Assembly (NCBI GenBank): GCA_902801515.1
Contig: CADCII010000004.1
Coordinates: 1 to 64,000, forward strand
Source of the DNA: an uncultured Lachnospiraceae bacterium
GTDB lineage: Bacteria > Bacillota > Clostridia > Lachnospirales > Lachnospiraceae
Reading direction: 5' to 3'
DNA length: 64,000 nt
The notes under the pieces were generated by a model. It saw only the letters and a program-made list of their open reading frames with translations. It was not told the origin of the DNA and ran no database searches. The translations under genes were made by a program, and so were the position numbers. This document shows, piece by piece, positions 1-64,000 of the stretch; position 1 is the stretch's first letter, and each line of letters starts with the position of its first letter.

Positions 1-89
1 ACACAGCCGGCCATTATGGTTGCCTTTGCCTTCTCCCTGGAACTGAAAAAACCGTTCCTTACCAGAAGCACGTCAAGTCTCTCTTTCAT
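1..89 (-). CDS. tlyA: TlyA-family rRNA methyltransferase / hemolysin, N-terminal fragment
   Basis: Only the first 29 codons lie in the window and the gene runs off the left edge. The translation starts MKERLDVLLVRNGFFSSREK and continues AKATIMAGC, which is the S4-type RNA-binding start of TlyA proteins (2'-O-methylation of rRNA in characterised members). Its ATG overlaps the dxs stop codon as ATGA, so it is the last visible gene of the dxs operon and probably translationally coupled. The dxs-tlyA order is common in Firmicutes, which supports the call despite the short fragment. Confidence 0.8.
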   Translation of the reverse strand, partial: MKERLDVLLVRNGFFSSREKAKATIMAGC

Positions 90-1960
90 ATGATAAGCCC
101 GATCATCCTCGTCTGGATCCTCCGGAAGATACTCTCTTCGTCGATGCCCGTCTCTTCCTTCAGTACGCCGACAGATCCTGCCTCAATATACTCATCCGGA
201 AGCGCGATCTGTTCCACTTCAACATCGCAGCCTGTCTGGTTCAGGTAAGATACGACGCTTTCACCAAAACCTCCGCTGATCACATTTTCCTCAAGCGTCA
301 CCAGAAGGGAGTGTTCTGAGGCTGCTGTACGCAGCACTTCTTCATCAAGCGGCTTAACGAACCTGCAATTGATAAGGCTGCAGTTTGCCCCGTTTCTCTT
401 GAGCATGTCCCGCACGGTGTAAGCTGTTTCAACCATGCTGCCGACCGCAAGAAGGCATATATCACTCTCATCGTAGAGGATCTCCCATTTCCCGTATTCC
501 ACAGGAGCGCGGAACTCTCGAAGTCCGTCATAAGCAGTTCCTCTCGGATAGCGGATCGCTGCCGGCCCGTCCGACCCATGGATCGCCCATCTGAGCATAT
601 CCGCAAGTTCCCATTTATTTTTGGGAGCCATCACTGTCATGTTCGGAATCAGGTTCAGATAGGACAGGTCAAATATTCCCTGATGGGTCTCCCCGTCCGC
701 TCCGACAAGACCCGCACGGTCAATGGCAAACACTACATGAAGATTCTGCAGACATACGTCATGTACGATCTGGTCAAACCCTCTCTGCAGAAATGAAGAG
801 TATACCGCGAAGACCGGGATCATCCCGCCCGATGCAAGACCTGCGCAGAAGGTAACTGCATGCTGTTCAGCGATCCCGACGTCAAAAAACCTCTCAGGAT
901 ACATGCCCCGGAACCGGCGAAGGCCTGTTCCGTCCGGCATTGCTGCCGTAACAGCGACAAGATTCGAAACCTCTCTGCCTTCCTTGCACATAACTGTGCT
1001 GAACACATCGCTCCAGTCTGCTTTCGTTTTTTTAGTACTCGGAACTCCGGTCTCGATCTCAAACGGACCGGTTCCATGGAACCTTGCAGGCATCCGCTCC
1101 GCCGGGGCATAGCCTTTCCCCTTGCGGGTAATGACATGCACCAGCACAGGACCCCTGACCTTCCTGGCATTTTTGAAGAGCGTCACCATACGGCTTATGT
1201 TAGAGCCGTCGACCGGTCCGAAGTATGTGATGCCGAGCTGTTCAAAAAACGCTCCGGGAATCAGCACACTCTTCAGGTTTTTCTTTACGTCCCTGATGCG
1301 GCCGATCACATTCTCACCGCCGCCGGGGAGCTGACGCAGCGCATCTTCCGCGGCCCTCTTGAGACCAGTATATGCCTCACTGGTCCTGATTGAGGACAGG
1401 TATGAGGCGAAGCCTCCGACATTCTCGGATATCGACATCCCGTTATCATTCAGAACAATGATAAAATTCGTCTTCATGGCGGATGCATTGTTCAGGGCTT
1501 CATATACCATCCCCCCTGTAAATGAACCGTCTCCGATGATCGATACGACGCAGTACGTGCCGCCGGACAGATCCCTCGCCCGCGCGATCCCAAGTCCAGC
1601 CGATATCGACGTGGAGCTGTGACCGGTATCAAAGACATCACAGTCACTCTCAGACCGCTTCGGGAATCCGGAGAGCCCGCCGTATCTGCGAAGGTTATCA
1701 AACCCCTCTCTGCGTCCTGTCAGGATCTTGTGTGTATATGACTGATGTCCCACATCCCAGATCAGTTTGTCTTCCGGAAGCGTGAAGGCCAGATGAAGGG
1801 CCATGGTCAGTTCGACTGCTCCGAGATTGGATGCCAGATGTCCTCCGGTTTTTGAGATCTTCCTGATCAGAAATGAACGGATCTCCTCTGCCAGTTCCGG
1901 AAGCTGATCCTCCGGTATATTCTTTATGTCATTCGGATTATTGATTGAGTCCAGAATCAT
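86..1960 (-). CDS. dxs: 1-deoxy-D-xylulose-5-phosphate synthase
   Basis: This 624-residue protein has the usual length of DXS. The enzyme condenses pyruvate and glyceraldehyde 3-phosphate, using thiamine diphosphate, as the first step of the MEP isoprenoid pathway. Visible marks are GHLASNLG near residue 40, WDVGHQSYTHKILTGR near 68-83, the diphosphate/Mg site GDGSFTGG followed by ALNNA near 145, and the transketolase-type IAEQHAV motif near 370 that carries the catalytic Glu. The start lies one base after the ispA stop, and the end overlaps tlyA. It therefore sits beside the enzyme that consumes its downstream products. Confidence 0.97.
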   Translation of the reverse strand: MILDSINNPNDIKNIPEDQLPELAEEIRSFLIRKISKTGGHLASNLGAVELTMALHLAFTLPEDKLIWDVGHQSYTHKILTGRREGFDNLRRYGGLSGFPKRSESDCDVFDTGHSSTSISAGLGIARARDLSGGTYCVVSIIGDGSFTGGMVYEALNNASAMKTNFIIVLNDNGMSISENVGGFASYLSSIRTSEAYTGLKRAAEDALRQLPGGGENVIGRIRDVKKNLKSVLIPGAFFEQLGITYFGPVDGSNISRMVTLFKNARKVRGPVLVHVITRKGKGYAPAERMPARFHGTGPFEIETGVPSTKKTKADWSDVFSTVMCKEGREVSNLVAVTAAMPDGTGLRRFRGMYPERFFDVGIAEQHAVTFCAGLASGGMIPVFAVYSSFLQRGFDQIVHDVCLQNLHVVFAIDRAGLVGADGETHQGIFDLSYLNLIPNMTVMAPKNKWELADMLRWAIHGSDGPAAIRYPRGTAYDGLREFRAPVEYGKWEILYDESDICLLAVGSMVETAYTVRDMLKRNGANCSLINCRFVKPLDEEVLRTAASEHSLLVTLEENVISGGFGESVVSYLNQTGCDVEVEQIALPDEYIEAGSVGVLKEETGIDEESIFRRIQTRMIGLII

Positions 1961-1961
1961 A

Positions 1962-2870
1962 TCATTTACGCCTTGTTGCCAGCTCCTCCAGAAGCTGACG
2001 AAGGAATCCGTGTTCAGCGTTCAGGGAATCAAATGTTCCAAGCGCCCTCTCCGACAGCTGCTCAACTTTGTGGCGTCCGGCCTGCACACCGAACAGCGAG
2101 ATATATGTGGTCTTCTTATTTCTCACGTCAGAGCCGATCGGTTTGCCAGTTTCCTGCTCGTTGCCGGTCACGTCAAGAATGTCATCCCTGATCTGAAACG
2201 CAAGTCCTATGTCACTTCCGATCTCTTCCAGTTTCCGGACCTGGTCACTGTCTGCGCCGGCCAGGATTGCCCCGATCATAAGGCTTCCCTCGATCAGAGC
2301 GCCTGTCTTGGTCTTATTGATAAATTCAACCTGATTCTCGGTCAGTGCCTGTCCATCATGCTCAACGTCACAGGACTGCCCGCCCAGCATCCCGTTGATG
2401 CCGGATTTAAATGCAAGTACTCTCAGCGCCTCTGCGACCCTGGTATAGCCTGATACAGGATCGTCTGCCTTCAAAACCTGGTCAAAGGCCCGAAAGGCTG
2501 TCTCGTACGCATAGTTCAGAAGGACATCTCCCGCCATGATTGCCAGAGGCTCCCCAAATTCTTTGTGGGTGGTCTTCCTGCCTCTTCTCATTGCGTCATT
2601 ATCCAGCGCCGGAAGATCGTCATGGATCAGGGAAGAATTATGTATCATCTCCATCGCCGCCATGAACGGCCCGATGACAGTTCCCCTGCCGCCGTACATC
2701 TGGTAAGTGCACTCCATCATCATCGGACGAAGCCTCTTGCCGCCGGCTTCCATGCTGTAATTGACTGCCTCAATAACTGTCTTCTGAAACCCCTTCTCCT
2801 GCGGCAGATAGTCCCGCAGCACCGCATTTACGTGCGCGGTCCTTGCCTTTAATTCATCATTGAAATTCAT
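1962..2870 (-). CDS. ispA: Polyprenyl (farnesyl/geranyl) diphosphate synthase
   Basis: A 302-residue trans-prenyltransferase. It makes geranyl/farnesyl diphosphate from IPP and DMAPP, feeding undecaprenyl carrier and quinone synthesis. The isopentenyl-binding GGKRLRP motif is at about 43-49. The first aspartate-rich motif DDLPALDND at about 84-92 has the two-residue insertion typical of bacterial short-chain enzymes. The second, FQIRDDILD, is near 226. It lies between xseB and dxs, as in many Firmicutes. The exact chain length of the product cannot be decided from the motifs alone. Confidence 0.93.
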   Translation of the reverse strand: MNFNDELKARTAHVNAVLRDYLPQEKGFQKTVIEAVNYSMEAGGKRLRPMMMECTYQMYGGRGTVIGPFMAAMEMIHNSSLIHDDLPALDNDAMRRGRKTTHKEFGEPLAIMAGDVLLNYAYETAFRAFDQVLKADDPVSGYTRVAEALRVLAFKSGINGMLGGQSCDVEHDGQALTENQVEFINKTKTGALIEGSLMIGAILAGADSDQVRKLEEIGSDIGLAFQIRDDILDVTGNEQETGKPIGSDVRNKKTTYISLFGVQAGRHKVEQLSERALGTFDSLNAEHGFLRQLLEELATRRK

Positions 2871-2893
2871 AGCTGCACCCGTTAGTTTCCCTG

Positions 2894-3154
2894 TTACTCA
2901 TTTCCTGCCAGATTCTCATCAAACGGACTGAGAGTAAACTCCTCCCCGCTGCCTGTCTGCTGAAGCACCTGGACCTGTTTGCGGACCAGATCGATCCGCC
3001 CGTTCGCACTCTTCAGAAGTTCGCTTCCTTCCTTGTACAAGGCAAATGAAGCCTCCAGTCCGACCGATGCGTCTTCCAGTGAAGAGGTGATCTCATCAAG
3101 CCGTCCGAAGATCTGTTCCAGTGTCATCTCCTGCGTGGTGTTATCCTTGTCCAT
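2894..3154 (-). CDS. xseB: Exodeoxyribonuclease VII small subunit
   Basis: An 86-residue acidic, helical protein. MTLEQIFGRLDEITSSLED followed by GLEASFALYKEGSELLK matches the conserved core of XseB, which binds the C-terminal part of the large subunit. The first codons overlap the end of xseA by 14 bases, so the two subunits are probably translated in a coupled way. M10 could be an alternative start, but M1 keeps the overlap with xseA. Confidence 0.93.
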   Translation of the reverse strand: MDKDNTTQEMTLEQIFGRLDEITSSLEDASVGLEASFALYKEGSELLKSANGRIDLVRKQVQVLQQTGSGEEFTLSPFDENLAGNE

Positions 3155-4439
3155 ATTGACTCCTTACTTCCTCAGCCCTGGTCTTTACACTGCCGTCACG
3201 AAGGCGCACAGTCATCAGATCTCCGGGAGATATACCGCTGACCGAACGTATCCCCTTTCCGTCAGGACCTTCCACATAGGCAAATCCTGCATCCAGTTTT
3301 GCCTGCGGCGACAGCGCCTCCAGGCGGCTTTCCAGCAGTGAAGCTCTGTGCTGCGCGGATATCAGTTTATCCGCGATCCCCTGCCCGAGCGCAGTCTGCC
3401 TGCGTTCAAGTTCCACGGATGCATCCTTCAGCCGCACATCCATGAGACTGTCCATCTTCTCTGTCGTCTGTGCCAGAAAATGGATCCCCTCTCTCAGTTT
3501 TCCCTCTGGTCCTTTCAGCTGCAGCTTCAGGGCATACCGTTCGGCAGTCTGGCGGCTCATGTCGAGCCGGTGCCTGATCAGGCGCGTCATTCTCAGACTC
3601 TTCTCCTGCAGACGCAGAAGCGTATCCTCCATATCAGCGACCGCAAGCTCCGCTCCTGCCGAAGGAGTGGGTGCTCTGAGATCCGCCACATAATCCGCGA
3701 TAGTCGTATCCGTCTCATGGCCGACTGCCGAGATCACCGGTGTACTGCAGTTCCAGATAGCGTACGCGACATTCTCCTCATTAAAAGCCCACAGATCTTC
3801 TATGGACCCTCCGCCTCTTCCGGCGATGATCACATCCACACAGCCCACCGCATCCAGCGCCGCAATACCCGCCGCAACAGAGTCCGCCGAACCGTCGCCC
3901 TGCACCCTTGCAGGATACAGGATGATCTGTATGCCCGGGTTCCTGCGCCTGGCCACATTGATAATGTCTCTCACTGCGGCTCCCGTCGAAGCCGTTACGA
4001 CTCCCAGCGTCCTGACATATTCCGGTATCGGCTTCTTGTAGGAAGGATCAAACATTCCCATTTCCTGCAGTTTTGCCTTCAGAGCCTCATACTGCTCATA
4101 GAGCCTGCCGACTCCTGACTCCATCCGCACAGCGGTGACATAGAGCTGATAGGTACCGTCTCTCTCATAGACACTGGCCTGTCCGAACACGATCACACTG
4201 TCCCCGTCCTTCAGTATGCTCTTCAGAGTCCTTACGCTGGAGGCCCACATCACACAGCGGATCTGGCTCTTCTCGTCCTTGAGCGAAAAATACAGATGTC
4301 CGCTGCTGGCATACTTTACATTGGACAGTTCACCTCTGACATAGATATGGTTCAGCACAGGGTCTTCCGAAAAGAGTGAGCTGATATGATGATTGACGGC
4401 AGTCACCGTGTAGACCGGCGGTCTTGTCCGGTTCACCAT
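3141..4439 (-). CDS. xseA: Exodeoxyribonuclease VII large subunit
   Basis: A 432-residue protein. It has the N-terminal OB-fold (VYTVTAVNHHISSLF through YVRGELSNV and HLYFSLKD, residues 9-55). This is followed by the catalytic domain with GVVTASTGAAVRDI, DVIIAGRGGGSIEDLW and VISAVGHETDTTIADYVAD. A long helical region follows. ExoVII degrades single-stranded DNA to oligonucleotides. It sits directly downstream of nusB and overlaps xseB. Confidence 0.96.
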   Translation of the reverse strand: MVNRTRPPVYTVTAVNHHISSLFSEDPVLNHIYVRGELSNVKYASSGHLYFSLKDEKSQIRCVMWASSVRTLKSILKDGDSVIVFGQASVYERDGTYQLYVTAVRMESGVGRLYEQYEALKAKLQEMGMFDPSYKKPIPEYVRTLGVVTASTGAAVRDIINVARRRNPGIQIILYPARVQGDGSADSVAAGIAALDAVGCVDVIIAGRGGGSIEDLWAFNEENVAYAIWNCSTPVISAVGHETDTTIADYVADLRAPTPSAGAELAVADMEDTLLRLQEKSLRMTRLIRHRLDMSRQTAERYALKLQLKGPEGKLREGIHFLAQTTEKMDSLMDVRLKDASVELERRQTALGQGIADKLISAQHRASLLESRLEALSPQAKLDAGFAYVEGPDGKGIRSVSGISPGDLMTVRLRDGSVKTRAEEVRSQYGQG

Positions 4440-4464
4440 AGGTCTTCCTCTCCTGCCTCCGGGA

Positions 4465-4917
4465 TCATTCTTTCCCGGCTTCTGCCTGACGCTGTACCTT
4501 TCCGAGGATACCGTTCACAAAGGAAAATGAATCGTCTCCCCCGAACTTCTTGGCCAGAAGGACCGCCTCGTTGATCGCAACGCCTGCAGGAATGCTCTCA
4601 TCAAAAAAGAGTTCATACACGCCAAGCCTCAGGATCGCAAGGTCTGCTCTGCTCATCCGGTCCGTCTTCCATCCAACGGACGCATCGTCAAGGATCTGGT
4701 CGATCTCTTCTCTCTTAGCGCAGACTGCCATCGCCTTCTTCTTGACTTCCTCCCGCTCTTCTTCCGGAACATCCTGAGGGGAATAATCCAGTCCGTCCCC
4801 GCCGGCATGGGTGAAATAAAGATCCAGCTGCGCCATCAGGTCTTCATCTGATGTGAGATAAAAATCACTGGTAAACAATTCATTGAATATGTGTTCTCTT
4901 AATTCTCTTCTGGTCAT
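4465..4917 (-). CDS. nusB: Transcription antitermination factor NusB
   Basis: A 150-residue all-helical RNA-binding factor that, with NusE/S10, acts at boxA in rRNA antitermination. The start MTRRELREHIFNELF is preceded by GAGGT six bases upstream. The frame is open further upstream, but those alternative starts lack a ribosome binding site. The core includes RMSRADLAILRLGVYELFF and AINEAVLLAKKFGGDDSFSFVNGIL, the NusB C-terminal signature. It lies between the Asp23 gene and xseA, a common Clostridia arrangement. Confidence 0.95.
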   Translation of the reverse strand: MTRRELREHIFNELFTSDFYLTSDEDLMAQLDLYFTHAGGDGLDYSPQDVPEEEREEVKKKAMAVCAKREEIDQILDDASVGWKTDRMSRADLAILRLGVYELFFDESIPAGVAINEAVLLAKKFGGDDSFSFVNGILGKVQRQAEAGKE

Positions 4918-5052
4918 AGGAACCTCTGTAATCCTCATAAGATAAAAGCTGCCGTGAAAACCGATCCTGTATTCACATATCCTCGGTATTCCGGCAGCTT
5001 GGTGTGCTCCAATATAGATCACTGGAAAGGTACGTTCTGCAGCAGTCTGCAG

Positions 5053-5448
5053 TTACTGGGCGTTCTGTGTTCCGGCTTTTTCCATCACAACACTGTTCAC
5101 TCTGACATTGACTTCAGATACTGTCAGCCCTGTCATGGTTTCGATCGCTGTGGCAACTCTGTCCTGGACGGCTGCACTGGTCTCCGGTACATTGTATCCG
5201 TAGCTGATATTGACCTTCAGCCACACGTGTACCTGGCCGTTTTCAACAGTCAGGCGGATCGCCTTGTTGAGGCTCTTGAATCCGGTCCGGCTGATCAGTT
5301 CACGCGTTGTATTGCCTGCCAGCGATGCCACGCCTTTGACATCAGAAGCAGCAAGTCCCGCAATAACGGACACGACGTCATCCGCAATCTTTACTTCGCC
5401 CTTCTCCCCTGCTTTGAGGGTGTTCACATGCGTTGCTTCTCCTGCCAT
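5053..5448 (-). CDS. Asp23/Gls24 family envelope stress response protein
   Basis: A 131-residue protein with the family core: KIADDVVSVIAGLAASDVKG near the N-terminus, and VWLKVNISYGYNVPE with a final VNVRVNSVVM. Members are abundant cytoplasmic or membrane-tethered proteins linked to alkaline or envelope stress. The precise role is unknown. The frame is open from a TTG at 5469, but an AGGAGG lies inside that stretch eight bases before the ATG at 5448. The shorter start (MAGEATHV) is therefore preferred. It is the first gene after the promoter and leads the nusB-xse-isp-dxs operon. Confidence 0.9.
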   Translation of the reverse strand: MAGEATHVNTLKAGEKGEVKIADDVVSVIAGLAASDVKGVASLAGNTTRELISRTGFKSLNKAIRLTVENGQVHVWLKVNISYGYNVPETSAAVQDRVATAIETMTGLTVSEVNVRVNSVVMEKAGTQNAQ

Positions 5449-5517
5449 GAATGATATCCTCCTGCTCAAATCTCCGGGAAGGAATGAAACTGTACTCCTT
5501 TCCGAAACTTTCTATTC

Positions 5518-5546
5518 ATATTACAGCATCAGTGCTCACAAATCAA
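5518..5546 (-). promoter_or_regulatory. Sigma-A promoter of the Asp23-nusB-dxs operon
   Basis: Read on the minus strand, the -35 box is TTGATT (5546-5541) and the -10 box is TAATAT (5523-5518), separated by exactly 17 bases. It sits immediately after the prfC stop codon and about 70 bases before the Asp23 start, so the operon starts independently of prfC. Confidence 0.72.
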
Positions 5547-5547
5547 G

Positions 5548-7137
5548 TTAACGGGCGAACTCCTGCAGGATCAGGCCAGGATTGCGGTCCTCTACCATCC
5601 CGACTGACCAGCTGTTGACAAACAGCAGAAGCGGGCGGTTTTTCAGGTCTACGATCCGCTTCATGTCAGAGGTTCCCGTGATCGACTCGACATCCACTTC
5701 ATCCGGATTGCCGATCCAGCGGATATATTCGTAAGGAAGCTGGTCCATCCGGATATCGACATTGTATTCATTTTCCAGACGGTATTTCAGAACGTCAAAC
5801 TGCAGGACGCCTACAACTCCTACGATCGTCTCCTCAAGGCTTCCGTTAGGCTCCTCAAAGATCTGGATCGCGCCTTCCTGTGCGATCTGGGTCATGCCCT
5901 TGACGAACTGCTTTCTCTTCATCGTATCCATGGGACGGACTCTTGAGAAATGTTCCGGAGCGAAGGTCGGGATGCCTTCATAAGCAAACTTCCGGCCCGG
6001 CATGCATACCGTATCGCCGATGGAGAACACACCCGGATCAAAGACTCCTATGATATCACCGGCATAAGCCTCGGATACAACATGGCGCTGCTCCGCCATC
6101 ATCTGCTGGGGCTGGCTGAGCCTCATCTTCCTGCCGCCCTGGACATGGAATACTTCCTTCTCCGCTTCAAACTTGCCCGAACAGATGCGCATGAAAGCGA
6201 TCCTGTCACGGTGCATCTTATTCATGTTTGCCTGGATCTTAAAGACAAACGCCGAAAACGGCTCCTCAACAGGATCCACAACACCGCAGTCTGCCGTGCG
6301 CGCAAGAGGCGGCGTCGTCATCTCGAGGAAATACTTCAGGAAGATCTCAACGCCGAAGTTGGTCAGAGCGGATCCGAAGAATACCGGTGACAGCTGTCCT
6401 GCAGACACCTTCTCCTGATCAAACTCAGCGGAAGCGCCGTCCAGAAGTTCGATCTCTGAGAGCAGGTTCTCTCTTGCTTCTTCCCCTATAAACTCACTCA
6501 GCGCCGGATCATCGATGTCGATCTGTGTCGCAACGCCTTCCTTTGTCCCCTTCTGTGTATCCTGGTAGGTCACCACATGACGGCTGCGGCGGTCATATAC
6601 GCCCCGAAACTCCCTGCCGGAACCAATCGGCCAGTTCATGGGACAGGTGGCGATCCCAAGTTCCTTCTCAATGTCATCCAGAAGATCAAAAGTATCATTC
6701 GCATCCCTGTCCAGCTTATTTATAAAAGTGAAGATCGGGATATGGCGCATGACACAGACTTTGAACAGTTTTCTGGTCTGTGCCTCAACACCTTTGGACG
6801 CGTCTATGACCATCACAGCGGAATCTGCCGCCATAAGAGTCCGGTAGGTATCCTCCGAGAAGTCCTGATGACCGGGGGTATCCAGGATATTGATGCAGTA
6901 TCCGCCATAATTGAACTGCAGTACGGAGCTGGTGACAGAGATACCTCTCTCCTTCTCAATCTCCATCCAGTCGGAGACTGCATGCCTGGCGGTCGCCTTA
7001 CCCTTGACTGAACCGGCAAGATTGATGGCCCCTCCGTAGAGCAGGAACTTCTCTGTCAGAGTCGTTTTTCCTGCGTCAGGGTGGGATATGATCGCAAATG
7101 TTCTTCTCTTCTCTATCTCTTCTCTTAGATTGCTCAA
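5548..7137 (-). CDS. prfC: Peptide chain release factor 3
   Basis: A 529-residue translational GTPase that recycles RF1/RF2 from the ribosome after termination. The P-loop SHPDAGKTTLTEK is at about 18-30, the G3 motif DTPGHQDFSEDT near 86 and FINKLDR near 140. The RF3-specific C-terminal region is present (VVGVLQFDVLKYRLENEYN). The start fits the published length of the family. It is transcribed alone from its own promoter, divergently from arcC. Confidence 0.97.
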   Translation of the reverse strand: MSNLREEIEKRRTFAIISHPDAGKTTLTEKFLLYGGAINLAGSVKGKATARHAVSDWMEIEKERGISVTSSVLQFNYGGYCINILDTPGHQDFSEDTYRTLMAADSAVMVIDASKGVEAQTRKLFKVCVMRHIPIFTFINKLDRDANDTFDLLDDIEKELGIATCPMNWPIGSGREFRGVYDRRSRHVVTYQDTQKGTKEGVATQIDIDDPALSEFIGEEARENLLSEIELLDGASAEFDQEKVSAGQLSPVFFGSALTNFGVEIFLKYFLEMTTPPLARTADCGVVDPVEEPFSAFVFKIQANMNKMHRDRIAFMRICSGKFEAEKEVFHVQGGRKMRLSQPQQMMAEQRHVVSEAYAGDIIGVFDPGVFSIGDTVCMPGRKFAYEGIPTFAPEHFSRVRPMDTMKRKQFVKGMTQIAQEGAIQIFEEPNGSLEETIVGVVGVLQFDVLKYRLENEYNVDIRMDQLPYEYIRWIGNPDEVDVESITGTSDMKRIVDLKNRPLLLFVNSWSVGMVEDRNPGLILQEFAR

Positions 7138-7181
7138 TGCCGCTGCTCCTGTCTGAGTTGATTCATCTGATATAACGACTT

Positions 7182-7210
7182 ATCTTACCAATCCTTCGAA
7201 TAAGTGTCAA
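7182..7210 (-). promoter_or_regulatory. Sigma-A promoter of prfC
   Basis: On the minus strand a consensus -35 TTGACA (7210-7205) is followed after 17 bases by TAAGAT (7187-7182). It lies about 45 bases upstream of the prfC start codon. It is divergent from the arcC promoter about 90 bases away. Confidence 0.8.
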
Positions 7211-7297
7211 TTCACATTCCCGGCTGCTTCTTGCCCGTTTCCCGTACCGGATCTGCAAAGCCTCTTTCACTCTTCACTCTGCATTAAGTTGATTAAG

Positions 7298-7326
7298 TTG
7301 TCAGAAGCCTTCCCTTTGGGTATAAT
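7298..7326 (+). promoter_or_regulatory. Sigma-A promoter of arcC
   Basis: TTGTCA (7298-7303), a 17-base spacer and a perfect TATAAT (7321-7326) precede arcC. An AAGGAG ribosome binding site at 7377-7382 lies seven bases before the ATG. The leader of about 55 bases shows no obvious riboswitch fold. Confidence 0.82.
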
Positions 7327-7389
7327 AACAAAGAATATCGCAGCGCCGGACAATGTGCGCTGTCTTCAGCCAGGCGAAGGAGTTGGATT

Positions 7390-8319
7390 ATGAGTGAGAA
7401 ACGCGTTGTTGTTGCACTTGGTCACCAGGCTCTGGGAACAGATTTTCCCGGGCAGTATAAAGCGGTACATTCTTCTGTAAAAGTTCTTGCCGACCTGATC
7501 GAAGATGGATGCCAGCTTATCATTACCCACAGCAATGCGCCGCAGGTCGGTCTGATCCATACCGCGCTGAATGAATACGCGAAGAATCACGAGACCAGCA
7601 ATGCGCCGATGTCTATCTGCTCATCCATGAGCCAGGGTTTCATCGGATATGATATCCAGAACATGCTCCGCACAGAGCTGATCTCCCGGGGCATCTACAG
7701 GACCGTATCAACGATCATCACACAGGTAATCGTTGACCCCTATGACGATGCATTCTATCATCCCATCAAAGTGATCGGACGCTGTCTTACGAGGGAAGAA
7801 GCCGATGCGGAAGAGGCAAAGGGCAACTATGTCGTCGAAGATCCCGGAAAGGGATTCAGACGTATCGTAGCCAGCCCGAAGCCGGTTGATATTGTAGAGA
7901 TCGACGCGATCAACGCTCTTGTCAAAGCAGGCCAGATCGTCATCGCAGGCGGCGGAGGCGGCATCCCGGTCCTCAAACAGCCGCACAGGCTCAAGAGCGC
8001 CAGCGCTATTGTTGAAAAAGATCTTACCGCAGGAAAACTGGCAGACCTCACCGACGCCGACATGCTCATGATCCTGACTTCCGAGGAACAGGTCTCCATT
8101 CACTATAATACGGATCAGAGACAGCCTCTTGGACATATATCTGCCGCCCAGGCACGCACCTATATCGATGACGGCGAGTTTGACGAGAAGGGCATGCTTC
8201 CGAAGATGGAGGCGAGCGTGAACTTTGTCTCACAGAAAGCAGGCCGCCAGGCAGTCATCACTTCCATTGAACATGCTGTGGAAGCATTGCACGGTGAAGC
8301 CGGAACTATCATATCCTGA
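7390..8319 (+). CDS. arcC: Carbamate kinase
   Basis: A 309-residue amino acid kinase. It makes ATP from carbamoyl phosphate and ADP, usually at the end of the arginine deiminase or agmatine/purine breakdown pathways. The N-terminal VVALGHQALG is a slightly altered form of the usual ALGGNAL loop. SNAPQVG follows near 58-64, and the nucleotide-binding glycine cluster IVIAGGGGGIPV and the final FVSQKAGRQAVITS stretch are intact. It is a single-gene unit with its own promoter and terminator. No arcA or arcB is nearby, so the source of carbamoyl phosphate must be encoded elsewhere. Confidence 0.95.
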   Translation: MSEKRVVVALGHQALGTDFPGQYKAVHSSVKVLADLIEDGCQLIITHSNAPQVGLIHTALNEYAKNHETSNAPMSICSSMSQGFIGYDIQNMLRTELISRGIYRTVSTIITQVIVDPYDDAFYHPIKVIGRCLTREEADAEEAKGNYVVEDPGKGFRRIVASPKPVDIVEIDAINALVKAGQIVIAGGGGGIPVLKQPHRLKSASAIVEKDLTAGKLADLTDADMLMILTSEEQVSIHYNTDQRQPLGHISAAQARTYIDDGEFDEKGMLPKMEASVNFVSQKAGRQAVITSIEHAVEALHGEAGTIIS

Positions 8320-8332
8320 CCGTCGAAGTTAT

Positions 8333-8361
8333 AAAGATCCCGCCCATCAGGCGGGATCTTT
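8333..8361. terminator. Bidirectional intrinsic terminator between arcC and the ACT gene
   Basis: A perfect 12-bp stem AAAGATCCCGCC / GGCGGGATCTTT with loop CATCA is followed by a short T run on the plus strand and preceded by A residues. It lies between two convergent genes and directly abuts the ACT gene stop, so it can serve both. Confidence 0.85.
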
Positions 8362-8364
8362 TTC

Positions 8365-8787
8365 TCAGCTCATCGCGGATTCTTCAACTACTTTATAGCC
8401 TTTGCCCCGCAGCCCTTCTTCCACTTCCCATATATCATCGGTACTGAATACCATGATCGGAAGTCCGCTCTTACGGTCGAAAGAAAGATACAGATAGTAT
8501 ACGTTGATATTCATCTCAAGCAGAGTCTTCAGAAGACTGTTCAGGTTTCCGACCTTATCCTCGATCTCCACTCCGATCACATCTTTCAGAGAGCACAGAT
8601 ATCCGGCCTGCGTCAGTGCGTTCATCGCCACATCAGGAGATGACACGACCATGCGGTTAACACCGTACTCAGCCCCGTCATCCGTCATGGATCCAAGTAT
8701 GTTAATATCATGCTCCAGGAGGATCGCTGTGATATGTTCCAGCGTCCCCTTTTTATTCTCTGCGTATAAGGATATCTGTTTCAGCAT
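8365..8787 (-). CDS. Tandem ACT-domain protein
   Basis: A 140-residue protein made of two ACT repeats: residues 1-70 (MLKQISLYAENKKGTLEHI, then INILGSMTDD) and about 72-140 (VEIEDKVGNLNSLLKTLLE, then NINVYYLYLSF). ACT pairs bind small ligands, usually amino acids. No enzyme domain is attached, so it is probably a stand-alone sensor or regulatory subunit. It follows trmD by 15 bases and occupies the position where rplS usually lies. The ligand is unknown. Confidence 0.85.
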   Translation of the reverse strand: MLKQISLYAENKKGTLEHITAILLEHDINILGSMTDDGAEYGVNRMVVSSPDVAMNALTQAGYLCSLKDVIGVEIEDKVGNLNSLLKTLLEMNINVYYLYLSFDRKSGLPIMVFSTDDIWEVEEGLRGKGYKVVEESAMS

Positions 8788-8802
8788 TTTCCGTTCCTCT
8801 TT

Positions 8803-9552
8803 CTATATATCATAATACTCTTCCAATCCTGCTTCGCGGATGAACTTCCTGTCCTTCTTATCCAGGACAGCTCCGCCGCATAAGTCAGGACGCCTTTGCG
8901 CCGTCCGCAGCAGCGATTGTTCCCTTCTCCAGCGGTCCACCTTTCCGTGATCGCCTGACAGCAGGATGGGCGGCACCTGTTTTCCGTGCCACTCCTCGGG
9001 CCGTGAATACTGGGGATATTCAAGAAGCCCGTCTCCCATGAAGCTCTCTGTCTGAGCCGAATCTTCATTGCTCAGTACGCCCGGGACCAGCCTGGCGATC
9101 GCATCCATCATGACAAGGGCCGGAAGCTCTCCGCCTGTGAGGACATAATCTCCTATGGACACTTCATCGGTTACGATCTCATCCAGCACTCTCTGATCGA
9201 TTCCTTCATAATGCCCGCATAAAAAAACCAGATCCTTCTCCTGTGCAAGTTCTGCAGCGAAATGCTGGTCAAATGTCCTGCCCTGGGGCGTCATGAACAG
9301 TACCCGGGGATTCTCAAGACCTGCCGCGGCAGCACAAAAAGCGCGGTACACAGGTTCTGCCTGCATGATCATCCCGGCGCCTCCGCCATAGGAGTAGTCA
9401 TCGATACGCCCCTTTCGCTTCTCCTCGGCGTAATCTCTTATATTCACGGCATTCAGGTTCAGCAGCCCGGATGCCATGGCCCTGCCGGTTATGCTGGTGG
9501 TAAATGCTGCCTCGATCATCTCGGGAAACAGCGTCAGTACATGAAAGTTCAA
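8803..9552 (-). CDS. trmD: tRNA (guanine(37)-N1)-methyltransferase
   Basis: A 249-residue SPOUT methyltransferase that makes m1G37 in tRNAs and prevents frameshifting. The family start MNFHVLTLFPEMIEA is followed by DYSYGGGAGMIMQAEP (residues 52-67), and then the trefoil-knot AdoMet site FLCGHYEGIDQRV and GDYVLTGGELPALVMMDA. It is the usual end of the rpsP-khpA-rimM-trmD operon, but here an extra membrane gene separates it from rimM. Confidence 0.97.
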   Translation of the reverse strand: MNFHVLTLFPEMIEAAFTTSITGRAMASGLLNLNAVNIRDYAEEKRKGRIDDYSYGGGAGMIMQAEPVYRAFCAAAAGLENPRVLFMTPQGRTFDQHFAAELAQEKDLVFLCGHYEGIDQRVLDEIVTDEVSIGDYVLTGGELPALVMMDAIARLVPGVLSNEDSAQTESFMGDGLLEYPQYSRPEEWHGKQVPPILLSGDHGKVDRWRREQSLLRTAQRRPDLCGGAVLDKKDRKFIREAGLEEYYDI

Positions 9553-9561
9553 CTCAATACC

Positions 9562-11442
9562 TCATCCTTCCACATTGCCCTGCCCGCCTTCCAGCCTGTT
9601 GCCGGATGTATCGCACTCATACCACTCAACGTTGCCTCCGCCCTCGTCAAAGGACATATGGTAATAATGCAGGTCAAGCACATGGCTTCTGGCTCCGTCC
9701 ACCATGCAGGTCGACTGAAGCTTGATGATGCCGGAATATGCCTGCGCAGCAGGAACAGTCCACTCGGCATGCCATCCACCGTCTGAATCCGGCTCAGCAC
9801 TGATCCATTCTATGTAATCATTACCTGTCCGGACCTTGTAGCCGTACATGCGCATACAGCAGCGGAATCCGTCAATCCGGTCACTGGACACATTGCGGAT
9901 GGTAAATGAGAGTTTCCTGTTCTCCTCGTCATAAGGATCATAAGTTATATCCGCCGTGACAGGCTCGACATGCGCCTGTGCGCTCATCCATGAGGACGTC
10001 CTGGACAGTTCACTCTCAATCAGCTCAGCTCCGTCTCTCTCATCCAGAGTATCCAGGTCCGAGAACAGGTTGGTTCCCATCCCCAGCCGGTCTCCTTCGA
10101 TCTGAACTCCCATGGCGGCCAGAGTCGTCGGGAAATTGTCAACCGTAGAATACTCTCGTTTCTCATCCCGCACAGGTTCCACAGCCGCGTTCAGGTAGGC
10201 CGTATAGACCTTTCTCGTATAGTCCTGCGGCGCCCCGTCGCAGAAGGTAGCCATCGTCGGATGGTCTCCTGATACAATGATCACAGTATCCTCATACCAG
10301 TCCTGCTGACTGCACCAGGCAAGGAACTCCGACACCTGGGAGTCAGCGCAGACAATCGCGTTTGCATACTGCGAGTCATAGGTATCCTTGCAGAGCCTGC
10401 ACTTATAGCCATTGGGATAATGGGTGTCCACCGTGAGCATAGTCAGGTTAAACGGCTGATCCGACGAGGCAAGTTCTCCCAGCCTGTCTTTGGCAAACGC
10501 AAACAGCTTTTCATCCTCAAATCCCCAGAACGCTTTGTATCCGGGCGGAAGGCCATGATCCTGATAATACAGGTAATCATGCATCTCATAATCCCCGTGC
10601 TCAGAGAAATAAAGCCTGCGGCCACCGAAGGTGGCATCTGAGCCGATCAGGAGGTCATTTACATACCCCTCTTCTTTCAGGATGTCTCCAAGGGAGGTGA
10701 TGCCCGGGAAGAAGGATTCCTGGGTGCTCATATAGTTGGTGTCCACACCCTGCGTCTCCAGCGGGATCTTCAGGGGAAGCCCCATTGTAGCGGCAAACAT
10801 GCCGCCCATGGTCCATGTCGTATATTTCCATGAAGACGCCCCGTTCAGGCCGGTATCAGCCGATCCGCCGAAATCCTCTGCATCTTTGGCGATCTGTGTC
10901 AGCGCGGGAATATAATTGACGTCAAATATCCCGCCTTCTGACGTGTCGCTGTAGGCAACTTCCATCGACTCCAGATACAGATAGATCAGGTTCTTCTTTT
11001 TATCCGGAAATGTGAGCTTCACATCCTCCGGGTCTATATAGTTATCCTCGATGTAAGAGGAACGTTCTTTGCTGTTTTTCAGGTAGTCGATCACACCCAG
11101 CTTCCTGCAGAAACGGACAGTCTGAAAAATCCCGAATACTGCCGTACAGACCAGAAGCACAGCTATGACAGGAATGTTCTTCCGGCGTCTTTTCAGGAAT
11201 GCATACACAGCTCCGCCTGCCAGCAGGACTGCTGCGGCAGGGATGACTGCATAGACCACATAGTTCAGTACGATTCCCTTGTCCGTACCTCGAAGAGGCT
11301 GCGTCATGGTATAGAGGATCTCATCCAGATTCAGATTGCCCCATTCATCCAGAGCCCACTGGGCGCTTCGTCCCACCAGCAGGAAAAATGATGCCAGGAT
11401 CAGTCCGATCACGGAGAGAACCGTTTTATGTTTCTGTCTCAT
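9562..11442 (-). CDS. LTA-synthase-like membrane sulfatase-fold phosphotransferase (copy 1)
   Basis: A 626-residue protein. The N-terminus holds about three membrane segments (near 7-25, 63-85 and 93-110). An extracellular alkaline-phosphatase-fold domain follows: NLIYLYLESME near 150-160, the nucleophile-Thr region SSWKYTTWTMGGM near 205-217, and the metal motif VSGDHPT. A beta-rich C-terminal tail of roughly 130 residues (from about 490) is not part of standard LTA synthases. The family transfers phosphoglycerol or related groups onto envelope glycans or lipids; the substrate here is unknown. It is wedged in the ribosome-maturation operon between rimM and trmD, with close spacing on both sides. 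Confidence 0.82.
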   Translation of the reverse strand: MRQKHKTVLSVIGLILASFFLLVGRSAQWALDEWGNLNLDEILYTMTQPLRGTDKGIVLNYVVYAVIPAAAVLLAGGAVYAFLKRRRKNIPVIAVLLVCTAVFGIFQTVRFCRKLGVIDYLKNSKERSSYIEDNYIDPEDVKLTFPDKKKNLIYLYLESMEVAYSDTSEGGIFDVNYIPALTQIAKDAEDFGGSADTGLNGASSWKYTTWTMGGMFAATMGLPLKIPLETQGVDTNYMSTQESFFPGITSLGDILKEEGYVNDLLIGSDATFGGRRLYFSEHGDYEMHDYLYYQDHGLPPGYKAFWGFEDEKLFAFAKDRLGELASSDQPFNLTMLTVDTHYPNGYKCRLCKDTYDSQYANAIVCADSQVSEFLAWCSQQDWYEDTVIIVSGDHPTMATFCDGAPQDYTRKVYTAYLNAAVEPVRDEKREYSTVDNFPTTLAAMGVQIEGDRLGMGTNLFSDLDTLDERDGAELIESELSRTSSWMSAQAHVEPVTADITYDPYDEENRKLSFTIRNVSSDRIDGFRCCMRMYGYKVRTGNDYIEWISAEPDSDGGWHAEWTVPAAQAYSGIIKLQSTCMVDGARSHVLDLHYYHMSFDEGGGNVEWYECDTSGNRLEGGQGNVEG

Positions 11443-11454
11443 TTCTCTGTCTGC

Positions 11455-11967
11455 TCACTCAAGTCCCGGAAGCATATGGACCTTCATATAGCCCTCTTCC
11501 GGATTGATCTCCAGGATCACGTCTCTGATGACCGGAAGCAGGATCTCTTTTTTGGGATCCTCTGCGGATGAAATGACATATACGTCATTTGCGCCTGTCT
11601 CCAGAACATCTTCCAGCGTTCCCAGAATACGTCCGTCATCCGTGATGGTTTTCAGGCCGATCACGTCACCTACGAAGTATTCATTTTCCTTCAGTTCGAT
11701 CGCATCCTCCCTGGAAACATAGAGATCATGTTTCAGATAGGGCTGGACGTCCTCGATCCGGTTAAGGCCGCGGAACTTGACGATCACCAGGTTTTTGAAA
11801 TACCTGACATGTTCCACATGCACCGGAAGCCTTCCGTGAGGCATCTCTATATAGACAGTGTCGAGATCATCGTACCTCCGCACGTCCTCGGTTGTCGGAA
11901 ATACTTTCACTTCTCCTTTGAGGCCGTGTGTGGAAATGATCCCTCCGATCTTCAGATAATCTAACAT
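11455..11967 (-). CDS. rimM: Ribosome maturation factor RimM
   Basis: A 170-residue protein with the N-terminal RimM domain (KIGGIISTHGLKGEVKVFPTT, residues 6-26) and the C-terminal PRC-barrel (EYFVGDVIGL through LLPVIRDVILEIN). It assists 16S processing and 30S head assembly by binding S19. It lies downstream of khpA in the rpsP operon. Confidence 0.96.
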   Translation of the reverse strand: MLDYLKIGGIISTHGLKGEVKVFPTTEDVRRYDDLDTVYIEMPHGRLPVHVEHVRYFKNLVIVKFRGLNRIEDVQPYLKHDLYVSREDAIELKENEYFVGDVIGLKTITDDGRILGTLEDVLETGANDVYVISSAEDPKKEILLPVIRDVILEINPEEGYMKVHMLPGLE

Positions 11968-12056
11968 AAACAGATCCTTTTCCGTTCCAGGTCATGCAGA
12001 ATAAGCAAAGGACCCGCTTGTCCGGAACGTCCGGACTCGGCGGATCCCGGGTCATC

Positions 12057-12287
12057 TTACTCTATAATATCGATGATCACTTTCTTGTCGTCCCTGGAAG
12101 CTGCGGCTTTTACCACAGAACGGATCGCCTTCGCGATACGTCCCTGCTTGCCAATGACTTTGCCCATGTCTGAGGGGGCAACTCTAAGCTCGATCAGGAT
12201 GGATCTCCCGCTTGCTTTTTCTGTGACTTCTACTTCATCAGGGTGTTCGACAAGAGCTTTTGCAATAGTATCAACCAACTCTCTCAT
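12057..12287 (-). CDS. khpA: KH-domain RNA-binding protein KhpA
   Basis: A 76-residue single type II KH domain protein with the RNA-contacting GxxG loop in GKVIGKQGRIAKAIR (residues about 43-57). KhpA pairs with KhpB and influences RNA stability and cell division in Firmicutes. It sits between rpsP and rimM, its standard place. Confidence 0.95.
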   Translation of the reverse strand: MRELVDTIAKALVEHPDEVEVTEKASGRSILIELRVAPSDMGKVIGKQGRIAKAIRSVVKAAASRDDKKVIIDIIE

Positions 12288-12302
12288 TCGATTCCCCTTT
12301 GA

Positions 12303-12548
12303 TTATTTCTCGATGCCGGCGATCTTGAACAGCTTTCCGACTACAGCAGTCGGCTGAGCGCCATTGGCAAGCCACTTCTTTGCTTCCTCCTCATCGATCT
12401 TGAAGACACTCGGTTCCTGCTTCGGATCATAGGTTCCCAGCTCAGCGATGCAGCGTCCGTCACGCGGAGATCTTGAATCCGCGACAACGATGCGATAGAA
12501 AGGAGCCTTCTTCTTACCGGTTCTTCTAAGTCTGATCTTTACAGCCAT
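12303..12548 (-). CDS. rpsP: 30S ribosomal protein S16
   Basis: An 81-residue protein starting [20 protein letters not shown], followed by [12 protein letters not shown], the invariant S16 signature. It binds 16S rRNA early in 30S assembly. A strong AGGAGG lies eight bases ahead of the ATG. It follows ffh by about 70 bases and is probably partly co-transcribed with it. Confidence 0.98.
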
Positions 12549-12620
12549 TTTATAATTCCTCCTGAAATATAATGAATATGTTATTCTCTATTTGAACTGT
12601 CTGTGACAGATTCAATCTGC

Positions 12621-13982
12621 TTAAAAGAGGCCTCCGCCTCCGAAGGGAAGTTTGAAGCCGCCCCTCTTCTTGCCTTTCAGCTGTCCGCCGAACTGCTTCA
12701 TCAGTTTGCGTGCCTGGTCGAACTGTTTCACAAGCTTGTTGACTTCACTGATGTCAACGCCTGCACCCTTTGCGATCCTGATCTTTCTCGACTGGTTCAG
12801 AAGATCCGGATTCGCTCTCTCGCGGGGAGTCATGGAGAGAATGATGGCTTCAGTCCTGTCCATCTGCTTCTCGTCGATCTGGTCTTCCAGCTGGCTGAGC
12901 TGTGAACCGCCCACGCCCGGCATCATCTGAAGAATGGAACTCATTCCGCCCATCTGCTTCATCTGCGCCATCGACTCGAGGTAATCGTCAAAGCCAAAGG
13001 ACGCCTTGCGGAACTTGCTCTCCATCTCTTTGGCACGCTGCTCGTCGATATTGGCTGCCGCCTTCTCGATCAGGCTCATCACATCGCCCATGCCAAGGAT
13101 CCTTGACGCCATCCTGTCTGGATAAAACTGCTCAAGGTCTTCCGGCTTCTCGCCCATGCCTACGTAGAGGATCGGCTTGCCGCAGGTTGCACGGATCGAA
13201 AGAGCTGCGCCGCCTCTGGTATCACCGTCCATCTTGGTTAGGATGACGCCGTCGATTCCGATTTTCTCCTCAAAGGCAGCCGCTACATTGACAGCGTCCT
13301 GACCGGTCATGGCGTCGACCACAAGGATCGTCTGATCCACAGTGACTGTCTGGCGGATCTGCTGCAGTTCCTCCATCATCGCTTCATCGATCTGGAGCCG
13401 TCCTGCCGTATCCAGGATCACAACGTTAAATCCGTTGTCTTTCGCATAATCAACAGCCTCTGCAGCAATCTGCGGCGGACTGATCTGTGTTCCCCTCTCA
13501 AAGACCGGTATGCCGACTTTCTCACCGCTGATCTGCAGCTGTTTGATCGCTGCAGGCCTGTAGATATCACATGCCGCCAGAAGAGGTCTGCGTCCCTTGC
13601 TCTTAAGCTGGGAAGCGAGCTTCGCACATGTTGTCGTCTTGCCGGCTCCCTGGAGACCCATCATCATGATGACTGTGATCTCAGAGCCGTTATTGAGCTG
13701 AAGCTGGGCTGACTCTGAGCCCATCAGCGAAGTCAGTTCATCGTTGACGATCTTGATGACCATCTGTCCCGGATTCAGGCCGTTCATCACGTCCTGTCCG
13801 ACTGCCTTCTCCTGAACACTCTTCATAAAGGTCTTGACGACCTTGAACGAGACGTCCGCCTCAAGCAGTGCCATCTTGACTTCCTTCAGGGATGCCTTGA
13901 CATCCTCTTCCGTAAGTCTTCCCTTGCGGCGCATGTTCTTGAATATATTCTGAAGTTTGTCTGATAAGCTCTCAAATGCCAT
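12621..13982 (-). CDS. ffh: Signal recognition particle protein Ffh
   Basis: A 453-residue SRP54 GTPase that carries ribosome-nascent chains to FtsY at the membrane. The start MAFESLSDKLQNIFK has AAGGG seven bases upstream; the open frame before it is not needed. The NG domain shows the P-loop GLQGAGKTTTCAKLA near 107-121, LDTAGR, and TKMDGD. The methionine-rich M domain covers about residues 295-435. The tail is KKRGG...FGGGGLF. It follows ylxM by 10 bases. Confidence 0.97.
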   Translation of the reverse strand: MAFESLSDKLQNIFKNMRRKGRLTEEDVKASLKEVKMALLEADVSFKVVKTFMKSVQEKAVGQDVMNGLNPGQMVIKIVNDELTSLMGSESAQLQLNNGSEITVIMMMGLQGAGKTTTCAKLASQLKSKGRRPLLAACDIYRPAAIKQLQISGEKVGIPVFERGTQISPPQIAAEAVDYAKDNGFNVVILDTAGRLQIDEAMMEELQQIRQTVTVDQTILVVDAMTGQDAVNVAAAFEEKIGIDGVILTKMDGDTRGGAALSIRATCGKPILYVGMGEKPEDLEQFYPDRMASRILGMGDVMSLIEKAAANIDEQRAKEMESKFRKASFGFDDYLESMAQMKQMGGMSSILQMMPGVGGSQLSQLEDQIDEKQMDRTEAIILSMTPRERANPDLLNQSRKIRIAKGAGVDISEVNKLVKQFDQARKLMKQFGGQLKGKKRGGFKLPFGGGGLF

Positions 13983-13992
13983 ATACAATCCC

Positions 13993-14331
13993 TTAAAGTT
14001 CGCTGAGGATCCGGTCGCAGATCTGTGTGACCTCGGATGCTTCCCTCTGCGCAAATGAACTGCCTGACGCAAGTTCTCTTATCTGGGCAACTTCCTTCTG
14101 TATTCTCAGGAAACGGTCCACCAGATGAAGTTTTTCCTCATAACCTGCAAGCTGTCTGTCGACCCGCTTCACCAGATCATGGATTCCCTGCCTGGAAACG
14201 CCGTATTCCTGCGCCGCCTCACTGTATCCGAGATCCCCGAGTACTACATCTTCATACACTTCTCTCTGATGTACAGTCAGCAGCTCTCCGTAGAAGTCAT
14301 ACAGAAGCGTCTGTTCTACAATCTTTTCCAT
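13993..14331 (-). CDS. ylxM: YlxM/p13-like helix-turn-helix protein
   Basis: A 112-residue protein related to sigma factor region 4. The segment LTVHQREVYEDVVLGDLGYS followed by EAAQEYGVSRQGIHDLVKR (about residues 17-56) is the YlxM signature. In other Firmicutes it is paired with ffh and stimulates SRP GTPase activity. It is the first gene after a promoter and leader hairpin and is translated just ahead of ffh. Confidence 0.92.
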   Translation of the reverse strand: MEKIVEQTLLYDFYGELLTVHQREVYEDVVLGDLGYSEAAQEYGVSRQGIHDLVKRVDRQLAGYEEKLHLVDRFLRIQKEVAQIRELASGSSFAQREASEVTQICDRILSEL

Positions 14332-14345
14332 ATCATCCGACTACG

Positions 14346-14385
14346 AAAAACAGTACGCAGTGGGGAGATTCCCACTGCGTTGAAT
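14346..14385 (-). terminator. Terminator-like hairpin in the ylxM-ffh leader
   Basis: On the minus strand the arms are ACGCAGTGGG (14380-14371) and CCCACTGCGT (14364-14355), a perfect 10-bp stem with a six-base loop. They are followed by ACTG and five T (14350-14346). It lies downstream of the ylxM promoter and 15 bases before the ylxM ATG. It may end ilvA readthrough, attenuate ylxM-ffh, or both. A competing pairing GATTC/GAATC overlaps the 5' arm. Confidence 0.72.
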
Positions 14386-14397
14386 CGCCACCTGCTT

Positions 14398-14426
14398 AAA
14401 ATACACGAATCGTGCAGGCGTGTCAA
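14398..14426 (-). promoter_or_regulatory. Sigma-A promoter of ylxM-ffh
   Basis: Minus-strand TTGACA (14426-14421), 17-base spacer, TATTTT (14403-14398). The predicted start lies about 10 bases upstream of the leader hairpin and about 60 bases before ylxM. It separates the ylxM-ffh-rpsP unit from the smc-ftsY-ilvA unit. Confidence 0.78.
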
Positions 14427-14482
14427 GTATTTTCTGTTGACATAAAGACAAATACTTTTCCTGACTGGCAGGCAGAAACTGC

Positions 14483-15703
14483 TTAAAGCGTCGCGTTCTC
14501 CAGGGCTGCTGTATACCCTGCTGCCGAGACAGCTTCGAGTATCTTCTGCTTATGCTCTGTTCCGAATGCTTCCAGCGTTATGGTAAGCTTCACCGCAGCA
14601 TTGCGGTTGGTGCTTACAAACTGGTTATGGTCAAGACGGATAACATTGCCCTGATTCTCTGCGATCAGCGTCGCCACGCGTACCAGTTCGCCCGGCTTGT
14701 CAGGAAGCATGACAGAGAAAGTGAAGATCCTGTCTCTCTGGATCAGTCCGTGCTGTACGACGGAAGACATGGTGATAACATCCATGTTGCCGCCCGAAAG
14801 TACAGACACTACTCTCTTCCCCCTGCATTTGAGGTGTTTAAGGGCAGCTACTGTGAGCAGCCCGGAATTCTCAACGATCATCTTATGGTTCTCGACCATG
14901 TCCAGGAAGGCAACGATCAGTTCGTCGTCCTCAACCGTTATGATGTCATCGATATTGTGCTGCAGATACGGGAATACATTTTCTCCCGGAGTCTTCACAG
15001 CTGTACCGTCGGCAATGGTGCTGACCGAAGGAAGTGTTACGACTTTCCCCTCTTTGAATGACTCTTTGAGGCAGGCGGCACCGGCAGGCTCGACCCCGAT
15101 CACTTTAATGTTCGGGTTCAGCAGTTTCGCAAGTGTGGAGACACCGGTCGCAAGTCCGCCCCCTCCGATGGGGACAAGGACATATTCCACGAGCGGAAGG
15201 TCCTTGAAGATCTCCATCATGATGGTCCCCTGGCCTGTAGCGACCGTGGGATCGTCAAACGGGTGTACAAAGGTGTAACCCTGTTCCTTGGCGAGTTTCA
15301 TCGCGTAATTGCAGGATTCATCATATACATCGCCCTGAAGAATCACATCCGCCCCGTAACTCCTGGTGCGGTTCACCTTGATCAGCGGAGTGGTGGTCGG
15401 CATCACGATGGTTGCCTTGCATCCGTATTTCTTGGCGGCATACGCGACTCCCTGCGCGTGATTGCCCGCGGAAGCGGTGATGAGACCCTTCGCGCGGTCT
15501 TCCTTGCTCATAGTGCTGATCTTATAATAGGCTCCGCGGATCTTGTACGCGCCTGTGACCTGCATGTTCTCAGGTTTCAGATAAACCTTGTTGCCGCAGA
15601 TCGAACTGAAATAATCGCTGTACATGAGCGAGGTGTCGTTGGTTACTTTTCTTACGATCTCTGAAGCCTGTTCAAAAGCCTCCAGCGTCAGCATCTTCTT
15701 CAT
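14483..15703 (-). CDS. ilvA: Threonine ammonia-lyase (threonine dehydratase) with C-terminal ACT domain
   Basis: A 406-residue PLP enzyme that converts threonine to 2-oxobutanoate and ammonia. The Schiff-base lysine lies in YLKPENMQVTGAYKIRGAYY (near residue 53-58). The pocket SAGNHAQGVAYAA is near 78-90 and the phosphate-binding VPIGGGGLATG near 180. Residues about 325-406 form one ACT domain (FSVMLPDKPGELVRVATLIAE). This architecture is shared by TdcB-like catabolic and some biosynthetic IlvA enzymes, so the in vivo role is not settled. It starts two bases after ftsY ends, an uncommon neighbour for this division/secretion operon. Confidence 0.93.
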   Translation of the reverse strand: MKKMLTLEAFEQASEIVRKVTNDTSLMYSDYFSSICGNKVYLKPENMQVTGAYKIRGAYYKISTMSKEDRAKGLITASAGNHAQGVAYAAKKYGCKATIVMPTTTPLIKVNRTRSYGADVILQGDVYDESCNYAMKLAKEQGYTFVHPFDDPTVATGQGTIMMEIFKDLPLVEYVLVPIGGGGLATGVSTLAKLLNPNIKVIGVEPAGAACLKESFKEGKVVTLPSVSTIADGTAVKTPGENVFPYLQHNIDDIITVEDDELIVAFLDMVENHKMIVENSGLLTVAALKHLKCRGKRVVSVLSGGNMDVITMSSVVQHGLIQRDRIFTFSVMLPDKPGELVRVATLIAENQGNVIRLDHNQFVSTNRNAAVKLTITLEAFGTEHKQKILEAVSAAGYTAALENATL

Positions 15704-15705
15704 AA

Positions 15706-16665
15706 TTATGACAGTCCCCCTTCAGCCGTTTCCGCCGGCGCGATATCGAACAGTGCGCTGACAAATGCGTCTGCATCAAACTTCTGCAGATCGTCGATGT
15801 TCTCTCCGACTCCGATATACTTGACCGGGATCCCAAGTTCGGCATGGATCGCCACAGCGATACCGCCTTTGGCAGTCCCGTCCAGTTTTGTGAGGATAAT
15901 CCCGCTCACCGGTGTAACAGCCTGGAATTCCCTGGCCTGCGACAGAGCGTTCTGTCCTGTCGTACCGTCCAGTACCACCAGTGTCTCCCTGTATGCTTCG
16001 GGATACTCTCTGTCGATGATACGGTTGATCTTGCCCAGTTCGTTCATCAGGTTCTTTTTATTGTGCAGGCGGCCTGCCGTATCGACCAGGAGGATGTCCG
16101 CATCCTTGGCCTTGGCTGAAGCGATAGCGTCATAGACTACCGATCCGGGGTCTGAACCTTCCTGTCCGGATACAATGGCAACTCCGGCTCTCTGAGCCCA
16201 CTCTGTGAGCTGTTCGCCGGCAGCAGCGCGGAACGTGTCCGCGGCAGCCATGATCACCTTTTTGCCCTCAGCCTGAAGAAGACCTGCCAGTTTACCGATG
16301 CTGGTCGTCTTGCCGACGCCGTTTACGCCGACCACCAGCACAACGCTCTTCTGGTTTTCAAAGGCATAGTCGGTTTCTTCCACATTCATCTGTGCCTTGA
16401 TGGAATCCATAAGGATCTGGCGGCACTCCTTCGGATCGCGGATATGCTCCTCCTTCACCTTTTCCTTCAGCTCATCGATGATGTTCGTGGTCGCCTTGAT
16501 CCCGATGTCCCCCATGACAAGGATCTCCTCGATCTCATCATAAAAATCATCGTCGATGGATGAATAGCCGGCAAAGATATTGTCGAAACCGGATACAATG
16601 CTGCTTCTTGTCTTCGACAGTCCGTCAACCAGACGCCTGAAGAATCCCTTCTTTTCTTCTGCCAT
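15706..16665 (-). CDS. ftsY: Signal recognition particle receptor FtsY
   Basis: A 319-residue SRP receptor GTPase without the long acidic A-domain of enterobacteria. It carries a short basic N-terminus, then the NG domain: P-loop GVNGVGKTTSIGKLA near 113-127, DTAGRLHNKKNLM, and ILTKLDGTAKGG. It docks Ffh complexes at the membrane. It follows smc by 16 bases. Confidence 0.97.
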   Translation of the reverse strand: MAEEKKGFFRRLVDGLSKTRSSIVSGFDNIFAGYSSIDDDFYDEIEEILVMGDIGIKATTNIIDELKEKVKEEHIRDPKECRQILMDSIKAQMNVEETDYAFENQKSVVLVVGVNGVGKTTSIGKLAGLLQAEGKKVIMAAADTFRAAAGEQLTEWAQRAGVAIVSGQEGSDPGSVVYDAIASAKAKDADILLVDTAGRLHNKKNLMNELGKINRIIDREYPEAYRETLVVLDGTTGQNALSQAREFQAVTPVSGIILTKLDGTAKGGIAVAIHAELGIPVKYIGVGENIDDLQKFDADAFVSALFDIAPAETAEGGLS

Positions 16666-16681
16666 TGTCTGCTGACTCCTT

Positions 16682-19600
16682 TCAGGTTAGTGAGTTTTCA
16701 ACCAGATCCACCGACACCAGAGCAGATACACCCTTTTCCTGCATGGTGATACCGTACAGACGGTCACAGGACGACATGGAGCCTCTGCGGTGTGTGATAA
16801 TAATAAACTGTGTGTGTTTTGTAAGCTTATGCAGATACTTCGCGAAGCGGTCCACATTGGCTTCATCCAGCGCAGACTCAATCTCATCCAGCAGACAGAA
16901 GGGGGAAGGCTTCATGTTCTGGATCGCAAACAGCAGAGCGATCGCAGTAAGGCTCTTCTCTCCGCCTGACAACTGAAGCATATTCTGCAGCTTCTTGCCC
17001 GGCGGCTGGGCGATCACCCGTACGCCCGCTTCCAGGATATCCTCATCCTCCACAAGTTCCAGCGTACCTTTGCCACCGCCGAACAGTTCACGGAAGGTCT
17101 GGTCAAACTCAACCCTGATCCTCTCGAACTGTTCCCTGAACTGCGTCCTCATTCCTTCATCCAGCTGCTCTATGATCTTCTGGAGGTCCTGCGCTGACTT
17201 GACAAGGTCCTCATGCTGAGAGGTCAGGAACTCGTGGCGCTCAGACAGTTCCCTGTACTCCTCGATCGCGTTGACATTGACATTGCCAAGTGCCTTGATC
17301 TCCCTCTTCAGAGTGGCAAGCTGCTTCTGCATGGCAGTTCTTGATCCGAGGTCATCTCTCTTCAGTTCCCTGCACTGGACAGGCGTCAATTCATATTCTT
17401 CCCAGAGGTATTCCGCGCTCTTCTCACGGCTCTCCTCAAGCTTTCTGAGCTGTTCCTCCAGCCGGAAGATCTCTCTGTCAAGCTGCATGACCTGCTCATT
17501 GAGTTCTTCCCTGCGCTCGAAGAAAGACTTCTGCTCATTCATTTTCTGCTCTTTCCTCAGGCCCAGGTCCTTCAGTCTGGCAGTCAGTTCCTCTTCCGTT
17601 TTCTTAGTACCAGCGATCTGCTGCGTCAGGTATGCGATCTCCTGCCTCTTTTTCTCTCTGGCCTCTTCATTGCCTGACAGTCTGGCAGCGATCCCTTCCG
17701 CTTCCTCAGTGCGGACTCTGATCTCTTCTTCGAGCCGCCTCAGATTCTGTGCTATGAAGTTCTTCTCCTGATTATAGCCCGCGATCCTGACTCTGATCCT
17801 GGACAGCGACTCCTCCCGGCCGGACTGCTTCTGCGTCAGTTCTTCCAGGCTGCTTTCCATCGCGGCGATCTCTTCGTTCGTCTTCTTCTCAAGCGCGTCA
17901 CTCTTCTCCAGGCTCTCGCCGCTCTGTGCCTGTTCGCTCTCGAGTTTCTTCTTCTCTTCGCTTATCAGTTCTCTTTCTCTTGAGATCTGCTCTCTCGCCG
18001 TCCTGGTCTCTTCCATCCTGCCGGCAAGATCCTTCATCCTCTGGTTCAGAGAACTTATGTCGAATTCATTTTTCTGGAGAAGTCCCGATACTGCGGCGAT
18101 CTCGTCCCTGAGGCGGTTTCTCCTGGTATGATTCTCCTCGACTTTTGCCGAGAGTTCATCCATCTGAGCCTTAAGCTTCGCCGTCTTCTTCGTCTCTTCT
18201 TCGATCTCACGGCGCCTGCCCAGAAGATTGCTGTTGTTCTTAAAAGCGCCGCCTGTCATGGAGCCGCCGGGGCTGAGCAGTTCTCCGTCCAGCGTTACCA
18301 GCCGGAGAGAATAGTGATACTGCCTCGCGATCCGTATCGCCTGGTCGATCGTCTCCACCACGACGGTACGCCCCAGAAGATTCTTAGCAAGATCCCTGTA
18401 CTGTTCGTCGCACTCAACGATGGAGGATGCAAGCCCGATCACGCCGGGTTCATCAAGAACACTGACGTCCCGGAGATCCCTGCTGTTCTTCATCGCAGTC
18501 AGCGGAAGGAAGGTCGCCCTTCCGAAGCGGTTCTCTTTCAGAAATGAGATCATCTGCTTTGCTGTCTGCTCATCGCGGGTAACAATATTCTGGATACTTC
18601 CGCCCAGGGCAGTCTCCACTGCCAGTTCGTACTTTTTCGAGGTACGGATAAGGTCTGCCACAACGCCGAGTATCCCCGGGACACGGTCCTTCTGTTCCAT
18701 AACCCTCTTGATGGATACCCCGTATCCTTCATAGCGCTCTGTGATGGAGCGCAGTGTGTCAAGGCGGGAGCACTCTCTCTGGTAGTCGTCGCGCATATGC
18801 GCAAGTTTCTCTCCGCCTTCCAGGAATTCTCTGTGTACAGTCTGCAGTTCCCCGTTCAGGCGCTCATATCTTTCACGGAGAGATTCTGATTCTTTCTTTG
18901 CGCCTTCCGTCTGTCCCTCAAGGCTGTCCTTACTCTCATTCTGCTCTTTTTCATCGCTCCGGAGAGTAAGTTCACGGCTGTTCAGTTCCGATTCACGCAG
19001 CGAGATCTGCTCCATCATGGTCGAAGCTCTCTGCCTGCCTGTCTGGATTCCGGTACGCTCGTTCAGAATTCTGATGATCTGTTCTTTGCGTTCATTGATG
19101 CCGGACGTAATGTCAGCGATCTGCGCAGCAAGAGAAGCCAGATCCTTCTCTGCTTCCTCCATCTGTTCAGCACATGTTCCGGCCTCGGCATCCAGGTCCT
19201 TCTTCCTCTGTTCTGACGTCCGAAGCTGTGTCTTTCTCTGCTCTGTCTCCGTCTTCAGTCTGGAGGACCTGACCTTCAGTTCTTCATCACTGCGGTCCAT
19301 GGCCTGGATCTGCTCATTTGCAAGATCGATCCTGCCTGCATGATTCTGGCGGTCCAGTTTTGCCTGTGACAGACCTTCATTAGTCTGTGTTACAGATTCA
19401 TCGATCCCGGCGATCTCTTCCTGTGTCTGCTCATACTGAGCCTTCGCTAAAGCAAGCTGGTCGTTGGTATCCTGCTGGCTGTTCCTGGCAGTCTCCAGCT
19501 TCGCGTTCGCAGTTTTGAGATTCTGCTCGTACTGCTCGTTCTCGACGAGATACAGATTCACGTCGCAGATCTTCATCTCTTCCCGCTTGGCAAGATAGAT

Positions 19601-20239
19601 CTTCGCTGTCTCCGACTGCTGTTTCAGAGGACCGACCTGTCTGTTCAGTTCTGAGAGAATGTCATTTACACGGACAAGGTTTGCCTGTTCACTCTCCAGT
19701 TTCTTAACAGCCGTTGTCTTGCGGTGTTTATACTTGACGATTCCTGCAGCTTCGTCAAACAGCTCTCTTCTCTCTTCCGGCTTGCCGTTCAGAATCTTCT
19801 CGACCTGACCCTGTCCGATCAGTGAATAACCTTCTTTGCCGATACCGGTATCGAAAAACATCTCCTGGATATCGCGCATCCTGACGGTCGTCCCGTTGAT
19901 CAGGTATTCTGACTCACCGGACCGGTACAGCCGGCGCGCCACCGTGACTTCCTCATAATCAATGGGGAGCGCGTGGTCTGCGTTATCCAGAGTGATCGCC
20001 ACATAGGCATAACTCATCGGCCGGCGCGACTGCGTGCCGGAAAATATAACGTCCTGCATGGAACCGCCGCGAAGCTGTTTCGCGGACTGCTCACCCAGGA
20101 CCCAGCGGATCGCGTCCGATACGTTCGACTTGCCCGAACCGTTCGGTCCTACGACGCCTGTGATTCCGTTGTGAAACTGCAGCACGATTTTATTGGCGAA
20201 TGACTTGAAGCCATGCAGTTCCAGACTCTTCAGATACAT
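16682..20239 (-). CDS. smc: Chromosome segregation protein SMC
   Basis: A full-length 1185-residue condensin ATPase. The Walker A motif GPNGSGKSNVSDAIRWVLGE is near 31-50. Two long coiled coils flank a hinge at about 515-640 that contains VPGILGVVADLI and GSMTGGAFK. The C-terminal head has the signature QLSGGEKSLTAIALLFAIQ and Walker B FCLLDEIESALDEAN. Its start overlaps the rnc end by 10 bases. Confidence 0.98.
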   Translation of the reverse strand: MYLKSLELHGFKSFANKIVLQFHNGITGVVGPNGSGKSNVSDAIRWVLGEQSAKQLRGGSMQDVIFSGTQSRRPMSYAYVAITLDNADHALPIDYEEVTVARRLYRSGESEYLINGTTVRMRDIQEMFFDTGIGKEGYSLIGQGQVEKILNGKPEERRELFDEAAGIVKYKHRKTTAVKKLESEQANLVRVNDILSELNRQVGPLKQQSETAKIYLAKREEMKICDVNLYLVENEQYEQNLKTANAKLETARNSQQDTNDQLALAKAQYEQTQEEIAGIDESVTQTNEGLSQAKLDRQNHAGRIDLANEQIQAMDRSDEELKVRSSRLKTETEQRKTQLRTSEQRKKDLDAEAGTCAEQMEEAEKDLASLAAQIADITSGINERKEQIIRILNERTGIQTGRQRASTMMEQISLRESELNSRELTLRSDEKEQNESKDSLEGQTEGAKKESESLRERYERLNGELQTVHREFLEGGEKLAHMRDDYQRECSRLDTLRSITERYEGYGVSIKRVMEQKDRVPGILGVVADLIRTSKKYELAVETALGGSIQNIVTRDEQTAKQMISFLKENRFGRATFLPLTAMKNSRDLRDVSVLDEPGVIGLASSIVECDEQYRDLAKNLLGRTVVVETIDQAIRIARQYHYSLRLVTLDGELLSPGGSMTGGAFKNNSNLLGRRREIEEETKKTAKLKAQMDELSAKVEENHTRRNRLRDEIAAVSGLLQKNEFDISSLNQRMKDLAGRMEETRTAREQISRERELISEEKKKLESEQAQSGESLEKSDALEKKTNEEIAAMESSLEELTQKQSGREESLSRIRVRIAGYNQEKNFIAQNLRRLEEEIRVRTEEAEGIAARLSGNEEAREKKRQEIAYLTQQIAGTKKTEEELTARLKDLGLRKEQKMNEQKSFFERREELNEQVMQLDREIFRLEEQLRKLEESREKSAEYLWEEYELTPVQCRELKRDDLGSRTAMQKQLATLKREIKALGNVNVNAIEEYRELSERHEFLTSQHEDLVKSAQDLQKIIEQLDEGMRTQFREQFERIRVEFDQTFRELFGGGKGTLELVEDEDILEAGVRVIAQPPGKKLQNMLQLSGGEKSLTAIALLFAIQNMKPSPFCLLDEIESALDEANVDRFAKYLHKLTKHTQFIIITHRRGSMSSCDRLYGITMQEKGVSALVSVDLVENSLT

Positions 20240-20949
20240 ATACTGACACCTCTGCTCTTCAGTTCAATCAGCGCTCTGTACGCAGCCTCCTGCTGGGCAG
20301 CTTTCTTGGTGCTTCCCACACCTCTTCCCAGCTCTTCCCCGTCCAGTGCCAGCGCGACAGTAAAATGCTTATCATGGTCAGGTCCCGACTCGCCGGCCGG
20401 GATATACCTGACGTCACTGTTTTTATAATCCCTCTGTATGATCTCCTGGAGAATTGTCTTACTGTCCGTGAACATTCTCTTATGCTCGAAATCCGTCAGT
20501 ATAAAGCGCTTAATAAATGACTTTGCCTCGTCTATGCCTCCGTCAAGGAAAATCGCGCCGATCAGTGCTTCCAGGGCATCCGACACGATGGAGTCTCTCC
20601 CTCTGCCTCCTGTATGCTCTTCACCTTTTCCAAGCAGCAGGTAATCAGGAAGGCCGAATTCTCTTGCGCAGAAAGCAAGCGTTGCTTCACAGACAAGACT
20701 CGCGCGCAGCTTTGTCAGCTTTCCCTCCGGCATTTCCGGAAACGTCAAATAGAGGAATTCAGAGCTGACTACTTCCAGCACGGAATCCCCCAGAAATTCC
20801 AGACGCTCATTGTCTCCGGCGCCCTCAGCCTTATGTTCATTTGCATAAGAACTGTGGCTCAGAGCCTGTCTGAGCATCGATCTGTCACTGAAGCGGTAAC
20901 CGATCGTCCGCTCCAGCTGTTCTGCATTTATTTTGTTCATATCAATCAT
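20230..20949 (-). CDS. rnc: Ribonuclease III
   Basis: A 239-residue endonuclease for double-stranded RNA, which matures rRNA. The catalytic signature NERLEFLGDSVLEVV is followed by a second acidic cluster (DALEALIGAIFLDGG) and a C-terminal dsRNA-binding domain ending in GSTKKAAQQEAAYRALIELK. The frame extends upstream across acpP, so M at 20949 or 20940 is more likely. No strong ribosome binding site marks either, so the start is uncertain by three codons. Confidence 0.95.
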   Translation of the reverse strand: MIDMNKINAEQLERTIGYRFSDRSMLRQALSHSSYANEHKAEGAGDNERLEFLGDSVLEVVSSEFLYLTFPEMPEGKLTKLRASLVCEATLAFCAREFGLPDYLLLGKGEEHTGGRGRDSIVSDALEALIGAIFLDGGIDEAKSFIKRFILTDFEHKRMFTDSKTILQEIIQRDYKNSDVRYIPAGESGPDHDKHFTVALALDGEELGRGVGSTKKAAQQEAAYRALIELKSRGVSICI

Positions 20950-20959
20950 CTGAAGGCCG

Positions 20960-21190
20960 TCAGCCGACAACCCCCTTGATGGCCTCGACAGCATCCCCGA
21001 CTGTATTGATCTTCTCAGCTTCCTCTGTCGGGATCTCAATGCCGAATTCTTCCTCAACAGCCATTATGATCTGGAAGACATCCAGGCTGTCCGCGCCGAG
21101 ATCATCCTTGAAAGTTGTCTCAGGGGTAATCTCATCAAGATCGACACTTAACACATCCGCAATGATCTGCTGCAGTTTTTCAAATTCCAT
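20960..21190 (-). CDS. acpP: Acyl carrier protein
   Basis: A 76-residue acidic carrier. The 4'-phosphopantetheine serine is in [15 protein letters not shown] (DSLD motif, Ser near residue 36). It carries growing fatty acids and supplies PlsX. It lies between plsX and rnc, with no fabD/fabG genes between plsX and acpP as there are in Bacillus. Confidence 0.97.
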
Positions 21191-21206
21191 ACTGATTCCT
21201 CCTCAG

Positions 21207-22229
21207 TTATCCTGCCTGTTCTTCCACATACTTCGCCGTCTTTCCGGTGATATCTTCCTTGTGGAACTGTATGCACTGATAGATCGCGTTTTCCACCTCG
21301 GCCGCTTTAGCGCTTCCGTGCATCTTGACGACCAGGCTCTTAAGTCCCAGCAGAGGCGCCCCTCCGTACCGGGTCACATCAAACTTATTCAGTGTTCCCT
21401 TGAGCACGTCCTTGATCAGCAGGCCGCCGATCTTACTCTTTGTGGTGGAATAGATCGCTCCTTTTATTTCTGAAAGCAGTACTTTCGCAACGCCCTCATA
21501 CATCTTGATGACAACATTGCCGGTAAAACCGTCGCAGACCGCGACATCACAGACACCCACCGGGATATCCCTGGCCTCGCAGCTTCCGGTAAACCTGATC
21601 CTGCCCTCACTGTCCATCTCTTTGAGAAGCGGGAAGGTCTCTTTCACAAGGGCATTGCCCTTCTCCTCTTCGGCACCGATATTGACGATACCGACCCTGG
21701 GATCCTTCACCCCTTCCACATGCTTCATGTAGATGCTTCCAAGCACCGCCCACTGAGCAAGATGCTCCGGTCTGACATCAACATTGGCTCCGCAGTCAAG
21801 CATCATCATGGCTCCATTCTGTGTGGGCATGACAGAAGCAAAGGGAGGCCTCTGTACGCCGCGGATCCTTCCGACGATTCCCTGTCCGCCTACCAGGACT
21901 GCACCGGAATTGCCGGCGGAAATACAGGCATCCGCCTCTCCTTTTCTGACCATCTGAAGGGCGACCACCAGCGAAGAATCCTTCTTGTGCCGGATGGCTT
22001 CCACGGGATGATCCGCAGTCTCGATAACTTCTTCCGCATTTCTCACGGTTATGGCACCCTGCGGATAGGACTGTCCGTTCAGGCATGAAGCAATTGCCTG
22101 CTGGCGCCCAACCAGGATGACTGAAAGCTCTTTTGTTTTATTTACGGCAGCAATAACGCCCTTGATGATCTCTCCGGGAGCATTGTCACCGCCCATCGCA
22201 TCGACTGCGATCCTGATCTTTTCTTCCAT
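21207..22229 (-). CDS. plsX: Phosphate acyltransferase PlsX
   Basis: A 340-residue enzyme that converts acyl-ACP to acyl-phosphate for phospholipid synthesis. The start MEEKIRIAVDAMGGDNAPGE is the family signature and is preceded by GGAGGG; the longer open frame is not used. SAGNSGAVLVGG and GGAPLLGLKSLVVKMHG are conserved further on. It begins the plsX-acpP-rnc-smc-ftsY-ilvA unit, just after a terminator. Confidence 0.96.
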   Translation of the reverse strand: MEEKIRIAVDAMGGDNAPGEIIKGVIAAVNKTKELSVILVGRQQAIASCLNGQSYPQGAITVRNAEEVIETADHPVEAIRHKKDSSLVVALQMVRKGEADACISAGNSGAVLVGGQGIVGRIRGVQRPPFASVMPTQNGAMMMLDCGANVDVRPEHLAQWAVLGSIYMKHVEGVKDPRVGIVNIGAEEEKGNALVKETFPLLKEMDSEGRIRFTGSCEARDIPVGVCDVAVCDGFTGNVVIKMYEGVAKVLLSEIKGAIYSTTKSKIGGLLIKDVLKGTLNKFDVTRYGGAPLLGLKSLVVKMHGSAKAAEVENAIYQCIQFHKEDITGKTAKYVEEQAG

Positions 22230-22285
22230 ATTGTCAGGCCCTCCATATCTGAAAAATATTACTATATCGAGGACTAAAAAGCAAG

Positions 22286-22313
22286 AAAAAGGGGACCGCT
22301 CTTCGCGATCCCC
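22286..22313 (-). terminator. Intrinsic terminator after yceD-rpmF
   Basis: On the minus strand GGGGATCGC and GCGGTCCCC form a 9-bp stem with one G-U pair around loop GAAGA, followed by TTTTTC. It lies 27 bases after the rpmF stop and 60 bases before plsX. It must reduce readthrough from yceD-rpmF into plsX. A weak candidate plsX promoter (TTGCTT, 17 bases, TAATAT) starts in its tail. Confidence 0.78.
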
Positions 22314-22339
22314 TGCCTTATACAATAATCAGATCCGGG

Positions 22340-22528
22340 TTATGCTTCTTCGCCAACCTTGATGATCTCCCTCTTATTGTAGCTGCCGCAAGCTTTGCAA
22401 ACGGTATGCGGTCTCATCAGAGCGCCGCACTTGCTGCACTTAACAAGAGTCGGAGCAGCCATCTTCCACTGAGCATGCTTCATATCTCTTCTAGACTTGC
22501 TATGCTTATTCTTCGGGCAAATCGACAT
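22340..22528 (-). CDS. rpmF: 50S ribosomal protein L32
   Basis: A 62-residue protein starting MSICPKNKHSKSRRDMKHAQ. It has a zinc-ribbon of four cysteines (CSKCGALMRPHTVCKAC), so it is the Zn-binding (C+) form. It follows the DUF177 gene by three bases, as in most bacteria. Confidence 0.97.
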   Translation of the reverse strand: MSICPKNKHSKSRRDMKHAQWKMAAPTLVKCSKCGALMRPHTVCKACGSYNKREIIKVGEEA

Positions 22529-22531
22529 GGT

Positions 22532-23092
22532 TTACACCTCCTTGAACTTGCTGAAAATATCCAGGACTTTGGACATTTGCGGATCAAGTGCCTTGCGCAC
22601 GCAGCCACAGTCACCGTGGTTTAAGTTCTGACCACACACAGGACACAGTCCCTTACAATCCTCTTTGCAGAGAACACGGGACGGCCAGTTCAGCAGAGCC
22701 TCACCAAAGAGCAGCTTATCCACGTCCAGGTAATATCCTTGAAGATAGTAGTCCGGCTCAAATGCTGATCCTTCTTCCGCAGCATCCTCAGGCACACTCT
22801 CGGCCGCTGCCGGACTTTCGTCTCCGCCTGTCTGAACTCTCTCATCAAAATCAAGTTCCAGCGGGACCTGTACGTCCTCCAGACATCTGTCACACGGAAT
22901 GCTTACTGTGATCGAAGCCCTCCCGTGGATATTCAGGACCTTCTTCCCGTCCTTTGCGGCGGTGATCCTCATGTTCTGCTTCTCCATGATCGGAAAAGAG
23001 CCAAATGAATAATCCAGTCTTTCAATTTCGATCGGTACTTCCTGGTCGAACTTCTTATCTTCCAGCAGTACATCAGTAAGATTCAGTTTCAT
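22532..23092 (-). CDS. yceD: YceD/DUF177 family protein
   Basis: A 186-residue member of the DUF177 family, which is linked to 23S rRNA accumulation in bacteria and plants. It contains two CxxC-type pairs: ITVSIPCDRCLEDVQVPLEL in the middle and CKGLCPVCGQNLNHGDCGC near the C-terminus. An acidic insert (about residues 103-120) separates them. It precedes rpmF and is driven by a perfect-consensus promoter. Confidence 0.93.
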   Translation of the reverse strand: MKLNLTDVLLEDKKFDQEVPIEIERLDYSFGSFPIMEKQNMRITAAKDGKKVLNIHGRASITVSIPCDRCLEDVQVPLELDFDERVQTGGDESPAAAESVPEDAAEEGSAFEPDYYLQGYYLDVDKLLFGEALLNWPSRVLCKEDCKGLCPVCGQNLNHGDCGCVRKALDPQMSKVLDIFSKFKEV

Positions 23093-23124
23093 CGGACAGA
23101 ATCTCCTTCAAAACGCACTTTGTT

Positions 23125-23153
23125 ATTATAATCACGCCAGGATAAAGTGTCAA
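23125..23153 (-). promoter_or_regulatory. Consensus sigma-A promoter of yceD-rpmF
   Basis: Minus-strand TTGACA (23153-23148), exactly 17 bases, TATAAT (23130-23125): both hexamers are perfect. It is the strongest promoter by eye in the window, fitting a ribosomal protein transcript. AAGGAG lies about 10 bases before the yceD ATG. Confidence 0.9.
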
Positions 23154-23197
23154 GCACATTTACATGACTTTTTTATCCTGCAGTCTGCATGGCAGTT

Positions 23198-24574
23198 TTA
23201 TCTGAAAAGCAGGGCACTTGCGATCCCGAAATACAGGAGCAGCGACACTGCATCTACGATCGTCGTAATAAACGGGCTGGCCATGACAGCCGGATCAAAT
23301 CCGAGCCGCTTGGCAATGATCGGCAGTGTGCATCCGATCATCTCTGCCACCATCACCGTCAGCACCATGGTAAAGCATACAACCAGAGCTACCATGACCG
23401 TGACGTCTGTATTGTGCAGCAGCAGACGGTCGATCAGCATGATCTTTCCGAAGCAGGCACAGGCAAGGGCTATACCGCACATCACAGAGGACCGGATCTC
23501 TTTCCACACGACAGCTGCCAGGTCCAGGAAATCAATCTCTCCCAGAGAGATAGCACGGATTACCGTGACGGAGGATTGTGATCCTGAATTACCGCCGGTA
23601 TCCATCAGCATGGGGATAAATGCGGTAAGGACCACCTGCGCGGCAAGTGCATTTTCAAATCGGGTGATGATCATCCCGGTGAAAGTTGCCGACACCATCA
23701 GAAGAAGCAGCCATGGTATGCGGTGCCTGAACAGATCCAGAGGCGATGATCGCATATAGGTTTTGTCCGAAGGCGTCATACCACCCATGATCTCGATATC
23801 TTCTGTGACCTCTTCCTGCAGGACATCCATAGCATCGTCGAATGTTACGATACCGACCATTCTCCCGCCGCTGTCCACTACCGGCATGGCGAGGAAGTCA
23901 TATTTGGAAAGCATCCGTGCCGTCTCTTCCTGGTCAGTCAAAGTCGAGACGGTGATCACATGCGGATTCATCAATTCTTCGACCTTCGTTGACTTATCCG
24001 GACACAAAAGCAGGTCCTTGACGGTCACAAGTCCCAGAAGCTGCCTCTCTTTTGTGACATAGCAGGTATAGATCGTCTCTTTATCGACGCCGGTCCGTGT
24101 GATACGCTCGAACGCCTGCGTGACGGTCATATCCGGGCGGAGTGAGATATATTCTGTAGTCATGATGGAGCCGGTGGAATTCTCCGGGTACCGGAGGATC
24201 TCGTTGATCTCCTTGCGCATACTGGGACTTGCCTGTGCCAGGATACGCTTTACCACATTGGCCGGCATCTCCTCCACGATGTCAACCGCGTCGTCGACAT
24301 ACAGTTCATCCACCACTTCATGCAGTTCACTGTCAGAGAAGCCATGAATCAGAAGCTCCTGTGTCTCCGGTTCCATCTCCACGAATGTTTCAGCTGCCAG
24401 TTCCTTGGGCAGAAGACGGAACAGAAGCGGAAGCTGTTCTCTTGGAACTTCATTGAAAATCGCCGCGATGTCTGCCGGATTCATGGTGACCAGCACATCC
24501 CGGATCGCAGAATATCTCTTCTCCTGAAGAAGTTTGCTGAGCGTCTGCTCGACTGTTACAGAATGAGCAGCCAT
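23198..24574 (-). CDS. mgtE: Magnesium transporter MgtE (copy 1)
   Basis: A 458-residue channel-type Mg2+ transporter. The N-terminal helical domain (about 10-130) is followed by a CBS pair (about 140-265; NPHVITVSTLTDQEETARML). Five membrane segments (about 290-455) include the MDTGGNSGSQSSVTVIRAIS pore signature. The start MAAHSVTVEQ has AGGAGG nine bases upstream; the frame opens earlier with a TTG lying in the promoter, so that is rejected. The leader is only about 45 bases, too short for an M-box. Confidence 0.93.
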   Translation of the reverse strand: MAAHSVTVEQTLSKLLQEKRYSAIRDVLVTMNPADIAAIFNEVPREQLPLLFRLLPKELAAETFVEMEPETQELLIHGFSDSELHEVVDELYVDDAVDIVEEMPANVVKRILAQASPSMRKEINEILRYPENSTGSIMTTEYISLRPDMTVTQAFERITRTGVDKETIYTCYVTKERQLLGLVTVKDLLLCPDKSTKVEELMNPHVITVSTLTDQEETARMLSKYDFLAMPVVDSGGRMVGIVTFDDAMDVLQEEVTEDIEIMGGMTPSDKTYMRSSPLDLFRHRIPWLLLLMVSATFTGMIITRFENALAAQVVLTAFIPMLMDTGGNSGSQSSVTVIRAISLGEIDFLDLAAVVWKEIRSSVMCGIALACACFGKIMLIDRLLLHNTDVTVMVALVVCFTMVLTVMVAEMIGCTLPIIAKRLGFDPAVMASPFITTIVDAVSLLLYFGIASALLFR

Positions 24575-24618
24575 ATGACTCTTCCTCCTTCTGATAAATT
24601 CGGAAAATACCTTGTTCA

Positions 24619-24647
24619 ATTATATCGCCCGGCAGGGAACAAGACAA
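24619..24647 (-). promoter_or_regulatory. Sigma-A promoter of mgtE copy 1
   Basis: Minus-strand TTGTCT (24647-24642), 17-base spacer, TATAAT (24624-24619), about 45 bases before the mgtE start. Confidence 0.78.
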
Positions 24648-24683
24648 CCTTCAGTTGCTGTGAAAAGGGATATTATACACAGT

Positions 24684-24719
24684 AAAACAGACGGGTCCGC
24701 CCTGCGGCGGCCCGCCTGT
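24684..24719 (-). terminator. Intrinsic terminator after pta-ackA
   Basis: On the minus strand ACAGGCGGG-CCGCC and GGCGG-A-CCCGTCTGT form a 14-bp stem with one bulged A and one G-U pair, followed by TTTTA. It lies about 60 bases after the ackA stop. Confidence 0.85.
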
Positions 24720-24776
24720 CTTCATACTGATTCAGGTCTGTGTCTGCTGCCGGAAGATCCGGCAGTTCCTGTTCTA

Positions 24777-25973
24777 TCAGCCCTTTACGAGACGTACTGT
24801 CTCACGGCAGATCGAAAGTTCTTCGTTGGTCGGAAGGACAATGACCTTTACCTTTGAATCCGGAGTGCTGAGCACAAAGGTTTCGCCTCTCTTCTTATTC
24901 GCTTCAGCGTCCATGGTGATGCCGAGGAATCCGAGATACTCAAGAACCTTCCTGCGGACGATTCCGGCATTCTCACCGATGCCTCCGGTAAACGCGATCG
25001 CGTCCACACCGTTCATGGCTGCAGCGTAGGAACCGATGTACTTTGCAACTCTGTAAGAGAATGCCTCGATTGCAAGACCGGCTGCTTCATTTCCATCATT
25101 CATCGCGTCTTCCAGATCACGGAAGTCAGAACTCAGGTTGTTGGAGAGTGCCATGACGCCTGACTTCTTGTTCAGGATCGTATTCATCTCTGCCGCCGTC
25201 AGATTCTCATGGCTGCACAGATAGTCGATGATCGCCGGATCCAGATCGCCGGAACGCGTTCCCATGATCAGGCCTTCCAGAGGGGTAACGCCCATGGAAG
25301 TGTCCACGCACTTGCTGTTCTTTACAGCGGTGATGCTGGCTCCGTTGCCAAGATGTGCAACGATGACCTTGGAGTTGTCCGGATCAAGTCCCAGATACTT
25401 GATCGTTTCTTTGGAAACGAAGCTGTGGCTTGTTCCGTGGAAGCCGTAGCGGCGGATGTGATACTTCTCATAATACTCAGTCGGGATCGCATAGCGGTAA
25501 GCCTTTGCCGGCAGAGTCATTCCGAAGGAAGTATCAAAGACTGCTACATTCGGCTTGCCGGGCATCAGCTTCTGGCAGGCATGGATACCCATCAGGTTTG
25601 CCGGATTGTGCAGCGGGCCGAGGTCGACAGCTCCTTCGATCGCTTCGATAACGGAATCATCCACGATCTTGGACTCTGTCAGGAAAGCGCCGCCGTGCAG
25701 GACACGGTGTCCGATCGCTTCGATCTCATCCAGGCTCTTAAGAACACCGGTCTTCGGATTGACAAGTGCATCCAGGACCATCTGGATTGCTTCACTGTGG
25801 GTCGGCATAGGAGCTTCTGTGATCTCCTTCTCTCCGCCTTCCGGCTGGTAAACCAGTCTTCCGTCGATACCGATTCTCTCACACAGGCCCTTCGCCTCGA
25901 CCTTCTCTGTATCAGAGTCGATGATCTGATACTTCAGGGATGAACTGCCGCAGTTCACAACAAGTACTTTCAT
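24777..25973 (-). CDS. ackA: Acetate kinase
   Basis: A 398-residue enzyme forming ATP and acetate from acetyl phosphate. The start MKVLVVNCGSSSLKYQ is the family N-terminus and has AAGGAG seven bases upstream. Further marks are RRYGFHGTSH (near 175-185), AHLGNGASITAV, DTSMGVTPLEGL and FTGGIGENA. It lies 83 bases after pta, giving the usual acetate-forming ATP branch of fermentative bacteria. Confidence 0.98.
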   Translation of the reverse strand: MKVLVVNCGSSSLKYQIIDSDTEKVEAKGLCERIGIDGRLVYQPEGGEKEITEAPMPTHSEAIQMVLDALVNPKTGVLKSLDEIEAIGHRVLHGGAFLTESKIVDDSVIEAIEGAVDLGPLHNPANLMGIHACQKLMPGKPNVAVFDTSFGMTLPAKAYRYAIPTEYYEKYHIRRYGFHGTSHSFVSKETIKYLGLDPDNSKVIVAHLGNGASITAVKNSKCVDTSMGVTPLEGLIMGTRSGDLDPAIIDYLCSHENLTAAEMNTILNKKSGVMALSNNLSSDFRDLEDAMNDGNEAAGLAIEAFSYRVAKYIGSYAAAMNGVDAIAFTGGIGENAGIVRRKVLEYLGFLGITMDAEANKKRGETFVLSTPDSKVKVIVLPTNEELSICRETVRLVKG

Positions 25974-26056
25974 GTCATTTCTCCTTATCATTCTGTTTCT
26001 GTTATTCTGCATATTCCGCGGGTACGCAGAACATCTTCTTCAATGTTTCCGACAGA

Positions 26057-27052
26057 TCAAGCCTTCTGTGCCTGTACAGCTGTCATTGCAACTACGCCTA
26101 CGATATCATCTGCGAAGCATCCTCTGGACAGATCGTTGACCGGCATGGACAGTCCCTGGAGAACCGGTCCGTAAGCGCCTGCCTTGGCAAGTCTCTGCAC
26201 CAGCTTGTAGCCGATGTTGCCTGCTTCCAGGCTCGGGAAGATGATAGTGTTGGCAGATCCTGCGACATCGCTGTCCGGTGCTTTCAGTTTCGCGACAGAT
26301 CCTACGATTGCTGCGTCAAACTGCAGCTCGCCGTCGACCTTGATGTCCGGGCGCTGCTCTTTAACGAGCTTCACTGCCTCTGCAACCTTCGTGACATCGT
26401 CATGCTTCGCGCTGCCCTTGGTTGAGTAGGAAAGCATAGCGACCTTCGGCTCAGCGCCGATGAATGCCTTAAATGAATCAGCAGAGAGGATTGCGATCTC
26501 TGCGAGCTTCTCAGAATCAAAGTCGACGTTGACTGCGCAGTCTGCGAAGACAAAACGTCCATTCTCACCGAATTCACAATCCGGAACGTCCATTACGAAG
26601 AAACCGGATACACTGTGGATGCCGGGCTTGGTCTTAAGCAGCTGAAGTGCCGGACGGATGGTGTTGCCGGTAGAATGGCATGCGCCGGAGACAGCTCCGT
26701 CTGCGTCGCCGCACTTGCACATCAGGCATGCATAGTACATATAATCCTTCATCATCTGCTCTTCTGCCTGCTCAGGGGTCACACCCTTCTTTGCGCGCAG
26801 TTCAACAAACTTATCGATATATTTCTGGCGGTTCGGATCCGTTGTCGGATCGATGACAGTGATACCGGTCAGATCATAATCACCCTTGTTAGCAGCGATC
26901 TCTTCCGGTGTACCGATCAGTACGATGTCCGCGATCCCTTCCTGTGCGATCTTGACAGCTGCCTCATATGTTCTGCTGTCCATATACTCCGGAAGAACAA
27001 TCCTCTTCTTGTCCGACTTTGCCTGAGCTTTAATATCATCTATGAAACTCAT
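26057..27052 (-). CDS. pta: Phosphate acetyltransferase
   Basis: A 331-residue short-form Pta that exchanges CoA of acetyl-CoA for phosphate. It begins MSFIDDIKAQAKSDKKRIVL. DADGAVSGACHSTGNTIRPA differs slightly from the commoner MVSGA/STADT text, but the fold-defining segments (FADCAVNVD, MLSYSTKGSA, ANTIIFPSLEAGNIGYKLVQR) are intact. It is transcribed with ackA from its own promoter. Confidence 0.96.
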   Translation of the reverse strand: MSFIDDIKAQAKSDKKRIVLPEYMDSRTYEAAVKIAQEGIADIVLIGTPEEIAANKGDYDLTGITVIDPTTDPNRQKYIDKFVELRAKKGVTPEQAEEQMMKDYMYYACLMCKCGDADGAVSGACHSTGNTIRPALQLLKTKPGIHSVSGFFVMDVPDCEFGENGRFVFADCAVNVDFDSEKLAEIAILSADSFKAFIGAEPKVAMLSYSTKGSAKHDDVTKVAEAVKLVKEQRPDIKVDGELQFDAAIVGSVAKLKAPDSDVAGSANTIIFPSLEAGNIGYKLVQRLAKAGAYGPVLQGLSMPVNDLSRGCFADDIVGVVAMTAVQAQKA

Positions 27053-27126
27053 AACCAGAAACTCCTTTCAGCATTAAACAGAAACCGATCAGCCCGCAGA
27101 GCGCGGCTGAATGTCACACTGTCCTC

Positions 27127-27155
27127 ATTATAGCGTTCTGCCGGGTTTCTCACAA
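27127..27155 (-). promoter_or_regulatory. Sigma-A promoter of pta-ackA
   Basis: Minus-strand TTGTGA (27155-27150), 17 bases, TATAAT (27132-27127), about 75 bases before the pta start and divergent from tmcAL. Confidence 0.78.
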
Positions 27156-27243
27156 GGAAAAATAAGAAAACAATGGCAAATCTTTCTGCCCTGTGGCATG
27201 ATTGTCATGACCATATGGAAGAATAAAACACACAGGTACATTT

Positions 27244-28492
27244 ATGAAGACAGTCGGAATCATCGCAGAATATAATCCATTTCACAACGGACATCTGTAC
27301 CAGATGCAGGAAGCACGCAGATGCGCCGGCGCTGACTATGTTGTTGTTGCCATGAGCGGAGATTTTGTCCAGCGCGGGGAACCTGCTCTTCTGGATAAAT
27401 GGACGCGTGCCGGAATGGCTCTTAAAGCCGGTGCGGACCTGGTCCTGGAACTGCCGGTGAGAGTCTCTGCGGGGAGTGCTGAATTCTTCGCAAGAGGAGG
27501 CGTATCACTTCTCTCCTCACTTGGCGTTGTGGACGCACTGTCGTTCGGGTACGAATCCCATTCCTTCTGATCGCAGCATTCAGAAAGATCTTCAGTGTCT
27601 GAGTCAGGTAGCTGACTTCTTCAGCCGTGAAGAAACTGATGTGTATAAGAAGGAGCTGAAGACACTGCTTGCCGCAGGCAGGACCTACGCCCAGGCACGT
27701 GTGGAAGCCTATACAAGAACAGAGATCGCAGACACAACTGTGCCGGCTGATCTTTTGAAGTCCCCCAACAATATCCTCGCTGTCGAATACCTGAAGGCAA
27801 TCTGTCAGCTTAAGAGCAGACTGTCCGTGATCCCTGTGCCAAGACTCGGAGCAGGATACCATGATTCTGCTCTCCCGATGAAGGATACTGCTGATCTTGC
27901 TGCTGCCGGACTGACCTCCCCTGCCTCCGCATCGGGTATCCGAAGCGCTCTTTCAAGGAAGGAATCCGTTACGCCTTACATGCCTCAGAATGCATATGAA
28001 CTCATGACAGAGCAGCTTGCTGAAAACCGCAGTCTTGTGCCCTCTGACCTCGATCTTCTTCTTCATGAATCACTGCTGCGCCTGAAAGATCATCTGGAGG
28101 AATACCAGGATGTAGGTATTGACCTGGCGAACCGTATCAGGGCGCTTCTTGGAGAATACACAGGTTTTGAATCCTTTGCGATGCACATCAAGACCCGCCA
28201 GGTGACCCTGACCCGGGTAAAACGGGCATTGATCCATATTCTCCTGGGCATCAAAAAATCTTCCGATCCGGCTGCGTACGCCCGTGTGCTCGGCTTCCGT
28301 CAGACAGCGCAGCCTCTCCTCCACCGGATCTCACAGGAGTCATCCGTGCCGATGATCACAAAACTTCCAAAAGAGCTTCCGGAAGGACTGGAGGAAGACC
28401 TGCATGCAGCTCACATCTGGGAGATGCTTGTGTGCCACAAGACAGGGAAACCCCTGTGCAGCGAATACCAGAGGCAGCTGGTCATTCTGTGA
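27244..28492 (+). pseudogene. tmcAL: tRNA(Met) cytidine acetate ligase-like gene, interrupted by a frameshift
   Basis: The first reading frame (27244-27570) gives the nucleotidyltransferase core: [20 protein letters not shown], with the HNGH motif, then [13 protein letters not shown] and LELPV. It stops soon after LSFGYES. The rest of the protein ([19 protein letters not shown] onward, to 28492) is in the next frame. One extra base near 27555-27570 explains the break; removing one C of CATTCCTTC restores a continuous protein of about 415 residues, close to family length. TmcAL makes N4-acetylcytidine at the wobble base of elongator tRNA-Met. The downstream half is well preserved, so this is a recent mutation or a sequencing error. 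Confidence 0.82.
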
Positions 28493-28520
28493 TGATTTCT
28501 TGTCTTCGATATGATGAAAA

Positions 28521-28556
28521 GGCTGTAGCACCACAACATAGTCTGGTGCTACAGCC
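28521..28556. terminator. Bidirectional intrinsic terminator between tmcAL and the SDR gene
   Basis: A perfect 13-bp stem GGCTGTAGCACCA / TGGTGCTACAGCC with a 10-base loop lies between two convergent genes. The minus strand has TTTTC directly after the stem, which favours the SDR gene. The plus side has only a weak T-rich tail. Confidence 0.8.
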
Positions 28557-28607
28557 CCTTCAATTTATATCTCTATTAATTCAGTTTTATTCAGGTCGCT
28601 CAGCCCA

Positions 28608-29348
28608 TCAGGCGTCTACTCCGCCGTCCACACGAAGAAGCTGACCTGTGATGAAGCTGGAATCCTCTGTTGCGAAGAACAGGCATGCGGTTGCGATCTC
28701 GCTGCCCTCGCCTACTCTCTGGAGCGGTGCAGTAGCTTTCATGAACTCGATGGTCGCGTCAGCGCCGGATCCCTCCAGCATGGCGGTACGGATCGCTCCC
28801 GGGCAGATACCATTTACATGGATCTCCGGACCCATCTCACGTGCCATGGCTCTTGTCATGCCGACCATGGCAAACTTGCTGGTGCAGTATGCGATCGGTC
28901 CCCATTTTGCAGCAGTTCCTGCAACTGAAGAAATATTCACGATATGGCCTTTGTTCTTCTTCAGTTCCGGCTCACAGTACTGAGTCAGCAGAAGTGCGCT
29001 TGTCAGGTTAACGTTGAATACCGAATCCCATTCCTCCATGGTCATCTCCTGGACAGGAATAAGGCTCAGTTTGCCGGCATTGTTGATCAGGATGTCAACG
29101 GTTCCGTATGCCTTCATGGTTTCATCATAGATCACCTTCGCCGCATCGCGGTTGGATGTATCGGCGATCACATAGATTGCTTCTCCGCCTTCGGCCTTGA
29201 TCTTGTCAACGACCGCTTTCGCGCGCTCTTCATTTCTGCCGGTCACTACGACTTTGGCGCCTTCCTTTGCAAACAGATAAGCGGTGTCGCGTCCCATTCC
29301 GGATGTGGAACCTGTGATAATTGCTACTTTGCCGTCTAACTTGCCCAT
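28608..29348 (-). CDS. Short-chain dehydrogenase/reductase
   Basis: A 246-residue classical SDR. The cofactor loop TGSTSGMG is at about 13-20, NNAG near 90, the catalytic Ser in NISSVAG, and the YCTSK Tyr/Lys pair near 156-160. The C-terminal VDGG is present. An Arg after the first strand (VTGRNEERA) suggests NADP preference, as an inference. The substrate is unknown, but it lies downstream of a cupin, a DUF5107 protein and a sugar ABC importer, so a sugar or polyol substrate is plausible. Confidence 0.9.
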   Translation of the reverse strand: MGKLDGKVAIITGSTSGMGRDTAYLFAKEGAKVVVTGRNEERAKAVVDKIKAEGGEAIYVIADTSNRDAAKVIYDETMKAYGTVDILINNAGKLSLIPVQEMTMEEWDSVFNVNLTSALLLTQYCEPELKKNKGHIVNISSVAGTAAKWGPIAYCTSKFAMVGMTRAMAREMGPEIHVNGICPGAIRTAMLEGSGADATIEFMKATAPLQRVGEGSEIATACLFFATEDSSFITGQLLRVDGGVDA

Positions 29349-29484
29349 TTCAGTATCCTCCTGATGACAAATAACTGTGGCACATATGTACCGTATGATT
29401 TTTGCCTGTTAAGAATATCACAAAAAATGATATACATCCAGAAGAATACATCAAATGCACACACAAAATTTCAATTAATACAGT

Positions 29485-29901
29485 TCAGCCAAGATACACT
29501 TTCTTCGGTTCGTCATAGGTGTAGAATTCCGATTCGACCTCCAGGTTCTCTGTGATCTTCACAGTAGCCTCCGGTGTGAGGGCGAGCGTCTGGTGCCAGA
29601 TGCCCTTCGCAAGTACAACCGGTTTGTCCAGGATGAACGCATGGCAGTCTTCCGGGTCATCATGTTCCGCAACAAGAAGTACAGTGATCCCGCTCAGAGG
29701 CTCGAATGATTCCTTGGAAGTAGGGTGGCATTCGATCTTCGTGATCTCTTTATTGGAATAGCGGAATACTGCTACTCTCCACGGCTGTACCGGTTCTGTG
29801 TCCACAATATAGAAATTGCTCGTGTCGCCCGGAAGAAACTCCAGGACCGTACCAAACGGCCTGAATGCATTGACAGTTACACTCTCCAGCTGTACGCCCA
29901 T
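29485..29901 (-). CDS. AllA-like (ureidoglycolate lyase family) cupin protein
   Basis: A 138-residue beta-barrel protein that resembles the ureidoglycolate lyase superfamily: FRPFGTVLEF, a mid-protein EPLSGITVLLVA, and a C-terminal KGIWHQTLALTPEATVKI, where WH is the usual family signature. Neighbours are not purine-catabolism genes, so a true AllA role is doubtful. In this setting it may act on a sugar acid or be a non-enzymatic cupin. It begins about 90 bases after the DUF5107 gene and is probably in its operon. Confidence 0.65.
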   Translation of the reverse strand: MGVQLESVTVNAFRPFGTVLEFLPGDTSNFYIVDTEPVQPWRVAVFRYSNKEITKIECHPTSKESFEPLSGITVLLVAEHDDPEDCHAFILDKPVVLAKGIWHQTLALTPEATVKITENLEVESEFYTYDEPKKVYLG

Positions 29902-29992
29902 TTTATGTGCCTCCTCTCTTACCGGTCTTTCACTGCCGGAATATCTGTGGCAGCTCGTATACCTGCCTTTTCCTTGCTTAAATCAGACTTGA

Positions 29993-32900
29993 TCAGATCA
30001 GTCCCTCTTCGATCATCCTGCCGTACAGGACTGCATTCTGATGATCATACTCATATTCCAGTGCCTTTTCGAAGCACTCCTGCGCCTTCTTCTTCTCACC
30101 GGATCCCAGATGGGACAGGCCCATCAGATACCAGCAGTGAGCAGTATTCTTCCTGGTCAGGTCTGTCTCGAAGATCAGGAAGTCGGGCATGGAGACTGCA
30201 AAGTAATCATGCTCCACCACATCATTGACATGTCTCTCACCATAGTCCATTAACTTATTGAAGCAGGCACAGGCTTCCCTTGTCTTCCCGAGTTTCTGCT
30301 TCGCCAGTCCCTTGAACAGGATCATATCAGCAGGCTGGTCATAGTAATACAGTACGCCCGCCGGCTCGTCTTCACCAAGCTCCGCATGTGTGTAGGCATC
30401 CTTCGCCTCTTCCTCTTGTCCGAGTGTTTCGAGGGCTCTGCCGAGCCAGTACCAGATATGATTGTCCTTGGTACCTTCCAGTCTGCCCTCTCCCAGGTTC
30501 TCGGGATAGAGCAGTGCTTTCTCCAGTTTCTCCTTCGCCGCACCGGCGTCTCCTGTCTTCAGATCGCGCACTGCCATCTGGATCAGGCTGGTCTTGTACT
30601 GCGCCGGAACCTTGCCTTCTCCGCCTTCCCACGGACGGAATGAATGGCTCATGATGGTGTCATAGACTTCACTGTACTGTCCCGCCGTATTCTTCAAAGT
30701 CAGCTCTTCTACCAGAAGATCGTCCCTCTTCAGCGGAAGTTCTTCATGTTCTTTGAAGCCTTCCAGTCTCTTCTCCACAGGCACATCCATCTTCTTGTAC
30801 AGCTGATCCAGTTCGAGAAATACCCTTGCGTCACTCTCATCCAGAGCAAACGCAGTCTCCATTTCCCTTACAGCATCCTGCGCCCTGTTCATTTTATTGA
30901 AATAAACCAGAGCCAGATTGCGGTGCACAGTCGGGAAGCTGCCGTCTGCCGCATCGGAATCTTCCCACAGTTTCATCGCTCTGTCATACTGCAGTTTGTC
31001 ATAGAGCAGGCAGCCCAGATAGTAGGAAGCCTTCGCAGCTTTATCCCCATGCTCTTTCAGGGTGCAGATTGCATCCTCAAGCACCAGGATGTCTTCGAGC
31101 TTGTTCGGGAAGCAGTAGAGCGGATCATCACTCTCTGCTTTCCGGTACGCTGCAAGAGCTTCATCCGTTCCGCGAAGCGCATATCCGCGGTAATAGTCTG
31201 CCAGCGGGTGCACGCTTTCGGACAGGCTGAGGATCCCTGCCGCATCTTCAGACAGTCCTGCCTCGAGGAAGTCTCTTGCGGCTGCCAGGTAATTGCCTGA
31301 GAATCCCCGCATAAGATTCTGCATTCTCTCAAGGTCTTCCGGATCCTGCGTGATCTCATATCTGACATAGTGTGATACATAGTCAAACGGATCGACTTCC
31401 AGATTCGATTCGATATATGAAAGCGCCTCGTCCTGCCTTCCGAGTTTCCTCAGGGCGGATGCTTTCAGGCCTCTTGCCTTCACATTATGAGCGTTCTTGA
31501 CCAGGCTCTTATCTGCAAAGTCCAGAGCCTGAGCATATTTGCCCCGTCTCATGGCGATCGCAGCCAGATAGTAGAAGCCCATCTCCTGCATCTCATTGCT
31601 CCAGCAGGCCTTATAGAAACGGTCATACGCCTCGTCTTCTCTTCCCAGATACAGCAGGCACAGTCCCAGATTGTACATCGCCTCGCTGTTATAGGGGTTC
31701 GGTGTCATCATGGTGGCGCGTTTTATCGACGCCTCGAAATAAGGCACCGCTGCCTCGAAGCTCCCGCGTCTCATCAAGAGCAGCCCGTACGCATTGTTCA
31801 CGCGCATGTCGCCCGGATCTCTCTTCAGAGCTTCCAGATAATATGGATCCGGAAGGAAGGTGGCATGGCGGTACTGTTCGATATGCTCTGCTGTCAGCAG
31901 CAACTCTTCATTGGTCAGGATCTCCTCCGGCTTCTTCGCCTTCGCGGCAGGCTGCGCCATCTCCGGGATTCCTTCTCTGACAGGCTGGTATTCTACCAGG
32001 ATATTTTCTGCATCGCGCACTACGACCCGAAGCGCAGTCTCATCATGAACGCCCGTGTCAAATGTTCCCTCGAAGATCTTAACCGGAGACAGTTCTGTCT
32101 CCTGCGAGAAAGCGGGTTTTCCATCCACATACAGATCCACACTGGCTGCAGCATGCGGAGCGGTCGCGTATGCGATCACATGCGCAGTGCCATCCTCATC
32201 CAGTTCCAGGTTCACAGCCGCGTCGATCGTGGCATTCTTCACTCTTCCTACCTTCTTGTAAGGCATGAAGTACTGTGTGAAGGTCTTCTCTTCAAAAGGC
32301 TTGAGCCATGAAAAATCAGGCTGGTTGTCTGTGAACACTCCGCACATCAGCTCAATATACGGTCCATCCTCATCCGTCAGGTTGCGGTCCCAGGCTTTGC
32401 CGAAATCTCCGCAGCCCCAGGTCCACTGTTTCTTGCCCGGCGACACATGATGGTCCGCGACATGAAGCAGACCTGCTTCCACGCCATAGTCATATCCGCC
32501 GACAAAATCATAAGAAGACTTCTCCGCCATATAGCTGGTGGGGACAGGAATGTTCTTATACCTGGAGATATCGACGCCTTCACTGTAGTCATGTTTATAA
32601 TAGACACCGCGGGCGATGGGGAACCGGGATACGTCCCTCTTGCCGTGATCCATTACAAAATGAACATCCGTCGGGAAGATCGACTGGGTATTATCATTGA
32701 CCGGGACTGCCGGATTCGCCCACCAGAGAAATGTCTGCGGCAGGTTCGTCCTGTTGTAGAGCTGTCCGCGGATCTCAATGTATGCCTTGTCCGGATACAG
32801 GGTAAATGAAGTGATCCCCTTGGTCCCGTACATCTGGTCGATATCATTGCACAGAAGTGTCTTGCTCCCGTCTTCATGCTCACAGATCACATGATCCACC

Positions 32901-33289
32901 GGCATATAGGTCGTGGGACGATGATGCTGCGGCCAGTTGAATTCTATGCCGCCCGAGATCCATGGTCCCGCAAGTCCTACAAGCGCCGGTTTGATCACAC
33001 GGTTGTAGTATACAAAGTCATAGTTATTGGTCTTATCCAGAGCGCGCTGGATGCGGCCGCCAAGCTCCGGAAGGATCATGACCTTGAGATAGTCGTTTTC
33101 CAGCCAGACAGCATGCCATGTTTTATCCGTCCTGGTGAAGCTGATATCCTCAGTGGTCGGATACGGATAGAGTTTTCCGCTGGACCCCTGATACACACGT
33201 TTCTCAAGGAACATCGGATTCTTATCAGCCTTGCCGGCTTCATAAGTCGGGATTATGATATCCTCTTCCCAGATTCTCACTTCACTCAT
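29993..33289 (-). CDS. Large DUF5107 and tetratricopeptide-repeat protein
   Basis: A 1098-residue protein with no signal peptide. Residues about 1-345 match the DUF5107 type of galactose-mutarotase-like fold (LPELGGRIQRALDK, GGIEFNWPQHHRPTTYMPVD, FLWWANPAVPVND). A short beta domain (about 350-450) follows. At least ten TPR-like helical pairs fill residues 470-1090, for example NNAYGLLLMRRGSFEAAVPY, AMYNLGLCLLYLGREDEAYD and WYLMGLSHLGSGEKKKAQEC. The start at MSEVRIW has GGAG six bases upstream; the ATG four codons earlier abuts that site. A divergent AraC gene and a sugar importer suggest carbohydrate processing; the reaction is unknown. Confidence 0.82.
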   Translation of the reverse strand: MSEVRIWEEDIIIPTYEAGKADKNPMFLEKRVYQGSSGKLYPYPTTEDISFTRTDKTWHAVWLENDYLKVMILPELGGRIQRALDKTNNYDFVYYNRVIKPALVGLAGPWISGGIEFNWPQHHRPTTYMPVDHVICEHEDGSKTLLCNDIDQMYGTKGITSFTLYPDKAYIEIRGQLYNRTNLPQTFLWWANPAVPVNDNTQSIFPTDVHFVMDHGKRDVSRFPIARGVYYKHDYSEGVDISRYKNIPVPTSYMAEKSSYDFVGGYDYGVEAGLLHVADHHVSPGKKQWTWGCGDFGKAWDRNLTDEDGPYIELMCGVFTDNQPDFSWLKPFEEKTFTQYFMPYKKVGRVKNATIDAAVNLELDEDGTAHVIAYATAPHAAASVDLYVDGKPAFSQETELSPVKIFEGTFDTGVHDETALRVVVRDAENILVEYQPVREGIPEMAQPAAKAKKPEEILTNEELLLTAEHIEQYRHATFLPDPYYLEALKRDPGDMRVNNAYGLLLMRRGSFEAAVPYFEASIKRATMMTPNPYNSEAMYNLGLCLLYLGREDEAYDRFYKACWSNEMQEMGFYYLAAIAMRRGKYAQALDFADKSLVKNAHNVKARGLKASALRKLGRQDEALSYIESNLEVDPFDYVSHYVRYEITQDPEDLERMQNLMRGFSGNYLAAARDFLEAGLSEDAAGILSLSESVHPLADYYRGYALRGTDEALAAYRKAESDDPLYCFPNKLEDILVLEDAICTLKEHGDKAAKASYYLGCLLYDKLQYDRAMKLWEDSDAADGSFPTVHRNLALVYFNKMNRAQDAVREMETAFALDESDARVFLELDQLYKKMDVPVEKRLEGFKEHEELPLKRDDLLVEELTLKNTAGQYSEVYDTIMSHSFRPWEGGEGKVPAQYKTSLIQMAVRDLKTGDAGAAKEKLEKALLYPENLGEGRLEGTKDNHIWYWLGRALETLGQEEEAKDAYTHAELGEDEPAGVLYYYDQPADMILFKGLAKQKLGKTREACACFNKLMDYGERHVNDVVEHDYFAVSMPDFLIFETDLTRKNTAHCWYLMGLSHLGSGEKKKAQECFEKALEYEYDHQNAVLYGRMIEEGLI

Positions 33290-33304
33290 ACTAATCTCCA
33301 TCTC

Positions 33305-33325
33305 CGGGCAAATGACAGATGCCCG
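33305..33325. promoter_or_regulatory. Inverted repeat in the AraC/DUF5107 divergent region
   Basis: CGGGCA and TGCCCG form six-base arms around a nine-base centre. The centre overlaps the -35 box of the AraC-gene promoter, and the repeat sits 16 bases before the DUF5107 start. It could be an operator, but one short repeat is weak evidence. Confidence 0.4.
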
Positions 33326-33341
33326 TGTAACCTGCTATAAT
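33312..33341 (+). promoter_or_regulatory. Extended -10 promoter of the AraC-family gene
   Basis: TATAAT (33336-33341) is preceded by TGC, an extended -10. ATGACA (33312-33317) serves as the -35 with an 18-base spacer. AAGGAG lies six bases before the ATG at 33380. Confidence 0.68.
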
Positions 33342-33379
33342 CTGAAATAACGCCAATACACAGTAATAAGGAGAAGATC

Positions 33380-34243
33380 ATGCACTCATCCGAGAGACAC
33401 GTTACTCCCGATTCTGATTATTACATCTACGAGCCCAGTACTCTGGCCCGCGAAGTATATCTCTATCCGCTCTCGTCCGGACACTTCCGCTATACCGGAG
33501 GCTACCGGAACATAAGACGCAGTTTTGATTCATTTGAGCTGTTCTGTGTCGAGGAGGGTTCTGTAGAACTGAAAAACCACTCCATGACCTTTACTGCCCA
33601 TCCCGGGCAGCTTGTTCTGCTGGACTGCTACAGTCCGCACAGCTATTACAGCAAAGACGGCTGGGCATGCTACTGGCTTCATTTCGACGGCCAGGTGGCA
33701 AGAGCCTTCTACCGCCGCATCACGGAAGCATACGGCAGTTTTCTGTTCAGCCTGGATCAGTATTCACCGGCTTTTCTGCATCTCATGAATATCTATGAGT
33801 GCTTCCGGCTTTCCAGGCCGATCGATGAAGCAGGGATCTCTTCACAGATCACTTCGATCCTGAACTCGATCCTCCGCGGAGCGCCTCAGGTAAAGAAAGA
33901 CCTGCCGGCCCAGGAGTCTGTCGCGTCAGCTGTCGCATACATCAGCGAACATTTCCGGTACCCTCTGTCTCTTAATGACCTGGCACAGCATGCAGCGGTC
34001 AGTCCGTTTTATTTCACCCGGGTATTCCGTCAGGAAACCGGGTATACCCCGCACCAGTACATAATAAATACGCGCATTGCCAATGCGAAGTTCCTGCTTC
34101 GTACGACAGAAGATTCCGTTAAGGATATCGCGATCCAGACCGGATGGAATTCCGAGAGCACCTTCTGCTCTGCCTTCCGCAAAAGCACCGGCCTCACACC
34201 TTCCGTTTACAGAAAAAACAGACTTTATCCGGAAGAAAACTGA
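33380..34243 (+). CDS. AraC-family transcriptional regulator
   Basis: A 287-residue regulator. The N-terminal cupin-like sensing domain (about 20-165) includes FCVEEGSVELKNHS, HPGQLVLLDCYSPHSY and WLHFDG. The C-terminal double helix-turn-helix (about 185-283) shows YPLSLNDLAQHAAVSPFYFT, FRQETGYTP and VKDIAIQTGWNSESTFCSAF. It is divergent from the DUF5107 gene and about 100 bases upstream of the sugar-binding protein's end, so it probably controls the locus in response to a sugar. The ligand is unknown. Confidence 0.92.
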   Translation: MHSSERHVTPDSDYYIYEPSTLAREVYLYPLSSGHFRYTGGYRNIRRSFDSFELFCVEEGSVELKNHSMTFTAHPGQLVLLDCYSPHSYYSKDGWACYWLHFDGQVARAFYRRITEAYGSFLFSLDQYSPAFLHLMNIYECFRLSRPIDEAGISSQITSILNSILRGAPQVKKDLPAQESVASAVAYISEHFRYPLSLNDLAQHAAVSPFYFTRVFRQETGYTPHQYIINTRIANAKFLLRTTEDSVKDIAIQTGWNSESTFCSAFRKSTGLTPSVYRKNRLYPEEN

Positions 34244-34269
34244 TTTTTACTGATTGTCTGGACAGACAG

Positions 34270-34308
34270 AGACTGCCGCCAAGAGAGAAACCCTCGAAGC
34301 GGCAGTCT
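34270..34308 (+). terminator. Intrinsic terminator after the AraC gene
   Basis: A 10-bp stem AGACTGCCGC / GCGGCAGTCT with a 19-base loop is followed by CTTTTC on the plus strand. It lies between the convergent AraC and sugar-binding-protein genes. Confidence 0.7.
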
Positions 34309-34346
34309 CTTTTCATTCAATGGAAGCTATGCTGTTTTGCTCGGGA

Positions 34347-35369
34347 TCACTCTGCCGGCTCAGCATCCTTGCCCATTACTTCTTTGTAGTTCTCAGGAGT
34401 TACGATCGTAGCCGGAACTGCTGTCTCCATGGTCGGTTCCTGACCGGAGAGGATCTGCTCCAGAACAATAACGGTTCCTTCGCCTACCTGCAGGGAGGAG
34501 AAGTATGCAGCAGCCTTCATGCAGGTGCCGTCTGCGCCTTTGTTGTTCCACTCATCTTTTGCCATGTATCCGCCAAGGCCAACTACGCATGCGTTTGCAT
34601 CAAGGCCTGCGTCTTCAAGAGCACGGCATGCACCGATGGTTCCCTCTTCGTTCGCGCCGGTTACAAGCCAGGTCGTGATCTGGGGGTTAGCGGTGAAGAT
34701 TGCTGCGGATGCAGTGTTGCCCTTCTCAGTGGTTCCATCATAGTCAGCTGTGAAGATTCTGTCTTCTGGGAAATCCGGGCACAGTTCATGCCACTTGTCC
34801 AGTTCGCCTTCAGCACGCGGTACGCAGCTGGAAACGGTATCCATGGTCATGATCAGAAGGCCGGTGTCTTCCTTGTCAAGAAGGCCATTGTCGATCGCAT
34901 AGTTTGCGATCCACTCGCCGTTGGCAGCGCCGATATTGTAAGCGTCGATGCCTACCCACGGAGCGATCTTCTCGCCGTCAACTTCCAGAGCGTCGTCACC
35001 TGCGACGATCGGGATGCCCGCTTCTTTGCACTTGTCAACTGCTGCCTGAGACAGAGTCTGATCCGGGATACAGGTAACGATGCCGGCTGCATTGTTAGCG
35101 ATCGCATTATCGATATCTTTCAGATATTCTTCCGGGCTCATCTTAGCATCAACATAGATGAATTCACCGCCGTCTGCCTCGACCTTTGCCTTCGCTGCAT
35201 CGCCTTCATCGATGAACCATGTCTGGTCGCCGGCTTTGTAAATGCCGTATACAGTGCCGCCTGCGAAATCATAGGAGACTTCTCCCTCGGTCTCGCCTGC
35301 GAATGCGCCCATGCTCATTGCCATCAGTGCTGCCATCGAAAGTGCCATCAGCTTCATTGCTTTCTTCAT
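34347..35369 (-). CDS. Sugar ABC transporter substrate-binding protein, AraF-like
   Basis: A 340-residue periplasmic-binding-protein-type sugar receptor. The fold marks resemble arabinose-binding AraF: ADGGEFIYVDAK, IVTCIPDQTLSQAAVDKCKE, GDDALEVDGEKIAPWVGIDA, WLVTGANEEGTIGACRALED and VTPENYKEVMG. The signal peptide MKKAMKLMALSMAALMAMSM ends GAFAGE. There is no cysteine at a lipobox, so as written it is cleaved by signal peptidase I rather than lipidated, which is unusual for a Gram-positive receptor. It is the last gene of the ATPase-permease-receptor operon. Confidence 0.87.
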   Translation of the reverse strand: MKKAMKLMALSMAALMAMSMGAFAGETEGEVSYDFAGGTVYGIYKAGDQTWFIDEGDAAKAKVEADGGEFIYVDAKMSPEEYLKDIDNAIANNAAGIVTCIPDQTLSQAAVDKCKEAGIPIVAGDDALEVDGEKIAPWVGIDAYNIGAANGEWIANYAIDNGLLDKEDTGLLIMTMDTVSSCVPRAEGELDKWHELCPDFPEDRIFTADYDGTTEKGNTASAAIFTANPQITTWLVTGANEEGTIGACRALEDAGLDANACVVGLGGYMAKDEWNNKGADGTCMKAAAYFSSLQVGEGTVIVLEQILSGQEPTMETAVPATIVTPENYKEVMGKDAEPAE

Positions 35370-35413
35370 TGCTTTTTCCTCCTTGCAAATGAAAAATAGT
35401 TACATCTATCTTA

Positions 35414-35442
35414 TGTGCCGGAATCTCACGCTGTCCGGCACA
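35414..35442 (-). other. Intergenic hairpin between permease and sugar-binding-protein genes
   Basis: A perfect 9-bp stem TGTGCCGGA / TCCGGCACA with an 11-base loop lies 22 bases after the permease stop and 45 bases before the receptor start. There is no T run, so it looks more like an mRNA processing or stabilising element than a terminator. Confidence 0.55.
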
Positions 35443-35463
35443 TTGATAACCGGTTAAGATTGC

Positions 35464-36450
35464 TCAGGCATTCTTCATGGATGCCTCGAGCAGAGCCTTC
35501 TGACGTCTGGTCTCGCGGACATAGTCCGATGTGAGTGCGAACAGAAGAAGTGCGCCTCTTGCGACATACTGCCAGAAAGAGTCAACATTAACCATGATCA
35601 GGCCTGTGTTGAATGCCTGGATCAGGATGATACCGAGCGCAGTTCCGAACATGGAACCGACGCCGCCGGAGAAGGATGTTCCTCCGAGGATAACTGCAGT
35701 GATGGCGTCAAACTCAAGGTTCACATTTGCCGCCGGCTGCCCTGCATTCATGCGGGCTGCAAAGAGCATGCCGCCCATCGATGTGAGCATGCCGATCATG
35801 ATAAAGCAGGTCGTGACGATCCTCTTCGGATTCAGTCCCGCAAGGCGGGCTGCTTCGGCGCTGCCGCCGATCGCGTAGACGCTTCGTCCGAACCTGGTCC
35901 TTGCCAGAATAAACCCGAAGATTACAACACAGATGATCATGACCCATACCGGGATCGGAAGACGGAGAATGCGGAGATTTCCAAGTTTGTTGAACGCCTG
36001 ATTCTTGATCGCGACAGGTTTACCTCCGCAGATGATATAGGCAAAACCTCTGATGATCGTCTGGGATACCAGAGTCGCGATGAACGCCTCGATCTTGATC
36101 TGGTTGACCATCCAGGAGTTGAACAGTCCGACAACTGCTCCTGCGCAAAGTGTGATCACCATGGCGACCGGGATCGGGAAGCCCTTGTTCAGCAGGAGCG
36201 CACATGTAACTCCACAGAACGCTGCCAGAGAACCCGGAGACAGGTCATTCTGTTTTGCGATGATCAGATAAGTGTGCCCTATCGCGACCATACCGACCAG
36301 GGAAGATGCCACCAGAAGGTTGATCATGTTCTGAGTGGTCATAAAGTTCTTGTTCAGTGAGGTGAACAGAGCGAACACGGCGATGATCGCAACGACCAGG
36401 ACGATCTTGTCCCCTCCGATGATCGATGTGATTTTCTTCTTTTCATTCAT
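35464..36450 (-). CDS. Sugar ABC transporter permease, RbsC/AraH-like
   Basis: A 328-residue membrane protein with about nine hydrophobic segments. The family text LVASSLVGMVAIGHTYLIIA, NDLSPGSLAAFCGV, GLFNSWMVNQIKIEAFIATL, AIGGSAEAARLAGL and AVILGGTSFSGGVGSMFGT is intact. The start MNEKKKITSI has GGAGG nine bases upstream; the longer frame overlaps the ATPase gene and is rejected. It forms the channel with the ATPase just upstream. Confidence 0.92.
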   Translation of the reverse strand: MNEKKKITSIIGGDKIVLVVAIIAVFALFTSLNKNFMTTQNMINLLVASSLVGMVAIGHTYLIIAKQNDLSPGSLAAFCGVTCALLLNKGFPIPVAMVITLCAGAVVGLFNSWMVNQIKIEAFIATLVSQTIIRGFAYIICGGKPVAIKNQAFNKLGNLRILRLPIPVWVMIICVVIFGFILARTRFGRSVYAIGGSAEAARLAGLNPKRIVTTCFIMIGMLTSMGGMLFAARMNAGQPAANVNLEFDAITAVILGGTSFSGGVGSMFGTALGIILIQAFNTGLIMVNVDSFWQYVARGALLLFALTSDYVRETRRQKALLEASMKNA

Positions 36451-36454
36451 GGCG

Positions 36455-37948
36455 TTACTCCTCCATTCCCAGCGCAAGCAGCTTGTCTTCAGTAGCTTCG
36501 GAAGCAGGCACCTCTCCTGACATCTCCAGAGATCTCATGACGATGATCCTGTCACTGAGACCGATAACTTCCGGAAGTTCCGAGGAGATCAGGATCACGC
36601 CGAGCCCCTGTTTCGCGAACCGGCAGATCATCTCATAGAATTCGCTCTTCGCGCCGACGTCTATACCTTTTGTCGGCTCATCCAGGATCAACACCTGCGG
36701 ACTGGTTGCCACCGCTCTTGCAACGATGCATTTCTGCTGGTTGCCGCCTGACAGTTCCAGGACTTTCTTGTTCATTGACGGAGTCTTGATGGAGAATTCT
36801 TTGATGCCCCGAAGAGCCATCTCCTTCTCTTTCTTCGTGTCAATGATGCCCAGAGCATTTGAATTCTGGTTCAGTGACGCGATATCGATGTTGCCGGCAA
36901 CGTCCAGATTGCCGAGAAGCCCCTGCAGCTTGCGGTCTTCCGGAACCAGCATGATGCCGTTTCTCATCGCTTCCTTCGGAGACCTGTTCTCAATCTTCTT
37001 ACCGTTCAGGCGGATCGTACCGCTCTTGCGCTTGTCCGCTCCAATGACCGCCCGCATGAGTTCCGTTCTGCCCGCTCCTACAAGGCCTGAGAATCCGAGG
37101 ACCTCACCCCTGTGAAGCTGGAAGGAAACAGGCTTCACGTAGTCGGAGGAAACATTTTCCACATCCAGCAGGACATCTCCGATCTCCTTCTCTTTATCCA
37201 GGGACGCATAGATGTCGCCCAGATCCCTGCCTACCATCAGTTTGATCAGTTCCGCATCCGTGGCCTTGTTGGTTTCATAGATTCCAATATGCCTTCCATC
37301 CTTGAAGATCGCCACCTTATCTGTGATCTGACGGATCTCGCTCATCCGGTGTGAGACATACAGGACGACCAGCCCTTCCTCTTTCAGCTTGCGGATGATG
37401 TCGAACAGACTCCGGATCTCCGCGTCTGACAGGGATGCTGTCGGTTCATCGAATGCAATGACCCTCAGGTTCTCCCTGCTGTAAGCCTTCATGATTTCTA
37501 CCATCTGCTGGTAGGCGATGGACAGATTCTTGACCTTTTCTGTCGGTTTGATCGGCAGGCCGAAATCATCGATGATCTTCTGCGCCATCTTATTTGCCTG
37601 CGCGGTATTGATCACGCCCAGAGAATTCGACGGCATGCGTCCGAGGTAAATGTTCTCGGCTACGCTCAGTTCCAGAAGGATCTGCCTTTCCTGATAGATA
37701 ATGCTGACGCCGTCCTCAATTGCCTGGTGGGGAGATTTGTAATGCTTCTCTTCCCCATCCAGCAGATAAGTCCCGCTCGTCGGCTGATAGTCTCCGTTGA
37801 GTGTTTTCAGCAGCGTCGATTTACCGGCTCCGTTCTCGCCAAGGAAAGCAAGCACTTCGCCGCCGAACGCCTGAAAGCTCACATCATCCAGTGCCTTCAC
37901 GCCCGGGAAATATTTCGAAATGTGCTGAAACTCCAGAACAGTTCCCAT
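36455..37948 (-). CDS. Sugar ABC transporter ATP-binding protein, RbsA/AraG-like
   Basis: A 497-residue protein with two nucleotide-binding domains. The first has Walker A GENGAGKSTLLKTL near 36-49, a signature-like LSIAYQQMVEI and FDEPTASL. The second has an altered P-loop GLVGAGRTELMRAVIG near 287, then LSGGNQQKCIVARA and LDEPTKGID, the standard asymmetric pattern of this family. It leads the operon and ends five bases upstream of the permease start. Confidence 0.95.
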   Translation of the reverse strand: MGTVLEFQHISKYFPGVKALDDVSFQAFGGEVLAFLGENGAGKSTLLKTLNGDYQPTSGTYLLDGEEKHYKSPHQAIEDGVSIIYQERQILLELSVAENIYLGRMPSNSLGVINTAQANKMAQKIIDDFGLPIKPTEKVKNLSIAYQQMVEIMKAYSRENLRVIAFDEPTASLSDAEIRSLFDIIRKLKEEGLVVLYVSHRMSEIRQITDKVAIFKDGRHIGIYETNKATDAELIKLMVGRDLGDIYASLDKEKEIGDVLLDVENVSSDYVKPVSFQLHRGEVLGFSGLVGAGRTELMRAVIGADKRKSGTIRLNGKKIENRSPKEAMRNGIMLVPEDRKLQGLLGNLDVAGNIDIASLNQNSNALGIIDTKKEKEMALRGIKEFSIKTPSMNKKVLELSGGNQQKCIVARAVATSPQVLILDEPTKGIDVGAKSEFYEMICRFAKQGLGVILISSELPEVIGLSDRIIVMRSLEMSGEVPASEATEDKLLALGMEE

Positions 37949-38104
37949 TTCGTCTCCTCCTGCTGCATACTGACATCGATCTCCGTCATTTTTATGTCAA
38001 TTTGTCGGAAATCTTCTTGCAATTTCTATTACAATGTAGCAAATAGACGAACTCATTTCATTGCTTATTATTGCCTTCGTGTTTAGATTTCTTGCTCTTA
38101 TACA

Positions 38105-38135
38105 TAAAAAAGAAAGCGGATCTGCTCCGCTTTCT
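38105..38135. terminator. Bidirectional intrinsic terminator after the amino acid ABC operon
   Basis: A perfect 10-bp stem AGAAAGCGGA / TCCGCTTTCT around TCTGC has T runs on both sides: CTTTTTCTC on the plus and TTTTTTATG on the minus strand. It lies 47 bases after the ATPase stop of the amino acid importer. Confidence 0.88.
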
Positions 38136-38181
38136 CTTTTTCTCAGGCAATTATCAGAAAATGCCGCTGCCAGCCTTCTTT

Positions 38182-38904
38182 TTACAGGACCTTGGACAGG
38201 AAATCCTGCAGCCTCTGGTTCTTCGGATTATTGAAAAACTCATAGGGAGTATTCTCTTCGGCTACAATGCCTTCATCAATGAACAGGATACGGCTTCCAA
38301 CCTCCCTGGCAAATCCCATCTCATGGGTGACAACGACCATGGTCATACCGTCTTCTGCAAGTTCCTTCATGATCTCAAGTACTTCACCGACCATCTCAGG
38401 ATCCAGTGCGCTGGTCGGCTCATCAAAGAGCATCACATCGGGATCCATAGCAAGCGCCCTTGCGATCGCTATACGCTGCTGCTGTCCGCCGGAGAGCATC
38501 CCCGGGTAGGCGTCTGCCTTATCCGGAAGCCCGATGCGCTTCAGCAGATCCTCTGCCTTCGCATCCGCCTCCTCCTGGCTCATTTTCTTAAGCAGGACCG
38601 GAGCGAGTGTAATGTTCTGCCGGACCGTTTTCATCGGGAACAGATTGAACTGCTGGAATACCATGCCCATCCTCTGCCGGATCTTATTGATATCCGTCTT
38701 CGGATCGGTCAGGGTGACTCCCTCGAAGATAATCTCTCCGCCGGTAGGCTCTTCCAGCAGATTGAGGCAGCGCAGGAAGGTGGACTTGCCCGATCCGGAC
38801 GGACCAATGACAACGACCTTCTCACCTTTTTCGATATGCTGGTCGATCCCCCGGAGGACCTGCTGATGTCCAAAGCTTTTCTGAAGATTCTTTGTGATAA
38901 TCAT
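38182..38904 (-). CDS. Polar amino acid ABC transporter ATP-binding protein (GlnQ-like)
   Basis: A 240-residue ATPase with Walker [21 protein letters not shown] near 34-53, [15 protein letters not shown] (Q loop), [19 protein letters not shown] and Walker [31 protein letters not shown] is the H-loop segment typical of the GlnQ/HisP group. Its start overlaps the permease stop by four bases. Confidence 0.95.
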
Positions 38905-39608
38905 TTCCGGTCCCCCTTTCCCATCTTTCGCTCGAAGAAGCCCATCAGTGCTGACAGGCCGAGCGTCATGATAAGATAGATCGCGGCCGCGATCACATAC
39001 GGCGGGATGACGTCCCAGGTCCTGGATCCGACATAGCCTGCCATCTTCATCAGGTCATTGACAGCGATGACAGAGATGACGGAGGTTTCCTTGACCAGAA
39101 CGATGAATTCATTTCCGAGCGCAGGAAGGATATTCTTGATGGCCTGCGGCAGGATGATGGTCCGCATCGTCATAGAGTAGGTCAGTCCAAGAGAACGGCC
39201 GGCTTCCATCTGGCCGATCGGAATCGACTCGATGCCCGCACGGATGATCTCGGACACATAGGCGCCGGAGTTAATGCCGCAGCAGACCGCGCCGACCACG
39301 ATGGGATTCGTGTTTGGGGATGTGAAGATCAGATTGTAGATGATCATGATCTGCACGATCATGGGCGTGCCGCGGATAACCGTGATATAAACTTTTGCAA
39401 ACGCATTCAGGACGCTCAGGAGCGGATTGGACGAATGCTTCGAAGAGACCCTGATTATCGCAAGTATGATACCGATCGCGATACCGATGATCACTGCGAA
39501 GAGCGAGATCAGCAGTGTCATGCGCAGACCGCTCAGGTACGCAAGATAGCGCCGTTCGGGGACCCATGCGTTATAAAAACTCTGTCCGATTGATTTTAAT
39601 AATTCCAT
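38901..39608 (-). CDS. Polar amino acid ABC transporter permease
   Basis: A 235-residue membrane protein with about five membrane segments. [13 protein letters not shown] and the EAA loop [20 protein letters not shown] followed by [20 protein letters not shown] identify the HisM/GlnP family. It overlaps the ATPase gene and is separated from the receptor by a stable hairpin. Confidence 0.94.
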
Positions 39609-39632
39609 AGTATGGCTCTCTGCTTATAAACA

Positions 39633-39655
39633 GGGCACCCTTGCAAAGGGTGCCC
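39633..39655 (-). other. Stable hairpin between the receptor and permease genes
   Basis: GGGCACCCTT / AAGGGTGCCC, a 10-bp stem with a three-base loop, lies 45 bases after the receptor stop and 25 bases before the permease start. The minus-strand tail TGTTTATAAG is a weak T run. Such hairpins often protect the receptor part of the mRNA and give partial termination, so more receptor than permease is made. Confidence 0.65.
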
Positions 39656-39700
39656 CTTCCAATCATTTCATTTTATATATGGCTGTGACTGCCCGCTTAA

Positions 39701-41050
39701 TTACTCAGCCTCGGTCTCAGCAGCCTCTGCCTCAGTCTCGGCAGCGCCTTCGGATGCGGTTGAATGAGAAGCAATGATCTCATCCATCTGTCCGCTCTCC
39801 TGCAGCTGAGTGATGACTGCGTCAACAGCTGCCTTCATCTGCTCGTTGTCCTTCTTGATGGCTACTGCGTAGGAATCCTCGAACAGAGCGTCGCCTGCAA
39901 GGATCTCAAGTCCGTCATTGGAAGCGACCAGCTCAAGCGCCGGAGCCTCATCCATAACGATGCAGTCGATCTTGCCGTTCAGAAGATCCTGTGCCGCCTG
40001 GACAAACTTGGTGTAGCGCTGTACAGACTTCGGAGAAGCGTTCTCGCTGACCCACAGGTCTGCGATGTTGCCCTGCTGAACACCGACAACCTTGCCTTCA
40101 AGTGCGTCCGCGGAAGATTCCTCAACCTTCGGATCTGCCTTGTTGACAAGGATGACATCCTTGGAATCCACATACTTGACGGAGAAGTCCATGACCTCTT
40201 CACGCTCTTCGCTGACAGAAACGCCAGCGGCGACGATATCGACCTTGCCCTGCTGTACTGCCAGGAGAGCTCCGTCGAAGTCCATGTTCTGAACTTCAAG
40301 TTCTACGCCGAGAGCATCTGCGATCGCCTGGGCGATATCCATGTCGATACCCTTGACCTCGTTGCCTACAAGATATTCATAAGGAGCAAATCCTGCCTCA
40401 GTTCCGACGATCAGCTTGCCGTCAGATACAGTGGTAACTGCGCTGAAGTCAACTTCCTCAGCTGCCTCTGCCTCAGTCATAACTTCTGCTGCTTCCTCTG
40501 CCTCAGTCATAACCTCTGCTGCTGCTTCCTCTGCCTCGGTCATAACCTCTGCTGCTGCTTCCTCTGCCTCGGTCATTGCGCTTACGATCGCTTCTTCAGC
40601 CTCGGTCATAAACTCTTCTGCTGCTTCTTCTGCTTCGGTCATCGCCGCTGTGAGTACTTCTTCTGCCTCGGTCATAAGTTCTGCAGCTGCTTCTGCTTCG
40701 GTCATCGCAGTTGTGACTGTTTCTTCTGCCTCGGTCATAAGTTCTGCCGCTGCTTCTTCTGCTTCAGTCATTGCGGCTGCAACAGTTCCTTCTGCCTCAG
40801 TAACTGCAGTCTCAACTGCAGCTGCAGCTTCCGTCTCGACAACCTGTGCTGCCTCTGTCTCGACAACCTGTGCAGCCTCTGTCTCAACAGCCTGCGCAGC
40901 TTCTGTCACTGTCTCTTCAACAACTGCCTGTGTCTCTGCGGTCGTTGCCTTCTCAGTGGCCTTTTCTGTCTCTTTCTTTCCGCCGCTGCATCCGGTAAGT
41001 ACCAGAGCTGTTACAGCAAGCAGAGCTGTGATCTTCCTGAATTTTTTCAT
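39701..41050 (-). CDS. Amino acid ABC transporter substrate-binding lipoprotein with long acidic repeat linker
   Basis: A 449-residue lipoprotein. The lipobox is LVLTGC (Cys21). Residues about 27-200 are a Thr/Glu/Ala-rich spacer. First come VETEAAQV-type repeats at eight-residue spacing (residues 55-75). Then ten MTEAE copies occur at residues 94, 105, 116, 126, 137, 148, 159, 170, 181 and 191. The binding domain (about 207-430) shows LIVGTEAGFAPYEYLVGN, KGIDMDIAQAIADAL, NMDFDGALLAVQQGKVDIVA and YAVAIKKDN. The end is again an ETEAEAAETEAE tail. The start MKKFRKI has AAGGAG seven bases upstream; the longer frame is rejected. Confidence 0.9.
   Translation of the reverse strand: MKKFRKITALLAVTALVLTGCSGGKKETEKATEKATTAETQAVVEETVTEAAQAVETEAAQVVETEAAQVVETEAAAAVETAVTEAEGTVAAAMTEAEEAAAELMTEAEETVTTAMTEAEAAAELMTEAEEVLTAAMTEAEEAAEEFMTEAEEAIVSAMTEAEEAAAEVMTEAEEAAAEVMTEAEEAAEVMTEAEAAEEVDFSAVTTVSDGKLIVGTEAGFAPYEYLVGNEVKGIDMDIAQAIADALGVELEVQNMDFDGALLAVQQGKVDIVAAGVSVSEEREEVMDFSVKYVDSKDVILVNKADPKVEESSADALEGKVVGVQQGNIADLWVSENASPKSVQRYTKFVQAAQDLLNGKIDCIVMDEAPALELVASNDGLEILAGDALFEDSYAVAIKKDNEQMKAAVDAVITQLQESGQMDEIIASHSTASEGAAETEAEAAETEAE
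40451..40950 (-). repeat. Coding repeat array for T/E/A-rich linker
   Basis: Imperfect tandem repeats within the receptor gene, mostly of 33 bases (11 codons) with two 30-base units, encoding MTEAEEA plus variable residues. A shorter 24-base family (VETEAAQV) lies at the 5' end. They produce shadow reading frames rich in Ser/Ala on the other strand, which are not genes. Confidence 0.9.
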
Positions 41051-41109
41051 AATCCGACTCCTTCTCACTTTGTAATACTTTCAAGTTGCAAAGTTACAGT
41101 TCTCAAGCA

Positions 41110-41138
41110 TTATATGGCAATCTCACACAGAACACAAG
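41110..41138 (-). promoter_or_regulatory. Sigma-A promoter of the amino acid ABC operon
   Basis: Minus-strand TTGTGT (41138-41133), 17 bases, TATAAT (41115-41110), 60 bases before the receptor ATG. Confidence 0.76.
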
Positions 41139-41147
41139 CATAAATAA

Positions 41148-41183
41148 TGCATCTTTCGGCGTTTTTCAGCCGAAAGATGCATA
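41148..41183. terminator. Perfect hairpin downstream of the UPF0210 gene
   Basis: A perfect 14-bp stem ATGCATCTTTCGGC / GCCGAAAGATGCAT with an eight-base loop lies 33 bases after the UPF0210 stop and just upstream of the amino acid ABC promoter. The T tail on the minus strand is weak (TATTTATG), so termination efficiency is uncertain. Confidence 0.65.
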
Positions 41184-41215
41184 TTATAATCAAAAATGCC
41201 ATATATATGCATTAC

Positions 41216-42580
41216 TTAGTTTTTAAACGAATGGATCGGAGCGGGGATCCTTCCCTGCCTCCTGATAAAGTCTTCGCAGGAGAATCTGTTCACCGGCATG
41301 ATCGGCGCATGTCCGAGCAGCCCTCCGAATTCAACACTCTCGCCCACGCCCTTGCCGATCACGGGGATCAGTCTGACAGCAGTCGTTTTCTGATTGACCA
41401 TGCCGATCGCCATCTCATCGGCGATAATGCCGGATATTGATGATGCTTTCGTGTCACCCGGTATGGCGATCATATCCAGGCCCACCGAGCAAACACAGGT
41501 CATTGCCTCCAGCTTCTCGAGATGAAGCGCCCCTGCCTCCACAGCGTCGATCATACCCTGGTCTTCCGACACGGGAATGAAAGCGCCGGACAGTCCGCCC
41601 ACATAGCTGGACGCCATGACGCCGCCTTTCTTGACCTGGTCATTGAGCAGAGCGAGCGCTGCTGTCGTTCCCGGAGCACCTGCATATTCCAGTCCGATCT
41701 CGCAGAGAATATCCGCAACCGAGTCACCGATCGCCGGAGTCGGAGCCAGAGACAGGTCTATGATGCCGAACGGTACGCCCAGTCTTCTGGATGCTTCCTG
41801 CGCGACCAGCTGGCCGACACGGGTAACCTTAAACGCAGTCTTCTTGATGGTCTCGCAGAGAACTTCGAAATTCTCTCCTCTTACCGATTCCAATGCGGTC
41901 TTTACAACGCCGGGACCGGATACGCCGACATTGATCACCGTATCTCCCTCGGTCACGCCGTGAAATGCCCCTGCCATGAACGGATTGTCATCCGGAGCAT
42001 TGCAGAATACCACGAGTTTCGCACATCCCAGAGAATCCTGTTCTTTTGTCAGCCTGGCCGTCTCAAGTATGATCTCGCCGAGCAGACGGATCGCATCCAT
42101 ATCGATTCCCGTCTTCGTGGATCCGACGTTGACTGATGAACAGACAAAATCCGTGGACGCAAGTGCCCTGGGGATGGCACGGATCAGGTTCTCCTCTGCA
42201 GGAGTCATTCCTTTCGATACCACAGCGGAGAAACCGCCCAGGAAATTGACACCGACTTCCTTTGCGGCTCTGTCAAGTGTCTGTGCGATACTGACGAAAT
42301 CCTCCGGCGTCCTGCATGCAGAGGCGCCGACCAGTCCGATGGGCGTAACAGAGATCCTTTTGTTGACAACAGGAATCCCGTACTCCCTCTCGATCTCATT
42401 TCCGACCTTAACCAGATCTTTCGCGCAGGTCGTGATCTTTGAATAGATATTTTCATTTAGCTGAGCCAGATCCGAGGTAATACAGTCAAGAAGGCTGATG
42501 CCCATGGTGATCGTACGGACGTCCAGATTCTCCTGGGTGATCATCTTGACTGTCTCGGTTGCTTCCAGAATATTAATCAT
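41216..42580 (-). CDS. UPF0210 / PFL family protein
   Basis: A 454-residue member of the UPF0210 (PFL-like) family, whose fold is related to glycyl-radical enzymes but whose function is unknown. Seen in the text are [68 protein letters not shown] and a C-terminal [19 protein letters not shown]. There is no clear glycyl radical motif. It follows the UPF0237 ACT gene by 30 bases; this pair is widely conserved in Firmicutes, which suggests the small protein senses a ligand for the large one. Confidence 0.92.
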
Positions 42581-42610
42581 CGTTAAACCGCCTGTCTGTA
42601 TACCTGATGA

Positions 42611-42883
42611 TCAGATCCGATGCATCGCGTTGAATATGTCTTCGCCCATGACACGGATCGACAGTCCCATGCTCTTTCCCATCGCGTCGAGTTCATCTGC
42701 GATCTCACCTGTTTCCTTGGTTGACTTCGCAGGGTCTGTGACCATCATCATATTGAAATAACCGCCGACGATCGTCTGTGAGATATCCAGTATGTTAACC
42801 TGGTTCTGAGCCAGATATGTGCAGACTTTCGCGATGATTCCCACCGCGTCTTTGCCGACAACTGTTATGATTACTCTTTTCAT
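42611..42883 (-). CDS. UPF0237 ACT-domain protein
   Basis: A 90-residue single ACT domain (MKRVIITVVGKDAVGIIAKV, then NILDISQTIVGGYFNMMMV). GGGAG lies six bases upstream of the ATG; the longer frame overlaps the next gene and is rejected. It belongs to the GcvR-like UPF0237 family and is the partner of UPF0210 next door. Confidence 0.93.
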   Translation of the reverse strand: MKRVIITVVGKDAVGIIAKVCTYLAQNQVNILDISQTIVGGYFNMMMVTDPAKSTKETGEIADELDAMGKSMGLSIRVMGEDIFNAMHRI

Positions 42884-42899
42884 GTTCTTCTCCCTTGTA

Positions 42900-43700
42900 T
42901 CAGATATGCAGCAGGTCCATCGGATGAGTGCGGCTTGCCACTTCAACCGGTATATCGCCTTCTTTGTAAGGACACTGTTCATCCAGGGCAAGCTCAGACA
43001 TCACTGTTGCATAAGCAAGTTCATCATAGTTATTCGTCTTGCTCAGATGGCCCAGATACGCTTTCTTCATGTGATCATTCAGGACCTGTGCCAGAAGCAT
43101 GCCTGCCGAAACATTGGACAGATGGCCCTTCTCCGACAGGATCCTCTGCTTGAGCGGGTAAGGATAAGGACCGACCTGAAGCATATTCTCGTCATGGTTG
43201 GACTCCACCAGCACCGTATCCAGGTCTTTCAGGTGAGACAGTGTGTATCGGTTGAAGCATCCCATATCGGTAGCCACGGCAGCTGCCCTTCCTCCGCTCT
43301 CCACACGGTACGCCACAGGATCCGCGGCGTCATGTGATACGTGAAATGCTTCTATCTTCAAGTCTCCCACTATAAATGGGAGATCCGCGTCGATCGCATG
43401 GAACAGGCTCTCATCCACCTTCCCCAGAGGCGCGTACCGCATGATCTGGCGGATCGTAGCAGCTGTCGCGTACACAGGGATATGTGCCTTTCGGCTGAGA
43501 ACTCCCAGTCCGGATATATGATCGCTGTGCTCATGCGTGACCAGTACTGCTGAGATATCCTCCGGCCTGCGGTCGATCAGTTTCAGAGCGTCCGTTATCC
43601 TCTTGCAGGAGATCCCGGCGTCGATCAGTACGCAGGTCTGATCAGATCCGATATATATGCAGTTCCCGCTGCTCCCGCTGGCGATACTGTAAAAGTCCAA
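42900..43700 (-). CDS. MBL-fold metallo-hydrolase, WalJ/YycJ-like
   Basis: A 266-residue metallo-beta-lactamase-fold protein. SIASGSSGNCIYIGSDQTC opens the domain, and the metal motif THEHSDHISGLGVLSR is near residue 53-68. KIEAFHVSHDAADPVAYRV and LVESNHDENML are conserved in the YycJ family of predicted 5'-3' exonucleases. I chose a TTG start at 43700 (LDFYSIASG) because GGAAGG lies close upstream and it clears the coaE stop; the open frame further up overlaps coaE by 119 bases. In other Firmicutes this gene sits in the walRK operon; here it does not. Confidence 0.85.
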   Translation of the reverse strand: MDFYSIASGSSGNCIYIGSDQTCVLIDAGISCKRITDALKLIDRRPEDISAVLVTHEHSDHISGLGVLSRKAHIPVYATAATIRQIMRYAPLGKVDESLFHAIDADLPFIVGDLKIEAFHVSHDAADPVAYRVESGGRAAAVATDMGCFNRYTLSHLKDLDTVLVESNHDENMLQVGPYPYPLKQRILSEKGHLSNVSAGMLLAQVLNDHMKKAYLGHLSKTNNYDELAYATVMSELALDEQCPYKEGDIPVEVASRTHPMDLLHI

Positions 43701-43722
43701 TAGTTTCTTCCTTCCTGTCTTC

Positions 43723-44328
43723 TCAGGATATCTTCGCGATATCTCTCCGGGCAAGCGCATTGTCCAGCTGCCAGAACGTATTCTGTACGTTTTCAGAGGA
43801 ATTGTCAATCGTAAGCGCACACAGAGCGCGGAAACTTTCATCCGCTCTCTGGCTTCTGAACATCTGTGTGATTCTCTCGTCCGTATAGCCGCGGCTGTCT
43901 TTCAGACGCCTTCTGCGCGTATCTTCATCCGCATATATGTACCATATCTCATCGCAGATCTCATCATAATGATCATCCAGCAGAAGCGCCGCCTCCACAA
44001 CGATGAGCGGACAGTCCTGATGTTCTGTGATGAGTTGATTGACTCTCTCTCTCACAGCGGGATGAACAATTGCATTCAGTTCTTCCCTCAGACGGCTGTC
44101 TCTGAATACCATCTGTGCAACAGCCCTGCGGTCAATCGAATTATCCTCTTTCACTACCTGTCTGCCGAACAGTTCTACCATGGGGCTGTAGCATGTCTCT
44201 CCCGGTTCCTGGAGTTTCCTTCCGACTTCATCGCACTCGATCAGATATGCTCCATAGGATTCTCTTAGATATTCCAGCACCGTACTCTTGCCTGATCCGA
44301 CGCCCCCTGTGATACCCAGTACTTTCAT
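43723..44328 (-). CDS. coaE: Dephospho-CoA kinase
   Basis: A 201-residue P-loop kinase for the last step of coenzyme A synthesis. It has MKVLGITGGVGSGKSTVLEY (P-loop 8-15), ECDEVGRKLQEPG, and a lid region with DEDTRRRRLKDSRG. The ATG at 44328 has GGGAG six bases upstream; the ATG two codons earlier abuts that site. It is adjacent to polA, a common arrangement. Confidence 0.95.
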   Translation of the reverse strand: MKVLGITGGVGSGKSTVLEYLRESYGAYLIECDEVGRKLQEPGETCYSPMVELFGRQVVKEDNSIDRRAVAQMVFRDSRLREELNAIVHPAVRERVNQLITEHQDCPLIVVEAALLLDDHYDEICDEIWYIYADEDTRRRRLKDSRGYTDERITQMFRSQRADESFRALCALTIDNSSENVQNTFWQLDNALARRDIAKIS

Positions 44329-44406
44329 TTTCATCTCCCTCAGAGTTTTCAGGCCTGCCGCCAGATTCTGCAGATTCTTCCGGTTCTCATGTCATTGCAC
44401 TTCATA

Positions 44407-47211
44407 TCAGTGCGCTTCATACCAGCTGTTTCCTGTATGCATGTCGATCTCAAGCCGGACTTTCATATCGGCAGCTCCTTCCATCTCACGGCGGATGATC
44501 TCCTGTACCTGGCCGATCTCATCCTCATCCGCCTCTACCAGCAGTTCATCATGCACCTGGAGTACAAGACGGCTCTTAAGGTTCTTAGCGCGAAGGCTCC
44601 TGTCCACCCCGACCATGGCGATCTTGATGATGTCCGCCGCAGTTCCCTGGATCGGTGCGTTCATGGCAACCCTCTCTCCGAAGGACCTGCGCATGAAGTT
44701 GGATTCCTTAAGTTCCGGGATCGGTCTCCTGCGGCCATACAGTGTTTCAGAATAACCCTTTTCTTTAGCCCCTGCCACAGCAGAGTCCAGAAATGCCTTG
44801 ATCCCCGGAAATGTCCTGAAATACTGTTCTATAAACTCCGCCGCTTCCTTCCTTGTGATTGACAGTCCCTGGCTCAGGCCAAATGAACTGATTCCGTATA
44901 CGATCCCAAAGTTGACTGCCTTCGCATTTCTCCGTAGCTGGGGAGTCACCTCTTCAAGCGGGACATGGAAGACCTCGCTGGCAGTGATCGCATGAATGTC
45001 TTCTGCGGAATTGTACGCCCGGATGAGATTCTCATCACCCGATACATGCGCGAGCACGCGCAGTTCGATCTGCGAATAGTCCGCGTCCACAAACTTTGAC
45101 CCTTCTTTCGGGACAAAGACTCTGCGGAGTTCTCTTCCCAGCTCTGTCCTGACAGGGATATTCTGAAGGTTCGGATCGGTCGAACTGATACGGCCGGTCG
45201 CAGTGATCGTCTGGTTGAACTTGCCGTGGATCCTTCCGTCTTCTGAAATATACGCTGACAGACCGTCCGCATAAGTGGACTTTAGTTTCGTGAGCTGGCG
45301 GTACTCCAGGATATCCGCAACGATAGGATACTCCTCGGCCAGTTTCTCCAGTACGTCAGCCGCCGTCGAATAACCGGTCTTGGTCTTCTTTCCGTACGGA
45401 AGATGAAGATCCTCAAACAGAACCTGTCCCAGCTGCTTAGGAGAATTGATATTAAACTCCTGTCCTGCCTGCCTGTATATGTCTGCTTCAAGCTCAGCTA
45501 TACGCCCGGTCAGCTTCTCCCCGTATTCCTTCAGTTCATCCGCCCTGACAAGAATACCTTCCTTCTGCATATGGTACAGGACAAATACCAGCGGCATCTC
45601 AATCGTATCAAAGAGTTTCTCCATCCCTTCTTCGGCAAGAGTCTCCCGGATCTTATCCTCCGTCTTAAGGGCGGTCTGTGCCTGAAGGCATGCAAACCTG
45701 ACAAGCGCATCCATCGCGCTGCCCGGATCCTGCGGCCCTGAAGAATCCCTTGTCTTCTTTGCGCCGGAAGGCAGCACAGACGGGTCTTCATACGCGAGGG
45801 CGGCGATCTCAGCGATTCCCCTCTTCCCCATAAGTTCCGCCTGCGAAGGGACAAACTGCCCGGCATATGTCTTCATCACAGCATCATAGGAATAGACTCC
45901 CTGAAGCGGATTCAGCAGATAGGCGCCTATGGCTGCATCAAAAAATAAACTCTGCTCATCTGGCGCAAAGCCGTTTCCGTCATCAAGAACATTCAGCTGT
46001 TCCTTCATATCGATCATCGCGATATGGCGGGCATTTTTCACCAGCCTGACAAGCGATGAAGCAGACGGTCTTGCGATAAAGATATCCTCCTCTTCAAGGG
46101 CGATCGCCGCGCCGGCGATAATACCATTCTCATACAGGATCTGCAGTCCGAAACGATCTGCCTCAGATGCCTTTGTAAGCGCCTTTTCCACTTCCGGATC
46201 TTCTCCGCCGCCCTGAAGGCCGGCAAGATATTCCCCGATAGGTCCGGCCTCCGCTGCCCCTCTGTCAGGCGTAAGGACACAGCAGGGTCTCTCTTTTGCC
46301 TGTGGCTGTATGGCAGGCGTATCTTCCATATTGGCGAGGAACCGGCTCACCATGGTCCGAAGTTCCAGTTCCCTGCACAGGTCAAGTGCCTCCTGTGTAT
46401 ACAAAGCCGCGTGGTCTTTATCCAGTCTTGCCTTGTCAAAATCAAGTTCAAAAGGCGCGTTTCTGTCTATGGCAGCCAGCCATTCCGACAGCTTCGCATC
46501 CTCCCAGTAATCTCTGAGAGAAGCCTGCGCTCTGGCAGGTTTGATCTCATCCAGATGGTCGTGCGCATTGTCGATACTGTGGTACTGGGCAATGATCTTC
46601 GTGGCGGTCTTCTCACCCACTCCGGGGATCCCCGGGATATTGTCGGACGCGTCTCCCATCAGTGCCTTGACCTGTATGAATTCTTCAGGCGTTACAAGAT
46701 ATCGCTCCTGCACATCCTTTGCATAATAATCCTCGACCTCGGTCCCGCTCTTTTTTGTCTTCGGGATCCGTACCATGGTCCTGTCGGAAGCAAGCTGCAG
46801 CAGATCACGGTCTCCGGAGATGATCCGTACATCCAGATCCTGCTCCTCCGCTTTTCTTGAGATGGTACCGATCAGGTCATCCGCCTCGTATCCCTCCAGC
46901 ATCATAAGAGGAACTCCCATCGCAGTGAGCATGTTCTTCATAAGAGGTACCTGTTCACGCAGTTCATCCGGCATGGCGTGCCTTGTCCCCTTGTACGCCT
47001 CATACCGTTTGTGGCGGAACGTCGGAGCATGCAGGTCAAAGGCAACCGCCAGATACTGCGCCTGCTCCTCATCCAGGATCTTAAACAGAATATTCAGAAA
47101 ACCATAGACGGCATTCGTATGGACGCCCGCACTGTTCGTAAGAAGCGGGATCCCGTAGAAAGCACGGTTCAATAAGCTGTGACCGTCCAGCAATACGATC
47201 TTATCACTCAT
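44407..47211 (-). CDS. polA: DNA polymerase I
   Basis: A 934-residue polymerase. The 5'-3' exonuclease domain (1-290) has LLDGHSLLNRAFYG, YEADDLIGTI, GDRDLLQL and MGDASDNIPGIPGVGEKTA. The middle domain (about 310-500) keeps the fold but lacks the acidic proofreading residues, as in Bacillus enzymes. The polymerase domain (about 560-934) has DADYSQIELRVLAH, RRNAKAVNFGIVYG and QVHDELLVE. Its start overlaps the upstream zinc-finger gene by eight bases. Confidence 0.97.
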   Translation of the reverse strand: MSDKIVLLDGHSLLNRAFYGIPLLTNSAGVHTNAVYGFLNILFKILDEEQAQYLAVAFDLHAPTFRHKRYEAYKGTRHAMPDELREQVPLMKNMLTAMGVPLMMLEGYEADDLIGTISRKAEEQDLDVRIISGDRDLLQLASDRTMVRIPKTKKSGTEVEDYYAKDVQERYLVTPEEFIQVKALMGDASDNIPGIPGVGEKTATKIIAQYHSIDNAHDHLDEIKPARAQASLRDYWEDAKLSEWLAAIDRNAPFELDFDKARLDKDHAALYTQEALDLCRELELRTMVSRFLANMEDTPAIQPQAKERPCCVLTPDRGAAEAGPIGEYLAGLQGGGEDPEVEKALTKASEADRFGLQILYENGIIAGAAIALEEEDIFIARPSASSLVRLVKNARHIAMIDMKEQLNVLDDGNGFAPDEQSLFFDAAIGAYLLNPLQGVYSYDAVMKTYAGQFVPSQAELMGKRGIAEIAALAYEDPSVLPSGAKKTRDSSGPQDPGSAMDALVRFACLQAQTALKTEDKIRETLAEEGMEKLFDTIEMPLVFVLYHMQKEGILVRADELKEYGEKLTGRIAELEADIYRQAGQEFNINSPKQLGQVLFEDLHLPYGKKTKTGYSTAADVLEKLAEEYPIVADILEYRQLTKLKSTYADGLSAYISEDGRIHGKFNQTITATGRISSTDPNLQNIPVRTELGRELRRVFVPKEGSKFVDADYSQIELRVLAHVSGDENLIRAYNSAEDIHAITASEVFHVPLEEVTPQLRRNAKAVNFGIVYGISSFGLSQGLSITRKEAAEFIEQYFRTFPGIKAFLDSAVAGAKEKGYSETLYGRRRPIPELKESNFMRRSFGERVAMNAPIQGTAADIIKIAMVGVDRSLRAKNLKSRLVLQVHDELLVEADEDEIGQVQEIIRREMEGAADMKVRLEIDMHTGNSWYEAH

Positions 47212-47659
47212 TTACTGTTGTCTCCTTCTCTTTATCTGTCTCTTCCGCAGTCAGAGCGGCAGGCACTTCATACTCTTCCTCGACTGCAGGCCTTCCTATA
47301 ATACTTAATCTGAGCGGCCATTCGAGATGCACATTTGAAAAAGTAACGATCCCCCAGAGGGCGGCGACAAGCGCAAACTCGGCAGTCAGGATCACCGCTA
47401 CCTTGAAAGCTTTGCTCTGATTGCGTCTTCTCAGATAAGCCCTGGATTCTTCCAGTTTCCGCCTGAGTTTCTTTTTGAAGTTATAATCGCCCTTCTCGTC
47501 CACATCATTCAGCGTTCTGTAGATTGAATAATAGACTTCCAGCTCATCAAAACAGTCCGGACAGGTCTGTACATGATTCAGGAATTCTTCCAGTTCCCTG
47601 TCCGACAGATATCCGTCCAGATATGCCCGGATCATCTGCTGCGATGTAACACAATTCAT
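47204..47659 (-). CDS. Zinc-finger anti-sigma-like membrane protein
   Basis: A 151-residue protein. The N-terminal zinc-binding anti-sigma motif HVQTCPDC (HxxxCxxC, about residues 33-40) sits in a helical domain. A basic stretch and one membrane segment (VAVILTAEFALVAALWGIV, about 88-106) follow, then an acidic outer tail. No sigma factor gene is adjacent, so the partner is unknown. The start MNCVTSQQ has AAGGG nine bases upstream. It is translated with polA. Confidence 0.75.
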   Translation of the reverse strand: MNCVTSQQMIRAYLDGYLSDRELEEFLNHVQTCPDCFDELEVYYSIYRTLNDVDEKGDYNFKKKLRRKLEESRAYLRRRNQSKAFKVAVILTAEFALVAALWGIVTFSNVHLEWPLRLSIIGRPAVEEEYEVPAALTAEETDKEKETTVNE

Positions 47660-47710
47660 TTTCAATATCCCTTTACTGTGCAAAATGAGTCGGTTTCCAG
47701 GTTATCCAAT

Positions 47711-47739
47711 ATTATATAGCATCCTTCTGTGAAAAACAG
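47711..47739 (-). promoter_or_regulatory. Candidate promoter of the zinc-finger-polA operon
   Basis: Minus-strand TATAAT (47716-47711) lies about 50 bases before the zinc-finger gene start. The -35 at 17 bases (CTGTTT, 47739-47734) is weak. Confidence 0.5.
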
Positions 47740-47771
47740 TACTTTGTTTGGATGCCATTTCTTTTTGTGCA

Positions 47772-47780
47772 TGGTATAAT
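47772..47780 (+). promoter_or_regulatory. Extended -10 promoter of mgtE copy 2
   Basis: TGGTATAAT, a TGn-extended perfect -10, lies about 32 bases before the ATG with no good -35. The leader is too short for a magnesium riboswitch. Confidence 0.65.
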
Positions 47781-47811
47781 AATAAGAACTTCTGAAAAAG
47801 GAGGAATCCCC

Positions 47812-49149
47812 ATGGCAGATTTCAAGGATATTACCAGATTACTGACGAGCGGTGTGCCCGACAATATTCAGCGCCTCGTAGATGAAACGCATCCCGCCGA
47901 TGTTCTGGAGGCTGTCCAGGAAGAAGCCGGAGGAGATTACAAATATCTGCTGGCGCTGCCGGACGACTTTCTTGCAGACGTCATCGATGAAGCGGATGAC
48001 GATGATAAATATGACATCCTGAAAGTCATGGATCCGGACCGGACAAGGTCCGTCCTGAACCGGATGAGCGTTGACGAGATCGCCGACCTGATCCAGGAAC
48101 TTGAGGATGATAACAAGGAAGCTGTCATAAAGTCTCTGCTGCGCGGCCGTACCAAAACGGACGTTACCAAGCTTCTGAAATACGACGAAGATACCGCCGG
48201 CGGTATCATGACCACACAGTTCATCGCGATCTATGCGTCGAACACGGTCATGAAGGCTCTGAACTATCTCAAGACAGAGGTGGACGCCGAGACCAGTTAC
48301 TACATGTACGTCGTCAACAAAGAAGATTATACGCTGCTTGGCGTTGTCTCCCTGCGCGATCTGGTCATGGCACCGTTTGACACCCGTATTGAAGAGATCA
48401 TGAATACCAACGTCATATCCGTCAACGCCAACCTTGACCAGGAAGACGTTGCGGATGAATTCTCAAAATACGGTTATCCTGCACTGCCTGTCGTAGATGA
48501 TAACGGAAAAATGATCGGAATCGTCACTGTTGATGATGTCATCGACGTCATCAACGAAGAGGCTACCGAAGACATCTACCACATGGGCGGTGTCAACAAG
48601 GAAGAAAAGATCGACGGTACTGTCCTTGAATCAGTCAAGAGCCGTCTGCCCTGGCTGATCGTCAACCTGTTCACTGCCATTCTTGCCTCTTCCGTCATTG
48701 CGAAATTTGACGGAACCATCGAGAAGATCGTGGCACTCTCCGCAGTCATGACGATCATCTCCGGAATGGGCGGAAACGCCGGGACGCAGTCTCTTACCAT
48801 GGTCGTGCGCGCCCTCTCACTGGATGAGATCGATAAAAACAACGCAAAAAGCATACTCCTCAAAGAGATCTTCGCAGGATTTCTGAATGGAGTCGTGATC
48901 GGCGCTCTGGTTGCCGCGATCGCCCTCTTCTACAATTTCAATCCGTGGTTCGGGCTGATCGCAGGGCTTGCGATGATCATGAACATGGTCTGCGCCGCCC
49001 TTGCCGGCTTCCTGATCCCGATCATTCTGGAGATGATGCACATAGATCCTGCACTGGCGTCGAGCGTCTTCGTGACAACAGTCACGGACTGCCTGGGGTT
49101 CTTCTTCTTTCTCGGGCTTGCGACCCTCACCATGCCGCTTCTGATGTGA
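47812..49149 (+). CDS. mgtE: Magnesium transporter MgtE (copy 2)
   Basis: A 445-residue protein with the same plan as copy 1: N domain (to about 120), CBS pair (about 125-250; YGYPALPVVDDNGKMIGIVT) and five membrane segments (about 280-440) with ISGMGGNAGTQSLTMVVRAL. AAGGAGG lies before MADFKDITRLL, which overrules a longer open frame. The two copies differ clearly in sequence, so this is not a recent duplication. Confidence 0.94.
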   Translation: MADFKDITRLLTSGVPDNIQRLVDETHPADVLEAVQEEAGGDYKYLLALPDDFLADVIDEADDDDKYDILKVMDPDRTRSVLNRMSVDEIADLIQELEDDNKEAVIKSLLRGRTKTDVTKLLKYDEDTAGGIMTTQFIAIYASNTVMKALNYLKTEVDAETSYYMYVVNKEDYTLLGVVSLRDLVMAPFDTRIEEIMNTNVISVNANLDQEDVADEFSKYGYPALPVVDDNGKMIGIVTVDDVIDVINEEATEDIYHMGGVNKEEKIDGTVLESVKSRLPWLIVNLFTAILASSVIAKFDGTIEKIVALSAVMTIISGMGGNAGTQSLTMVVRALSLDEIDKNNAKSILLKEIFAGFLNGVVIGALVAAIALFYNFNPWFGLIAGLAMIMNMVCAALAGFLIPIILEMMHIDPALASSVFVTTVTDCLGFFFFLGLATLTMPLLM

Positions 49150-49221
49150 ATGGCGACTCCTCAGACCTGTCATGAAACAAAGATACACGGACAGATTATT
49201 TAACACTATGCTCACAGAAAA

Positions 49222-49265
49222 AGCGTGCCGCAGTATTGATATGCTACCATACTGCGCGGCACGCT
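49222..49265. terminator. Bidirectional terminator between mgtE and exodeoxyribonuclease III
   Basis: AGCGTGCCG / CGGCACGCT (9 bp) continues as CAGTA / TACTG after a two-base bulge, with T runs on both strands (CTTTT on plus, TTTTC on minus). It lies between convergent genes. Confidence 0.85.
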
Positions 49266-49333
49266 CTTTTATGTTTATAATCTTCATGCTGTCCCTGCCA
49301 GGGCCTGCTGCTCCCCGCAGCCGGATCCATTTT

Positions 49334-50092
49334 TTACAGATCCACGTCAAGTTCCACCGGACAGTGGTCTGATCCGAATACATCTGTATGGATCTTTGCC
49401 CCAATCAGTTTCTCATCCAGGGATTTCGATGTGATGAAATAATCGATACGCCATCCCGCATTCTTCTCTCTCGCACGGAACCGATAGCTCCACCAGGAGT
49501 AGACACCTTCCAGATCAGGATAGAAAAACCGCCATGTATCCGTGAATCCGGAGCCAAGCAGCTGTGTCATCTTCGCTCTCTCTTCATCGGAAAAACCTGC
49601 ATTCTTATGGTTCGCCTTCGGATTCTTCAGGTCGATCTCCTCATGCGCGACATTCAGGTCCCCGCACAGTATGACCGGCTTTTTCCCGTCCAGTCCTCTG
49701 ATGTAAGCCTGGAAATCATCCTCCCATTTCATCCTGTAATCCAGGCGTTTCAGACCATCCTGCGAATTCGGCGTATAGCAGGTGACAAAATAAAACTCAG
49801 GATACTCCAGCGTAATGACCCTTCCCTCCAGGTCATGCTCCTCAATCCCGATCCCGTAAGTCACATTGACCGGTTCTCTCTTAGCAAAGACCGCCGTCCC
49901 TGAGTACCCTTTCTTCTGTGCATAGTTCCAGTACTGATGATAGCCTTCAGGAAGCCGGAGATCGATCTGTCCCTCCTGCAGCTTTGTCTCCTGGACAGCG
50001 AACAGATCCGCGTCCATCTGTCTGAGGATATCTTCAAACCCTTTTCCTACACAGGCCCTAAGGCCGTTTACATTCCAGCTGACTGCCTTCAT
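49334..50092 (-). CDS. xth: Exodeoxyribonuclease III / AP endonuclease
   Basis: A 252-residue base-excision-repair enzyme cutting at abasic sites. MKAVSWNVNGLRACVGKGFE, VQETKLQEGQ (metal-binding Glu), GDLNVAHEEIDLKNPKANHK, WSYRFRAREKNAGWRIDYF and the final GSDHCPVELDVDL are all intact. The length matches the ExoA/Xth group of Firmicutes. It is monocistronic as far as can be seen. Confidence 0.96.
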   Translation of the reverse strand: MKAVSWNVNGLRACVGKGFEDILRQMDADLFAVQETKLQEGQIDLRLPEGYHQYWNYAQKKGYSGTAVFAKREPVNVTYGIGIEEHDLEGRVITLEYPEFYFVTCYTPNSQDGLKRLDYRMKWEDDFQAYIRGLDGKKPVILCGDLNVAHEEIDLKNPKANHKNAGFSDEERAKMTQLLGSGFTDTWRFFYPDLEGVYSWWSYRFRAREKNAGWRIDYFITSKSLDEKLIGAKIHTDVFGSDHCPVELDVDL

Positions 50093-50234
50093 AATCCATC
50101 TCTCCCAAGAATCAGTCTTTCCCTTACATCTGTTCTGCCCAGTATATCATGAAAATGAATCATGTGAAATGGACTTGATTTTATGCGCACGATATGCATT
50201 AATAATATCATGATTTCAGAGAGGAGGGTTTGCT

Positions 50235-50657
50235 ATGAAACTGATCTACCCTGCCATATTTACTCCCTATTTCGATGAGGGTGGATATGACGTCACATTT
50301 CCTGATCTTCCGTCTTGCACAGCTTCCGGAGATAATCTGGAGGAAGCGCTTGACAATGCTGCTGACGAGGCAAGCCGCTGTATTCTCTCCCTGATGGAGA
50401 AAGGCCAGGACGTACCTCCCGCGTCAGATTATTCCGATATAGAGGTTGAGGACCCGGATGACTTCATCAACTATATCGTACTGGACATGGGAGCCTACTC
50501 CGAAGCACACGCGCAGAAATCAGTACGAAAGAATATTACGATTCCCTCCTGGCTGAATGCGTACGGGGAAGCCCATCACGTTAACTTCTCCCGGATCCTG
50601 CAGGACGCTCTGCTGAATATGACGCAGCAGAAACGCTCTGACAGAGACGGTTTCTGA
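50235..50657 (+). CDS. HicB-family antitoxin-like protein (orphan)
   Basis: A 140-residue protein. The partial RNase H-like HicB fold is seen as MKLIYPAIFTPYFDEGGYDV, TFPDLPSCTASGDNLEEALD and ASRCILSLMEKGQ. The C-terminal helix region (IPSWLNAYGEAHHVNFSRIL) is a CopG-like DNA-binding tail. No HicA toxin frame (a 60-80 residue dsRBD-like protein) precedes or follows it. AGGAGG lies just upstream of the ATG. It may be a solitary regulator or a relic of a toxin-antitoxin pair. Confidence 0.8.
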   Translation: MKLIYPAIFTPYFDEGGYDVTFPDLPSCTASGDNLEEALDNAADEASRCILSLMEKGQDVPPASDYSDIEVEDPDDFINYIVLDMGAYSEAHAQKSVRKNITIPSWLNAYGEAHHVNFSRILQDALLNMTQQKRSDRDGF

Positions 50658-50689
50658 CAGGCTCAGCATCGATGTATTTTGATTGATTA

Positions 50690-50718
50690 TTGTCTAAGAA
50701 CTGAATTTGTGATATTAT
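50690..50718 (+). promoter_or_regulatory. Promoter of tRNA-Leu
   Basis: TTGTCT (50690-50695), 17 bases, TATTAT (50713-50718), 38 bases before the tRNA 5' end. Confidence 0.7.
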
Positions 50719-50756
50719 TCTGATGTTTCCGTTCTGAGAGGTTCGGAAACAGGTCA

Positions 50757-50839
50757 GCCGGTGTGTCGGAATGGCAGACGAGGAAGACTCAAAATCTTTT
50801 GTAGGCAACTACGTGTGGGTTCGAGTCCCACCACCGGCA
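50757..50839 (+). tRNA. tRNA-Leu (anticodon CAA)
   Basis: An 83-base class II tRNA. The acceptor arms GCCGGTG (50757-50763) and CACCGGC (50832-50838) pair perfectly, with discriminator A. The anticodon stem GAAGA/TCTTT holds loop CTCAAAA, so the anticodon is CAA, reading UUG. A variable arm (TGTAGGCAACTACGTG region) and the T-arm GTGGGTTCGAGTCCCAC are present. CCA is not encoded. Confidence 0.95.
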
Positions 50840-50845
50840 TATATG

Positions 50846-50890
50846 CAGAAACCGTGTTATTGCTGAAAGCCAGCAATTACGCGGTTTCTG
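50846..50890 (+). terminator. Terminator of tRNA-Leu
   Basis: A long hairpin starts seven bases after the tRNA. Arms 50846-50865 and 50871-50890 pair along about 19 positions with one mismatch and one G-U pair, around loop AAAGC. It is followed by a T-rich stretch (TTCTTTCATTTC). Confidence 0.8.
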
Positions 50891-51014
50891 TTCTTTCATT
50901 TCGCTTATTTCATATCACCACACGTTTCGAAAGTTCCTTTTTTGCAGGAACAAAGATATCTTCAAAAAATCTCCTCAGAATAACCTTACAGAGAATAATA
51001 GCCCGATAAGTGAA

Positions 51015-51043
51015 TTGACATTCTTATTGAGTTATATTAATCT
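51015..51043 (+). promoter_or_regulatory. Promoter of the GLUG-repeat gene
   Basis: Perfect TTGACA (51015-51020), 17 bases, TAATCT (51038-51043), 54 bases before the ATG. The ribosome binding site is GAGGAGG. Confidence 0.6.
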
Positions 51044-51097
51044 AACTACGGTTTTTCTTAACTAATATTCATTCTGACTATAGAGGAGGTTATATCT

Positions 51098-52174
51098 ATG
51101 AAAAAAGTGGCAGTATTCTCACTTTCAGCCATGCTTGCTGCAGTTTCCTGCATAGGCGCAGTTGCCCAGGAGACAGAACAGGATATGACAGAAGGAAGTG
51201 TCACGCCCGTTGTGGAAGAGATTCCGGAGGATGCGATTGAGATTGCTTCCGCGGAAGACCTGGCAGCAGTCAATGACAATCTCAGTGCATATTATGTGCT
51301 GACGGCAGACATTGACCTTGAAGGCGCTGCAATCACCCCGATCGGAAGCTTTGTACCGGAAGGGGAGGAAGATGAAGAGGCTGAGACTCCCTCCGATGAG
51401 AATGCCTTTACAGGAACCTTCAACGGAAACGGCTACACGATCTCCAACTTCACGGTAGGTGAAGAAGACAGCTGGTGCTCCGGTCTGTTCGGCTGCATCG
51501 CCAATGCGACCGTCGAGAACCTGACAGTGGAGAATGCTTCTGCACAGGGCACCATCATGGTCAGTGACGTGGTCGGTTATTCCTACTGCTCCACCGTAAA
51601 TGATATTGTCCTGAAAGACGGCTCAGTCAAGGCTTTTGCTTCCGAAATGAGCTCAGAAGGTATGTACGGCGGCATCGTCGGCGCCGGCATGGGCAGCATG
51701 CTGATCAACTGTGAAGCACAGGCAGACATCGAGATCCCTGACAACACGGCAAACGCCGGTATCGTAGGGGGCGGCCTGGAAATGACTTCCCTTCTCAACT
51801 GCTCTTCGTCCGGCAGCGTCACTGCAGGTAAAAAATGCTACGGACTGGGCGGCGTCTCGGGCTGCGCATTCGGTGCTGAAGAGATCACTTCCTGCTCTGC
51901 ATCTGATGTGACCATCACCGCAGGCGACGGCTGCTTCTGGATCGGAGGCATCACGGGGTACTCAGGAGGATTCGAGGATGAATCAGCAGGCGTTCCTGTA
52001 ACGGAAGTCTCAGACTGCACCACCAGCAACGTCGAGATAGATGCCCCGGAAGGCGCAGAAGGCGTTGATGACTTTGTCGGAGCTGGTTTCTTCAACGAAG
52101 AAGTCGCACAGGCATTCGGTGCTCCGTACGATCAGCCGACTGTCTTCACCATCGAGAACTGCACCGCTGCATAA
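51098..52174 (+). CDS. Secreted GLUG-repeat protein
   Basis: A 358-residue exported protein. The signal peptide (residues 1-24; MKKVAVFSLSAMLAAVSC then IGAVA-QE) is of type I. After it, IEIASAEDLAAVNDNLSAYY followed by VLTADIDLEGAAITPIGSF and FTGTFNGNGYTISNFTV is the standard opening of GLUG proteins. Repeats such as GLFGCIANATVENLTVENA, GGIVGAGMGSMLINCEAQ, AGIVGGGLEMTSLLNCSSSG and GGVSGCAF predict a right-handed beta-solenoid. Cysteines recur in the repeats. No anchor motif is visible. The function is unknown; adhesion or an extracellular scaffold are guesses from family context. Confidence 0.82.
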   Translation: MKKVAVFSLSAMLAAVSCIGAVAQETEQDMTEGSVTPVVEEIPEDAIEIASAEDLAAVNDNLSAYYVLTADIDLEGAAITPIGSFVPEGEEDEEAETPSDENAFTGTFNGNGYTISNFTVGEEDSWCSGLFGCIANATVENLTVENASAQGTIMVSDVVGYSYCSTVNDIVLKDGSVKAFASEMSSEGMYGGIVGAGMGSMLINCEAQADIEIPDNTANAGIVGGGLEMTSLLNCSSSGSVTAGKKCYGLGGVSGCAFGAEEITSCSASDVTITAGDGCFWIGGITGYSGGFEDESAGVPVTEVSDCTTSNVEIDAPEGAEGVDDFVGAGFFNEEVAQAFGAPYDQPTVFTIENCTAA

Positions 52175-52209
52175 AATGCACGCATCCTTGCTGTAATCGT
52201 AAACGTTGA

Positions 52210-52238
52210 AAATGGCGCCGCATCTGACGGCGCCATTT
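52210..52238. terminator. Bidirectional terminator between GLUG and glucosaminidase genes
   Basis: A perfect 11-bp stem AAATGGCGCCG / CGGCGCCATTT with a seven-base loop and short T runs on both strands. It lies between convergent genes. Confidence 0.8.
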
Positions 52239-52272
52239 CTATATTCTGATGAAGAATTGTCCGCAATCCTGT

Positions 52273-53085
52273 TTATTTCATATTCACAGACAGTTTCTTC
52301 TGCTCTTCTTCATCTGTCTCATCTGAATGCGATTCTATCCGGATCTTCGCAGGAGCAGTTTCTTCATGATCGTTCTCTGCAATGAGCTTGTCACAGGAGA
52401 TTCTGTCATCGGACTCCATCGGAACCTCTGCCAGAAGCCTGTGCAGTTCATAGTGCGGATTGTATTTGTCATGGGGATAGTCATATTTGCCGACTTCGAC
52501 AGAATCCGGCATGCCTTCCACGTAAGGGACATACTTTCGTCCGTTCGGAAAGGCCAGTTTATTCCACTCATAAGCTCCGACTGCGGTAGCGTGGGCCACA
52601 ATCCCTTCATAATACCCCGCTGTCCCTGTCATATATCCGCTGGCAATGACAGCGCTGTACATGGCTTCCGGAGTGGAATTCAGATTGCGTATCACCGAAG
52701 CGACTCCAGGATAATTCCCCTGCCAGAACCAGATCAGGAATGCATGAAGGCCGTCCGAGAAGGTCGGAAATGAAGCGAACCCCCCATACACACTTCCGCA
52801 GGGAACGATTGCCGCGATCGTCGGGGAATAAGATATTCCCCAGTAGTTATTGTATACGGCGGCAAGGGCGGAAACTGAATTATATCCGGACTCTACACCT
52901 GCCATGCCGACAACAGTCGAAGGCCATATACCATATTCCCTGCACTGGGTTATGATCTCGTCCTTGTGCGATTCCATGATACTCTTCAAGTCAGCGGCAT
53001 GTGCAGTGCCTGCCAGTGAAGCCCCGATGATCATCGTGAGGACAAACACACGTATCTTTTTACCAAATGAACTCATAGGCCGCAT
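52273..53085 (-). CDS. Exported glucosaminidase-domain protein (putative peptidoglycan hydrolase)
   Basis: A 270-residue protein with a signal peptide (about 1-30, ending GTAHAAD). The lysozyme-like glucosaminidase domain (about 35-180) shows YGIWPSTVVGMAGVESGYNS, where the Glu in VESG is the likely catalytic acid, then NNYWGI, YGGFASFPTFSDGLHAFLIW and ATAVGAYEWNKL. A charged tail (about 195-270) follows. The start overlaps the upstream stop as TAATG; M4 (53076) is an equally possible start. It likely cleaves glycan strands together with the peptidoglycan-binding partner upstream. Confidence 0.82.
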   Translation of the reverse strand: MRPMSSFGKKIRVFVLTMIIGASLAGTAHAADLKSIMESHKDEIITQCREYGIWPSTVVGMAGVESGYNSVSALAAVYNNYWGISYSPTIAAIVPCGSVYGGFASFPTFSDGLHAFLIWFWQGNYPGVASVIRNLNSTPEAMYSAVIASGYMTGTAGYYEGIVAHATAVGAYEWNKLAFPNGRKYVPYVEGMPDSVEVGKYDYPHDKYNPHYELHRLLAEVPMESDDRISCDKLIAENDHEETAPAKIRIESHSDETDEEEQKKLSVNMK

Positions 53086-54245
53086 TACTCCGCGTTCTCA
53101 CCACTCTGCGTCTCCTCCTGCGGGGGCGCTGCTTTGTCCGCTTCTTCCTGAAGCTGTGCGACGACTTCGTCATCGATAACTCCGTCCGCCGGCTCATATC
53201 CGTACAGCTTCTGGAAACGTTTTACCATGATGATCGTTCTCTCTCCGCAGTATCCGTCAACTTCTCCGACAGGAAGCTGCAGCTTATTCAGGCAGTCCTG
53301 GACCTTCTTCGTGGTCTCTTCAGATACCTCACCGTTCTTCAGATCATCCAGAGAGTCCAGTTCTTCAGCCTTCTCCAGCATGTCAGAAACATCGGCGAAC
53401 GCGATATCATAGTATTGCTTCAATTCGGCGACGGTGACAGCTCTCTTGGCATATCCGGCATCCCACAGTTCATTGTAGGCGTCAATATCCTGCTTTTCTT
53501 TCCAGGAGACATATGCATCGTACTGATTCTGCAGGCCGTTCAGATACTGTTCGCAGAGATACTGCAGATTGAGGTTGTCGACCCGGGCGTTTTTGTATCT
53601 GTCCATGAACCACCGCTCTGATTCGCAGCACTTATTGTTTGCTTCCGCGATCTCATCATTGGTCATCATGCTCAGTTCCGCTTCTGTGTAGGAGCCGGAA
53701 AGCGCAATACGGTCATTGACTGAAGCGCCGATATCTCCCAGGAAATCTTCCGCCGGAATCACCATGACACCCTCTGTCTTAGCTTCTGTCTGGGCTGTTT
53801 CAGGCTCGACCGCCTCTGTCTCAGCTTCTGTCTGGACTGTTTCCGGCTCAGCTGCCTCTGTCTGAACCGCTTCAGTCTCGATCTCTTCCGGTTCAGTCTC
53901 GATCACTTCCGGCTCAGTCTCGATCACTTCCGGCTCAGTCTCAATCACTTCCGGCTCAGTCTCGATCTCTTCCAGTTCAGTCTCAATCGCTTCCGGCTCA
54001 GTCTCAATCACTTCCGGCTCAGTCTCAATCACTTCCGGCTCAGTCTCAATCACTTCCGGCTCAGTCTCGAGAGCTTCCGACTCAGCCTCGAGAGCTTCCG
54101 ACTCAGACTCGAGAGTTTCTGTTTTAACCGCCTCTGTCTGTACGGTTTTATTCTGTGTCTCATATTTACCGCAGGATGTACAGCCTGCCGTCAGTACTAC
54201 TAAGAGCATGATCACAGTCGTACTTCTCCAGTTTGCTTTAATCAT
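53085..54245 (-). CDS. Lipoprotein with heptad EVIETEP repeats and C-terminal peptidoglycan-binding domain
   Basis: A 386-residue lipoprotein with lipobox VLTAGC (Cys22). Residues about 46-125 are tandem seven-residue units of the EVIETEP type. They are followed by a looser T/E/A/V spacer to about 160 (EAVQTEAAEPETVQTEA). Residues 165-305 form a helical, uncharacterised domain (SYTEAELSMMTNDEIAEAN, RWFMDRYKNARVDNLNLQYL). Residues about 308-366 match the PG-binding-1 fold (VQDCLNKLQLPVGEVDGYCG, then MVKRFQKLYGYEPADGVID). AAGGAG lies seven bases upstream. It is probably a membrane-anchored arm that reaches into the wall and works with the glucosaminidase it overlaps. Confidence 0.85.
   Translation of the reverse strand: MIKANWRSTTVIMLLVVLTAGCTSCGKYETQNKTVQTEAVKTETLESESEALEAESEALETEPEVIETEPEVIETEPEVIETEPEAIETELEEIETEPEVIETEPEVIETEPEVIETEPEEIETEAVQTEAAEPETVQTEAETEAVEPETAQTEAKTEGVMVIPAEDFLGDIGASVNDRIALSGSYTEAELSMMTNDEIAEANNKCCESERWFMDRYKNARVDNLNLQYLCEQYLNGLQNQYDAYVSWKEKQDIDAYNELWDAGYAKRAVTVAELKQYYDIAFADVSDMLEKAEELDSLDDLKNGEVSEETTKKVQDCLNKLQLPVGEVDGYCGERTIIMVKRFQKLYGYEPADGVIDDEVVAQLQEEADKAAPPQEETQSGENAE
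53871..54110 (-). repeat. 21-base coding tandem repeats (EVIETEP units)
   Basis: About eleven near-identical 21-base units inside the lipoprotein gene, each giving seven residues. Several neighbouring units are identical at the DNA level, which suggests recent expansion or contraction by slippage or recombination. Confidence 0.9.
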
Positions 54246-54322
54246 ATTGTTGCTCCTTCTTCCTTTTTACCAAGATTCAGCGAAGGCTATATCCCAGCGG
54301 GGGGCACCCCCTGTGAGATGTA

Positions 54323-54350
54323 ACCGGCACGTCCCAGAAGCCGTGCCGGT
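54323..54350. terminator. Hairpin after the decarboxylase-like gene
   Basis: A perfect 9-bp stem ACCGGCACG / CGTGCCGGT with a 10-base loop lies five bases after the stop at 54356. It lacks a good T run on the minus strand. A second small GC hairpin (GGGGG/CCCCC) lies near 54298-54312. Together they probably end the operon. Confidence 0.55.
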
Positions 54351-54355
54351 GTTTA

Positions 54356-55621
54356 TTATACCAGTTTATTGTAAATTGGGAAGCAGTCAAAGGTTGAGAA
54401 GTAGTCCTTCGGTTCCTGCGCCCTGCGGATCAGCTCCACACTGCCGTCTTCTTTCTTCAGAAGTTCAGCCGACCACAGCCTTCCGTTATAGTTATATCCC
54501 ATGGAAAATCCGTGGGCACCGGTGTCATGAATGACCAGGTAGTCTCCCAGATCGATCTTCGGCAGGAAACGGTCTATTGCGAACTTGTCATTGTTCTCAC
54601 ACAGAGAACCGGTAACGTCATATTTGTGGTCGCACTTTGCGTTCTCTTTCCCCAGGACCGTAATGTGGTGGTAGGCACCGTACATGGCAGGCCGCATCAG
54701 GTTGGCTGCGCAGGCATCCACGCCGATGTATTCTTTGTAGATATGCTTCTCGTTGATCGCCTTCGTCACAAGGCAGCCGTACGGGCCCATCATGAAGCGT
54801 CCCATCTCCGTAAAGATCCGGACATCATCCATCCCGTTTCTGACCAGTATACGGTCATAGGCCTCATGGACTCCCGCCCCGATCTTCGCGATATCCGCGC
54901 CGACACCATCCGGTGTGTACGGGATTCCTACGCCGCCTGACAGATTGATAAAGGAAATGTGCACTCCGCAGGTATTCTTCAGGCGCACCGCCAGCTTGAA
55001 CAGAGTGGATGCAAGCGTCGGATAATAGTCATTTCCGACTGTATTGGATACCAGGAAAGCATGAATGCCGAAGTGCTTTACACCTTTCTTCTTCATGATC
55101 TGGAACGCCTCAAAGATCTGTTCTTCCGTCATGCCGTACTTGGAATCTCCGGGGTTGTCCATGATACCGTTGGACAGTTTGTAGAAACCGCCCGGATTGA
55201 ACCTGCAGCTCATAGTCTCCGGAAGAGATCCCAGCTCTTTCTCCACGATCTCGATATGGCTGATGTCATCCAGATTGATGATGGCTCCAAGATCCGCAGC
55301 CTTGCGGTATTCCTCAACCGGCGTGTCGTTGGAGGAGAACATGATCTCTTCCCCGGTGATCCCGCATGCTTCGGACAGCATCAGTTCCGTCATGGAAGAA
55401 CAGTCACATCCGCACCCCTGCTCGTGCAGAATATTGAGCAGGAAGGGATTGGGCGTGGCCTTTACCGCAAAATACTCACGGAAACCTGGGTTCCAGGAAA
55501 ATGCGTCGTATACACGTTTCGCGTTTTCACGGATTCCTTTCTCATCATAGAGATGGAACGGAGTCGGGTATGTTTTTACGATCTCCCTGACCTCATCGAG
55601 TGTTACAAAGGTTTTTTTCAT
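54356..55621 (-). CDS. Diaminopimelate decarboxylase-like PLP enzyme
   Basis: A 421-residue fold-III PLP enzyme. The Schiff-base Lys is in YFAVKATPNPF (Lys54). CGCDCSSMTELMLSE, SGGVGIPYTPDG (phosphate-binding glycines), FTEMGRFMMGPYG and a late HDTGAHGFSMGYNYNGR follow. The family's active-site Cys motif, usually CESGD, here reads GSLCENNDKF. LysA makes lysine from meso-diaminopimelate, but this variant motif and the envelope-gene neighbours leave a related amino acid substrate open. GAGGAG lies seven bases before the ATG. Confidence 0.82.
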   Translation of the reverse strand: MKKTFVTLDEVREIVKTYPTPFHLYDEKGIRENAKRVYDAFSWNPGFREYFAVKATPNPFLLNILHEQGCGCDCSSMTELMLSEACGITGEEIMFSSNDTPVEEYRKAADLGAIINLDDISHIEIVEKELGSLPETMSCRFNPGGFYKLSNGIMDNPGDSKYGMTEEQIFEAFQIMKKKGVKHFGIHAFLVSNTVGNDYYPTLASTLFKLAVRLKNTCGVHISFINLSGGVGIPYTPDGVGADIAKIGAGVHEAYDRILVRNGMDDVRIFTEMGRFMMGPYGCLVTKAINEKHIYKEYIGVDACAANLMRPAMYGAYHHITVLGKENAKCDHKYDVTGSLCENNDKFAIDRFLPKIDLGDYLVIHDTGAHGFSMGYNYNGRLWSAELLKKEDGSVELIRRAQEPKDYFSTFDCFPIYNKLV

Positions 55622-55646
55622 AATATTGCTCCTCTATACTGCATGT

Positions 55647-57842
55647 TCACTCACTGCTCAGATGTATGCCAAAGATGTCGTCAACTCTGCTGCGTGTATC
55701 ATTCAGGTGATTATACTGAAGGATATTATAATTGTTTAAGATTTCCAATCTGTCCTTATCTTCGTCAGTGCCGGACCAGCTGTGGAATGTACCTTCCGGA
55801 TCCACATAAGCCCCTGCGGCAAGTGCCGGCACCTGCTCTCTCATCTGCATCAGGAACTTCTGGTAGGGATTCAGTTCCAGTCCCGCGTCTTCGAGCACCA
55901 TCGGGCACAGATAATTGGCGCTGATCAGATCCGCGTCCTCTCTCTTTTCTGCCCCGAAATTATTCCAGATCACATAAGGAACAAGATAATGCTTCTGCAC
56001 ATCTTCAAGCGACTCTTCCGTAGACCCTGCAGCTCCGCTGTTGTCAGATGCCGTATCGAACGACTCATTTCCGACCAGATCATCGATCACATCAGTGATA
56101 TAGTCGCCGGGCTCATGATCACCGAACATGACGATTACCGTAGGTTCGGTGACATTCTTTTCAAAGTAGCTGATCAGGTCGGTGAATGCCTGGTCAGAAT
56201 ATTTGATAAGTGTCAGATAGCGCTCCGCTGCCACAACGTCCCCTGTCTGGAGCGGCGCATCTGTCAGCATGACTTCCTCAGTGAACCCGTTGTCTGTCTC
56301 CTTGGGCGTATATCCGGAATGGTTCTGCATGGTGACAAGGAAGATAAAATCACTCTCACCCTCCGGCTTTGACTCAAAGATGTCGATGATCTTGTCAAAC
56401 GCACCTTTGTCACTGACATAATTGCGCAGTTTATCCGCTCCGCTGAAGTCATTCAGATCCAAGAATTCATCAAAGCCCATAAGCGGATAGACTCTGTCTC
56501 TCTCCCATCCGCTCCCGTTGTACGGATGCATGCCGATGGTCCTGTATCCCATTTCTTTCAGGTAAGTGGCTGTGGTCGGGATATCGGAGTGGATATACTG
56601 CTGGAACACTACACATCCCGGAGGCAGGAAAGCCATAGTATCGCTGCTCAGGCATTCATATTCCGTGTTTGCAGTATTGCCGCCCTTGACGGATACCATC
56701 AGATGTCCGGAAGTATACTCCTCCATCAGTTTCCGGAATCCGGGCATGTAATCTTCGCTGGTATTAAAGTCTCCAAGCACCGACAGGTCCGAGAAGGCTT
56801 CATTCATGATTATGATGATATTCGGATTCTGCTCTGCCGCGGAAGATGCAGCGGCTTCATAAGAGTCTTCCGCCCCCTGAGCAATCTCCTCCGCCTTCGA
56901 TGCGCTGTATCCGTCCGGCTTCTTTACATTCAGAAATGAAAGGTTGGACAGGAACGCCGGCCAGAAACCATTCTTGGTGCAGCGGACATTGGGGGTGAAC
57001 AGAGTCGTGTCGATTCCCCAGAAGGTCTTCATCTCATCGCTTTGAAGTCCGCTGACCACGAGGATCAGGGCTGCCAGCACGATCGCGCACCCGCCAAGAC
57101 GCACCGGAAGGAAGCGGAACTTCGCATTCATTTTTATCGATATCAGAATGAGGAAAACAAACCCGAAGGTGGCAAAAAGCATCTGCCACTTGACCGTATA
57201 GTCGTAATTACCTGCCACATTGCCCGCTGTTCTGACAGACAGCAGGTCCCATGGAACGATCGGGTTTCCGCGGAACTGAACCACATAGTAATTGATCACT
57301 GCAACCAGCATCAGGAGTGCGGAAGCGATGCTGTATCCGACCCTGAAACTTCCTGCCAGGAAAGCCAGGAACAGATAGAACAGATAGAACAGCAGGATGT
57401 TCAGCAGGAACATGGAGCTGAACGGTTCCGCAATCTTGTAGGAAAGAGGTGCTCCTACGTGCCAGAATCCGCGGTTATACGCCTCCACAAAAATAAAACT
57501 CAGCGGAGGGATCAGAACTGCGAATACGCCTGTATAGATCTTCGAGAAGAGTCCTCTGCCGATCTTTACATACATGAATACGCCTGCCAGAACACTCAGG
57601 ATGATGCAGATGGTTACCCTTCGCGGAGCGATCCAGTCCAAAAGATCATCCAGGCTGTACCTGACCTGCGGAGCCGGTCCCGGGAAAGACGATCCGCCCC
57701 GGATCGCCAGTACCGTAAGCAGGATCATCAATGCTGTTGTGATCAGAGATGCTGCCAGCCTGGGATAACTGACTGTCTTCCGTTTATCCCCGCCATTCTT
57801 TTCCTGACTGTCTGGCTGCAGCTGTGTCTGTGTGCTGTTCAA
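55647..57842 (-). CDS. LTA-synthase-like membrane sulfatase-fold enzyme (copy 2)
   Basis: A 731-residue protein with a cytoplasmic start, then about six membrane segments (between residues 25 and 270). The extracellular alkaline-phosphatase-fold domain (about 340-690) has NIIIIMNEAFSDLSVLG, the nucleophile region GGNTANTEYECLSSDTMAFL, TIGMHPYNGSGWERDRVYP and VIVMFGDHEPGDYI. This matches the LtaS/MdoB family more closely than copy 1 does. The start is a TTG at 57842 with AAGG six bases upstream. It lies between the rhomboid-like gene and the decarboxylase gene, all on one strand with short gaps. Confidence 0.88.
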   Translation of the reverse strand: MNSTQTQLQPDSQEKNGGDKRKTVSYPRLAASLITTALMILLTVLAIRGGSSFPGPAPQVRYSLDDLLDWIAPRRVTICIILSVLAGVFMYVKIGRGLFSKIYTGVFAVLIPPLSFIFVEAYNRGFWHVGAPLSYKIAEPFSSMFLLNILLFYLFYLFLAFLAGSFRVGYSIASALLMLVAVINYYVVQFRGNPIVPWDLLSVRTAGNVAGNYDYTVKWQMLFATFGFVFLILISIKMNAKFRFLPVRLGGCAIVLAALILVVSGLQSDEMKTFWGIDTTLFTPNVRCTKNGFWPAFLSNLSFLNVKKPDGYSASKAEEIAQGAEDSYEAAASSAAEQNPNIIIIMNEAFSDLSVLGDFNTSEDYMPGFRKLMEEYTSGHLMVSVKGGNTANTEYECLSSDTMAFLPPGCVVFQQYIHSDIPTTATYLKEMGYRTIGMHPYNGSGWERDRVYPLMGFDEFLDLNDFSGADKLRNYVSDKGAFDKIIDIFESKPEGESDFIFLVTMQNHSGYTPKETDNGFTEEVMLTDAPLQTGDVVAAERYLTLIKYSDQAFTDLISYFEKNVTEPTVIVMFGDHEPGDYITDVIDDLVGNESFDTASDNSGAAGSTEESLEDVQKHYLVPYVIWNNFGAEKREDADLISANYLCPMVLEDAGLELNPYQKFLMQMREQVPALAAGAYVDPEGTFHSWSGTDEDKDRLEILNNYNILQYNHLNDTRSRVDDIFGIHLSSE

Positions 57843-57883
57843 AAGATGCCTTCTTTCTGTGTCTTGCCGGGCATCGGGCGGAC

Positions 57884-58876
57884 TCAGTTCTGATCCGCGC
57901 CCGGTACGCCGTTCTTTATATGCTGATGAGTGAACAGATGATCCTGACAGTATTCGTGATTGCCTTCACACTTCGAGCAGTAACGAAACTCCAGTTTCTC
58001 ATCATCCAGTTCAGTTCTTCCGCATATCGTACATTTGTGACGTGCTCCGTTCGGATAGATCTTCGCATAGCCTGCGCTGCGCCTGCTGGTGCTGCCTGCC
58101 TGCGTCCTGCTGCCGGGATCGGATGACGGCTTCTTAGCCTGGCTCCGGCCGCGGGTGAACACACTCGCCCCTCCCTGCTGTCCGTCCCTGCGGTAGGTGG
58201 CCTTCCTGGCCGACTGCTTCGGGCTGAATCTCCTCAGATCTCTTGTCGAGAGGAAATAGATCACAAAGTTCACGACTGACAGTGCGATCACAAGGCGCGG
58301 CGTCGCCATACCTACCTTGTAGAATGAATACGCCAGCATTACGGCTTCAAAGATCCCGAGCCAGCTCATCTTGATCGGAATGACAAAGTACAGGAGCACC
58401 TGCGCGTTTGGATAGGTAAACGCAAATGCCAGCAGGATCGATGTCTGGATATAATAGGTGGTCACAAACATCTTCATGATCTGTATATTGATCAGGGCTG
58501 CCGGAGTACCCATGGAGAGGAACACCGGATATGCCAGCATCATGCCGATATCCGTGATCAGTATCCCGCCCAGGATATAGATGTTGAAATAAAAATCCCC
58601 CCAGGTATTTGCCAGAGTCCTTGCGATCCAGTAGTAGAAAAACAGCATGATGACTGTAAAGATCGTAAGCTCTGAAGGCGGCATCAGCACCCATGACAGC
58701 AGACGCCAGACCTGCCCCCTGCAGATGAGTACAGGATCAAAACAGATCATATTCAGTGTATTCGGCGCAAGCATGCTCAATGTATATCCGACCACCTGAA
58801 AAGCGATCATGATCACAGGGAGCTCGCGGATCGCATAGCGCCCGAAACGGCGCTCCATCTTACTGAGAAATTTCAT
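57884..58876 (-). CDS. Rhomboid-fold membrane protein with C-terminal zinc-binding domain
   Basis: A 330-residue protein with about six hydrophobic segments (15-210). ICRGQVWRLLSWVLMPPS resembles the WRLLT region of rhomboids, but the catalytic GxSG serine and the last-helix histidine are not seen. It looks like an inactive rhomboid/derlin-type protein. A basic, Ser/Gly-rich linker (about 220-275) leads to a Cys/His cluster: CTICG, YCSKC, HEYC, HLFTHQH, enough ligands for two zinc ions. The zinc domain is predicted to be cytoplasmic. It opens the operon with the LTA-synthase-like gene. The function is unknown. Confidence 0.75.
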   Translation of the reverse strand: MKFLSKMERRFGRYAIRELPVIMIAFQVVGYTLSMLAPNTLNMICFDPVLICRGQVWRLLSWVLMPPSELTIFTVIMLFFYYWIARTLANTWGDFYFNIYILGGILITDIGMMLAYPVFLSMGTPAALINIQIMKMFVTTYYIQTSILLAFAFTYPNAQVLLYFVIPIKMSWLGIFEAVMLAYSFYKVGMATPRLVIALSVVNFVIYFLSTRDLRRFSPKQSARKATYRRDGQQGGASVFTRGRSQAKKPSSDPGSRTQAGSTSRRSAGYAKIYPNGARHKCTICGRTELDDEKLEFRYCSKCEGNHEYCQDHLFTHQHIKNGVPGADQN

Positions 58877-58916
58877 GAATACTTATTTCCTTTCTTTTCA
58901 CCCTCTTAACCCGGTT

Positions 58917-58945
58917 ATTTTACACAACTATCCATGAAATGTACA
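58917..58945 (-). promoter_or_regulatory. Candidate promoter of the rhomboid-like/LTA-synthase/decarboxylase operon
   Basis: Minus-strand TGTACA (58945-58940), 17 bases, TAAAAT (58922-58917), about 40 bases before the start codon. AAAGGAAA is the probable ribosome binding site. Confidence 0.5.
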
Positions 58946-58968
58946 GAAGCGTCACTGAAAATATATCT

Positions 58969-59007
58969 TAAAAGGGAGCCGGGCAGGTCTGTCCTGCCCC
59001 GGCCCCC
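58969..59007 (-). terminator. Terminator of the polyamine operon
   Basis: On the minus strand, GGGGGCC and GGCTCCC plus an inner GGGCAGG / CCTGCCC form a long stem with one bulge and one mismatch around ACAGA. TTTTAAG follows. It lies about 34 bases after the potD stop. Confidence 0.78.
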
Positions 59008-59040
59008 TTGCCGGCTCTGATCTGTTCAGCTGTGTTCAGA

Positions 59041-60315
59041 TCAGTTTGATTTCACTTTGTCCCAGTACTTCGCGTACAGTGCGTCTCCGTCCTCGCCGAT
59101 GTAGGTGTATACCTGGCTGTTCTCCAGCATCTTGGCTGTCGGGAACGCGACTGTGGAATTCTTGATGTCCTCATCCTCGATGAGTTCTCGCGCTTCCTTG
59201 TTGGGCGTTGAGTAGGTGATATAATCGAAGTTCTTCATCGCAATATCGCCTCTGCACAGGAAGTCAAGGAACTTCTCCGCGTTTTCAACATTCTGCGCAT
59301 CTTTCGGAATGACCCAGCTGTCGATCCACACATTGGATCCTTCTTTCGGGATCACGTATTCCAGGTCCTCATTCTCACGGGCGGTGTAGATCGCTTCTCC
59401 GGAATAGATGACGCCGAGGGCTGCCTCTCCGCCTATCATCTTGTCGCGGACCTGGTCGATCACGTATGCCTGTACGAGCGGCTTCTGTTCGATCAGCTTG
59501 TCGGCGCACGCCTTAAGTTCTTCCTCGTCGACCGTATTGATGTCATAGCCGAGAAGTTTCTCCGCCACCATGAAGGCATCGCGGACAGAATCCTGCATCA
59601 GGATATTATCCTTGTATTTTTCATCCCACAGGATCTCCCAGGAATCGACAGTGTCGCCCTCTTCGATCATGCTGGTGTTGTAGAGGATGCCGACCGTGCC
59701 CCAGCAGTAAGGGATCGAATATTTATTTTCCGGATCAAATCCCTTCGACTGCTCGATGTAGGTTTCATCGATGTTTTTGTAGTTCGGGATATGGTCAAAG
59801 TTGATCGGCTGAAGCATGTCATTCGCGATCATCTTGGCGATCATATAGTCAGACGGACAGATCAGATCGTAGGATGCTGCTCCGGCGGCAACCTTCGGAT
59901 ACATGATCTCGTTGGTCTCGAACTCTTCATAGACCACTTCGATACCTGTCTCTTCCTCAAACTGGTCAAGCACGTCCGGATCGATATACTCACCCCAGTT
60001 ATAGACGACGACCTTGCCGCTTCCTTTTGCGCTCTTTCCGGCCTCTGCTGCTTCTGCTTCGGTCTGTGTTGCCGGCTCCGCTTCGGTCTGCGCCGTCATC
60101 TCTGCCTCTGTCCCTGCTGCCTGCACTTCAGTCTGCGCTGCCGCAGTTTCCGCTGCCTGGCCTTCTGTCTGTTCAGTTTTCTCTGACTGTGCAGCGGCTG
60201 TCTGCTCAGTGGTTTCCTTTGTGGTCTCCTTCGCCGTATCAACTTTCTTGATGCAGCCCGTAAGAAGGCACGGGATCAGTACAGCGACCATGACAGATGC
60301 AATGACTTTTTTCAT
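59041..60315 (-). CDS. potD: Spermidine/putrescine-binding lipoprotein PotD with acidic linker
   Basis: A 424-residue lipoprotein with lipobox CLLTGC (Cys21). Residues about 27-97 are a T/E/A/Q-rich spacer (TTKETTEQTAAAQSEKTEQT, later TAQTEAEPATQTEAEAAEAG). The binding domain begins VVVYNWGEYIDPDVLDQFEE and continues with GIEVVYEEFETNEIMYPKV, YDLICPSDYMIAKMI and YCWGTVGILYN. It delivers polyamines to PotBC. It is the last gene of the five-gene operon. Confidence 0.94.
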   Translation of the reverse strand: MKKVIASVMVAVLIPCLLTGCIKKVDTAKETTKETTEQTAAAQSEKTEQTEGQAAETAAAQTEVQAAGTEAEMTAQTEAEPATQTEAEAAEAGKSAKGSGKVVVYNWGEYIDPDVLDQFEEETGIEVVYEEFETNEIMYPKVAAGAASYDLICPSDYMIAKMIANDMLQPINFDHIPNYKNIDETYIEQSKGFDPENKYSIPYCWGTVGILYNTSMIEEGDTVDSWEILWDEKYKDNILMQDSVRDAFMVAEKLLGYDINTVDEEELKACADKLIEQKPLVQAYVIDQVRDKMIGGEAALGVIYSGEAIYTARENEDLEYVIPKEGSNVWIDSWVIPKDAQNVENAEKFLDFLCRGDIAMKNFDYITYSTPNKEARELIEDEDIKNSTVAFPTAKMLENSQVYTYIGEDGDALYAKYWDKVKSN

Positions 60316-60332
60316 ACTCTTCAGTCTCCTCT

Positions 60333-61148
60333 TTAATGTGTTGCTTTATTAACTGCGGGTTCCTTGCTTTTTCCCCTGCCGAATATCATCAGCAGGACCA
60401 GAACGCTGACAAACAGCAGCGTGGACAATGCGTACATCTCCGGCTTGATCCCTTTTCTGACCTCTGTGTAGATCTTGGTCGACAGTGTATCGAAGCCGGG
60501 GCCCTTGGTAAAATGAGTGATCACGAAGTCATCAAGTGACAGCGTGAAAGCCAGCATAAACCCGGACAGGATCCCGGACATGATATCCGGAAGCACCACC
60601 TTGCGGAAAGCAAACATCCTTGTCGCTCCCAGGTCCAGTGCGGCTTCATAGGTGCTGATATTGACCTGCCGCAGCTTGGGCATTATCGACAGCACCGTAT
60701 ATGGCAGATTAAAAGTGATATGCCCGATCAGTACTGTCCCGAATCCGAATTCCACCGCATATCCCCATCTGGACAGGAACTGTCCCAGTCCGATGAACAG
60801 CAGCATCAGCGAGATTCCCGTTACGATCTCCGCATTCAGCATGGGAATGTTGATCGTGCTCAGAATAACCGTCCGCCTTCTTCTGTTCATGGAATTGAGG
60901 CTGATGGCGGCAAGCAGTCCGAGAAGCGTGGAGATCAGCGCGGACAGCACGGCGACAAGCAGTGTGTTGTAAAGTGCCGACATGATAGCTTCATTGCGGA
61001 ACATCTCAGCATACCATTTCAGCGTCCAGCCGCCCCATTTTGCCCTGGTCCTCGAGTTATTGAAGCTGAACAGGATCAGGACCGCGATCGGCGCGTACAG
61101 CAATATGAAAATGAAACCCAGATAGATTCTGGAAAGAGCTTTTTTCAA
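60333..61148 (-). CDS. potC: Spermidine/putrescine ABC permease PotC
   Basis: A 271-residue permease with about six membrane segments. LILFSFNNSRTRAKWGG and the EAA loop YEAALDLGATRMFAFRKVVL identify PotC; SLDDFVITHFTKGPGF is a further family signature. It lies between potB and potD. Confidence 0.95.
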   Translation of the reverse strand: MKKALSRIYLGFIFILLYAPIAVLILFSFNNSRTRAKWGGWTLKWYAEMFRNEAIMSALYNTLLVAVLSALISTLLGLLAAISLNSMNRRRRTVILSTINIPMLNAEIVTGISLMLLFIGLGQFLSRWGYAVEFGFGTVLIGHITFNLPYTVLSIMPKLRQVNISTYEAALDLGATRMFAFRKVVLPDIMSGILSGFMLAFTLSLDDFVITHFTKGPGFDTLSTKIYTEVRKGIKPEMYALSTLLFVSVLVLLMIFGRGKSKEPAVNKATH

Positions 61149-61172
61149 TTCTCAACCCTCCGCAGGAGTTTC

Positions 61173-61994
61173 TTACAGAACGATCCCTTCCGCGTCTCCA
61201 TTGTCGTAATGCTGCATGACAGCCATCGAGATCAGGATGAATATCATCAGGACCAGTGACAGGCCGCTTCCCACGTTCCAGTTGCCGACCTGCGTAAACT
61301 GCTGCTCGATCACATTTCCGATCAGGAGGACCTTGGATCCTCCGAGGAAATCACTTATGACGAAGGTCGTGAGTGCCGGTACGAATACCATTGTGATTCC
61401 GGAGATGACTCCGGGGATCGTCAGCGGGAAGATTACTTTCCAGAAAGTCTGGAACTTGTTCGCTCCCAGGTCATATGCCGCGTTCACCACATTCTGGTCG
61501 ATCTTCTCAAGTGCGTTGTATATCGGCAGTAGCATGAACGGCAGAAAATCGTAGATCATCCCCAGCGCTATGGCATAGGGCGTATTGATCAGATACAGTT
61601 TCGGCAGATGCAAAAATCCCAGGATCTGGTTGATGACACCGTTGCGCTCCAGCAGAGTCTGCCAGGCAAGTATGCGGAGCAGCGAATTCATCCACATGGG
61701 GATGATAAAGATCGTTACGATAAATCCGGTTGCCCCGACTTTCATATTGGTCAGAATCAGCGCCAGCGGATAGGCCATGATCAGGCAGACCGCCGTCGCG
61801 AACAGCGACAGGATCAGGGACAGCACCAGGGCTTTCATCCTTTCCGGCGTTCCCATCTGGGCAACATTGCTCCAGGTAAACGCCCCCGTGCTGTCAGTGA
61901 GACCGTAGTAGACGATCATCAGCAGGGGGATGATGATAAATGCGGCGGTCCAGATCAGATACGGACCGCTCAGCAGCGGATTGCGTCGTTTCAT
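61173..61994 (-). CDS. potB: Spermidine/putrescine ABC permease PotB
   Basis: A 273-residue permease with about six membrane segments. It shows PYLIWTAAFIIIPLLMIVYY, IPMWMNSLLRILAWQTLLER and the EAA-type AAYDLGANKFQTFWKVIFPL. The start overlaps the potA stop by one base. Confidence 0.95.
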   Translation of the reverse strand: MKRRNPLLSGPYLIWTAAFIIIPLLMIVYYGLTDSTGAFTWSNVAQMGTPERMKALVLSLILSLFATAVCLIMAYPLALILTNMKVGATGFIVTIFIIPMWMNSLLRILAWQTLLERNGVINQILGFLHLPKLYLINTPYAIALGMIYDFLPFMLLPIYNALEKIDQNVVNAAYDLGANKFQTFWKVIFPLTIPGVISGITMVFVPALTTFVISDFLGGSKVLLIGNVIEQQFTQVGNWNVGSGLSLVLMIFILISMAVMQHYDNGDAEGIVL

Positions 61995-63133
61995 CAGATA
62001 TCCTCCACACCCACAGCCTCTTCATCTTCGGAAGCAGGTTTGTTCATGATCTGAATATTGTAAGGATCCACACTCATCAGGACTTTGGTCCCGACGGGGA
62101 ACATCCTGGTCGAATGGACCAGCCATTCAAAGCCGCCGCTCTGGACTTCCATCTCATAATGGACGCCTTTGAAGATCAGGTGTGACACCGTTCCGGTCAG
62201 GAAGCCATGATTGAACTTCGTGACACGCCTCACTGCCCTCTGGTATTCCTCGCTGTCTTCTTCCGCGTCCGCGGGAACTGCAGTCAGCTCCAGGTCCTCC
62301 GGACGTATGACAACATCGACCGGTTTGTTGACGCCAAACCCGGTATCCACGCATGCAAACTTCACGCCCTGCATCAAGACCAGTTTATCCTGCAGCATGA
62401 TACCGTTCAGAATATTGGAATCTCCGATGAAGTCCGCGACAAACGCGTTCTCCGGTTCATTATAGATATCCTCAGGCGTTCCGATCTGCTGGATATATCC
62501 CTGGTTCATGACAACGATGGTATCTGACATCGTCAGCGCTTCTTCCTGGTCATGCGTCACATAGATAAATGTGATGCCCAGCTCATTTTTCAGACGGATC
62601 AGTTCGTACTGCATGTCCTGCCTGAGTTTCAGGTCAAGCGCGCCCAGCGGCTCGTCCAGAAGCAGAACCTTTGGCTCGTTGACGATAGCACGCGCGATGG
62701 CGATTCTCTGCTGCTGTCCGCCGGAAAGGGAATCTGGCATACGGTTCTCGTAGCCGTCCAGATTGACCAGTTTCAGCGCATAGCTGATCTTATCTTTGAT
62801 ATAGGATTCCGGCTTTTTCCGGATACGCAGACCAAAGGCGATGTTTTCCGCAATGGTCATATGCGTAAACAGGGCGTACTTCTGAAAAACCGTATTGAGC
62901 TGGCGTTTGTTGGGCGCCAGGCCGGTGATGTCCTCACCGTCGAAGATCACTCTTCCGGTATCCGGCGTTTCAAATCCGCCGAGGATACGGAGCGTGGTCG
63001 TCTTTCCGCAGCCCGAAGGGCCGAGAAGTGTCAGGAATTCATTTTCGCGTATATACAGATTCAGGTCATCCAGGACCATCTGTCCGTCAAATGACTTGGT
63101 TATATGCTGAAGATCGATCAGTTTGGTGCTCAT
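61994..63133 (-). CDS. potA: Spermidine/putrescine ABC ATPase PotA
   Basis: A 379-residue ATPase. Walker [19 protein letters not shown] is near 38-55, followed by [20 protein letters not shown], the signature [17 protein letters not shown], and [11 protein letters not shown] with [14 protein letters not shown]. The C-terminal TOBE region is about 285-360, with a short acidic insert ([12 protein letters not shown]). It follows the XRE-cupin gene by 40 bases. Confidence 0.96.
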
Positions 63134-63173
63134 ATCAGGGTCCCTCTAAACTCACAGATTCAAGGCGGTATCA

Positions 63174-63713
63174 TCAGAAGCTGGGCGGAGTACTCACCCA
63201 GATGATTGAGGCGGCCGCCTTGCCTGCTGCCTCTATGTAATGGAGCGCGGTGGGCTTGAAATAAAAAGCCTCCCCCTTTTTCGCCCTGTATGTCTGCTGT
63301 CCCACATGGATCGTAATCTGGCCGCTCAGCACATAGCCGAACTCCTCTCCCTCATGGGGATCGTCGATATACGTCTTTCCTCCCGGCCGGATCGTCACGC
63401 GGATCGGTTCCATCTCATTCTTCTGGGCATTCGGGATGATCCACTCTGTCTTATTTCCCAGCTCTTCATCTATCTTCTCGAAATAGTCCGCGTCGTGAAA
63501 TACCACCTGGCTGTCGGTCACATCTCCGAAGAATTCCTTCAGATCCGTTCCCAGCGCCTGGAGGATATCAACCAAAGTCGCGATAGACGGTGATGTCAGG
63601 TCTCTCTCAACCTGGGATATGAAACTTTTTGACAGTTCTGTCCTGTCTGCCAGCTCTTCCTGTGTCAGATTGAGCGCGAGACGAAGCCTCTTTATCTTCA
63701 GTCCAATCTCCAT
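63174..63713 (-). CDS. XRE-cupin transcriptional regulator of the polyamine operon
   Basis: A 179-residue two-domain regulator. The helix-turn-helix is residues 1-60 (LRLALNLTQEELADRTELSK, then SFISQVERDLTSPS). The cupin domain is 110-178 (PHEGEEFGYVLSGQITIHVG, then KKGEAFYFKPTALHYIEA). Proteins of this build commonly precede potABCD in Firmicutes and resemble PuuR. It is the first gene of the operon, and inverted repeats upstream suggest self-control. Confidence 0.93.
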   Translation of the reverse strand: MEIGLKIKRLRLALNLTQEELADRTELSKSFISQVERDLTSPSIATLVDILQALGTDLKEFFGDVTDSQVVFHDADYFEKIDEELGNKTEWIIPNAQKNEMEPIRVTIRPGGKTYIDDPHEGEEFGYVLSGQITIHVGQQTYRAKKGEAFYFKPTALHYIEAAGKAAASIIWVSTPPSF

Positions 63714-63725
63714 GCGGTCCTCTCT

Positions 63726-63783
63726 CTGAATTCAGTAAAAATAAACTGAAAATTCAGTCTTACTTTATAAAGTAAAAATAAAC
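63726..63783. promoter_or_regulatory. Cluster of operator-like repeats upstream of the XRE-cupin gene
   Basis: Palindromes CTGAATTCAG (63726-63735), ACTGAAAATTCAGT (63745-63758) and TACTTTATAAAGTA (63761-63774) lie side by side. A 13-base direct repeat AGTAAAAATAAAC begins at 63734 and again at 63771. All are within 70 bases of the start codon in AT-rich DNA. No single promoter could be fixed among them. Binding by the XRE protein is an inference. Confidence 0.6.
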
Positions 63784-63868
63784 AAAAAATACAGTTTTAC
63801 TAAACCACACACTCTCTCGATTATATTCCTTTATACAGCAGTGTCAATAGATTTCACGCATGTCACAA

Positions 63869-63892
63869 AAAAAAGAGGCGGCATCCGCCGCC
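63869..63892 (-). terminator. Intrinsic terminator of the gene at the right edge
   Basis: On the minus strand GGCGGC / GCCGCC with a four-base loop GGAT is followed by TC and a run of eight T. It lies 26 bases after the stop at 63918. Confidence 0.82.
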
Positions 63893-63917
63893 CCCTGGAA
63901 AAACCTTGCAAATATGG

Positions 63918-64000
63918 TTATTGCACAGTCTCTGAGATCTCCGAAATCAGGATACAGTTCGGTGTCTCCACATACTGCTGCTTCCCCTTCATGACCAGTG
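63918..64000 (-). CDS. Unknown protein, C-terminal end only
   Basis: The last 26 codons before a TAA read LVMKGKQQYVETPNCILISE and then ISETVQ. The frame runs off the right edge and ends just before a strong terminator, which supports a real gene. The fragment is too short to name. Confidence 0.5.
   Translation of the reverse strand, partial: LVMKGKQQYVETPNCILISEISETVQ

What the first reader, a model, noticed from the sequence alone, without database searches (positions are those of the whole stretch)
39701..41050. Eleven-residue (hendecad) acidic repeat inside an amino acid receptor lipoprotein
Between the lipidated Cys21 and the binding domain lie about 175 residues of Thr/Glu/Ala. MTEAE recurs ten times at residues 94, 105, 116, 126, 137, 148, 159, 170, 181 and 191, so the step is 11 with two steps of 10. 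An 11-residue period is three helical turns and is typical of straight or right-handed coiled coils and of amphipathic membrane-lying helices. The composition is Met/Ala on one side and Glu on the other. Ordinary receptors of this family are about 260 residues. A long acidic rod could lift the receptor through the wall, oligomerise, or bind cations.
Basis: partly seen in the sequence, partly recalled or inferred. Interest (0 to 1): 0.72.

Follow-up and report, generated by a model that had tools for sequence, protein, structure and literature searches.

The report
Changeable acidic stalk on membrane-anchored receptor
A bacterium, probably of the gut or rumen, holds a nutrient receptor on its membrane by an unusually long, acidic, repetitive stalk; the eleven-residue repeat is real, but the nearest relative has a ten-residue one, so the spacer as such probably matters more than the exact period.

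Summary
Three of 17 orthologues from other species of the genus also have a lipobox and a long acidic linker: the nearest (94% identical in the domain) repeats every 10 residues without a helical stripe, a second keeps 11, the third mixes 11 and 13. The other 14 have no long linker. Unrelated lipoproteins of the genus bear the same kind of stalk with steps of 7, 7+5, 7+8, 10 or 11. AlphaFold2 draws a 137-residue helix; a helix-coil estimate with recalled parameters gives about 1% helix for the monomer. Best reading: a recombining acidic tether between lipid anchor and cargo, selected for length and composition (few helix breakers, few Lys/Arg), the period being largely a by-product of repeat turnover. 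A dedicated hendecad rod is possible but not favoured. New variant of a known kind; moderately interesting.

The parts
39701..41050 (-). Gene of the stalked receptor lipoprotein (449 aa plus stop)
   Evidence: ORF and translation; Shine-Dalgarno-like AGAAGGAG at 41058-41065 by eye
40988..41050 (-). Signal peptide residues 1-20 and lipidation Cys21 (lipobox VLTGC)
   Evidence: Read from sequence; lipobox rule recalled; Lgt and LspA genes present in the genome
40439..40987 (-). Acidic linker/stalk, residues 22-204, net charge -50
40802..40909 (-). Short-step part of the stalk (TEA at 49, 57, 65, 73; step 8), about residues 48-83
   Evidence: tandem repeat 40823-40907, period 24
40451..40771 (-). 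Hendecad array, ten MTEAE units, residues 94-200
40511..40921 (-). Predicted continuous helix, residues 44-180
   Evidence: AlphaFold2, pLDDT 82-86 over residues 71-160, lower towards both ends
39770..40414 (-). SBP_bac_3 amino-acid-binding domain, residues 213-427
   Evidence: Pfam PF00497 E 7e-34; solved relatives
39704..39760 (-). Acidic C-terminal tail TASEGAAETEAEAAETEAE, residues 431-449
   Evidence: TRF 39704-39745
38901..39608 (-). Permease of the same importer
   Evidence: PF00528; synteny
38182..38904 (-). ATPase of the same importer (GlnQ-like)
   Evidence: PF00005; NCBIfam GlnQ best but under its cut-off; synteny
41216..42580 (-). DUF711 gene, upstream neighbour conserved in the genus
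   Evidence: PF05167; synteny

Best explanation
The segment is a long acidic tether between the lipid anchor and an ordinary type-3 substrate-binding domain of an amino-acid ABC importer. Shown: it belongs to a kind of stalk that several unrelated lipoproteins of this genus carry, built mostly of Glu, Ala, Thr and Val (plus Met here), with few Lys/Arg, aromatic or helix-breaking residues; its repeat period differs between orthologues and between cargos, while signal peptide, domain and gene neighbourhood stay. Inferred: tandem duplication and recombination keep changing the array; selection keeps charge, solubility, lack of protease sites and reach. The stalk lets the receptor roam through the wall zone around its lipid anchor and still swing back to the permease, helped by weakly predicted, probably flexible stretches at both ends (about residues 18-50 and 179-196). 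It may become helical conditionally.
For: Same locus: the order ACT-DUF711-SBP-permease-ATPase is seen in long- and short-linker genus members as far as the fetched DNA reaches. Of 18 genus orthologues (own one included), 4 have the VLTGC lipobox plus a 117-183 aa acidic linker; 14 have no long linker and mostly SPI-like signals. Period 11 in G000, 10 in G018, 11 in G006, 11/13 in G009, with similar composition. G000 and G018 share both ends of the linker while the middle differs. Same stalk style on an SBP_bac_5 receptor, a FKBP/Trigger_C foldase and a weakly OB-like lipoprotein of the genus and, in this window, on a PG_binding_1 lipoprotein and an SBP_bac_8/SBP_bac_1 receptor. Pro/Gly/Ser/Asn/Asp make up 1-9% of the four long linkers against 40% in the 57 (of 62) out-of-genus orthologues with a recognised lipobox. 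One exact unit duplication.
Against: No functional data. The 57 lipidated orthologues outside the genus manage with linkers of 1-50 residues (median 22), and the SPI-form orthologues with none, so a need for long reach is not shown. The stripe at 100 degrees in two of the four orthologues, and in four further arrays that hold 11-steps, is more than shuffled residues give and hints that helical phase matters. Steps of 11 and 7, both near whole helical turns, are the commonest modal steps. Pure repeat drift without function is not excluded.
Confidence: 0.62

Rival explanations
1. One reading: a dedicated hendecad helix, a rigid or self-associating rod of about 20 nm (137 residues x 0.15 nm) that lifts the receptor and oligomerises through a Met/Ala/Val stripe.
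For: AlphaFold2 helix 44-180, pLDDT 82-86 over residues 71-160; 100-degree stripe in G000 and G006 and in the arrays of L171, L179, L180 and L185 (reached by 0 of 500 shuffles each). By arithmetic the two 10-steps pull back the drift of pure 11-steps, so the stripe stays within about 100 degrees on a 3.6-residue helix.
Against: Period 10 without stripe in the nearest orthologue; only 6 of 23 arrays examined show the stripe, and three with several 11-steps (L170, L181, L182) do not; column-permutation test 7-11%; helix-coil estimate about 1% with recalled parameters; 37 Glu and no Lys/Arg in residues 94-203, so no salt bridges; a stiff upright 20 nm rod would keep the receptor from its permease (inference).
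Confidence: 0.2
2. Repeat drift: slippage and recombination in a region under weak constraint; any soluble acidic filler will do and the stalk has no selected role beyond not harming.
For: Change of period and length among species at 84-94% domain identity; orthologues without any stalk; exact unit duplication.
Against: Narrow composition: Pro/Gly/Ser/Asn/Asp at most 10% in 16 of 21 genus arrays and 1-9% in the four receptor linkers; recurrence on unrelated lipoproteins; within the genus the canonical lipobox and the long stalk go together (4 with both, 14 with neither clearly), though outside the genus lipobox goes with short linkers.
Confidence: 0.14
3. Cation- or pH-responsive element: a coil at neutral pH that turns helical when Glu is protonated or bound by Ca/Mg in an acid rumen or gut niche.
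For: Net charge -50; a helix predicted with fair confidence where the monomer estimate is coil.
Against: No specific cation motif recognised; not tested; the same estimate with a guessed higher Glu propensity for low pH still gives only 1-3%.
Confidence: 0.04

Closest known systems
Amino-acid ABC importer substrate-binding lipoproteins, SBP_bac_3 (PF00497), e.g. GlnH/ArtJ type
   Same: Domain, lipobox, operon with permease and GlnQ-like ATPase
   Different: Linker 183 aa instead of a median of 22 (max 50) in 57 of 62 out-of-genus orthologues
Periscope proteins (PMC8201768, passages read)
   Same: Tandem-repeat stalk of variable length holding a functional domain off the cell surface
   Different: Those arrays are highly similar folded domains and vary in repeat number between strains; here the units are 7-11 residues, the anchor is a lipid, and within-species variation was not testable
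TolA domain II, periplasm-spanning segment, mostly helical in E. coli and related species (PMC12204202, passages read)
   Same: Long spacer of varying length, helical in part of its family
   Different: Transmembrane anchor, Gram-negative envelope, force-transducing role; homology not tested
GlnPQ, with 19- and 14-residue flexible linkers between transporter and receptor domains (PMC8025302, passages read)
   Same: Linkers that tether amino-acid receptor domains near the permease
   Different: About tenfold shorter and covalently joined to the permease
LEA group 3, apolipoprotein and alpha-synuclein 11-mers (recalled, not searched)
   Same: 11-residue step, conditional helicity
   Different: Those contain basic residues; here no basic residue lies in the array and the period is not conserved

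Membership tests
SBP_bac_3 lipoprotein of an amino-acid importer | SBP_bac_3 domain | tested here: met
   PF00497 E 7e-34, residues 213-427
SBP_bac_3 lipoprotein of an amino-acid importer | Linked permease and ATPase genes | tested here: met
SBP_bac_3 lipoprotein of an amino-acid importer | Lipobox Cys and the Lgt/LspA machinery | tested here: met
   VLTGC21; Lgt in 18 of 19 genus genomes and LspA in 16 of 19, both in G000; lipidation itself not shown
Hendecad coiled coil | Regular 11-residue period with an alpha-helical hydrophobic stripe | tested here: inconclusive
   Period met; stripe above residue shuffles, but 7-8% on column permutation
Hendecad coiled coil | Period conserved in orthologues | tested here: not met
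   G018 has 10; G006 11; G009 11/13; 14 genus orthologues have no array
Hendecad coiled coil | Oligomer formation | not testable with these tools
   Only single chains could be predicted
Periscope protein | Tandem folded domains forming the rod | tested here: not met
   Units are 7-11 residues; no Pfam domain in the array; the model shows a helix, no folded domains there
Periscope protein | Repeat number varies between strains of a species | not testable with these tools
   One genome per species held; variation between species seen

The most novel reading that the evidence does not exclude
This genus uses an interchangeable acidic stalk module for lipoproteins: one signal-peptide-plus-stalk design placed before unrelated cargos (amino-acid and peptide receptors, a surface foldase, a wall-binding protein), whose repeat step is drawn mainly from helix-compatible lengths (7, 11) and which folds into an all-acidic helix only under local conditions, giving adjustable reach without a fixed sequence.
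Probability: 0.15. Interest if true: 0.62.

Novelty: new variant of a known kind. Interest (0 to 1): 0.42.

Why it matters
The lipid-anchored orthologues outside the genus sit on short linkers (1-50 residues). Here is a lineage in which E/A/T-rich linkers of roughly 80-350 residues stand on several unrelated lipoproteins, while orthologous receptors in sister species lack the long linker and, it seems, the lipid anchor. That gives natural linker swaps at one locus for testing how far from the membrane a receptor may sit and still feed its permease, and whether an all-acidic repeat can act as a rod.

Tried and rejected
Assembly artefact: rejected; the units differ in codons (of the 11-residue units only 7 and 8 are identical) and three other species carry comparable arrays. 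Antisense gene (a 459-aa ORF on the + strand): judged a by-product of codon use; of six relatives checked, an antisense frame is open over the whole gene in L032 and L035 but not in L033, L034, L045 or L053. Search of the own genome with the hendecad segment found only itself at E <= 1, though one search shows a related array in G000 (L178). Literature: hendecad + lipoprotein + substrate-binding protein, and a six-word lipoprotein linker/tether search, gave 0 papers each. Of the papers listed (10 of 71; 12 of 34; 8 of 26; 8 of 10), none by title or shown start of the abstract describes such stalks on lipoproteins; these are listings, and passages were read only of PMC8201768, PMC8025302 and PMC12204202. 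One search served to look up the genus name. The C-terminal acidic tail as a genome-wide tag: only 4 of 384 mechanical ORFs of the sample have it, so not general.

Full report
OBSERVATION. The gene lies at 39701-41050 on the minus strand and codes for 449 residues. Residues 1-20 are a signal peptide, Cys21 ends the lipobox VLTGC (rule recalled), residues 22-204 are the acidic linker, 213-427 the SBP_bac_3 domain (E 7e-34), and the end is TASEGAAETEAEAAETEAE. Best NCBIfam matches are cystine, Lys/Arg/Orn and glutamine receptors, all far below the curated cut-offs, so the substrate stays open; the best solved relatives are amino-acid receptors. MTEAE occurs ten times at exactly the residues given. 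The linker has net charge -50 and four Lys, all in its first 13 residues. Before the hendecads a part with step 8 runs from residue 49 to 73. TRF finds the array at 40467-40798 with periods 33, 66 and 129. The 33-base units differ synonymously as well as in sequence, except units 7 and 8, which are identical.

RELATIVES. The domain was sought in 61 genomes: 33 had a match at E <= 1e-30, among them the own genome and 17 of 18 other species of the genus. One genus member appears to be Porcincola intestinalis (L045 has the contig length of G004:C30); the others are mostly uncultured Lachnospiraceae or Clostridia, several from rumen. Of the 18 genus orthologues, G000, G018, G006 and G009 have the lipobox and linkers of 183, 161, 117 and 162 residues. 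The remaining 14 lack a long linker and mostly start with an SPI-like signal, AxA followed by an acidic start; I sorted these by eye, and several have an AAC- or AGC-like motif inside or near the hydrophobic stretch whose use I cannot judge. Gene order ACT-DUF711-SBP-permease-ATPase is the same in long and short genus forms as far as the fetched DNA reaches, so this is one locus whose N-terminus changed. A tree of 80 domains (18 genus, 62 outside; the receptor-permease fusion L103 dropped) puts the four long forms close together inside the genus; one origin is possible but not shown: 2 changes by parsimony, 10% of bootstrap trees with one.

IS THE PERIOD KEPT? TEA-type steps are 11 (two of 10) in G000; 10, then 9 and 7, in G018; 11 in G006 (with a 22-residue alternation); 8 to 13, later 11 and 13 by turns, in G009. 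G018 is the nearest relative (94% in the domain). It shares the linker's beginning and its end with G000, and the middle is different. So the period is not kept in the closest case, kept in one and blurred in one. Composition and rough length are kept.

IS IT A HELIX? AlphaFold2 with 36 sequences gives a helix 44-180 at pLDDT 82-86 over residues 71-160, lower at its ends, and values under 50 at 18-50 and 179-196. For G018 it draws a helix 27-139 whose pLDDT falls from 79 to 50, and values under 50 at most of 136-176. Such models are known to favour helix in low-complexity sequence (recalled), and no shuffled control could be run. The hydrophobic moment of the G000 hendecads peaks at about 100 degrees (0.953; 0 of 2000 residue shuffles reach it), but permuting columns inside the unit reaches it in 7-8%; G006 gives 9-11%; G018 has none (58-59% of column permutations and 99% of shuffles reach its value). 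Taken over the whole linker rather than the array, the G000 peak stays within the shuffle range when all angles from 60 to 180 degrees are allowed (0.57 against a 99% limit of 0.64). A Lifson-Roig estimate with parameters from memory gives about 1% helicity for all four linkers against 50% for an alanine-lysine control. I take the monomer as undecided, perhaps conditionally helical.

A GENUS HABIT. In 464 kb of G000 (20 stretches plus window) 7 of 1978 mechanical ORFs carry E/T/A-rich stretches by my filter; the receptor scores highest, and two others lie in this window: the lipoprotein at 53085-54245 with step 7 and a PG_binding_1 domain, and the SBP_bac_8/SBP_bac_1 receptor at 59041-60315. 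Searches with N-terminal queries and reading of the loci show the same stalk style on an SBP_bac_5 receptor (G011, step 11), a lipoprotein with a weak, sub-threshold OB match (G008 step 7, G007 7+5, G018 11, G006 11 then 7+8, G011 7 then 11) and a FKBP/Trigger_C foldase (G018 11, G009 10) (the G008 and G007 forms are assigned by their shared C-terminus). Of 23 arrays (21 genus, 2 outside; 19 further rows dropped as under 60 residues or holding X; a few of the 23, such as L202, L204, L211 and L227, are not true E/A arrays), 6 have a helical stripe beyond residue shuffles (p 0.004 or less), all of them with 11-steps; 17 have none, among them L170, L181 and L182, which also hold 11-steps. Outside the genus 9 of 148 genomes matched the query; of their loci read, linkers are under 55 residues except one of 89 with step 5 (L221) and a doubtful one of 83 (L227), and L220 was not caught by my filter. 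That query can only find similar N-termini. Out-of-genus orthologues of the receptor have linkers of 1-50 residues, 40% Pro/Gly/Ser/Asn/Asp, in 57 of 62 with a recognised lipobox (5 dropped for none); the four long linkers have 1-9%.

MECHANISM. Shown: position, composition, changing period, same stalk style on other cargos, lipoprotein genes Lgt and LspA in the genome. Inferred: a tether that spans the wall zone. A straight helix of 137 residues would be about 20 nm (0.15 nm per residue, established geometry), but the receptor has to dock on its permease in the membrane, so an upright stiff rod makes little sense; a flexible or hinged tether does. Lack of Lys/Arg in residues 35-211 would also spare it trypsin-like cleavage (inference). 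Against any need for reach: lipidated orthologues outside the genus do with a median of 22 residues.

KNOWN. It works like a short-unit, lipid-anchored cousin of periscope stalks (PMC8201768, passages) or of the long TolA spacer (PMC12204202, passages), but is a member of neither. In GlnPQ, receptor domains of this class are tethered by 19 and 14 residues (PMC8025302, passages).

VERDICT. Observation confirmed; a functional hendecad is not established; the broader finding, a turnover-prone acidic stalk used by several lipoproteins of one genus, is a new variant of a known kind.

Noticed in passing
G000 loci L132-L166: Of 35 solute-binding-protein loci printed (of 43 matches), 28 had a readable N-terminus; sorted by eye, 21 look like ordinary SPI-secreted proteins without lipobox, 4 like lipoproteins (L132, L145, L160, L162), 1 is membrane-anchored (L147) and 2 are unclear (L143, L155). 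Odd for a monoderm.
   Followed up: partly
C-termini of L132-L136, L138, L166: All five SBP_bac_3 receptors and two others of the 35 loci end in an acidic ETEAE- or ETETE-like tail; 15 of 18 genus orthologues of this receptor have an acidic E/T/A tail too. Only 4 of 384 sampled ORFs have such an end.
   Followed up: partly
53085-54245 (-): Lipoprotein with about eleven ETEPEVI-type heptads and a C-terminal PG_binding_1 domain.
   Followed up: partly
59041-60315 (-): Solute-binding lipoprotein (SBP_bac_8/SBP_bac_1) with a roughly 75-residue T/E/A/Q linker.
   Followed up: partly
L182, L187 (G018, G009): Lipid-anchored trigger-factor-like foldase (FKBP_C plus Trigger_C) with an acidic repeat stalk, followed by a stretch rich in Trp/Tyr/Glu/Asp.
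   Followed up: no
L103: [Clostridium] polysaccharolyticum has the receptor fused to its permease in one ORF of 495 aa.
   Followed up: no
39764-41143 (+): A 459-aa antisense ORF overlaps most of the gene; an antisense frame is also open over the whole gene in L032 and L035; probably a codon-use by-product.
   Followed up: partly
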